From Coriobacteriales bacterium (GTDB lineage: Bacteria; Actinomycetota; Coriobacteriia; Coriobacteriales; UBA8131): 35,187 nucleotides of DNA. Positions 1-35,187 of this stretch are shown here, in pieces. The stretch covers positions 1 through 35,187 of the forward strand of contig JAISEO010000058.1 of assembly GCA_031264075.1 (NCBI GenBank), read 5' to 3'. The notes below the pieces were generated by a model, which was not told where the DNA came from, searched no databases, and saw nothing but the letters and a program-made list of their open reading frames with translations. Positions within the stretch are counted from its first letter, which is position 1; every line of letters begins with the position of its first letter. A program made the translations under genes and the position numbers.

Positions 1-65
1 TTTTGGCCTGTTCCTCGCAATTCTTACCGCCGCGGTTTATAACGATTTGATTCTCAACTCCTTGG

Positions 66-119
66 GGGGGAGGGGGCTTTTGTCCCACTGGGGTTCGTGG
101 GACAAAAGCCCCGTCCCCC
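66..119. repeat. 23-bp inverted repeat (one mismatch), 8-nt loop; short member of the GGGACGGGGC/GTCCCAC repeat family, possible terminator after the TrkA gene
   Basis: GGGGGAGGGGGCTTTTGTCCCAC (66-88) pairs with GTGGGACAAAAGCCCCGTCCCCC (97-119). Confidence 0.85.
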
Positions 120-132
120 ACAGACTCTCCAC

Positions 133-786
133 TTACGACATATACACCGAAAACTCATCCAACAGGTCGTCCCGCACACAGGCGATGACCGTGTCCCCCG
201 CATAGAGGATGCTCTCACGTGTAGGGATGGAACTGAGCGAGTCGCTCTTGCGTTCAAAGGCCACAATCCGTATCTCGTGGTCGCGCTCCAACTCGCCCAC
301 GCTGATGTTGTCGGCTTCGACAGACGAAAGATTCAGGGCAAAACGCATGATATTGTAGTCGCCCAACGCTTCTATGAACTTTCCCCGTGCCGCCGTGACC
401 TTACTGTACATTTCCTCGGCCACGAGGGTTGTGCCGCACACATAGTCCAGCCCCAGCTGCAGGTAGGCGTTGGCCCGGTCGGGGTTATAGAGGCGCGTCA
501 GCACATAGGGCACACCAAAGAGCCTGCGCCCTACCTCGGCAATCATCAGATTGGAGTTGTCCCGGTCGGTAACCGCACAGAGCACGTCGGCGTCGGCCAC
601 GCCCGCCTCGGTGAGGACATCCTCATCAAAACCCACACCAACAAGCGTGCTGCCCTCAAAGCTGGGGCCGAGGTTGTTGAACTTGGCGGCGTTGGTGTCT
701 ACGACCACGACATTGTTCTCTCCACGAGAAAAGAGCATGGCCAACTGTGAGCCAACCCTGCCACAACCCACGACGATGATGTTCAC
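133..786 (-). CDS. trkA: TrkA-family NAD-binding potassium uptake regulatory protein
   Basis: 217 aa, GTG start; N-terminal Rossmann motif MNIIVVGCGRVGSQLA...VVVVDTN with a C-terminal RCK_C-like region. Confidence 0.85.
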   Translation of the reverse strand: MNIIVVGCGRVGSQLAMLFSRGENNVVVVDTNAAKFNNLGPSFEGSTLVGVGFDEDVLTEAGVADADVLCAVTDRDNSNLMIAEVGRRLFGVPYVLTRLYNPDRANAYLQLGLDYVCGTTLVAEEMYSKVTAARGKFIEALGDYNIMRFALNLSSVEADNISVGELERDHEIRIVAFERKSDSLSSIPTRESILYAGDTVIACVRDDLLDEFSVYMS

Positions 787-812
787 GCCACTCTGCCTTC
801 AGTTCGTGTAGG

Positions 813-3800
813 CTACACCGATTTGATGACTTCTACTACCACGTCTGCCACTGCTTCCAGATTGGCCTCGTTCACAAGGTCCAGCTGGTCATCGCTCCAG
901 CGCCAGCCAGCCGGCAGCTTACCATCCAGACCCATGATGGAAATAGCGCGAGAGCCCGCTGCGAGAGCCTCGCCTGCCTCGGTAGCGTAGCCGGAGAATC
1001 TGGTGGGAGCAAACGGCACGTCCAGCGCGTTTGTGGCAGACTTGATAAGGCTCTGTAGCCTATGGTCGGTTCCTCGCGCACGGAATCCGCCCTCCGCTAC
1101 CGTGTAGCAGAGCTCGCCGGCACCCACGCCGTCCAGATTGATGATAAGGGCGCTCTTGAGCTCGCGCTCGTACTCCGCAAGCAGGTTCTTGATGCCGGCA
1201 TTCTTGTTCTCATGCGACCCAATGGCCACGATCCAGACCTCTTTGTCGATAAGGAGAGAGCTGAAGCGAGAGAGCGCTTCTGTGTTCTCCTCAGGGGAAC
1301 CGCCGTAGGCACCGCCCGTCCAGCCCTCATCGTCTTCCTCTGAGAAGTTCTCCCATCCGCCTATCTGAGAGCCCTCGGTACGGGCATCGTAGTTCTCGTC
1401 TACACCCAGCCACGTAGAAGGCAGAGAGTCAAAGTCCTCCTTTTTGTAGCTGCCGGAAAGCCGGTCGCCCAAATTGCCAAAGAACGACTTGGCGCGACTC
1501 TTGGGTATGTCCACCAGATGAGGGGCGCTCTCGACGCCTCCGGAGCTGGCCTGTCCGTTCCATGCGAGCGATTCGTCCGCGTCGTGGATGTAGATGTCCT
1601 GTTCATCGTCGTGGTACTGCAGCAACTCCTCGCCTACCGGCTTCATGATGCCCGTCGCGCCGAGAGGTGCGAAGGAGCCGGTGTTGGAGACCTTCTTGGT
1701 GCCAGAGTCCCCTTCCCGCTCGTCGGTGTCAAAACTCGTCTGTTGATCAAAGGCGGCCTGCTGTGTGGGAATCATGCCGGAGTTGCCCAGCGTGAGTTTG
1801 GGAAGGTTACGCAGGCGTTCGCTGGCCGGAATCTCGGGAGCAGGGGTAGCGGCGGCGCGCTCCAGAGCAGAGGCACTCTCCGGCAAACGCGAGCCGCCTC
1901 GAAAACCGGAGTCCCTTGGAGCGGGTTCCCGGGGAGCGGGTTCACGGTGCGCCGTGTGGAGGCGCTCTGATTCTTTGGGAGCGGGGTCTGAGGCCAGGCG
2001 GTCAATGCCGGAAAAATCCGCGTTGAGTGTGGTAGGAGGCAGCTCCGCGGGCACGGATTTCTGTGTGGGATCAGGTTCAAAGTCCAATGGTGGAAGCACA
2101 GGCTCCTGAACAGACGCGGACTGGCCGGGCACAAACTCCGCAGCCTGATTCTGCTGGTCTGCCTCTACTGCTCGCTCCGACTGGGTTGGGTCTGCGGCTC
2201 GTGCTGCTTTCTGCCTCGACGCAGACGATGACTCGGAAGCCTTCGCCGATCTGGCCCCTGGCCCTGTTGCTCGCTCCTGCCGTACCGCCGACTCGGGTTC
2301 AGGCATCTTCTCAGCTGCCTTCTCGGGCGTATACTCAATCGGAACGTCCGCAAAACGAGAACGTACGACCTTGGGCTCCTTGCCCGCATCAGCGGCCTTG
2401 TCGGCATCCTTATTGGCAGCCTTTTTCGCATTGACAAACCAGGCGGGCAGAGCGCCCTCGGATTGTTCGCTCGCGAGGATCAGAGCTTCTGCCTCTGCGT
2501 CTTCCTGTGCCTGCTGCTCGTCGAGAGGTGGCCTTACCTTGATAGCGGGGTTGTCAAAAAACCGTGCTTCGGCACCCGAACGAGCCGTCTGTCCCGCCCC
2601 GGACGCTCCGGCGCCCGTAATGCGTTGGCTTCTCTCCTGGCTCCACTGGCGCCCGTTTGAGGGTCTGCCTGAGGAGCCGCCGGAAAGGCTGCTGGCCGCA
2701 GTGCCTGTGGGGCTGCTGGCAGCGCGTCCTTCTGAGGCCAGGAGGTCAGCCCCCCTCGCGGACAGGCCATCCGCAGCGCCAACACCACCAGAGACTCGCG
2801 ACTCGGATGCGGCGCGCGGTGCAGCCGCTGCCTGACCCAATGCCAGGTCGGCGGTGTTCGCTTTGGATTCTACCTCCCCGATTGCCCCCGTACTACTCCG
2901 AGCTTCCTCAGGGCCTCCGGAGCGTTCTGGCCTCAAGCCCAGACGGGCCTCCCTGCTGACGGGTACTCCGCTCCGAATCTTCTGCTTGCCCGACGCTTCT
3001 ACGTGGCCCTCGTAGTCCTGCTCGTCAAAATGCTCGCCTCGGTCTGAGCGCGCGGGCTCCTTTTTTCCCACAAGTCCTCTGGCTCTGGACAGGAGTGAGC
3101 CTGCCACTCCCCCGATGCCGTTACGAGAAGAACTCCCCCGAGCGGCGCGCGCGGGTTCGTGTTCGTCGCGCTCATCATACTCGTCATATTCGTAGTATTC
3201 GGCGGCAAACTGCTCCTGTTCCCCTGAGTAGTCGCCCTGTTCGCCCCGTTCCCGGCTTCGAGAAGACGCACCGTTCCGTGCCGTGCCTGTGAGCCCGCTT
3301 GACTCAGCGCCACGAGAGGCTCCGACTCGATCCATCTCACCCTTGCCTCGGACTCCTGCCAAAGTTTCGGCCACTCCCATCATCGCCGCAACGCCCGAGG
3401 CATTGCAGTTGGCCCCCTGGTTATAGGGCATAAAGAGGTTGACAACCTCAACAAGCGCCGCTGCCAACACGATGATGCCGATGATCAGGCCAAGGATGGA
3501 CAGAAAAAATACCAGCGGCTGGGGAAGCGGCAGGAGCGACAGCAGCGTCACGCATACCAGCGCAATCAGACAGCCACGAATGACTCTGCGGAGCAACACA
3601 TACAAGCCCACAACGGGCGGCGCGCATTGCAGCATGGAGCGGCCCGAGTCATAGTGCGCCACCACCACTATCTTGCGACGTGGGTCGGCACCCTTGGGCA
3701 CGTATCGGGCGATGACGTTTTGGCTCAGCCCCTTGTTAAAGAGCGTATAGAGCGGATTTTTGCCGAGCATATCCAAAACCAGCAGTGCCGCTGATGCCAG

Positions 3801-4058
3801 TGCCAGGATAAATGCCAGCGCCGTAAACGCCGGTAGGGCAAAGAGCAGCTCTGCGGCCACGACTCCCAACAGGTAATAGAGTATCCGTACCCAGCCGATG
3901 CTTCGGGCAGCCGAAAACTCCTGGATCCATGTGTTAAGGCCCAGGTCGTCAAGGTGGGCCGCTATCAGTTCGGCGGCCTCGTGTTCGCCCTCGGATCCTC
4001 CCGGCCTGGGACCAACACTCGTAACCAGTTCGTCGGCGTATGTTGCCAATCTCTGCAT
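813..4058 (-). CDS. M28-family peptidase homologue with N-terminal TM helices and a ~690-aa low-complexity insert
   Basis: N-terminal PRPGGSEGEHEAAELIAAHLDDLG and VVVAHYDSGR; hydrophobic helices; GANCNASGVAAMMGVAETLA; long S/A/E/R/G/P-rich stretch; C-terminal WIVAIGSHENKNAG...LIINLDGVGAG. Confidence 0.75.
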   Translation of the reverse strand: MQRLATYADELVTSVGPRPGGSEGEHEAAELIAAHLDDLGLNTWIQEFSAARSIGWVRILYYLLGVVAAELLFALPAFTALAFILALASAALLVLDMLGKNPLYTLFNKGLSQNVIARYVPKGADPRRKIVVVAHYDSGRSMLQCAPPVVGLYVLLRRVIRGCLIALVCVTLLSLLPLPQPLVFFLSILGLIIGIIVLAAALVEVVNLFMPYNQGANCNASGVAAMMGVAETLAGVRGKGEMDRVGASRGAESSGLTGTARNGASSRSRERGEQGDYSGEQEQFAAEYYEYDEYDERDEHEPARAARGSSSRNGIGGVAGSLLSRARGLVGKKEPARSDRGEHFDEQDYEGHVEASGKQKIRSGVPVSREARLGLRPERSGGPEEARSSTGAIGEVESKANTADLALGQAAAAPRAASESRVSGGVGAADGLSARGADLLASEGRAASSPTGTAASSLSGGSSGRPSNGRQWSQERSQRITGAGASGAGQTARSGAEARFFDNPAIKVRPPLDEQQAQEDAEAEALILASEQSEGALPAWFVNAKKAANKDADKAADAGKEPKVVRSRFADVPIEYTPEKAAEKMPEPESAVRQERATGPGARSAKASESSSASRQKAARAADPTQSERAVEADQQNQAAEFVPGQSASVQEPVLPPLDFEPDPTQKSVPAELPPTTLNADFSGIDRLASDPAPKESERLHTAHREPAPREPAPRDSGFRGGSRLPESASALERAAATPAPEIPASERLRNLPKLTLGNSGMIPTQQAAFDQQTSFDTDEREGDSGTKKVSNTGSFAPLGATGIMKPVGEELLQYHDDEQDIYIHDADESLAWNGQASSGGVESAPHLVDIPKSRAKSFFGNLGDRLSGSYKKEDFDSLPSTWLGVDENYDARTEGSQIGGWENFSEEDDEGWTGGAYGGSPEENTEALSRFSSLLIDKEVWIVAIGSHENKNAGIKNLLAEYERELKSALIINLDGVGAGELCYTVAEGGFRARGTDHRLQSLIKSATNALDVPFAPTRFSGYATEAGEALAAGSRAISIMGLDGKLPAGWRWSDDQLDLVNEANLEAVADVVVEVIKSV

Positions 4059-4125
4059 TTTGTTCCTCCTTATCGGCCACGTTTTCAGGCCGTGTCGAGC
4101 AAAGTGCGAGTGCAGTTGCAGAACC

Positions 4126-5454
4126 CTATTGTACCCCTGTTTGCGTTTCTACGCCCACGTATTCGCGAATATACCCATCTGCCTCGGCGGCGTTCGCGCG
4201 CGCGGAGTCATACAGGGCATAATTCTCGGCGGTTGCGGCCTCGTAGGCAAGGGTAATCATCGTGAGGGGATCCGAGGGTATTTTGCCGGCCGCATTAACC
4301 ACCGCGGCGTCCCTCAGGGTAAACTCTGTGTTTTTGGTGTTGACCAGTTCGATGTCTCCGTCAAAGAGGGCCTGGTCGGCCTCAATGGCAAGGTGCACCG
4401 ATGCTATCTTGAGGGCGACATACTCGGTAACCACGCTGTAGTCGGCATCCTCAAAGGCCTCTTGAGCCTGAGCGAGCAGCGTCTGCGCCTGCTGAAGTCT
4501 TGTAAGGACGGTGTTGTTTCTTTCAATGGCCTCCTGAAGCTCGTTGTAGCTGCCGGTCTTGGAGAGCTGGGTCGTAGCCCTCAGTTCCGTGTCGGCGTTG
4601 ACGATGACTTCCCAGGCCTGCCCAAAGATGAGCGCGGAGTTCATGGCTTCAATATCCTTGCCGATGATGGCCTCGCCACTGGTGAGCAGGACCTGGCGAT
4701 TGACTGCGGCGTCTATAACGTGTTGGGCAAACTCCCTGTCGTCTGTTGCTGTTAAAAGCTCAACGGCGGAGAGCGCCTTCTCTTCTGCCGAACTCAGGGT
4801 CTCCTGTGTTGTTGGCACACGTTTCAGAAGTACCTCTCGCTCCGAGAGATTGCTCTCGGTGACCTCGGTTGTCGTAGCGGTATCAAGCGAGACTACCACC
4901 TGGTCGCTTTCCTGGATAAGAGCGATGGCCTCGTCGAGAAGTTCGTAACCCGCTGTTCTCCTGGCCTCGCGCTCCAGGGCCTGAGACGACAGCACCGCGT
5001 AGGTTATTGCGCCACTGCCCACGATGAGTATCAACAGTATGGCGATGGTAACGGGCCAGCGGCGTTTGCGGATTCTGGCGAGCGCGGTATCTGCTTCCAC
5101 CTCGGGCACCACTCCCACCAGGACCGCGTCGCCCATTCTCAAGAGTTCGGCCTGCTCCAAAGGCTCGTCCGGCTCAATAAGGGGATCGGCCAGTTCCGGA
5201 TGCTCGTGCACCGCCTTGTCCGCGTCAACAATGGCTTCCAGCAAAACCTCGGCTGAGAGGGCGGAGACTTCGGCATCAGGGGAGGTCGTATCGGGAAGGG
5301 AGGGAGCTGTGTCTGAAGAGGAGGGCGGTTCGTCGGATGAGGAGAGCGGCTCCTCACTATCTGCCCTGTCCTCCTCAGCACGGGAGAGGTCTGCCTCGGC
5401 CGGCAGAGCAGAGTCGGTCTTTTCACGGGCATGCCTGGGTACATAGCCGCTCAT
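4126..5454 (-). CDS. Single-TM protein with an acidic N-terminal region and a helical extracytoplasmic domain; function unknown
   Basis: 442 aa; TM segment WPVTIAILLILIVGSGAITYAVL; Ala/Glu/Leu-rich helical C-terminus; ATGA overlap with the glmM stop. Confidence 0.75.
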   Translation of the reverse strand: MSGYVPRHAREKTDSALPAEADLSRAEEDRADSEEPLSSSDEPPSSSDTAPSLPDTTSPDAEVSALSAEVLLEAIVDADKAVHEHPELADPLIEPDEPLEQAELLRMGDAVLVGVVPEVEADTALARIRKRRWPVTIAILLILIVGSGAITYAVLSSQALEREARRTAGYELLDEAIALIQESDQVVVSLDTATTTEVTESNLSEREVLLKRVPTTQETLSSAEEKALSAVELLTATDDREFAQHVIDAAVNRQVLLTSGEAIIGKDIEAMNSALIFGQAWEVIVNADTELRATTQLSKTGSYNELQEAIERNNTVLTRLQQAQTLLAQAQEAFEDADYSVVTEYVALKIASVHLAIEADQALFDGDIELVNTKNTEFTLRDAAVVNAAGKIPSDPLTMITLAYEAATAENYALYDSARANAAEADGYIREYVGVETQTGVQ

Positions 5455-6812
5455 GACAATTCGGCCTCAACCCTCGATGCCAGACTCTGAGCTATGCGCT
5501 CGGCGGTCTCCCTGTCTGCCGCCTCCACCATGACGCGCACCAGAGGCTCTGTGCCCGAGGCGCGTATGAGCACGCGTCCGCCTCCGCCTGCCTTGAGCTC
5601 TGCCTCCGCCTCAGCGGTAGCCGCGGCGATGACGGCATTGCCTTCGAGCAGAGGGGAGCCGGCAACGTGCACATTGATGAGGGTCTGCGGATACTTCTTC
5701 ATGGATGCTGACGCCAGCGCATCAAGCGACGTGCCGCTGCGCTTAAGCGCCGCCAGAAGCATCAGCGCTGTCACCAGGCCATCCCCCGTAGTATTGTGTT
5801 CGATGAAAATCATATGGCCGCTCTGCTCGCCGCCAATGACATAGCCGCCGCTCCGCATGGTGGTGAGGACATTGGTGTCGCCAACGGGGGTCTGCACAAC
5901 CTGCAAGCCGGCCTTTTCCATGGCCTCGATAAACCCGATATTGCACATGACGGTGCTCACGAGCGTATTGCCCGGTATGCCGCGCGCAGCCTTGCGGTCC
6001 AGGGCACAGATGGCCTCTATGTAGTCGCCGTCTATTTCTGCGCCGCTGGCGCTTACCGCTATGACACGGTCCGCGTCGCCGTCATGGGCAATGCCCACAT
6101 CGGCCCCACTGCGCTTGACAAGCTGAGTGAGCTGCCCGAGATCGGTTGAACCACTGCCTACGTTGATAGTGTTGCCATCCGCCTCGTCGTTGATAACCAC
6201 CACCTCGGCATGCAGACGACGCAGGGCCTCCGGAGTCGTGTAGTACGCGGCACCATTGCCACAGTCCACCGCTATGGTAAACCCCTTGAGCGAAATCCCG
6301 TCCGCTTCAAGTATCTGTACGGCGTGACGCACATAGCGCTCGCACGCGTCGCCGATGGGCTCGGCTGTGCCAACCTTACTGCCTGTTGGCAGGGAGGGTT
6401 CAGGCTTGTCTTCTCCGGCCTCGCACAGGCCAGCCTCAAGCCTGTCCTCCAGCTCGGGAGAGAGCTTGTAGCCCTCGGCGTCGAAGAACTTGATGCCGTT
6501 GTATTCCGGAGGATTATGCGAAGCCGAAATGACCACGCCGCCATCTGCCCCAAGCTCCCGTGTTAACAGGGCCACTGCCGGAGTGGGAATGATGCCCGCC
6601 AGCAGCGCCTTTCCGCCCCGTGAGGTGATGCCGGCCACGAGGGCTGCCTCCAACATACTGCCGCTGATACGGGTGTCGCGCCCAATGACGAGCGTGGGTC
6701 CCAGCACCTCTACCGCCGTAGAGCCCAGGCAGAAGGCCATCTCGCAGGTGAGGCTGCTGTTGGCCACGCCGCGTACACCATCGGTGCCAAAAAAACGTTT
6801 ATGCGTATCCAT
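5451..6812 (-). CDS. glmM: Phosphoglucosamine mutase
   Basis: MDTHKRFFGTDGVRGVAN; phosphoserine loop VVISASHNPPEYNGIKFF; DGDADRVI; RASGTEPLVRVMVEA. The ORF track start at 7010 is over-extended; start set at ATG 6812. Confidence 0.95.
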   Translation of the reverse strand: MDTHKRFFGTDGVRGVANSSLTCEMAFCLGSTAVEVLGPTLVIGRDTRISGSMLEAALVAGITSRGGKALLAGIIPTPAVALLTRELGADGGVVISASHNPPEYNGIKFFDAEGYKLSPELEDRLEAGLCEAGEDKPEPSLPTGSKVGTAEPIGDACERYVRHAVQILEADGISLKGFTIAVDCGNGAAYYTTPEALRRLHAEVVVINDEADGNTINVGSGSTDLGQLTQLVKRSGADVGIAHDGDADRVIAVSASGAEIDGDYIEAICALDRKAARGIPGNTLVSTVMCNIGFIEAMEKAGLQVVQTPVGDTNVLTTMRSGGYVIGGEQSGHMIFIEHNTTGDGLVTALMLLAALKRSGTSLDALASASMKKYPQTLINVHVAGSPLLEGNAVIAAATAEAEAELKAGGGGRVLIRASGTEPLVRVMVEAADRETAERIAQSLASRVEAELS

Positions 6813-6924
6813 GCGGATAATTCTATCACGTTGCGTCACAAAGCGGGGCCATTCAAGACGGAGTACCAGGGAAGAGGCCGAGAATCTCAGGGTGAACTCT
6901 GTGAAAAATAGTGGCTCCCAGGGG

Positions 6925-6952
6925 TTGACTATTGCGCAAATACTGCCATAAT
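6925..6952 (+). promoter_or_regulatory. Candidate sigma70-type promoter in the glmM-tilS intergenic region
   Basis: TTGACT, 16 nt spacer, CATAAT. Confidence 0.4.
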
Positions 6953-7133
6953 GAAAGCGTAGGATTGCCTGTGGGGTTGGGCACTGAGGGTTTAGGCAAC
7001 AAACCACCACAGCACAGACAAGAGCGGCATTCGTGTCGTTGTAAACACCATATCGTGGGTTGGTTGATTGACGCCGGTACTGATAGCCCCCTCTATCAAA
7101 GGCCTCTCATCAACTTTGACCCTCTCAGAGGAG

Positions 7134-7176
7134 GGGAGACTTTTACATACCACCCCCCAAGATGTAAAGGTCTCCC
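7134..7176 (+). terminator. Strong stem-loop in the tilS leader; terminator or attenuator candidate
   Basis: GGGAGACTTTTACAT (7134-7148) pairs with ATGTAAAGGTCTCCC (7162-7176), one T/G wobble, followed by TTTCGTTTTG. Confidence 0.55.
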
Positions 7177-7271
7177 TTTCGTTTTGCAAAGACACAGGCG
7201 AGAACACAAAGCGCGCTCCGCCGTCTGTGTTTTATAATACCCCTGTGACAGCAACTGCAAACAGAGCTCTT

Positions 7272-8354
7272 ATGAGCAAGGTCGTGAACGGCTTTCTTGA
7301 CGCTGGGTTAATGCCGGGGCCTGACTTTGTGCTGGCTCCGGAACTCGCTGGCTCAGAGGGGCTCGGTGCTGCAGATGCTCCTCTCCTCCTCATGGTGAGC
7401 GGTGGGTCGGACTCTGTGGCACTCCTGCATATGTCCGATGCACTGTATCGCGGCGCGAACGGTGCCGCTTCCCTTGACTCCCCCGCCTTACTCCGCGTGC
7501 TCCATGTCAATCATATGCTGCGCGGCGCAGAGTCAGACGGTGATGAGCGGTTTGTCGTTGCGCTCTGCGGCAAGCTGGGCATACCCTGCATCGTCAAACG
7601 CACAGACGTGGCCAGAGCGGCAGCCGAGACGGGCGAAGGCCTTGAGCAGGCGGGCCGCAGGCTCAGGTACGGGTTTGCGCAGGCGGCGCTCGACGAGTTT
7701 GCTGTCGAGCTCGGAGTGACACCGGACCGGGGAAGCATCCTCACCGCACATACCGCCGACGATAGGGCCGAGACCCTGCTTCAACGCCTGATTGTGGGCG
7801 GAGGCAGCTCTTCGCTGGCATCTATCCCCCGGCGCAATGGCCGTATCGCGCGTCCGCTGCTCGCCTGCACAAAGCAGGAGTTGCGAAGCTGGCTCACGAG
7901 CCTCGACAGGGGCGTGGATGGATGCCTCTGGCGTGAGGATGCCAGCAATCTTGACACACGGTTTTCGCGCGCCTTCGTGCGCCATGAGCTGTTGCCGCTC
8001 CTCGCCAGCCGTAACCCCGGTATCGTCGAGGGACTCAACCGTACGGCCACTGTACTTGCAGACGAGAGTGCATGGATGGATACACGGGCCCTGGAGCTGC
8101 TGCCGCTTACGCAAGAGAGTTTTACCGCTCCCCTGCCCCTCCTGCGCCGGGCGGTCTACCTGGCCTGCAACAGCGCCATTGCCGAGCTTGCGCCCGATGC
8201 CCGCATTAGCTTTGAGCATGTCGAGCATATCGTGCGCGGCGGCGAGAGGAATGGCTTTGCCTGTCAAATACCAGGCGGCATCGAGGTGCGTACGGTTGGC
8301 GGAGCCATCAGGTTCTCCAAGGCCAAGCCCCCGAGGCATGACCCGAGAAAGTAG
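7272..8354 (+). CDS. tilS: tRNA(Ile)-lysidine synthetase
   Basis: LLLMVSGGSDSVALLHM PP-loop; VLHVNHMLRGAESDGDE; LTAHTADDRAET; ORF track start at 7068 is over-extended; TATAAT -10-like box at 7233-7238. Confidence 0.93.
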   Translation: MSKVVNGFLDAGLMPGPDFVLAPELAGSEGLGAADAPLLLMVSGGSDSVALLHMSDALYRGANGAASLDSPALLRVLHVNHMLRGAESDGDERFVVALCGKLGIPCIVKRTDVARAAAETGEGLEQAGRRLRYGFAQAALDEFAVELGVTPDRGSILTAHTADDRAETLLQRLIVGGGSSSLASIPRRNGRIARPLLACTKQELRSWLTSLDRGVDGCLWREDASNLDTRFSRAFVRHELLPLLASRNPGIVEGLNRTATVLADESAWMDTRALELLPLTQESFTAPLPLLRRAVYLACNSAIAELAPDARISFEHVEHIVRGGERNGFACQIPGGIEVRTVGGAIRFSKAKPPRHDPRK

Positions 8355-8379
8355 CGGAGAAAGACTCTTCGATTTTCTT

Positions 8380-8508
8380 GGGACAGCAGGGACGGGCTGC
8401 TGTCCCACTTTGACAGGGATATTTCCGAAAGACTTGCATATCTAGCAGGTCTTTCTTCTTTTTTTCGTCAAAGCTGGTGGGACACCAGCCCCGTCCCTGC
8501 TGTCCCAC
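8380..8508. repeat. REP/MITE-like palindromic element, copy A (~129 bp)
   Basis: Terminal arms GGGACAGCAGGGACGGGCTGCTGTCCCAC and GTGGGACACCAGCCCCGTCCCTGCTGTCCCAC; inner CTTTGAC/GTCAAAG and GAAAGAC/GTCTTTC pairs. Confidence 0.9.
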
Positions 8509-8650
8509 GCGCTTCCTCGGATTTCAGCGGCAGTATCTCCTTGAAGTGCGACCAACTCAATTGTTGCGACAGTGTAGCAAGAATTCGTTTTCCGTATCTG
8601 CTGCGTTTGTAGTCAAGCACGACGGAGCTGCCGTTGTTCCTGTATTGCAT
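8507..8650 (-). pseudogene. Truncated DUF1016 (PDDEXK nuclease, YhcG-like) fragment
   Basis: Frame encodes YKRSRYGKRILATLSQQLSWSHFKEILPLKSEEAR, resembling the LSWSHF...LLPLK...R signature of DUF1016 proteins; homology ends where repeat copy A begins. Confidence 0.65.
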
Positions 8651-8652
8651 TC

Positions 8653-8690
8653 ACTCAGAGTATTGAGTAAAATACTCAGCGTCATGAGTA
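8653..8690. promoter_or_regulatory. Iterated TGAGTA/TACTCA hexamers and inverted repeat upstream of the ATPase gene
   Basis: GAGTATT (8658-8664), 6 nt, AATACTC (8671-8677); TGAGTA at 8664 and 8685, TACTCA at 8673. Confidence 0.5.
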
Positions 8691-8715
8691 AAAGTACCAG
8701 TAGAATGGATGCTCC

Positions 8716-9900
8716 ATGTTTGAAAGATCGCTTGTTTCCCAGCTGGTTGAGAGAACCGGCGAAAAACGCGCTTTTATCCAAGTGCTCGTTGGGCCACGGC
8801 AGACAGGAAAATCTACGGCACTAGGCCAGATGGTGGGCAAAGTCACTCTCCCATATCACTTGATTGCAGCCGACGACGAACTCCTCAACTCTCCTGAGTG
8901 GCTTGCTGGTGAATGGAGAAAGGCACGCGCTTTAACCGAGCAATCCCAGGCTGAAGCCTTACTCGTCGTTGACGAAGTGCAGAAGATCCCGCACTGGGCA
9001 GGCACAGTAAAGAAGATGTGGGATGAGGATACGCGCACAAAGTGTCCCCTCAAGGTCATCCTCTCCGGCTCGTCATCCCTACTGCTACATAAAGGGATGG
9101 AAGATTCCCTCGTAGGACGCTTTGAAGTACTCTACAGCCACCACTGGTGCTTTGCTGAGTGCAGGACTGCCTTTGATTATTCACTGGAGGATTTTCTCTT
9201 CTTTGGCGGCTATCCTGGCACTGCACAGCTCAAGGATGACCCGGCGCGATGGGCGCGTTACCTGAAGACCTCTATTGTGGATCCAACAATAGACCAGGAT
9301 GTCCTGCAGATGGGGCGCGTGGACAAGCCCGCCCTCCTCAAAGCGCTCTTTGGTATAGGGGCGGCCTATTCTGCGCAGGAGGTCTCCTACACCAAGATAA
9401 TGGGGCAACTATTGGATGCTGGCAACACCGTTACCATCGCGCACTATCTTGACTTGCTCGACAAGGCAGGCATACTCGTAGGGCTGCAGAAGTTCGCGAC
9501 AGAGCTGCTGAAGGTAAGGAGGAGTTCGCCAAGGTTGATGGTACATGACACCTCCCTTATGACCTACGCCACTGGGTCAAGCAGGGAGTTACTGATAAAA
9601 GACTCCGCCAAGAGGGGGCATCTGGTAGAAAGTGCCGTGGGAGCTTATCTCATTGCGCGCGCTAGAGAAGAGGACTTTGAGCTTTTCTGGTGGAGATCAA
9701 AAAAGGGAGAAGAGGTGGATTTCGTCATCAGAAAGGCATCGCTGCTCACTGCCATTGAGGTAAAGAGCGGCGCCATCAAAGGCCTCGGAGGTATCAAGGC
9801 ATTTTTAAGGCAGAACCCCGGGGCGACATCGCTGGTTATAGGTGATGAAAGCTGCTCCCTTGAAGAGTTTCTTTTGGGCAGAATACCACTGTTTGCGTAG
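8716..9900 (+). CDS. AAA+ ATPase with DUF4143-type C-terminal domain (AAA_14/DUF4143, COG1373-like)
   Basis: Walker A GPRQTGKST, Walker B ALLVVDEVQKIP, ILSGSSSLLL; C-terminal GEEVDFVIRKASLLTAIEVKSG (PD-(D/E)xK-like) typical of DUF4143. Confidence 0.9.
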   Translation: MFERSLVSQLVERTGEKRAFIQVLVGPRQTGKSTALGQMVGKVTLPYHLIAADDELLNSPEWLAGEWRKARALTEQSQAEALLVVDEVQKIPHWAGTVKKMWDEDTRTKCPLKVILSGSSSLLLHKGMEDSLVGRFEVLYSHHWCFAECRTAFDYSLEDFLFFGGYPGTAQLKDDPARWARYLKTSIVDPTIDQDVLQMGRVDKPALLKALFGIGAAYSAQEVSYTKIMGQLLDAGNTVTIAHYLDLLDKAGILVGLQKFATELLKVRRSSPRLMVHDTSLMTYATGSSRELLIKDSAKRGHLVESAVGAYLIARAREEDFELFWWRSKKGEEVDFVIRKASLLTAIEVKSGAIKGLGGIKAFLRQNPGATSLVIGDESCSLEEFLLGRIPLFA

Positions 9901-9919
9901 CGGGATGGGAGGGACAATA

Positions 9920-10049
9920 GGGACAAGAGGGACGGGGCTGCTGTCCCACTTTGACAGGGATATTTCCGAAAGACTTGTATATCTAGCAGGTCCTTCTTCT
10001 TTTTTGCGTCAAAGCTGGTGGGACACCAGCCCCGTCCCTGCTGTCCCAC
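9920..10049. repeat. REP/MITE-like palindromic element, copy B (~130 bp), same orientation as copy A
   Basis: By eye 5 substitutions and 1 indel relative to copy A; followed by an extra CTGCTGTCCCAC unit (10050-10061). Confidence 0.9.
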
Positions 10050-10088
10050 CTGCTGTCCCACAGGCACGGACGGAATTCATCCGTAGGA

Positions 10089-10150
10089 AAAGGGGGAGGA
10101 CCGGAGGGACGATTCTCTGTCTGGTTCAGAGAAGCGGAACCGCCCCCTTT
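10089..10150 (-). terminator. Nested hairpin downstream of the small membrane protein gene; likely terminator
   Basis: Outer AAAGGGGG/CCCCCTTT and inner TTCTCTG/CAGAGAA pairs; in minus orientation the stem ends CCCCCTTTT. Confidence 0.5.
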
Positions 10151-10183
10151 CTGCGTGCCCTGCCCACCTGTCTTTTTTGCGTG

Positions 10184-10543
10184 CTATTTAGCTGACCGTA
10201 GCTTTTTTATCGTCTTTATCAAGGATACGATGCTGGCTAGCAGCCAAAATCCCAATACTGCGCTGATGATAGACACGCCAGCAGTAAATCCGACAAGCTC
10301 AACCAACCAACCGAGCGGCAGGGCGACGATGAGCAGCACCACAGGAATGCGTACAACATTATGCTCGTCAGCAAGAACACCGATGTCGAAGGCACCGCCA
10401 AACACAAGATACGCCATCATGCCGAGCAGGGTGGCGGACACCAGGATCGAGAGGATCGGCCCCACGAGCTTACTGTAGACATGCTGTACCCTTCCTGCCT
10501 TCTTCTGCAATTCGTCGAGAGTGTTTTCCATTGTTTTCTCCAT
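10184..10543 (-). CDS. Small membrane protein, two or more hydrophobic segments, function unknown
   Basis: 119 aa; hydrophobic segments LVGPILSILVSATLLGMMAYLVFGG and VVLLIVALPLGWLVELVGFTAGVSIISAVLGFWLLASIV. Confidence 0.7.
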   Translation of the reverse strand: MEKTMENTLDELQKKAGRVQHVYSKLVGPILSILVSATLLGMMAYLVFGGAFDIGVLADEHNVVRIPVVLLIVALPLGWLVELVGFTAGVSIISAVLGFWLLASIVSLIKTIKKLRSAK

Positions 10544-10635
10544 TCTGTAACATCCTGATATGAATACTGAGTAGGGCAGGCATTCTGCAGACAGTCCTTA
10601 TGCGACATCCCCCCAGGAGCTATCGCCCGACCAAT

Positions 10636-10660
10636 TATATGTTACTTACTCAGTAGCATA
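10636..10660. promoter_or_regulatory. Dyad upstream of the small membrane protein gene; operator candidate
   Basis: ATATGTTACT-TACTC-AGTAGCATAT, one wobble mismatch between arms. Confidence 0.45.
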
Positions 10661-10730
10661 TATGATAGACGAAACTCACGTGTTGTCAAGAGCCTGATTT
10701 GCCCCGCATCCGCCTTGCCGATTCAAGCCT

Positions 10731-10757
10731 TGATATGACCCTGATATGACCTTGACC
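10731..10757 (+). promoter_or_regulatory. 11-bp-period direct repeats next to a -35-like TTGACC upstream of hpt
   Basis: TGATATGACCC TGATATGACCT TGACCC; 2.5 units. Confidence 0.45.
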
Positions 10758-10937
10758 CAACATTTCTGTAACTATATGTGCTCCTCTCCCTGCTGCCCAA
10801 GGCAATAACGGATACAATAGGCGTTTGAGCCTATCGGCCCAAAGTGACCGTTTTGCCTGGGGTCTACCCTCTGCCTTGCGTCGCAACAACCACGCTCGGC
10901 ATGAGAAGCCCCTTACTGAGAGAACCCAGGGAGCAGA

Positions 10938-11498
10938 ATGCCAGAAAAAGGAGCAGCGCCGCTGCCCCCAGAAATACGCGAAGTTCTTTTTGACGAGGCC
11001 GAACTCGAAGAGGTCGTCAAACGCATAGGCGGGCAGATTGCCAGAGATTACGCAGGACAAAAGCTGTTGCTTGTCACGGTGCTCAAGGGGGCATTTATCT
11101 TTATGGCCGACTTGGTGCGTGCCATCGAGGGCCATGTCGAAATAGACTTTATGGCCGTGTCGAGCTACGGCGATGGTGCCAAGAGTTCCGGCGTCGTGCG
11201 TATCATCAAGGACCTCAGTGTCTCGGTGGAGGGACGCCATATCATCATCGTCGAGGACATCCTTGACAGCGGCCTCACCCTCAAATACCTCCTCAAAAAC
11301 CTCAAGAGCCGTAACCCGCTTTCCATAGAAGTAGCCACCCTGCTCTTTAAGGAGGGCAAGCAGCAAACCGATGTGGACTGCAAGTACGTGGGGCTCATCT
11401 GCCCGGATGAGTTTGTCGTGGGATACGGTCTGGATTATGATGAAGGCTATCGCAATCTTCCCTATATCGGGGTACTTGAGCCTTCGGTATACGCATGA
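10938..11498 (+). CDS. hpt: Hypoxanthine phosphoribosyltransferase
   Basis: VLKGAFIFMADLVRAI; PRPP motif HIIIVEDILDSGLTLKYLL; PDEFVVGYGLDYDEGYRNLPYIG. Confidence 0.95.
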   Translation: MPEKGAAPLPPEIREVLFDEAELEEVVKRIGGQIARDYAGQKLLLVTVLKGAFIFMADLVRAIEGHVEIDFMAVSSYGDGAKSSGVVRIIKDLSVSVEGRHIIIVEDILDSGLTLKYLLKNLKSRNPLSIEVATLLFKEGKQQTDVDCKYVGLICPDEFVVGYGLDYDEGYRNLPYIGVLEPSVYA

Positions 11499-11538
11499 AT
11501 GACGACCCTGGCACGGATATGAGAAAAGGAAGCACAGA

Positions 11539-13851
11539 GTGAAGAACCCCAAGACCAGGACCTGGATAATATATGGAATACTCTTAGTGGTATTGCTGTT
11601 CCTCATTGGTTCTCAGCTGAATAACGCAAGCCAGGAGACCACGCAGCCCGATGTTCTCACCACCAGTGAGTTCGTCAACGCTGTGGACGATAACCGGGTA
11701 ACCGAGGTTATCTACAACGCAATAAGCGGCTCGCTCACCGGCTATTACCTCGTTGGCGACGGCGGTGCGGAAGGCGAGCCCCTGCCCTTTACGGCAACCT
11801 ACGTGGGCGAGGATAGTCTCAATGAATTGATGGCCTCTCATTCCGAGATCAACTACAACGTAAGCGTCTCTGACCCTAACTTCTGGCTGACCGTCCTGAG
11901 TTACGGCGTGCCGCTCATCCTGCTTGGATTGCTTGTCTGGTTTATCTACACGCAGTTCAATCAGGTCAACAGGACCCAGATGGGCCTGGGCAAGACCAAG
12001 ACCAAGAAGGCCATCGCCGAACAGCCCAAGACTCGTTTTACCGATGTGGCCGGCATTGACGAGGCCGTGGAGGAACTGCAGGAGATCAAGGACTTCCTCT
12101 CCAGCCCGGCCAGGTTTCAGGAGCTGGGCGCGAAGATTCCGCGGGGCGTGCTCCTGGTTGGCCCTCCGGGAACCGGCAAGACCCTTCTGGCGCGCGCGGT
12201 GGCGGGCGAGGCCGGCGTGCCCTTCTTCTCCATCTCGGGCTCGGATTTTGTGGAGATGTTCGTGGGCGTTGGCGCCTCGCGCGTGCGCGACCTCTTTGAA
12301 AAGGCCAAGGAGAGCGCTCCCTCCATCATCTTCATCGACGAGATAGACGCCGTAGGACGCCAACGTGGTGCCGGCCTGGGAGGCGGGCACGACGAGCGCG
12401 AGCAGACCCTCAACCAACTGCTCGTAGAGATGGATGGCTTTGAGGAGAACTCCTCCGTCATACTGATTGCCGCAACCAACCGCGTGGACATCCTCGATCC
12501 GGCGCTGTTGCGTCCCGGGCGCTTTGACCGTCAGATTGTCGTGGACCGGCCCGACCTCAAGGGCCGGAAGCAGATCCTGACCGTGCATTCCGAGGGTAAG
12601 CCTCTGGCGCACAGCGTTGATCTCGAGGCCATGGCCAAGCTCACCCCGGGCTTTACCGGCGCCGATCTGGCCAACCTCATGAACGAGGCGGCCCTTCTCA
12701 CCGCCCGCAAGAATAAGAAACTCATCACCATGACCGAACTCTCCGAGGCCATGGAGCGCGAGATTGCAGGGCCCGAGCGCAAGGGCAGGATAATCACCGA
12801 CAAGGAGAGAAACATCATCGCCTACCACGAAAGCGGCCATGCCCTCGTGGGGCACATACTCGAAAACTCCGACCCGGTGCACAAGATCTCCATTATCAGC
12901 CGGGGGCAGGCCCTGGGCTACACCCTCTCGCTCCCGAGCGAGGACCGCTTCCTCAACTCCCGCGAGGAGATGTTTGACGATCTCGCGGTGTTTTTGGGCG
13001 GACGGGTGGCCGAGGAGATCTTCTGCAACGACATCACCACCGGCGCCTCCAACGACCTGGAGCGTGCCACCAAGATGGCGCGGCAGATGGTCACCCGTTT
13101 TGGCATGACCGAGGAGCTGGGTACCCAGGTATACGGTGAGGCCAACCATGAAGTGTTCCTGGGCCGTGACTACGGCGCCACGCCGGACTATTCTGATGAG
13201 ACCGCGCGACGTATCGACGAAGAAGTCGCCAAAATAATGCGCAAGGCCCACGACCGTGCCTGGGCCGTGCTGGACGAACGCCGCGAACAGATGAAACTCA
13301 TGGCCACCATACTGCTGGAGCGTGAGACCGTTGAAGATGAGGCGCTTGAGGCCCTGCTCGATAATACCTGGGACGTCTACATAGAGCATGAGGACGAGAT
13401 CCTGGCACACAAGGCCGAGGAACTGCGCAAGCAGGAAGAAGAGGACGAGCGCAAACGACTCGAGACATCGCAGAACGCGGCACTCTCACAGGCAGGGGGA
13501 GCCACGGACGCTTCTCCGCTCTCGGCTGGCGGCGTTGCTCCCGGTAGGCTTGGCCCCAACGGCGAACCTGTCAAGGCAAACGGCAGGCGTTATACCCTCG
13601 AAGATGTCTTTGCCGGGCGCGTGCGGCTCGAGGATCTGATGGGAGAACAGCCTCAGTATCAGGTTCCCGTTGAGCAGCAGCCCGCACAGAATGCGAGTTC
13701 GATTGAGCAAGCGCCGTCGCCGAATCAACACCCTGTTGAGCAGCCAGATAAAAACCCTGCTGAGCAGGGCGCTTCGGTGCAAAACGGGCAGGACGGCGAG
13801 CAGAACCCTCCGGAACACACCGATGAGGACGCTGATGATAGACCGCGTTAA
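11539..13851 (+). CDS. ftsH: ATP-dependent zinc metalloprotease FtsH
   Basis: GTG start; [49 protein letters not shown] region; HESGH zinc motif; Q/P/E-rich C-terminal tail. Confidence 0.97.
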
Positions 13852-14401
13852 GATCGAGCAGGGTGTTCGCCTCATTCTCGAGGGCATCGGTGAAGATCCT
13901 GAAAGGCCGGGCCTCGAGAAGACGCCCGCGCGCGTGGCGAGGATGTACGAGGAGGTGCTTGAGGGGATGCACCAGGATGTTGCCGAGTTTTTTGCCGTGA
14001 CCTTTGAGGAGGGCCACCGCGAGATGGTGCTGGTCAGAGACATTCCCTTCTACAGCATGTGCGAACACCATATGGTGCCCTTCTTCGGGCTGGCACACGT
14101 TGCCTATCTGCCCGGTGCCGCCGGCAAGATCTGCGGCCTCTCGAAGCTGGCGCGCACCGTGGATGTGTTTGCCCGTCGCCTGCAGGTACAGGAACGGCTC
14201 ACAGGCCAGATTGCCAATACGCTGGTTGAGCGCCTGGAGCCCGACGGCGTTATCGTCGTGGTGGAAGCAGAGCATCTCTGCATGAGTATGAGAGGCGTCA
14301 AGAAGCCCGGCGCAAAAACCGTGACCTCGGCAGTACGGGGCGCCTTTGAACTCTCTCAGAAAACCCGCGCCGAGGCGCTGGAACTCATCCTGAGCAAATA
14401 A
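13835..14401 (+). CDS. folE: GTP cyclohydrolase I
   Basis: [45 protein letters not shown]; start at ATG 13835 (alternative 13823), overlapping the ftsH end. Confidence 0.95.
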
Positions 14402-14423
14402 GCTGAGTGACGGGGCAACACCC

Positions 14424-15272
14424 ATGACCACAGCGGAACATGTCTGGCACTGCGGCCCCTTTCGTTTTGCGCAACGACGTCCCCTCGTCATGGGCATCCT
14501 CAATATCACCCCGGACTCCTTCAGCGACGGAGGCAGGTATGCGGAGACCGAGGACGCGCTCTGCCATGCCCATACCCTGCTGGAGCAGGGCGCCGACATC
14601 ATCGACATAGGCGGAGAATCCACACGCCCCGGCTCTGAGGAGCTGCCGTATAGCCTGGAGCTTGCGCGCGTGCTCCCCGTGGTACGGCCGCTTGCGCGCG
14701 AGGGTGTCTGCGTGTCGGTAGACTCTCGTCACGCCGAGGTCGTCGAGGCCTGCCTGGCCGAGGGTGCCGCCCTTATCAACGACATCACCGGCTTTACCAA
14801 CCCCGCCATGGTAGAACTCGCAGCACTGAGCAGGGCCGGTTGCGTTGTCATGCACATGCGGGGCAGGCCACAGACGATGCAGGAAAACCCGCAGTATGTT
14901 GACGTGGTTGCCGAGGTGGGCGAGTATCTTCTCACGCAGGCCCGTCTGCTGGCCGATGCGGGGGTAGAGCGAGAGCGCATCTGCCTGGATCCCGGGCCTG
15001 GATTCGGTAAGAACTTCGAGCAGAATCTGGCACTCCTGCAAAACACCGCCCGCCTGGCCAACCTGGGCACTCCCCCGTATCTGCTTATGGCGGCGTGGTC
15101 GCGCAAGAACTTCATCGGCGAGATAACAGGAGAGGCAACAGCCGCAAAACGGGTTGCCGGATCGGTTGCCGCAGCCGTTTTTGCCGCCTCCCACGGCGCC
15201 GGCGTGCTGCGCGTCCACGATGTGGGCCCTACGGTTGAGGCGCTCAAGGTATGGGAAGCCCTGTATGAGTAA
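14424..15272 (+). CDS. folP: Dihydropteroate synthase
   Basis: VMGILNITPDSFSDGG; IIDIGGESTRPGSE; DPGPGFGKNFEQNL. Confidence 0.96.
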   Translation: MTTAEHVWHCGPFRFAQRRPLVMGILNITPDSFSDGGRYAETEDALCHAHTLLEQGADIIDIGGESTRPGSEELPYSLELARVLPVVRPLAREGVCVSVDSRHAEVVEACLAEGAALINDITGFTNPAMVELAALSRAGCVVMHMRGRPQTMQENPQYVDVVAEVGEYLLTQARLLADAGVERERICLDPGPGFGKNFEQNLALLQNTARLANLGTPPYLLMAAWSRKNFIGEITGEATAAKRVAGSVAAAVFAASHGAGVLRVHDVGPTVEALKVWEALYE

Positions 15273-16593
15273 GCGCGAGACAGGTTCTGGAGGAGAAGCA
15301 GGTATTCTGGCTGTGATAGCGCTGGGCTCCAATCTGGGTGACAGTGCCGCTACGCTCGCCGCAGCCGCTCGGCAGATTGCCGCCGCGCCGGAGATTTCGC
15401 TCGTGGCCCTGAGCGGCACCTACACGTCCAGGCCGGCCCATGTAGCTGAACAGCCCCTCTTCAAAAATGCCGTCATGCTCGCTCGGACAACGCTCTCTCC
15501 TCTCGAGCTCCTCCAGCTCCTCCAAAGCACGGAATCGGCATTTGGCCGTGTGCGTGACGGAGAGGGTTCTGTGCCCTATGGGCCCCGCACGCTCGACCTC
15601 GACATCATCGACATCGAAGGCATTGTGTGCCACGGCCCTGATCTCACTTTGCCCCACCCCGAGTCGCTGCGCCGTGCCTTTGTGGTAACGCCACTTTTGG
15701 AGATAAGCCCGCATCACGTGCTGGCCGACAATACAGCAGTAAACACTCGTCACATCGAGTGCGGAGAGATTATCGACGGGCCAGTGCCTGAGAGCAGGCA
15801 GGGAGCAGCTGAGGAAGCGGAAGCGGAGTCTGGCATTGCGGAGTTGGCACACGGGAGCTTTCAAGACCCCTCCACGCCCGTCGCTGGCAGTGCTTGCCGG
15901 GCTGGCAGGCTCTCCGTCTGTGCCACTCCCATCGGTAACCTCGGCGACATCACGCTCAGAGTACTGCAGGCGCTGCAGGACGCCGATGTGGTGTATTGCG
16001 AGGACACGCGGATAACCCGCAGGCTCACCACCCATTACCATATCCAAACCCCGTTGCGCCGCGCCGATGCCCACCGGCTTCCCGCGCTTCTGCCTGCCCT
16101 GCTTGCCGAGCTTGAGGCGGGCAGGCACCTGGCCTATGTGAGTGATGCCGGCATGCCGGGTATTTCGGACCCCGGCGCCCTCCTGGTGGCAAGCGTGCGA
16201 GAGGCCGGCTACAGCGTCGAGGTCCTCCCGGGTGCCTCTGCCCTCACCACTGCGCTGGCCGCAGCCGGTATCAAGGCACGCAGCAGCTATTTTGGCGGCT
16301 TCTTCCCTCGCAAAACCGGGGCGGGCACGCGTCTGCTCACAGAGCTTGCAGAGCTTGAGGACACGACCCTCGTGTTCTATGAATCGGTCTACCGCACCGC
16401 AAAGACCCTGCAACTGATAGCCGAGCTGCTGCCCACACGCAGGGTGGTCATGGCCCGGGAGCTCACCAAGCTCTACGAAGAAGTGCTCACGGGCACCGCG
16501 GGAGATCTGGTCGAACTCCTGGCCCAGCGCAGCGCCGAAGGACGAAAGCTCAAGGGAGAGATAGTGCTTCTCATCGCTCCCGAGTCCGGCTGA
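15265..16593 (+). CDS. folK-rsmI: Fusion ORF: HPPK (FolK) N-terminal domain and 16S rRNA (cytidine1402-2'-O)-methyltransferase (RsmI) C-terminal domain
   Basis: One uninterrupted frame: ALGSNLGD and GPRTLDLDIIDIEG (HPPK), then CATPIGNLGDITLRVLQ, YCEDTR, YVSDAGMPGISDPG, LPGASAL, FFPRK (RsmI). Confidence 0.9.
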   Translation: MSKRETGSGGEAGILAVIALGSNLGDSAATLAAAARQIAAAPEISLVALSGTYTSRPAHVAEQPLFKNAVMLARTTLSPLELLQLLQSTESAFGRVRDGEGSVPYGPRTLDLDIIDIEGIVCHGPDLTLPHPESLRRAFVVTPLLEISPHHVLADNTAVNTRHIECGEIIDGPVPESRQGAAEEAEAESGIAELAHGSFQDPSTPVAGSACRAGRLSVCATPIGNLGDITLRVLQALQDADVVYCEDTRITRRLTTHYHIQTPLRRADAHRLPALLPALLAELEAGRHLAYVSDAGMPGISDPGALLVASVREAGYSVEVLPGASALTTALAAAGIKARSSYFGGFFPRKTGAGTRLLTELAELEDTTLVFYESVYRTAKTLQLIAELLPTRRVVMARELTKLYEEVLTGTAGDLVELLAQRSAEGRKLKGEIVLLIAPESG

Positions 16594-16723
16594 GCGTTCT
16601 CGACCGTATGGTGTTGCATTAGCAGTATACTTGCAGCTGCGTTTCTGTAGTGCGCTCAGAATGCTTTGCCGTGGAGATATCGGAGAGGAAAGTAAGCCCA
16701 GAGAGGCAAGGATGTGAACTGCC

Positions 16724-17521
16724 ATGTGTCAGCTGTTTGCCATAAACTCAGGAGAGCCCGTGGAGCTGAACCCGTTGCTTCGGGAGTTCTTTTCGCACGG
16801 CGATGAGAACCCGCACGGATGGGGAGTGGCAGACCTCAGTTCTTCGCAGGCCCGGATAGTGCGTTCAACCGAACGGGCGGACACCAGCTCAGAGGCCGAG
16901 CGCTTCCTCCTGAGCGCGCACCGGTGCACCAACGCGTTGGCCCATATCCGCGCGGCAACCATCGGCCAGGTCGAGCTGGAGAACTGCCATCCCTTTACCG
17001 CTACCGATGCGAGCGGCCGCCACTGGACGCTCATCCATAAAGGAACCATCTTTGACTTTGAGCCGCTCAACCCCTATTTCTATCAACAGCGTGGCGCCAC
17101 AGATAGTGAACGGATACTGCTGTACCTCGTCGACCACATGAACAGGAACATCCTTGAGAAAGGGGCACCGCTTGAGTCGGACGAGCGCTTTGCGGTGTTC
17201 TCTCAGATGGTCGGGGAGATGTCCAGGGGTAACTGCCTCAACCTCCTCATCTTCGACTCCGACCAGTTTTTTGTCTACACCAACTATCGGGGTGCCCTCA
17301 ATCTGCTGGTGTCGGAGGAAGTCGCGCTGTTCTGTACCTCCCCGCTCAGCACGGCCCTTGCCTCAGCAGCACCCGGAAGCGCCTGGGAGCCGCTGCCGCT
17401 GTGTACGCCACTGGCGTTTAAGCAGGCAAGGTGTATCAGCTCCGGCATCCCGTGCGGACAGGAGTATTTCGACAATGAGGAGGATACACACTACCTCTAT
17501 CAGGATTACGCGGGACTCTAG
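16724..17521 (+). CDS. Class II glutamine amidotransferase (YafJ-like)
   Basis: N-terminal nucleophile MCQLFAINSG; NPHGWGVA; ALAHIRAATIG; NCHPF. Confidence 0.85.
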   Translation: MCQLFAINSGEPVELNPLLREFFSHGDENPHGWGVADLSSSQARIVRSTERADTSSEAERFLLSAHRCTNALAHIRAATIGQVELENCHPFTATDASGRHWTLIHKGTIFDFEPLNPYFYQQRGATDSERILLYLVDHMNRNILEKGAPLESDERFAVFSQMVGEMSRGNCLNLLIFDSDQFFVYTNYRGALNLLVSEEVALFCTSPLSTALASAAPGSAWEPLPLCTPLAFKQARCISSGIPCGQEYFDNEEDTHYLYQDYAGL

Positions 17522-17548
17522 GGCAGCGGGCAGCGGGCAGCGGGCAGC
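17521..17548. repeat. 7-bp tandem repeat (GGGCAGC)x4
   Basis: Four perfect units beginning at the stop codon of the amidotransferase gene. Confidence 0.95.
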
Positions 17549-17563
17549 GAAAAAGTTTGCCCC

Positions 17564-17599
17564 TTGACAAAACCGAGTAAACTACTAGTATTACCTAGT
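17564..17599 (+). promoter_or_regulatory. Promoter with overlapping dyad upstream of the metY-like gene
   Basis: TTGACA (17564-17569), 16 nt, TAGTAT (17586-17591); dyad ACTAG-N6-CTAGT (17584-17599) covers the -10 box. Confidence 0.6.
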
Positions 17600-17676
17600 T
17601 ACTGTTTTTGCCCGCAACACGGCTTCGGCCTGACCGGTCGCGCCAAACAACACGACTCCACAGAAAGGAAGCCCTC

Positions 17677-18975
17677 ATGGCCAACGTTACCGATACCTCC
17701 AAATGGTCGTTTGAGACCAAACAACTGCACGTAGGACAGGAAGCCCCCGACCCCGCCACCGACGCACGCGCGGTGCCTATCTACCAGACCACCAGCTATG
17801 TGTTCCCCTCCAGCGCGTCTGCGGCCGACCGTTTTGCCCTGGCGGAAAGCGGCAACATCTATACGCGCATCATGAACCCCACCAACGATGTCTTTGAGAA
17901 GCGCATCGCTGCGCTGGAAGGCGGCGTAGCGGCTCTGGCCGTTGCCTCCGGTGCAGCCGCCGTAAGCTACGCCGTGCAGAACATCGCTCGCAGTGGCGAC
18001 CATATTATCACCGACAAGTTCATCTACGGCGGAACCTACAACCTGTTTGCCAACACCCTTACGGACTTTGGCATCGAGACCAGTTTTGTGGATGCCGCTA
18101 AGCTGGATGCCATCCAGGCCGCCATCCGTCCCAACACCAAGCTCATCTTCATCGAGACCATCGGCAATCCCAACGCGACCATCGTCGATATTGAGGCCAT
18201 TGCCAACATAGCCCATGCGGCCGGCATCCCCCTCATCGTGGACAACACCTTCGCCACGCCGTATCTCGTGCGCCCCTTTGAGTATGGCGCGGACATCGTC
18301 GTGCACTCCGCTACCAAGTTCATTGGCGGCCACGGCACCTCCATCGGCGGGGTCATCGTGGACGGCGGCGGCTTTGACTGGGCGGCCAGCGACAAGTTTC
18401 CCGGCCTCTCCGCGCCCAACCCCTCCTATCATGGCGTGGTCTTTACCGAGGCGGTCGGCCCCATCGCCTACATCATCAAGGCCCGCGTCACGCTCCTGCG
18501 CGACACCGGCAGTGCGCTGGCACCCCTCAATTCCTTCCTGTTCCTGCAGGGCCTCGAAACCCTCTCGCTTCGCGTGGAGCGCCACGTGGAGAACACCCTC
18601 AAGGTCGTGGATTTTCTGAAGGACCATCCGCGCGTTGCCCGGCTCAACCATCCCAGCCTGCCCTCCCACCGCGACCACGCCAACTATCTCAAGTACTTCC
18701 CCACTGGCGGCGCGACAATCTTTACCTTTGAGCTCAATGGCAGCGCCGAGCAGGCACGTCTCTTTACGGAGAGGCTTGAGCTCTTCTCGCTGCTGGCCAA
18801 TGTCGCCGATGTCAAGTCACTGGTCATCCATCCCGCCTCAACGACGCACTCACAGCTCAGCAGCGAGGAGTTGCTCGACGCCGGCATCACGCCAACGACT
18901 GTGCGGCTTTCCATCGGCACCGAGAATATCGTAGACATACTCGCCGATCTCGAACTGGGCTTTGCCTCGATATAA
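17677..18975 (+). CDS. metY: O-acetylhomoserine sulfhydrylase-like PLP enzyme (Cys/Met metabolism family)
   Basis: FETKQLHVGQEAPDPATDARAVPIYQTTSYVF; VHSATKFIGGHGTSIGGVIVD PLP lysine motif; start at ATG 17677. Confidence 0.92.
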   Translation: MANVTDTSKWSFETKQLHVGQEAPDPATDARAVPIYQTTSYVFPSSASAADRFALAESGNIYTRIMNPTNDVFEKRIAALEGGVAALAVASGAAAVSYAVQNIARSGDHIITDKFIYGGTYNLFANTLTDFGIETSFVDAAKLDAIQAAIRPNTKLIFIETIGNPNATIVDIEAIANIAHAAGIPLIVDNTFATPYLVRPFEYGADIVVHSATKFIGGHGTSIGGVIVDGGGFDWAASDKFPGLSAPNPSYHGVVFTEAVGPIAYIIKARVTLLRDTGSALAPLNSFLFLQGLETLSLRVERHVENTLKVVDFLKDHPRVARLNHPSLPSHRDHANYLKYFPTGGATIFTFELNGSAEQARLFTERLELFSLLANVADVKSLVIHPASTTHSQLSSEELLDAGITPTTVRLSIGTENIVDILADLELGFASI

Positions 18976-19091
18976 GAAGCCGGTACGAAGGAAGGGGGGC
19001 TCAGCGGCAGGAAGGCAGCAGCTGTGAGCCTCCCACTGCCGCGCCTCTCAACAGACACCGCCTGTCCAACAGCAGCGCGCAGGGCGGTATC

Positions 19092-19110
19092 GGTTACAAT
19101 CTTCGTAACC
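19092..19110. promoter_or_regulatory. Perfect dyad GGTTAC-N7-GTAACC upstream of the Rrf2 gene
   Basis: GGTTACAATCTTCGTAACC, overlapping a TACAAT -10-like box. Confidence 0.6.
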
Positions 19111-19167
19111 TTTACCGCCCCACGCTCTCGTCATCACGACCGGTAGCGTCTCACGTTAGGAGTACGG

Positions 19168-19605
19168 ATGAAAGTCTCGACCAAAGGCCAGCACGCACTC
19201 AGGGTCATGCTCGACTTTGCCGGACACGCACAGGACGGCTACATTCGCCTGCGCGATGTGGCGGACCGTCAGGGTATCTCCAAGACCTATCTGGAGCAGA
19301 TCATGGTACTGCTCAACAAGGGTGATCTGTTCATCACCGCGCGCGGGTATCAGGGCGGATACCGGCTCAAACGACCCGCTCAGGACTACACCGTGGGAGA
19401 CATCCTGCGCATCACCGAAGGTGATCTCTCTCCTGTCGAGCCAGAAGAGGATGCGGAGACAGGCGCGGACAGGCGTGTCAGCCTCATGGCTGCGGATGTT
19501 TGGAAGGGCCTGGAAGAGGTAGTGGTGGCGTATCTTGACAAGCTGACCCTCCAGGATGTGCTGGATGCCCACAAGGCCGAGGACGCCTACGAGTTCTTCA
19601 TCTGA
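19168..19605 (+). CDS. Rrf2-family transcriptional regulator (CymR-like, no cysteines)
   Basis: MKVSTKGQHALRVMLDFA; LRDVADRQGISKTYLEQIMVLLNKGDLFITARGYQGGYRL wHTH signature; no Cys in 145 aa. Confidence 0.92.
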   Translation: MKVSTKGQHALRVMLDFAGHAQDGYIRLRDVADRQGISKTYLEQIMVLLNKGDLFITARGYQGGYRLKRPAQDYTVGDILRITEGDLSPVEPEEDAETGADRRVSLMAADVWKGLEEVVVAYLDKLTLQDVLDAHKAEDAYEFFI

Positions 19606-19613
19606 GAACCGTG

Positions 19614-19744
19614 CGGGGCTGGGACAGGAGGGACGGGGCTGGTGTCCCACCGGCTTCCCCGTGTACCCAATTTTATTTTGTGTTTGGTGGTGGTGGCAAC
19701 CCCCCCCCGTCCCTCCTGTCCCAGCCCCGTCCCTCCTGTCCCAC
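19614..19744. repeat. REP/MITE-like palindromic element with a different core; right arm is a 20-bp tandem duplication
   Basis: TGGGACAGGAGGGACGGGGCTGGTGTCCCAC (19620-19650) and CCCCGTCCCTCCTGTCCCAG/CCCCGTCCCTCCTGTCCCAC (19705-19744). Confidence 0.85.
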
Positions 19745-19800
19745 TTGCATTCACACTCGCTTTGCTTTATACTGGAGCAAACTTAGCAGTTTGATAAGTT
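19745..19800 (+). promoter_or_regulatory. cysK promoter with downstream overlapping dyads
   Basis: TTGCAT (19745-19750), 17 nt, TATACT (19768-19773); AAACT-TAGC-AGTTT (19779-19792) and AACTTA-N9-TAAGTT (19780-19800). Confidence 0.6.
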
Positions 19801-19864
19801 AAAAGGATGCTGTGTCGTAGCATCACTGCCCTGCCGCAAGGCGCAAAAAGAAAGGATGTTTCTC

Positions 19865-20794
19865 ATGACCGTCTACAAGAGCATAAGCGAACTGGTAGGC
19901 AACACTCCCCTGGTCGAACTCACCAACTATAACGACGAGAATGGCCTGGAGGCCACGATCGTCGGCAAGCTGGAGAGCTTCAACCCCGCCGGTTCGGTAA
20001 AGGATCGCATCGCCGTTGCGATGATTGACGACGCGGAAAAGTCCGGCACGATTACCCCGGGTACCGTGCTTATCGAGCCGACTTCCGGCAACACCGGCAT
20101 CGGGCTCGCCGCCATTGCCGCGTCGCGTGGCTATCGTCTCATCCTCACCATGCCCGACACGATGTCCATCGAACGCCGCAATCTGCTCGCCGCCTACGGT
20201 GCCGAACTGGTGTTGACCGACGGTGCCAAGGGCATGAAGGGCGCTATTGCCAGAGCAGGCGAGCTGGCCGAGGAGATCGAGAACAGCTTCATCCCGGGAC
20301 AGTTCGTCAATCCCGCCAACCCTGCCATTCATTACGCCACTACCGGTCCCGAGATCTGGGAGGCCTCAGATGGCAAGGTTGACATCCTGGTCTCGGGTAT
20401 CGGCACGGGAGGCACCATCACCGGCGCCGGTGAGTTCCTTAAATCAAAGAACCCCGACATCACCATCGTAGCCGTTGAGCCCGCCGCTTCTCCGGTGCTC
20501 TCGCAGGGCACGCCGGGGCCCCACAAAATCCAGGGAATAGGCGCGGGCTTTGTGCCTGACGTGCTCGACACCCACATCTACGACGAGATAATCACCGTGG
20601 AAAACGACGACGCCTTTGCTACCGGACGTGCCCTGGCCAGAACCGACGGCATCCTCGTGGGCATCTCCTCGGGCGCGGCACTCTGGGCTGCCACCCAGCT
20701 CGCCAGGCGTCCGGAGAACGCCGACAAGCGCATCGTCGTGGTGCTGCCGGATACCGGCGAACGCTATCTCTCCACCGCCCTGTTTACGGGGTAG
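19865..20794 (+). CDS. cysK: Cysteine synthase
   Basis: [26 protein letters not shown] lysine motif; [20 protein letters not shown]; start at ATG 19865 preferred because AAAGG lies 9 nt upstream. Confidence 0.95.
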
Positions 20795-20837
20795 CGGGGT
20801 AGCAAGCTGCACATCGCCCTTGCTGAAGAGCATCAGA

Positions 20838-20873
20838 AAGGGGAGGGCCAGAACAAGAACCGGCCCTCCCCTT
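20838..20873. terminator. Bidirectional terminator-like hairpin between convergent cysK and the giant surface-protein gene
   Basis: Perfect 12-bp stem AAGGGGAGGGCC (20838-20849) / GGCCCTCCCCTT (20862-20873). Confidence 0.8.
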
Positions 20874-20922
20874 GTAGTATAAGGCCGCAGGGAAGGGGTG
20901 CCCTCCAGCCTCAGAGAAGTGG

Positions 20923-23900
20923 CTATACCTCGGGATCAGGGCCCTGCGCGTCTGCGTCGCGCTTTCTGGAGCGTATCCGGTAGGCGAGGACTGCCAACAC
21001 CGAAGCGATGGCAAGCACAGCCACGCCAAAGGTCACCGACAACAGGTAGGGTGCCGTCTCGCTTGTTGCCGTGAGTTCGGTGGTCTCGGCGGTCTCACTG
21101 GCCTCTGCTTCGGCTCCTGGTCTCGTGTCTGTCCTGGTAACAGGCCGTGTCTCCCGTGTGGCACTGTCTGTCGTGTCGCCCTGGGTATTTTGTGAACCCT
21201 CCAACGGGGTGTAGGAGAGCGAGGCCGGAGACGACCCGCCGTCCGCAGCAGGTGCTGGAGCAGGGACAGCTTGCGCGGGCCGGTCGACCATAAAGGCGGT
21301 TGAACCCGTACCCGCCTTGAAGTCATCGACAAAGCGCAGCTCTATCAGATGGCTGCCATTTGCGAGCGTGTCCACAAAGGCAGTGTCCAGGCCTACGACG
21401 GCGCTCCCCTGGGTGAGGGTGCCGACCTCGGTGCCGTCAAGCAGGAGCTGACGGCTCGCTCTGCCGCTGGGCGTGCTACTGACGGCACCGAGGGCAAAGA
21501 TCCTGCCGTTGAGGCTCACGCTGCTAACGCTGCCGAAGTCGCCTTTGAAGCTCACCTCGACACTCTGCCCATACGCCGTGATGGGTGCTCCCACTGTGGA
21601 GCTGAGCACGGGATGACTGTGGTCAAGCGCGGCTGTCCGCGCATCGAGCTCGGCGAGCAGGGCCTCGACCTCCGCTTGTGTGAGCGGTTGGCCTCCGGCC
21701 TTGGCTGCGGCTTCAAAGGCAGCGTGTACCTTCGCCATCGTGGCATCAAGCGCATCCACTGCCTGTTCGTCGTAATTCTCCCGTGCAAGGGTAACCGAGG
21801 GAAACGCCTCCTGCTCCGCGCTGCTAAGGGCCGAGTCGAGCGCAGTCAGGCTCGTCTGGGCCGCGCCCACCCTCACCGATATCATCAGGGGCAGGGCATC
21901 GTATGAATTGGCGTAGAGGGCCGGGTCTGGCGTAAAGGTCGCGGCGGCCACAAAGAGGCCGTTCCTCGCGTCGTTGCCCAGCACGTCCGTCTCAAAGCCC
22001 ACTGCTCCCGGCACAAGAGCGGAAGCGTTGGGAGCGTCCCAGCTGAGCGTGCCGGAAAGCGTCGCCTCGCCTTTGAGAGCACTGCCACCAAAGACGTAGC
22101 CGCTTGTTTCCAGGCCGAGGCTGGCAAGACTGCCATCTCCGTAGGCAAGGATCGGCAGGCTGCCTTCCGTCACGAGCACGGGAGTTGCGGGGGCAACCAC
22201 GACGGTAAAGATGGAAGAAGCAGGAGCCTCACTGCGCGTGTCGCCGCTCAGTGGATAGGTCAATCCGAGCGGGTTGTAGTGTACGGTAAAGCTGTGGGTG
22301 CCGGTCTTGAGCGCTGCGAGATAGTTGCCGTCAAGGCTTATGCGGTCGCCAACCACGGTGTACGACATTGCCAGGGCAGGCGCGTCCGCATCCAGTCCCT
22401 CGCCGGCAGACACGCTCCCCGGAGGCGAGATGCCGTCCCACACGGCATCGTAGCCCGTGCGCTCCAAATCTGCCACGGTGTTGCCGTTCAGGGTGAGGAA
22501 GACCTCGGCGTCCGTGCTGCCAAAGCGCGTGCTGTTGACCAGTTCCGTATCGGCTGCGCTGTCCTCGTAGACGACGACGCCGTCCCTGAGGATGCCGGAG
22601 CTGTTGCCCGCGTAGTCCCTGGCCTCCACGTAGAGCGCAAAGGCGGTGCCTGCCTCCACGGAGAGAGGCTCTGCCGCGTCGTAGTCCTGCCAGAGCGAGG
22701 CGAGCGCGGTGGCGTCCAGAGCTGTGTTACCCGGAGCAGCGTCGAGGTAGAAACGCAGCGTCTCGATGTCCGAAGACACGGCGGTTCCGTCAGAGCCTGT
22801 GTCGGTGACCTCAAGTTCGATCTCCACACCATCCCTGAAAAAGAGGGCGGGGCTTGTCGAGCCGAGGAAGTCGCTTGCCGTGTTGGCGTTGTAGCCGACC
22901 TGTACCACCGGGGCCGTCTTGTCGATGCTAAAGGTGAAGGAGGCAACCGTCGATATCTCGTGCTGCGTGATGGCGTCGTTGTCCTCGTCGGCCTCCAGGT
23001 CCGTACCCGTGCGACGCACATAGAAGGGCACGACATTGGCATCGACCGGTGCTGAGCCGAGGATGAGGGTGTTCTGCCAGGTGCTCGTGTCCAGGTTCCC
23101 CGCGCTCACGGCAAAACCCGTTGCCGCCGTCACCACCACGTCGGTGTTTGTCCAGCCGTTGTTAAGGGTCGTAGCCGTGTAATGCTCCTCAGCAAGCGCG
23201 GTAAAGCCCGGGAGGATGGTAGCAACGTCGCTGAGTGTAGTCGCTGGCTGGGCGAGCGTGTAGTTGGCCCTCACGTCGCGCGAGGAGCCGGCCGCAAGGG
23301 CGTAGCTGCCCGTTCTCGCTACGCTGGACGTGCCCACCTCAGCACTCGCAAACGCAAAGTCCACATCCGAGCTGTCCAGCGCAATGCCGTCCAAATCCGG
23401 ATTGACAACACCCGCGAGTGCGGCCTCGCCCATAACGGCAAGGTCCGTCCTGCCATCGTAGTGTTTGCTTGCAAAGGCAAGGCCAGCCATAGTGACGGTG
23501 AGCGGCTTCGGCGCCACCACAAGCGTTATCCACGCCTCGGCCGAATCGTTGTAGTTGGCATCGCCAAGCCGTTTGGCGTAGATCGTCGTGCTCCCCTGGC
23601 CGATGATATTGATGCGGCCACTCAACTCCCCGATGGTGGCAACGTCCGGATCCTGGCTTCTCCATGCGTAGGTGCCGGGCTCGCTGCCCGAGCCGCCCGT
23701 TGCCGTAAGCTCAAAGGCTTGGTCGCCGTAGGTAGCGGACACGGTGGCAGGGCCGGAGATGAAGACGGCTGCCTGCGCTGCCCTGGTGATGTTATAGGAG
23801 ACCGAAGAACTCTCGGAGCTTTCATAATCGGTGTCGCCTTCGTAGGCGGCGCGGAGCCTGTGGTCACCACCGCTGAGGGTGAGCGTGAGACTTGCCTCGC

Positions 23901-26900
23901 CCGAACCGTCAACTGTCTCGGTGCCCAGAGAGAGCTCGGGCGTGAGTGCGTCGTTGTCATGGTCATCCCAAAACTCAACCTTGCCACGGGGCATAAAGCC
24001 CATCTCGCCGGCAACGGTGGCCGTGAGGGTGACGTTGTTCTCGGCGTAGGAGCTGCTTGTGAGCGGGTTACAGGCAAGTGTCACGGACGAGGTATTCCTG
24101 GCTATCGCAACCGTGAGCGTCGTGGGCCGTGGGTCATCGGTGCTTTGCGAGGCCGCATACGGCTTGCCGAGCGGGTTATACGAGACGGTGAAGCTGTGCG
24201 TGCCCGCGTCAAGCGTCTGCAGGTAGGCTGCCGTAAGCGTAATTGTGTCAGCGGGGCTCCCTGCGCTGTAGTCGGTGCTTTCAAGCGCAAACTCGGAGCC
24301 TCCGGCTGTGCGCACGATGTCGGCCACCGTGTTGCCGTGCATCGCCACAGCCGCGACAGCGTCTGTGCCTGAGGCCTTCGTGAAGGTGGTGGTGGTGGTG
24401 GTGGCACTCTGTGTATAGCGCACGAAGCCTTCCGTGCCAACGACGCGCACATTGCCTGTGTTGTCGGTGAGACGTGCGTAGACAAAGTAGCTGCCGTCTA
24501 TGGTGATGTTCGGCGCGCTGCCCGCGGTCCAGCCCGTGGCGGCCTTAGCATCTGCCTCGCTCCCAAACGGTGTCGTCCGCACGAGGTATTCCGTTGCCTG
24601 CATACCCGAGCCAGCCCCGTCCGCGCCACTCAAGGCAAGCGACACGTCGCCCGCCCAGAACTTGGCAAGGCTATCCGAGAGAGGCAGACCCGCATACGCG
24701 ATGCCACGCGCGGTGATGCTGCCGGTAGGCGGCGTGGCGTCCTTGTAGACGGTGAGGGTATGCGCCGCCTCGGCGTTCTCCGCTTCGTCCTCCGCCCAGT
24801 AGCTGATGGTGTGGCGGCCATCGGGAAGGGCTGTGAGAAGTACCTCTGCCGTAGCGCCTGCAACGATGGTATCCACCGCGGCAGCGTCTACTCGGTAGTG
24901 GATCTCCCTGACCGTACCGAGGCCCTCACCGAGCAGGTTGCCCCCTGTAGCCTTCGTCACGTCATTATCGGTGGCGGTGAGGGTCACCTTGTCCCGCATC
25001 CAGCCTTCGTTGGCGAGGTCTGCGGTCGTTACGGGTGCGACGCCGTCGAGGTAATTGGCAGTGAGGATCACAGGCGCTGGTGGCATGGTGAAGGTGGTGG
25101 TACTCGCGGTTTCGTCCTCAAGCTCGACTGTCACCGCGTCGTCCCCGTTCTGCGTCCAGTAACCGAACCTGTAGCCCTCAGCGGAATTACCGGCGGTGAG
25201 GGTGACGGGTTTTGCCGCCTCATAGCAGCCGTCCGGTGTGCCGTAGTCGCTGGTTGCCACAGGGACAGCCGAGCCGCTGTCATCGGTGGTGAGGATGAGG
25301 CGGTAGGTGGGTGTGATACCCGTGACATCGAAGGTCGCCTGCGCCACCGCAAGGTCGCTCAATACTATGGCAAGCCTGTAGGTGCCGTTAATCCGTGTCC
25401 AGTCCGCCTTCAAAGAGAAGATGAGCTGGTCATCAAGGAAGGTCGGATCGGCGTCCGTAAAATTGAAGATGACTCCTCCTCCGCTCTTGACCGTGTAGGC
25501 CCCCTCACCAAGTGCTACAAAGCCCCTGTCGTCTCCGGGGATATCCAGATACACATCCCTTATCGATACTTCCGGGCTTCCCGAGCCAAGATCTGCGCTC
25601 GTCGGAAAGTCAAGCGCAGGTGCCGTGTAGGCTCCGCCTGCATCGACGGGATGCAGCTTTTGGAAGGCGTGCATGTCCGTGAGGTAGTTCACGCCACCAC
25701 CATTGAGGATGTAGCGGGAGTCCAAAAGACCGACAGCCTTCGTGATGGTGCCGCTCGCCTCTACTGCCGCCACACCAAAGCCGGGAGTTCCCGGTAGGGA
25801 GGGTATCGATACCATAACGTCTGTCACATCGTCTGTGAACTCGTCTCCCAGACTGAAGAACACGCGCCAGGTCCAGGTGTATTTGACCGTGCCTGCAAAG
25901 TACGAGCCCTCGTCTATGGGGAGGATCATCGTTATCTTCAGTCCCTCTATCGGGTCACCGTCGCTGTCCGTTATCCTAACCGGCCCGTCGTAGGGGTAGC
26001 TTATATCCAGATTGTCGTTCTCATCTGTCGGATAGAAGTAGATGCTGTCGGGATTGCCGTAGGTTGCTATGATGGGGTAGTAGTTCTTGTCTGCGCCTTC
26101 GCCTGCAGGCTTTGCCAGCGTAAACTGGAGTGTGGAGGTGGAATAGCCCGGAAGCGCGGCAAATACCTCAGCCTCGGCTATGGCGCGGGGCACGGTGATG
26201 GGAGTGGTGGCAGCGATATAGTTACGTCCCTGCTCACTGTTTTGCTTTTGGTAGGTGTCGAGCTTGCCGTTCAAGTCCATGCGTACCTCTACAGAGGCAC
26301 TGGCCTCTGTCTTTACCGCAGATGAGGCAGGGGCGATGGGGATGACATAGACATTGTTATGGGTGCCTTCTGCGATAGCTTGAGCGTTTTTGAAGTCGTG
26401 TGCGCTCGGATCCTTTACGACCGCGGTGTTAACCACCACCTCGTTCCAGCTGAGACCTCCCACGATGGGGTATTTGAAGGTGAGCGTCATGGTGTCAGAA
26501 ACCCCGTCTTCGTCCGTATCGCTTACGGCTACACCCTCTGTGTCTGCAAACTCTATCTTCGGGTGAACCGTAAAGGTGACGTTTTGTTCTTCATCGGTGG
26601 CAACTGCACTATACATTATCTTGATCTTCGCCTGATGGATGCCAGGCTCAAGACCTGCCACAGGCTGTATCGTCCAGACGTTACCTGAGCCTTGGAGCTT
26701 AAACCAGTCTTCGGCGTCTTCTGCGCTCTCCCCTGTCCACTCCACCTTGTCCACGGTGGCGCCGGCTGCGACATGGACGGTCTGGGCTGTAAGGGGATCT
26801 GTCGTATCTCCCGTGCTCGGCAGCGTGTAGCCTTGGAGCTGCGCATCGAAGCGTACCTCGCCGAAGTCATGGACGTAGAAAGCTGTGGCAGGTGAGGAGA

Positions 26901-29900
26901 ACGAGCCCTGTGTCTCGTCATCTGGCGCTGCGACTGCCTTCACACGCAAGGTGTAGCGCCCTCCTTGAAGACCTGTGAGTATGACGGAGGTGTCTGTCTT
27001 GTTTGCGTCTTCGACATTTTGCCACTCCCCATAGCCAGCCTCACCTGTTATGCCGACGCGGTACTCATAGGCGGTATCCGCTGTAGCGTTCGTGACGGTG
27101 ACGATGCTCGGATCTGAGGCATTGCCCGGGTTATGTACCGTAAGCTCTGGTTGCGCGGGGCGACGCGGGATAAAGAGAACCGTTGCCGCGGAGTTGACGG
27201 TGTTTGTTCCGCCTTTGAGTATCACGTCGATTCCCTCTGTCGTGACACCATCTGATACCTCATCGATACCCGCACCGAGCCAAGTATCGTTTATGGGGTA
27301 GTGCCATACATCGTTCAAGTCTTTGTAAGATGGGTTGTTCGGGTCGGTAAGGTCGGTGCCGATGAACCTTTCAACGTGTCCGATTCCCTCTGTGTTGTTA
27401 CCGAAGATATACGTCTTTCCTTCTGCAAGTCCGGCTACGGTGCGGTTTACATAGTCTATCCAGGCCTCCGGGGTGTCTTCCGGTACGGGTTTATAGAAGG
27501 TGACTGCCATCCCTACAGAGTCGTCCTTTATGCGGTAGTCGTGGATGGTTCGGTCCTGTGCCTGGTCTCCTGTCCCCTCTCGCACCGTGAGCTTCCAGCT
27601 CTTTATGGTGAGGGCGTCTTCAAGCGTGGTGCCATTGGCAATGGGCAAAGCCGAGACGGGGATGAACCACGTGTCCGCTGAGGTGCGGGCACTACCTTCC
27701 GGGTTTTTGGGGTAGGGATAGGCGGTGTCTGTGCGGGTGACGCCGTCATGCAGGGCATAGGCGTCATTGTCGAGGTAAAAGCCCGCGACCTCCCTGTCAA
27801 AGGTGACGAGTATGCCGTCTGTTGCCTCTGTGCCGTCCACGCCGTTTTGCTGGACTGCGGAGGTGACTTCTACCGTAAGGGGGGCAAGTACCCTCACGGC
27901 TGTGTAGGCGGCCTTGTTTCCCGCCTCATCTTCTACCACTATGTTAAACCAGTAGGAGGTGTCGGGCTCAAGACCGGTGACGTTATAGGTGGTGATGCCC
28001 ACTGTATCGTCTTCGTTTAAGAGCGTGCCGTGTTCCATGGCCGACTCCACACCTTCCATGTCGTCTATGGCAGTGGCGTGCTGGTAGACGTAGTAGGTAA
28101 GCGCTGAATCTTCTGTAAAGGTGTCGCTTGCCGCCGTCCAGGAGAGTGTTGTGTTCCAAGATGGTGTCTCTGCACCTGTCTCGATCGGCTCGGATGCGGT
28201 TATGGTGCTCACCGCAGGCTCGACACTGCCTCCCACAACGGGCGCGGTGCCGTCCCTGCTCACCGTCAGCGTTAGCTCGACGGGAGCGGAGGCTACATAG
28301 TCATCGTCGCCGGCCTTTACCGCGGAGATAAGGGTGGTGCCGTCGGTCTTATACCCGACAAAGCTGGCCGTTGTCTCGTTGCCTGTGGTGGGTGCAACCG
28401 TCGCAACGTCTGTTTCGCTGCTTGTCCAGGTGTAGGCACCGGAGCCCGAGCCGCCGGAGGCGGTGAGGGCGAGGCTGCCGCTCTCACGCGTCCTGGTCAC
28501 AGAGCCGGGGGCTGTGGAGCTGGCCGCAACGCCGCTTCCCGTCACCTGCACCGCATTCTGCTGCGCCTTGCTCACCACGATGGTAAAGCTTGTCGTCTCG
28601 GGGGTATCGTTGCGCGCGTCAGCAGAAGAGTAGGCCACACCCAGCGGGTTGTAGCTCACCGTAAAGCTGTGCGTACCCACCTGAAGGGTCTTGAGGTAGT
28701 CCCCGTCCAGGAGTATCCGGTTACCATTTACGCTGTAGGAGGCCCCTAACACCGGCGCGCCCTCATCCTGTCCCTCGTCTGCCAGCACGCTCTCAGGCGC
28801 GCCGCCCGATGCGCTGTAGCCCGTGCGCTCCACAGCCTTTATGGTGTTGCCGTTGAGAACGACGTAGGCTGTAGCATCAGCATCTGCGAAGCGGGTGAGA
28901 GAGAGGTCCTGGGTGTTGATGGTGCTGTCGGAGTAAACGATGACGCCGTCGGTTAAGATGCCCGAGCTGTTGCCGGCGTAGTCGATGGCCTCAACGTAGA
29001 GGGCGAACCTGGCATGCTCTGCTACAGCGGGCCTGGCAAGCTCAGAGTAGGTCTGCCACCTGCCTTCAAGGGCTGCCGCGGTGAGGGCGGTGCTGCCTGG
29101 ATTGCGGTCGAGATAGTAGCGCAGCGTCTCCACGCCCGAAGAGGGGGCAACGGCATCGGTAGCCGCAAGCTCAATGTCCACGGTCTCCTTGAAGAAGAGC
29201 CCAAAGCTGATGCTGTTGAGGAAGGCGGTGAGGGCATTCTCGTTGTACCTGACCTTCACCTCAGGGGCCGTCCGCTCAATGCCGTAGTCAAGCGTAGCGA
29301 GCGTCGAGATCTCGTTTTGTGCTATGTCACCGGTGCCTGTGGCCGCGCGGCGTAGGTAGAAGGTTTTGGATGCCTCCTGCACAGCAGCGGTATCGAGGGT
29401 GAGGCTGTCCAGCCAGCTGCTGGCGTGCAGGTTTTCCGCACTCACCTTATAACCTGCGGCCGCGGTGATGACCACGTCCTCATTCGTCCAGCCCTGGTTC
29501 AGGGGGGTTGCCGTGTAGTGTACACCGGCCTCCGGCGTAAAGCCCGACGAGATGGTAGCGAGATTCGCAATGCTGTCAGAAGGCTGGGTGAGCGTGTAAT
29601 TTGTGGCCGCGCCTCCCGTGAGCGCATAGCTTCCCGTCCGTTCGACGGTGTTCTCGCCCACAGACTCGCTCGCAAACACATAGCTCACACCCGAGGCATT
29701 CAGGCCCACGTTATCCGTACCCACAACCCCAACGAGCGCAGGCGCACCCGTCATGCTCACGGTGGTGAGACCGTCGTAGTGCTTGCTCGCGAAGCTGAGC
29801 CCACTCATGTCCACAGTGAGGGACCTGGCAGTGACAGTAAGCGGAACGGCCACACCGCGCACGGTCTCGTTGTTGCCCGTGTCCGTGGGCGTAAAGGTGG

Positions 29901-32900
29901 CAAGCGGGGTGCGCGTGCCGACGTTGCCCACAATTGCCAGCGGGTTGTCCCAGCTCCACAGGCCGGGAACGGGGCTGGTCTCGGAGCCCGAGTTGGTGAA
30001 GCTGATAAGGCTCACAGAACTCAGGAGGTCTCCGTAGGTGGCGGAAAGCCCCGTAGGTGCCACCACGTCCGGCGCGGCCTTGGCAATGGTGATGGTGAGG
30101 CTTGCCGAGGCGATACCCGTCTCCCAATCGGTGTCGTCCAACCGGTGCGCCACTACGGCAATCTGGCCCGCGCCGTACACGGTAACGGTTCCGTCAGGAG
30201 ACACCGTTGCTACGGCATCTTTGCCCATCGTGCGCTCAAACACCAACGCTCCCGTGCCGCTGCCGCCCGAGGCGACAAGCGTAAAGGGCTCATCCGCCGC
30301 GGCCTTGGCTCCGGGATCCTCAATAACCACGGGAGCGGTCTGCACGCGTTTGTTCACGCGTACCACCGCGGTGTTGGAGTTTCTTGTAGCGCTCTGGGTG
30401 CCATTGACGGAAGGGTTGGTGTTGGTGACGACGCAGTAGTAGTAAAACGTGCCGACGCTTGCGCGCGGAACCTCATAGACAGCGCTCGTAGCGCCGTTCA
30501 TAAGCGTGCTGCCGACCGTGCCGGTGGGCGCGGTGGCCCGATACCACTGATACGACAGGATGCCGCCGGACGCAGCGTCAGAGGCAACAGCGGCTACTCT
30601 GAGGCGTATTCCGCCCTCAGGGTCGGCCATGGCCGTGTAGGCGTCTCCCCCGGCGGGATGTTGCGTGATATTGGGCACGGCGGCGTTGACGGTGGGGTCG
30701 ATTATCACCGTGAGCGTGGGAACCGCTGCCTGCGCGTCAAGTACATGGTTGACGGGCGCTGTCTCCAGCGTGGCGGTAAAGGCGTAGCTCCCCGCCGCGG
30801 ACGGGTTATAACTGCCTGCCAGGTTCCAGGCACTCACGGGCCAGGCCACCGTGCCGTTGGTGCAGTTTGCGGTGACCGTGGGGTATTGGGCAAGGAGCGT
30901 GGCAGCCACATCAGCCGGCGCAAAGCCCGGGGCCGGAGAGCCGGCATGGCCGCCCGGCACCACCACGGGCACGAAGCCCCTGGCCTTGTTATCGGTAACG
31001 GTAAAGGCCACTGCAAAGGATTCGCTGAGGCCGTGCTCCGCGGAGGACACCTGCACCTGGGCCGTATAGCTGCCGGAGGTGAGGCCTGCCACCGGCTGCA
31101 CGGTAAAGGGAGCCGAGACAGCATTCTGCTCCGCCACCGAGGCAATCTGCACGCTCACGCCCGAGGCACCCCCGCTCGCCAGCACAAAGGAGCCCGCGCC
31201 CGGGCCGGCGAGTGAGGCCGTCAGCTCGCCCGTGCGGTTGCTGCCGATATTGGTAACCGTCACCGGTTGTGGAGCCACACCGCCCGCGCCCACACCGTAG
31301 CCGTACTCGGCATCGGCAAAGGAAAGCGTGCCGCCCACGTTGGGCAGAATGCCGTAGGGCAGGTCGTTGACTATGACCGTGACCTGAGGCACGAGGTTGC
31401 TTGTGTTGGAGACATTCCTGTCCAGGCTGCCAAGCGTGCCTCTGAAGGTATAGATGCCGTTGACGTTGGGGTTAAAGGAAGTACCCAGGTTGACCCACGC
31501 GATAATCGGCAGCGAGATGGTGGTACCCGTGTCAAGGTTGGCCGTAACGGCCTTGCTGCCGCCAAAGGCAGGGTCTGCCAGCGTGCCATTGAGCAGGATG
31601 TCCGCAATCTCCGCCTCCTCGTCACGATCTGCGGCAAGCTCACTTGCCGTGCCCACCGTCCAGGGCGCTATCTGGGCAAAGCCCATGATGTTGGCTGTGC
31701 CTACGGTAAAGCTGAGGGTATAACTTGCGGAGAAGGGGTCGGTGTGCCCGCCCTGCCCGCTTTGGCTGCCCGCCACGGTGAGCATGGCCTCGTAGACACC
31801 CGCGTCAAGGCCTGCGACCGGACGTACAGAAATATCCGTGTTGCTGCCGGCAGGGGCGATGTTTTCGAGAGAGGCAGCGGAGAGCGCAAAGGCTGCCGCA
31901 CCGTTGCCCGAGAGCGTAACGCTCAGCGTGCCCGTAGGCTGGTTACCCGTGTTGGACACGACAACGGTGTGGGCGAGTCCCGCGGCGGCGGCAGACGTGT
32001 AGCCCCACTTCTTGGAATCAAAACTGAAGGTGGCCGCGCTGGCGGTGTCAAGGCCCAGGCCCCAGGTGGGCGCAACGGTGCCGGGCGCAATGGTAAGGTT
32101 CTGCGTAACGCTCGCAAAACGGCCCTGTGCGCCGGCCTCGGCCTTGTAACGCAGGCGGTAGTTGTTGCCCGCGGCAAGCCCGGTGATGGCTCCCGCCTCG
32201 CTGTCATAACCCGGAAGCGAGGCGATGTCGGCAACCCAGCTCCCTCCGCCGTTATTTGAGAAGTCCATGGTGGCCGCGCTCACGCCGAGGATCGCGCCGT
32301 CGGCAAAGCCCACAAAGCTCAAAGCCCGTGTGGTTGAGGCGGGAGCAGCAGGCCGCGCCTTGATGACGAGGGTGGCCGCGTCACTTTGGAGCGCGCTGTT
32401 GGTGTTGTGCTTGATAAGGGAGAGCGGTTCCGGGCCGTCGTCGGTTGCTCCGCGTCCAAACCACGCGGCGTCGATGTTGAGGACACCCGTGTTGTTCGTG
32501 TTGACCTGGTTGCCGTCCACCAGATAGACCGCGCTGTGTGCGAGACCGGTGATCTGCTCGGCAACATAGTCCACGACGGGCACCGGCGTGCGCTCGACAA
32601 CGGTGAGATGCACGGTGGCCTGGGCCGTATGGGTGAAGTCCTTGCCCTCCGGATGATAGGTGACGCTCACGACCGCCGTGTAATCGCCCACGGCAAGCCC
32701 GTCTTTGGGACGCACGGTAAAGCTGAGGTTGTCCTCCCCTGCTTCAAGGGTTGTTTCTGTGGCCGCGGTGCCAGGAGGTTTGGCAAGCTCAAAGGCGGCC
32801 GTGTTGGAGATGCTTATCTCCGCGTTGGTAAACGTAGCGGGGATGTTGCCTGAGGCGGCAATCCTGAGCGGGAGGGGGCTTACGGAGCTGCCCTGTTGAA

Positions 32901-35187
32901 GCCTGCCGCTGCTGCCGTTGCCAAAGACCGGTGCGGTGAGGTTAAGGCTCACGGCATCGGTGTCCACAATGACGGTGGAGGCCTCGCTCGCAAAGGATCC
33001 TCCGACTGTGTTGATGGCCTTATAGCGTACGTGGTAGGTTCCGGCAACTACGGCCTGGTAGTCTCCGTTTTCAACATCGGTCAGCACCGTGCAGTCCGTA
33101 TAGCTCGTCGTTCCTTCGGCGGCAAACTCCATCGCAGAAGTAACGCCGTATATCCTGTTGTCGTAGCCCGAGAGCCCGTCAGGAGCTGCGGGACGTGCCG
33201 GCACCACTACCTCGGTACGGGCACTGTCCGCGAGCGTCGTGCCATTGCCAGCGGTGACGACGTACACCGTGGTGCCGTGGAGGTCATAGCCGCCCTCGCC
33301 GGAGGTGGCAAGCGGTATCAGCTTGTCGCTCACAGTACGGGCCGTACCGTTTACGAGGTAGGTGCCCGCACCAGGCAGGGTAAGGGAGTCTGCGGCAAAA
33401 TCGACGCCTACCAACGGTGTGATGGCACGTGCTATGGTGGAGAAGGTGAAGCTCTGCGCTGCCTCCATTGCCACAGCGTCCGTACTCACGAAGCCATCCA
33501 CGGTTACCTCATAGGACGCGCCGTACTCGATGCCCGACACCGGCAGGGTCAGCGCGTTGCCCGCGGCGTTCCAACGGGAGTCATCGGTAACAATCGCGCC
33601 ACCGGTGAGCGAGGGTTCACCGGCTCCTCCGCCTGCGGTTTTCTCAATAGCAACCGTGCCGGGCAGTGTCGTGTCTATGCCCTGTGAGAAGTTGAGGATG
33701 AGGGACTGTGCGGCAGAGGGATAGACGTTGGTCTGGGCGTCTTTGGGGTTCGTGAGTGAGGCCACCGGCCTGGGCTGGGCTGCCCAGCTGTAAGACGAGG
33801 CCCCCGAGATGTTGCCGCCCGTGTCGATGGCACGAGCCTGCACCAGCGTGTTTGTGTCGGGAACGCCATCAGGAACGAAGGGCAGGAGTGTCTGAGCCGT
33901 CAGGTCAAACTCGCCTGCGCCTGGGCCTTCCTCCGTAAACACGTAGTTCTTCCAGCCGTCATTGACCGTGCCGTCTACCCACGTGCTGCCGTTGTCGAGC
34001 GAAGCGCGGTACTGATACTTGGCCACAGCCGTGTCGTCGGTGGAGTAGCCCACGGTAAAGTTCGTGTTCTTCTGGGTGACCACCGGCACAGTAGGAGCCG
34101 TGAAGTCCTCGATGATGGTTGTGTTATCGTCTTCCTTCAGGGTTTTGCCATCTTCGGTAAACTCCAGGCCTGCAGGTGCATAGTTGTTCAGTACATAGAA
34201 CTGTTTAAGGTCGTACTCCTGCGCAGCTTGGCCAGAGGCCGCTGTAAAGCCGATATAATATTCGTTGCCGATAATGGACTCGATGTCCACGTTCGTTCTC
34301 GAAAGCGTAGGCGTTTGCGGTTTGACAGGTGTAGAGCTGATATAGAGATTGAGGTACCGCTCCTTGGAGTTGTAGTCCACCCACGAGTAACAGTGTACGT
34401 TCTTTATATATCCCGAACTGTTGGCTACAAAATTGGGCGATTTATAGGCCTCATCGACAGCGCCCAGATAGCGTGTGCTGATGCCGTCTCCGTCGTTGTT
34501 TTTTGCTATTTGTGAAAACGCCCCGCCTTTCTCCCCATAGCCCGCAAACGGAACCCTCTGTCCGCCGTCGTTGTCGTAGGTATCGACCTTGAAAGCGACC
34601 GACCTTGTGAAAGCGGTACCTCCATAGCCAAGCGATCCGGAACCCCCGGTAATGCCGTTCGTGTCAGCGGCGATGATGAAGGACCAACCGTCCGCGGTTC
34701 TACTACGGCCAGCGACATCCCCGTTTTCTCCCATCCAGATATCGAACATGGCCGAGAAACCCGTTTCGGAGTATATGCGGCGGGAGAGGAAGGCCGAGCC
34801 GTATTTCCAAGGGGAGGATGCACCCGGAGTTTTGGAAATGAGCCTGATGTAACCCGACGCGTCCTGCGTCGGCTCAACGACCAGTGAGTCGTTCCCGGTT
34901 ATCCGCATAGTCTTCATGCCGTCCGCCGAGGCGTTGCCCGAGTTGAACGACGGCCCGATGAAGTAGGCGGGGAGGACAGTCTGGCTGGTGCCCGGCTCAC
35001 CGGACTGCTCGGGCGGCGGCTCCTCCCCAAAGACCTGTCCGGCAAACACCGGCGGGATGATGAGCGTGAGGGTCAGGACGCAGGCGAGCAGCGTCCGCGC
35101 GGTCTTCCGCAGCTGAGCCCTCTTCCAGGGCGCGCGCCGGGTAGCACTTACTGTGCCCTTGCGCGTGGAGCAGGAGGGACGGGGCTG
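20923..35187 (-). CDS. Giant modular cell-surface protein (adhesin-like), 5' end truncated by the window edge
   Basis: ORF of 4708 aa from 35049, frame open to 35187; lectin-like DGWSFIIAAD...GGSGSLGYGG...SVAFKVDTYDN; repeated Ig-like, YDG/MBG-like, CBM_X2-like, FN3 and FIVAR-like modules; C-terminal TM YLLSVTFGVAVLAIASVLAVLAYRIRSRKR. Confidence 0.9.
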   Translation of the reverse strand, partial: QPRPSCSTRKGTVSATRRAPWKRAQLRKTARTLLACVLTLTLIIPPVFAGQVFGEEPPPEQSGEPGTSQTVLPAYFIGPSFNSGNASADGMKTMRITGNDSLVVEPTQDASGYIRLISKTPGASSPWKYGSAFLSRRIYSETGFSAMFDIWMGENGDVAGRSRTADGWSFIIAADTNGITGGSGSLGYGGTAFTRSVAFKVDTYDNDGGQRVPFAGYGEKGGAFSQIAKNNDGDGISTRYLGAVDEAYKSPNFVANSSGYIKNVHCYSWVDYNSKERYLNLYISSTPVKPQTPTLSRTNVDIESIIGNEYYIGFTAASGQAAQEYDLKQFYVLNNYAPAGLEFTEDGKTLKEDDNTTIIEDFTAPTVPVVTQKNTNFTVGYSTDDTAVAKYQYRASLDNGSTWVDGTVNDGWKNYVFTEEGPGAGEFDLTAQTLLPFVPDGVPDTNTLVQARAIDTGGNISGASSYSWAAQPRPVASLTNPKDAQTNVYPSAAQSLILNFSQGIDTTLPGTVAIEKTAGGGAGEPSLTGGAIVTDDSRWNAAGNALTLPVSGIEYGASYEVTVDGFVSTDAVAMEAAQSFTFSTIARAITPLVGVDFAADSLTLPGAGTYLVNGTARTVSDKLIPLATSGEGGYDLHGTTVYVVTAGNGTTLADSARTEVVVPARPAAPDGLSGYDNRIYGVTSAMEFAAEGTTSYTDCTVLTDVENGDYQAVVAGTYHVRYKAINTVGGSFASEASTVIVDTDAVSLNLTAPVFGNGSSGRLQQGSSVSPLPLRIAASGNIPATFTNAEISISNTAAFELAKPPGTAATETTLEAGEDNLSFTVRPKDGLAVGDYTAVVSVTYHPEGKDFTHTAQATVHLTVVERTPVPVVDYVAEQITGLAHSAVYLVDGNQVNTNNTGVLNIDAAWFGRGATDDGPEPLSLIKHNTNSALQSDAATLVIKARPAAPASTTRALSFVGFADGAILGVSAATMDFSNNGGGSWVADIASLPGYDSEAGAITGLAAGNNYRLRYKAEAGAQGRFASVTQNLTIAPGTVAPTWGLGLDTASAATFSFDSKKWGYTSAAAAGLAHTVVVSNTGNQPTGTLSVTLSGNGAAAFALSAASLENIAPAGSNTDISVRPVAGLDAGVYEAMLTVAGSQSGQGGHTDPFSASYTLSFTVGTANIMGFAQIAPWTVGTASELAADRDEEAEIADILLNGTLADPAFGGSKAVTANLDTGTTISLPIIAWVNLGTSFNPNVNGIYTFRGTLGSLDRNVSNTSNLVPQVTVIVNDLPYGILPNVGGTLSFADAEYGYGVGAGGVAPQPVTVTNIGSNRTGELTASLAGPGAGSFVLASGGASGVSVQIASVAEQNAVSAPFTVQPVAGLTSGSYTAQVQVSSAEHGLSESFAVAFTVTDNKARGFVPVVVPGGHAGSPAPGFAPADVAATLLAQYPTVTANCTNGTVAWPVSAWNLAGSYNPSAAGSYAFTATLETAPVNHVLDAQAAVPTLTVIIDPTVNAAVPNITQHPAGGDAYTAMADPEGGIRLRVAAVASDAASGGILSYQWYRATAPTGTVGSTLMNGATSAVYEVPRASVGTFYYYCVVTNTNPSVNGTQSATRNSNTAVVRVNKRVQTAPVVIEDPGAKAAADEPFTLVASGGSGTGALVFERTMGKDAVATVSPDGTVTVYGAGQIAVVAHRLDDTDWETGIASASLTITIAKAAPDVVAPTGLSATYGDLLSSVSLISFTNSGSETSPVPGLWSWDNPLAIVGNVGTRTPLATFTPTDTGNNETVRGVAVPLTVTARSLTVDMSGLSFASKHYDGLTTVSMTGAPALVGVVGTDNVGLNASGVSYVFASESVGENTVERTGSYALTGGAATNYTLTQPSDSIANLATISSGFTPEAGVHYTATPLNQGWTNEDVVITAAAGYKVSAENLHASSWLDSLTLDTAAVQEASKTFYLRRAATGTGDIAQNEISTLATLDYGIERTAPEVKVRYNENALTAFLNSISFGLFFKETVDIELAATDAVAPSSGVETLRYYLDRNPGSTALTAAALEGRWQTYSELARPAVAEHARFALYVEAIDYAGNSSGILTDGVIVYSDSTINTQDLSLTRFADADATAYVVLNGNTIKAVERTGYSASGGAPESVLADEGQDEGAPVLGASYSVNGNRILLDGDYLKTLQVGTHSFTVSYNPLGVAYSSADARNDTPETTSFTIVVSKAQQNAVQVTGSGVAASSTAPGSVTRTRESGSLALTASGGSGSGAYTWTSSETDVATVAPTTGNETTASFVGYKTDGTTLISAVKAGDDDYVASAPVELTLTVSRDGTAPVVGGSVEPAVSTITASEPIETGAETPSWNTTLSWTAASDTFTEDSALTYYVYQHATAIDDMEGVESAMEHGTLLNEDDTVGITTYNVTGLEPDTSYWFNIVVEDEAGNKAAYTAVRVLAPLTVEVTSAVQQNGVDGTEATDGILVTFDREVAGFYLDNDAYALHDGVTRTDTAYPYPKNPEGSARTSADTWFIPVSALPIANGTTLEDALTIKSWKLTVREGTGDQAQDRTIHDYRIKDDSVGMAVTFYKPVPEDTPEAWIDYVNRTVAGLAEGKTYIFGNNTEGIGHVERFIGTDLTDPNNPSYKDLNDVWHYPINDTWLGAGIDEVSDGVTTEGIDVILKGGTNTVNSAATVLFIPRRPAQPELTVHNPGNASDPSIVTVTNATADTAYEYRVGITGEAGYGEWQNVEDANKTDTSVILTGLQGGRYTLRVKAVAAPDDETQGSFSSPATAFYVHDFGEVRFDAQLQGYTLPSTGDTTDPLTAQTVHVAAGATVDKVEWTGESAEDAEDWFKLQGSGNVWTIQPVAGLEPGIHQAKIKIMYSAVATDEEQNVTFTVHPKIEFADTEGVAVSDTDEDGVSDTMTLTFKYPIVGGLSWNEVVVNTAVVKDPSAHDFKNAQAIAEGTHNNVYVIPIAPASSAVKTEASASVEVRMDLNGKLDTYQKQNSEQGRNYIAATTPITVPRAIAEAEVFAALPGYSTSTLQFTLAKPAGEGADKNYYPIIATYGNPDSIYFYPTDENDNLDISYPYDGPVRITDSDGDPIEGLKITMILPIDEGSYFAGTVKYTWTWRVFFSLGDEFTDDVTDVMVSIPSLPGTPGFGVAAVEASGTITKAVGLLDSRYILNGGGVNYLTDMHAFQKLHPVDAGGAYTAPALDFPTSADLGSGSPEVSIRDVYLDIPGDDRGFVALGEGAYTVKSGGGVIFNFTDADPTFLDDQLIFSLKADWTRINGTYRLAIVLSDLAVAQATFDVTGITPTYRLILTTDDSGSAVPVATSDYGTPDGCYEAAKPVTLTAGNSAEGYRFGYWTQNGDDAVTVELEDETASTTTFTMPPAPVILTANYLDGVAPVTTADLANEGWMRDKVTLTATDNDVTKATGGNLLGEGLGTVREIHYRVDAAAVDTIVAGATAEVLLTALPDGRHTISYWAEDEAENAEAAHTLTVYKDATPPTGSITARGIAYAGLPLSDSLAKFWAGDVSLALSGADGAGSGMQATEYLVRTTPFGSEADAKAATGWTAGSAPNITIDGSYFVYARLTDNTGNVRVVGTEGFVRYTQSATTTTTTFTKASGTDAVAAVAMHGNTVADIVRTAGGSEFALESTDYSAGSPADTITLTAAYLQTLDAGTHSFTVSYNPLGKPYAASQSTDDPRPTTLTVAIARNTSSVTLACNPLTSSSYAENNVTLTATVAGEMGFMPRGKVEFWDDHDNDALTPELSLGTETVDGSGEASLTLTLSGGDHRLRAAYEGDTDYESSESSSVSYNITRAAQAAVFISGPATVSATYGDQAFELTATGGSGSEPGTYAWRSQDPDVATIGELSGRINIIGQGSTTIYAKRLGDANYNDSAEAWITLVVAPKPLTVTMAGLAFASKHYDGRTDLAVMGEAALAGVVNPDLDGIALDSSDVDFAFASAEVGTSSVARTGSYALAAGSSRDVRANYTLAQPATTLSDVATILPGFTALAEEHYTATTLNNGWTNTDVVVTAATGFAVSAGNLDTSTWQNTLILGSAPVDANVVPFYVRRTGTDLEADEDNDAITQHEISTVASFTFSIDKTAPVVQVGYNANTASDFLGSTSPALFFRDGVEIELEVTDTGSDGTAVSSDIETLRFYLDAAPGNTALDATALASLWQDYDAAEPLSVEAGTAFALYVEARDYAGNSSGILRDGVVVYEDSAADTELVNSTRFGSTDAEVFLTLNGNTVADLERTGYDAVWDGISPPGSVSAGEGLDADAPALAMSYTVVGDRISLDGNYLAALKTGTHSFTVHYNPLGLTYPLSGDTRSEAPASSIFTVVVAPATPVLVTEGSLPILAYGDGSLASLGLETSGYVFGGSALKGEATLSGTLSWDAPNASALVPGAVGFETDVLGNDARNGLFVAAATFTPDPALYANSYDALPLMISVRVGAAQTSLTALDSALSSAEQEAFPSVTLARENYDEQAVDALDATMAKVHAAFEAAAKAGGQPLTQAEVEALLAELDARTAALDHSHPVLSSTVGAPITAYGQSVEVSFKGDFGSVSSVSLNGRIFALGAVSSTPSGRASRQLLLDGTEVGTLTQGSAVVGLDTAFVDTLANGSHLIELRFVDDFKAGTGSTAFMVDRPAQAVPAPAPAADGGSSPASLSYTPLEGSQNTQGDTTDSATRETRPVTRTDTRPGAEAEASETAETTELTATSETAPYLLSVTFGVAVLAIASVLAVLAYRIRSRKRDADAQGPDPEV
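35165..35187. repeat. Partial copy of the GGGACGGGGCTG repeat family at the window edge
   Basis: GCAGGAGGGACGGGGCTG matches the arm of the 19614-19744 element. Confidence 0.6.

Follow-up and report, generated by a model that had tools for sequence, protein, structure and literature searches.

The window analyzed here is a 35,187-nucleotide stretch of DNA, contig C26 of an uncultured Coriobacteriales genome of 2.18 Mb (hereafter G000). The assembly of this genome has a completeness of 90% and is broken at repeats of the type described below. The genome was compared with four congeners (G001, G002, G003 and G004) and with 56 genomes from other genera; the nearest relative among the genomes compared is G003, the MAG Coriobacteriales bacterium Gx481_bin10 (JAIRZP01). 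At the junction under study, tilS, hpt and ftsH have the identities originally assigned to them, and a single ATPase gene lies between tilS and hpt, enclosed by two repeat copies, A and B (Table 1). This enclosed gene is complete, and its product matches Pfam AAA_14 (2e-20) and DUF4143 (2e-28). Between copy A and the ATPase gene, a short open stretch on the minus strand has a translation that we take to resemble DUF1016-type nucleases over their N-terminal part. Elsewhere in the window, a 4708-aa open frame (20923-35049, minus strand) takes up the final 14 kb of contig C26.

Table 1. Features of the tilS-hpt junction and a further repeat element, in window coordinates
Feature	Position	Strand	Evidence and remarks
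tilS, left flank of the junction	7272..8354	+	Pfam ATP_bind_3 1.7e-36; same neighbour in G001-G004
Repeat copy A, inverted TIR/REP-like arms GGGACAGCAGGGACGGGCTGCTGTCCCAC / GTGGGACACCAGCCCCGTCCCTGCTGTCCC with a palindromic spacer between them	8379..8508	.	Repeat search, BLAST, folding
Short open stretch upstream of the ATPase, translation SVVLDYKRSRYGKRILATLSQQLSWSHFKEILPLKSEE	about 8514..8627	-	Translation; not present in G003
Operator-like palindrome 1, ACTCA-GAGTAT-TGAGT	8653..8668	.	0 expected in the window
Operator-like palindrome 2, ACTCA-GCGTCA-TGAGT	8674..8689	.	21 bp downstream of palindrome 1
AAA_14/DUF4143 ATPase, 394 aa, PADLOC PDC-S01	8716..9900	+	Pfam, PADLOC profile
Repeat copy B, family and orientation of A	9920..10049	.	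20 bp past the ATPase stop; not in G003
Hydrophobic 119-aa ORF, no family	10184..10543	-	Missing from G003 along with copy B
hpt, right flank of the junction	10938..11498	+	Pfam Pribosyltran; 97% aa identity in G003
Further element of the A/B repeat family, no ATPase nearby	19620..19744	.	BLAST, arm search

The near-identical palindromic direct repeats that the original prediction placed around the ATPase gene are real, and their palindromes are imperfect. A and B share the same orientation and stand 1.54 kb apart. The direct pair recovered by repeat search (8394-8513 and 9935-10054, with left ends at 8380 and 9920) is 96% identical over 120 nt without a gap, and BLAST over the entire 130-bp element gives about 95% identity, with a single indel, GGG against GGGG, located in the left arm. 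In DNA folding, each copy forms one single-strand hairpin nearly end to end, with energies of -45.8 and -36.7 kcal/mol for A and B (z of -10.9 and -6.9). Copy A lies within 25 bp of the tilS stop codon and copy B within 25 bp of the ATPase stop codon. A segmental duplication in which B was derived from A was considered and rejected, as homology ends at the element boundaries.

The A/B element gave 72 BLAST matches in G000, and a tolerant search for its arms in the regions fetched from this genome found 60 arms in 40 clusters, many of which are symmetrical inverted pairs of 28-33-nt arms with a total length of 92-128 bp. Copies A and B form a long subfamily together with an element at C14:10698-10824. 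In 15 of 18 elements the variable triplet is the same in both arms, compared with 4.6 expected by shuffling, and the unit of this family is therefore the whole element and not the single arm. Many G000 contigs start or stop inside the repeat family (C5, C28, C40, C49, C60 and C99), so the copy numbers for this genome are lower bounds. The family is present in all four congeners searched, and none was found in the 56 genomes from other genera. Its clusters adjoin unrelated genes, including tsf, dxr, mraY, icd, ligA and those for AMP-ligases, and frequently a stop codon is only tens of bp away from an element; several elements lie between convergent genes. On contig C97 of G000 (L183, 1783-3145), two repeat pairs lie within one long BadF/DUF2229 CoA-activase frame, apparently inserted in frame.

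Genes for Y1_Tnp transposases (PF01797) occur in G000 (one), G001 (two), G002 (one) and G004 (three), and cognate inverted ends were found at all four of the same-genus transposase genes that were inspected most closely. These ends are GACAAAAGGGGCCGGGGC for the transposase at G000:C17, GTGACAAGGGGACGGGGCGTTTGTCAACTTTGA for those at G004:C4 and G002:C48, and GGGACAGGGGGACGGGGCTGCTGT / CAGGGGGACGGGGCTGGTGTCCCATTTT for that at G004:C88. The G004:C88 ends match the window arm at about 23 of 25 and 22 of 24 positions, which none of 5000 shuffles equalled, and a subterminal ACTTTGA is common to the window copies and the ends at G004:C4 and G002:C48. The transposase that matches the window repeats was found in this congener, G004, and not in the 90% complete assembly of G000. 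The transposase of G000 itself was rejected as the source of A and B, since its ends belong to a separate and different TIR family of about 14 copies. At the C-termini of the transposases, sub-threshold Pfam HTH matches were obtained for two of three proteins, and the sequence looks HTH-like. In G002:C31 (L232, L235), several separate ORFs of ~109 aa resemble only the C-terminal part of a TIRYT transposase, and in G004:C67 (L179) a DUF4143 ATPase gene adjoins a TIRYT transposase gene.

These features resemble those of TIRtrons and their TIR repeats (Di Nocera et al. 2013, PMC3733652; PMC6006769), in which HuH-Y1 genes with an HTH-like C-terminal end are flanked by long GGGGAC-rich inverted repeats that are also dispersed, often as dimers. 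The transposases of the genus fit the description of TIRYT transposases, long proteins with an HTH-like C-terminus (below threshold here) whose inverted ends are also found dispersed as dimers (PMC3733652); these correspond to subclass 2.1 in the TnpA-REP scheme of Quentin et al. 2018, in which REP-like sequences were reported not to be found (PMC6006769). Unlike in TIRtrons, the GGGGWSAS consensus is only partly matched here, as the TIRs share GGGGAC and deviate from it at the following two positions, and the dimers are symmetrical and self-complementary with arms that covary. A search of these two papers found no mention of Coriobacteriales. The elements also resemble REPINs and BIMEs (Bertels and Rainey 2011, PMC3116915) in having two inverted REPs and a spacer that form one hairpin, in being mostly extragenic with dozens of copies and over-represented doublets, and in their tie to a Y1 transposase. 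They differ from REPINs in that this tie involves the TIRYT/HTH branch, not the canonical REP-flanked groups, and apparently in the GTAG/GTGG tetranucleotide expected at the hairpin foot; the arms are flanked by GTGGGACA, where GT[AG]G can be read, but within the stem. Judged by their sequence, the A/B elements are dimers of a REPIN-like kind, built from the terminal inverted repeats that belong to the genus's TIRYT transposases, and they constitute a new family within a known class of miniature elements. By analogy with these systems, the cognate transposase, a HuH-Y1 (IS200-like) TIRYT enzyme, would be what moves the dimers, probably copying or moving them as single-stranded hairpins.

It is also possible, though we consider it short of probable, that A and B now serve chiefly to end transcripts or to stabilise mRNA downstream of tilS and of the ATPase gene, with their mobility in the past. 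The position of A, B and many other copies near stop codons and of several between convergent genes is consistent with such a role, and REPs are known downstream of coding regions (PMC3733652). A transcript-end role leaves the spread of the family and its transposase link unexplained, and it could hold alongside the reading favored overall below.

The ATPase itself is a full-length match to the PADLOC profile for PDC-S01 (PDLC04791, 3e-159), and it resembles these COG1373/DUF4143 ATPases in both its AAA_14 and DUF4143 parts. PDC-S01 is described as a P-loop ATPase whose end is PD-(D/E)XK-like and as ranking fourth in frequency among the defence candidates of prokaryotes; validation is pending for most PDCs, and 'defence' is a prediction for PDC-S01 itself (PMC12988326). 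The conserved residues of the protein, namely GPRQTGK, DE(V/I)QK and the invariant E333, D335, E348 and K350, fit a P-loop ATPase in which the C-terminus is PD-(D/E)XK-like. As a PDC-S01 protein, it is a phage-defence candidate. The stretch of residues about 204-262 reads like a putative winged helix, with three helices in a low-confidence AlphaFold model whose pLDDT is mostly below 45 for residues 186-285. Because this region is poorly modelled, a fold search with the ATPase gave only generic AAA+ matches, Cdc6/Orc1 among these; a sequence search of the PDB gave no match.

Immediately upstream of the ATPase start codon, at 8653-8689, are two tandem palindromes of the form ACTCA-N6-TGAGT, spaced 21 bp apart, and no such palindromes appeared in shuffles. 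The motif ACTCA-N6-TGAGTA occurs at only three places in the 2.18 Mb, two of which are the ATPase upstream sites; the third, at C35:14360, was rejected as a regulon member, since it overlies an ORF's end and chance would yield about one such site. In G003 the second palindrome reads ACTCA-GTGCTC-TGAGT, with the inner six bases changed and the half-sites kept. The half-sites, often repeated as TTGAGTAAAATTACTCA, also precede relatives that are 41-60% identical and come from other genera of Coriobacteriales, from Firestonebacteria and from Bacteroidota, a variant (TTGAGATAATTATCTCAA) stands upstream of a Spirochaete relative, and half-sites of the ACTCA/TGAGT type are found again before plasmid copies of the ATPase from Collinsella and Bacteroides. 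More distant DUF4143 genes have other private direct repeats (CTTGCAATCTCGGA three to four times, ATGTAAATCCGATGA three times, TGTTGAATTAGACC two to three times) or private inverted repeats (TTTTGCTAGGATATCCTAGCAAAA or GACGGAGTTTCAG-N6-CTGAAACTCCGTC). Two paralogues within G000 have palindromes that differ by eye (CTCGATATATCGAG at C61 and CTAAACTTATAGTTTAG at C93) and fall below significance in the repeat test described next. Around the tagged ATPases, no conserved neighbour gene was found other than through window/G003 synteny and antisense shadow ORFs.

For this test, the 120 bp ahead of each start codon, which was inferred except for plasmids, were scored for their best direct repeat (14-mer, lags 19-25) and their best inverted repeat (11-bp arms), each judged against shuffles of the same sequence with significance set at P<=0.02. 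Controls were 119 other intergenic gene starts from the same loci, with DUF4143 genes excluded by profile, and were treated identically; the shuffles were mononucleotide, an effect which the controls absorb. A significant gene-specific upstream repeat was detected for 35 of 62 ATPases and 9 of 119 controls (Fisher 1e-12), in the same data from which the idea of upstream repeats arose and with members within one clade being related. Distant members alone gave 16 of 36 (1.6e-6), and one member per 40%-identity cluster gave 7 of 16 against the same 9 of 119 (P=5e-4). Near-exact repeats occurred essentially only at lags of 22 and 23 (15/62 versus 2/119), and one of the two controls with such a lag is the opposite side of an ATPase repeat. 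About 40% of the ATPase upstream regions carry no significant repeat in the same test. In addition, 18 plasmid-borne members from several phyla were fetched as a hold-out after the test was fixed, of which eight were significant (P=2e-4) and 13 had their best lag at 22-23 (1.6e-4). No mention of private upstream repeats for PDC-S01 was found in the open-access papers searched, and the iteron-like repeats distinguish these genes from PDC-S01 as described there. To judge from those papers, private promoter repeats seem to be a so far undescribed trait of this large and uncharacterised ATPase family.

Plasmid Rep proteins, archaeal Orc1/Cdc6 and antitoxins are self-binding regulators with iterons. 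The ATPases would resemble them in that phased repeats precede a gene whose product would bind them; the likeness would be one of arrangement, and the fold search matched Cdc6/Orc1 only among generic AAA+ proteins. The tags are private to each gene, are constant in close relatives across phyla and have no conserved partner gene, from which we infer that the ATPase probably recognises its own upstream repeats. A possible read-out of protein-DNA co-evolution comes from residue 226, at the start of the second helix of the putative winged helix, which is arginine in 6 of the 30 closest proteins. These are exactly the six with an xxxCA tag (GAACA, GAGCA, GGGCA, TAGCA), in which CA replaces TA, and arginine is found in none of the 24 proteins with another base at the fourth half-site position. 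The six proteins form two groups on a tree built without the region of residue 226 and therefore represent one or two events, so the correlation is suggestive and not proof.

We lean slightly toward the reading in which DUF4143/PDC-S01 ATPases are self-addressed, with the winged helix reading the gene's own phased repeat and the two diverging together in a manner that would prevent cross-talk between paralogues. Each gene of the family would have its own DNA address upstream, usually with a period of 22-23 bp, which the ATPase would bind through the winged-helix stretch between its ATPase and nuclease-like parts. Autorepression would be the simplest consequence of such self-binding; the bound ATPase might repress itself, or assemble at the site, until an invader or damage releases it. 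The marking of self versus invader by the tag is a possibility only.

Alternatively, the upstream repeats could be bound by a host regulator or form a leader RNA element, with the ATPase itself not recognising them. Their position directly ahead of the start codon would suit a repressor or a leader hairpin. This alternative is nonetheless unlikely, because the tags differ from gene to gene within one genome yet persist across phyla in close relatives, a pattern that a host factor would not account for, and the strict period of 22-23 bp fits binding along DNA better than it fits an RNA element. The near uniqueness of the motif in the genome and the lack of a second conserved gene also weigh against it.

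The comparison with congeners separates the ATPase gene from the repeats around it. In G001, G002 and G004, tilS and hpt are there with no ATPase between them, which bears out the suggestion that the gene is accessory DNA in a conserved junction; in G002 this junction holds a different, TIR-type palindrome. In G003 the order tilS - ATPase - hpt is found at the same site, with the ATPase gene split across contigs C14 and C77, which overlap inside the gene, and with copies A and B absent. Among the relatives, the ATPase at this site is thus seen only without A and B, with no more than REP-like stubs at both places. Upstream of the gene in G003, GGGACAGAAGGGACGG is fused directly to AGCTACCG with only a REP-like stub, and the junction looks like a deletion over a shared GACGG, reaching from A's left arm as far as position 8621; downstream, only GGGACAG is left and there is no 119-aa ORF. 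From the upstream stub and fusion, we infer that A is probably older than the split between G000 and G003 and was lost in G003, with the ATPase retained. The ATPase genes of the two genomes share 93-95% nucleotide identity and the hpt genes 93%, a similar divergence, and the dN/dS of the ATPase is about 0.05-0.13, indicating purifying selection.

For 40 elements spread over 2.18 Mb, chance predicts about one pair less than 1.6 kb apart. The genus has about six close repeat pairs, and three of them enclose genes for ATPases or of a toxin-antitoxin-like kind; the repeats may therefore be indirectly associated with accessory genes, though not strongly. One such pair in G000, on C14, brackets a PemK toxin gene, for which a search of the congeners gave no informative orthologous junction. 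Another, near ligA in G003 (C78, L204, 111-1215), has an HI1420-type antidote gene between two direct repeat copies, where G000 has a single copy downstream of ligA (C50, L035, 1800-1919). Exchange of accessory genes is possible at the ligA and C14 sites.

At the tilS-hpt junction, the bracketing of the ATPase by A and B is probably a coincidence, because G003 has the ATPase without A and B and three congeners have no ATPase there. That A, the ATPase gene and B together form a composite cassette, able to come and go by homologous recombination or to be moved by a repeat-handling transposase, is very improbable: a defence-like gene between direct repeats of about 95% identity and the bracketed genes at the ligA and C14 sites speak for it, but G003 keeps the cargo with both repeats lost or never there (which rejects a composite transposon or excisable cassette), about 40 clusters adjoin genes such as tsf, dxr, mraY, icd and ligA, about one such pair would be expected from chance, and the sequences flanking A bear no relation to those flanking B. 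Recombination between A and B as direct repeats is possible in principle; the proposal that they carry or release the ATPase is not supported given these clusters and the G003 gene, nor are the repeats tied to a cargo. Of the mobile or defence-like role first envisaged, the defence-like part agrees with the PDC-S01 match, and mobility by way of the repeats finds no support in G003.

Taken together, we favor, at a probability of roughly three in four, the reading that two independent things are overlaid at this locus, namely the dispersed, non-coding, TIRYT-linked repeats A and B and a horizontally spread, self-addressed ATPase gene. A and B would have settled around the ATPase by chance, behind the stop codons of tilS and the ATPase gene, and would have had no part in moving it. 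The ATPase gene would be a horizontally spread single-gene accessory unit that reached the tilS-hpt junction before the sister species split. The dispersed repeat family explains away the apparent cassette, and the repeats upstream of the ATPase matter more. A private DNA address for each gene provides a concrete handle on what PDC-S01 proteins bind and makes their mechanism testable. If the self-addressed reading is true, binding would set the expression of the ATPase and may mark the DNA that its nuclease-like part spares or acts on.

Follow-up and report, generated by a model that had tools for sequence, protein, structure and literature searches.

The 35,187-nucleotide stretch of DNA analysed here (the window) contains a single open frame in which a complete FolK (HPPK) domain is followed by a complete domain of RsmI, the 16S rRNA C1402 2'-O-methyltransferase. 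As the initial annotation had proposed, this single-polypeptide fusion is real, and it is conserved: the same in-frame arrangement recurs in 12 genera of the window's family within the Coriobacteriales, f1, where it is present in 20 of the 29 genomes with a readable junction, out of 33 genomes in total (G000, the host of the window, and G001, G002, G003, G005, G006, G008, G010, G013, G014, G016, G019, G020, G021, G022, G023, G024, G026, G029 and G030). The frame is open from its ATG to its TGA, and both domains exceed the curated cut-offs of their families. In particular, the full protein scored 112.1 bits against the folK profile TIGR01498 (cut-off 54.1), spanning positions 1–128 of 128, and 197.6 bits against TIGR00096 (equivalog cut-off 167.9), which gave 199 bits for the match at 15910–16584. 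In a profile search of the genome PF01288 matched with an E value of 1.1e-32; on the protein it gave 110 bits for the N-terminal part, and PF00590 gave 114 bits for the C-terminal part. The host genome is a 105-contig draft of 2.18 Mb and 90% complete; profile searches of it detected one HPPK and one RsmI, both in the fusion locus, and no further folK or rsmI.

The residues expected of each enzyme are largely kept. An alignment to solved HPPKs places the Mg-binding aspartate pair and the motifs GPRTLDLD (as GPRTLDLDII) and LPHP in the N-terminal part. Asp100 and Ala124, which take part in AdoMet binding by E. coli RsmI (PMC5053481), have D301 and A325 of the fusion protein as their counterparts under a deduced numbering of the solved chain; D301 is invariant in 30 sequences, and Met296 stands in place of Thr95, a main-chain contact in E. 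coli RsmI. The C-terminal tail of RsmI is missing from the window protein, the match to TIGR00096 ending at position 220–222 of 275, and a tail with the look of a helix-turn-helix is found in the fused relatives G008, G014, G020 and G026. AdoMet binding is retained by an E. coli RsmI construct, G12–P258, that stops short of the native C terminus (PMC5053481). An AlphaFold2 model of the fusion, built from 30 sequences of which only two include HPPK (mean pLDDT 75, pTM 0.49), has folded HPPK-like and RsmI-like domains and a linker with pLDDT below 50 (residues 152–207) that is predicted to be disordered except for one low-confidence helix. Foldseek searches with this model returned RsmI (9pzg, 5hw4) and HPPK (5etq, 1cbk, 5etl) as separate matches, the RsmI match with an rmsd of 13 Å, and the relative placement of the two RsmI subdomains in the model is not usable.

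Table 1 Features of the folK-rsmI locus and of related loci
Feature	Coordinates	Strand	Remarks
ftsH	11539..13851	+	Next to the folate genes, on their upstream side
folE open frame (GTP cyclohydrolase I)	13670..14401	+	Family match
folP (dihydropteroate synthase)	14424..15272	+	TAA overlaps the folK ATG
folK-rsmI fusion ORF	15265..16593	+	ATG 15265 to TGA 16591-16593, 442 aa
HPPK (FolK) domain	15313..15711	+	PF01288 positions 1-116 of 116
Linker	15775..15894	+	About 40 codons, without Met; end of conserved HPPK tail to first RsmI strand
RsmI domain (16S rRNA C1402 2'-O-methyltransferase)	15910..16584	+	TIGR00096 positions 2-222 of 275
FolP-FolK-RsmI frame, G016	L009:346-2529	+	Apparent trifunctional protein
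FolP-FolK-RsmI frame, G005	L011:1441-3738	-	Apparent trifunctional protein
FolP-FolK-RsmI frame, G023	L026:1036-3150	-	Apparent trifunctional protein
FolP-FolK single-frame loci outside f1	L029, L136-L151, L153, L025		

The linker had been described as about 55 residues without Met; the absence of Met holds, and the length falls between the estimate in Table 1 and the roughly 68 residues that separate the Pfam borders. Between species the linker is fast-evolving and rich in indels, and it is always in frame. In the comparison of the window with its closest relative, G003 (82% identical), it has a dN of 0.74 and one 17-codon indel that keeps the frame, and dN/dS is about 0.20 for HPPK and about 0.12 for RsmI, values which show both domains to be under purifying selection. 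Fused linkers range from 5 to 86 codons and contain no stop among 603 in-frame codons, compared with 13 of 583 and 31 of 583 in the two shifted frames; this count is biased on its own, because loci were classed as fused when the frame was open, and the weight lies with how many genera are fused and how much the linkers vary in length. (The single TAG recorded for the fused frame of G002 is its terminal stop.) The probability that the fusion is an artefact of misassembly, of an overlooked stop or frameshift, or of gene decay is negligible: the host genome is a 105-contig draft and the genomes of the set look like fragmented assemblies, but 19 other genomes, each assembled independently, show this architecture with differing linkers, and both domains are under purifying selection and present as sole copies. 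Those 19 genomes and the purifying selection rule out sequencing error, misassembly, frameshift or pseudogene, and the 20 independent assemblies together exclude a missed frameshift or stop in the linker, near positions 15780–15905.

The fused frame is best read as encoding one polypeptide. It is very improbable that two proteins arise from it, with RsmI also made alone by initiation at GTG 15784 or TTG 15844, as had been suggested, or by cleavage in the linker. These two codons are the only in-frame alternative starts in the window linker, which the predicted structure indicates is probably flexible, but neither is preceded by a convincing ribosome-binding site, and the linkers of five fused relatives (G003, G005, G023, G029 and G030) hold no ATG, GTG or TTG at all, which makes internal initiation unlikely. 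Cleavage in the linker after translation is possible. Several unfused relatives, for example G012 and G009, carry an ATG at the junction.

In the remaining nine readable f1 genomes, from six genera, folK and rsmI are separate genes lying side by side (G009, G011, G012, G015, G017, G027, G028, G031 and G032), and their arrangement shows how the fusion probably arose. No genus of f1 mixes the fused and unfused states; the unfused genera g8 and g9 lie next to fused genera on trees. In G005, G016 and G023, which belong to genera g2 and g13, FolP is in the same frame as FolK as well, giving FolP-FolK-RsmI frames of 705–766 residues in which all three families score above their cut-offs. Otherwise, FolP of f1 is separate, adjoining folK in ten genera and lying on a different contig in others. 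In G019 (L166) folP and folK lie about 1.4 kb apart, compared with 90 bases in its congener G029, a difference that looks like an insertion between the two genes.

Outside f1 the partner of FolK is a different one. A single FolP-FolK frame, in DHPS-HPPK order and of about 430–690 residues, occurs in 18 of the 19 genomes examined from families f2–f10, the exception being G046 (L152); in the f4 genomes G035 and G052 an unfused rsmI comes immediately after it, and then metG. FolK-RsmI was not found outside f1 among the matches listed for a phylum sample of 398 genomes or for an order sample of 301 genomes. Long RsmI frames (at least 400 residues) were considered as candidates, and those retrieved from outside f1 contain no HPPK. 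Of 80 named RsmI loci in a scan of the collection, only L047, which belongs to the f1 genome G013, carries HPPK. Because other Coriobacteriales families carry FolP-FolK instead, FolK has switched partners in f1, exchanging FolP for RsmI. On trees made from RpoB, HPPK, RsmI and FolP, the FolK-RsmI state requires two changes within f1, or three if the outgroups are taken as unfused. The deep branches are weakly supported, so its history may comprise one gain and later fissions, or two or three gains. The triple fusion could have been the ancestral state of f1, but it is nested on these trees, so that a secondary re-fusion is more economical, with the same weakness of the deep branches.

The fusion lies in a folate gene cluster. 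The folP stop and the folK start overlap by 8 bases (ATGAGTAA), as expected for translational coupling, and no promoter-like site was found between folP and the fusion, which fits co-transcription with folP without proving it. Because the first 55 or so codons of the folE open frame precede the family match, the true start of folE probably lies downstream of the start of the frame. Elsewhere in the window, on the minus strand at 20923–35049, a 4708-residue open frame with CBM_X2, Big_3_5, YDG and legume-lectin-like domains is probably a giant surface or adhesin-type protein.

Folate genes elsewhere in these genomes have features of their own. FolE, FolP and FolK are present in f1, and FolB (dihydroneopterin aldolase) is absent from all 33 genomes; among 61 Coriobacteriales genomes FolB occurs only in f10, which has no PTPS-family gene. 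The PTPS motif of G000, CRELHGH, is the QueD signature CxxxHGH and not the folate-type ExxHGH (signatures as in PMC5041015). An RNase H-like domain (RVT_3, PF13456) is joined in frame to the N-terminus of the PTPS/QueD-like protein at L226:27-791 (G000:C81), and since PTPS frames of at least 300 residues are common across f1, this RVT_3-PTPS fusion may be conserved there too.

Taken together, the comparisons make it highly probable that the fusion is a bifunctional enzyme, one polypeptide with two otherwise independent activities. The N-terminal HPPK would transfer pyrophosphate from ATP to 6-hydroxymethyl-7,8-dihydropterin, and the C-terminal RsmI would 2'-O-methylate C1402 of 16S rRNA on the 30S subunit; the RsmI part is presumably dimeric, with the HPPK domains tethered by the flexible linker. 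We infer both activities, the dimerisation and the absence of cross-talk. Such a protein probably originated through loss of the stop and start between the adjacent, co-oriented folK and rsmI of a folE-folP-folK-rsmI cluster, and would supply the two enzymes in a constant ratio from a single translation start, coupled to folP; a selective benefit from this stoichiometry and common translational control is plausible. Most likely, then, the fusion is a joining of two neighbouring housekeeping genes and not a new pathway.

The initial annotation had spoken of linking folate synthesis to 16S rRNA methylation; the physical link stands, and we found no sign of a functional one. Folate is required to regenerate methionine and SAM, and functional coupling could take the form of HPPK sensing pterin/ATP or folate status and modulating rRNA methylation, or of RsmI bringing HPPK to the ribosome. 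In favour of coupling, the fusion is ancient and persists in 12 genera, and FolK is common to all three architectures, FolP-FolK, FolK-RsmI and FolP-FolK-RsmI. Against it, neither the length nor the sequence of the linker is conserved, the enzymes use unrelated substrates (pterin and ATP for one, 30S and SAM for the other), close relatives are unfused, as in g8 and g9, and the model has no confident interface at its pTM of 0.49. We therefore regard coupling as very unlikely, and likewise a regulatory role for the fusion in which methylation of C1402, a ribosomal P-site nucleotide, is tuned by pterin or folate status, or in which HPPK stays anchored to the 30S subunit. Independent parts are the most economical explanation, because the substrates are unrelated, the linker is unconserved and close relatives use separate genes; the adjacent unfused genes of those relatives explain the fusion, so that coupling is not needed.

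The earlier remark that a FolK-RsmI fusion is unfamiliar agrees with the papers searched: none of them bears on a folK-rsmI fusion, on HPPK with RsmI or on YraL with folK, and for both FolK-RsmI and the trifunctional-looking FolP-FolK-RsmI we found no description there. FolK exchanges partners within one bacterial order, and the unfused, double and triple states coexist in one family. For annotation, the single locus needs two functions, and a pipeline that assigns one name would lose folK or rsmI. The fusion also warns against taking every gene fusion as proof of shared function.

Compared with the solved RsmI structures (5hw4, 9pzg), the window protein shares the full NTD and CTD, the AdoMet-binding residues and identity of the 40% class, and differs by its N-terminal HPPK extension and by the missing C-terminal tail of E. 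coli RsmI. The FolP-FolK proteins of f2–f10 have the same order and setting as the f1 genes, with folE upstream and FolK as the common element; in those families RsmI is separate, whereas in f1 RsmI is fused and FolP is separate except in g2 and g13. Among known fusions, FolK-FolP (HPPK-DHPS) and FolB-FolK(-FolP) likewise join FolK to the product of a neighbouring gene; bifunctional HPPK/DHPS enzymes were among our PDB matches (3mcm, 4pzv, 2bmb), and eukaryotic folate genes such as folB-folK-folP are labile, with repeated fission and fusion (PMC4224340). However, the partners in those fusions catalyse neighbouring steps of one pathway, whereas the window frame contains neither FolP nor FolB, folP being a separate, overlapping gene, and FolK is joined to a C-terminal rRNA methyltransferase.
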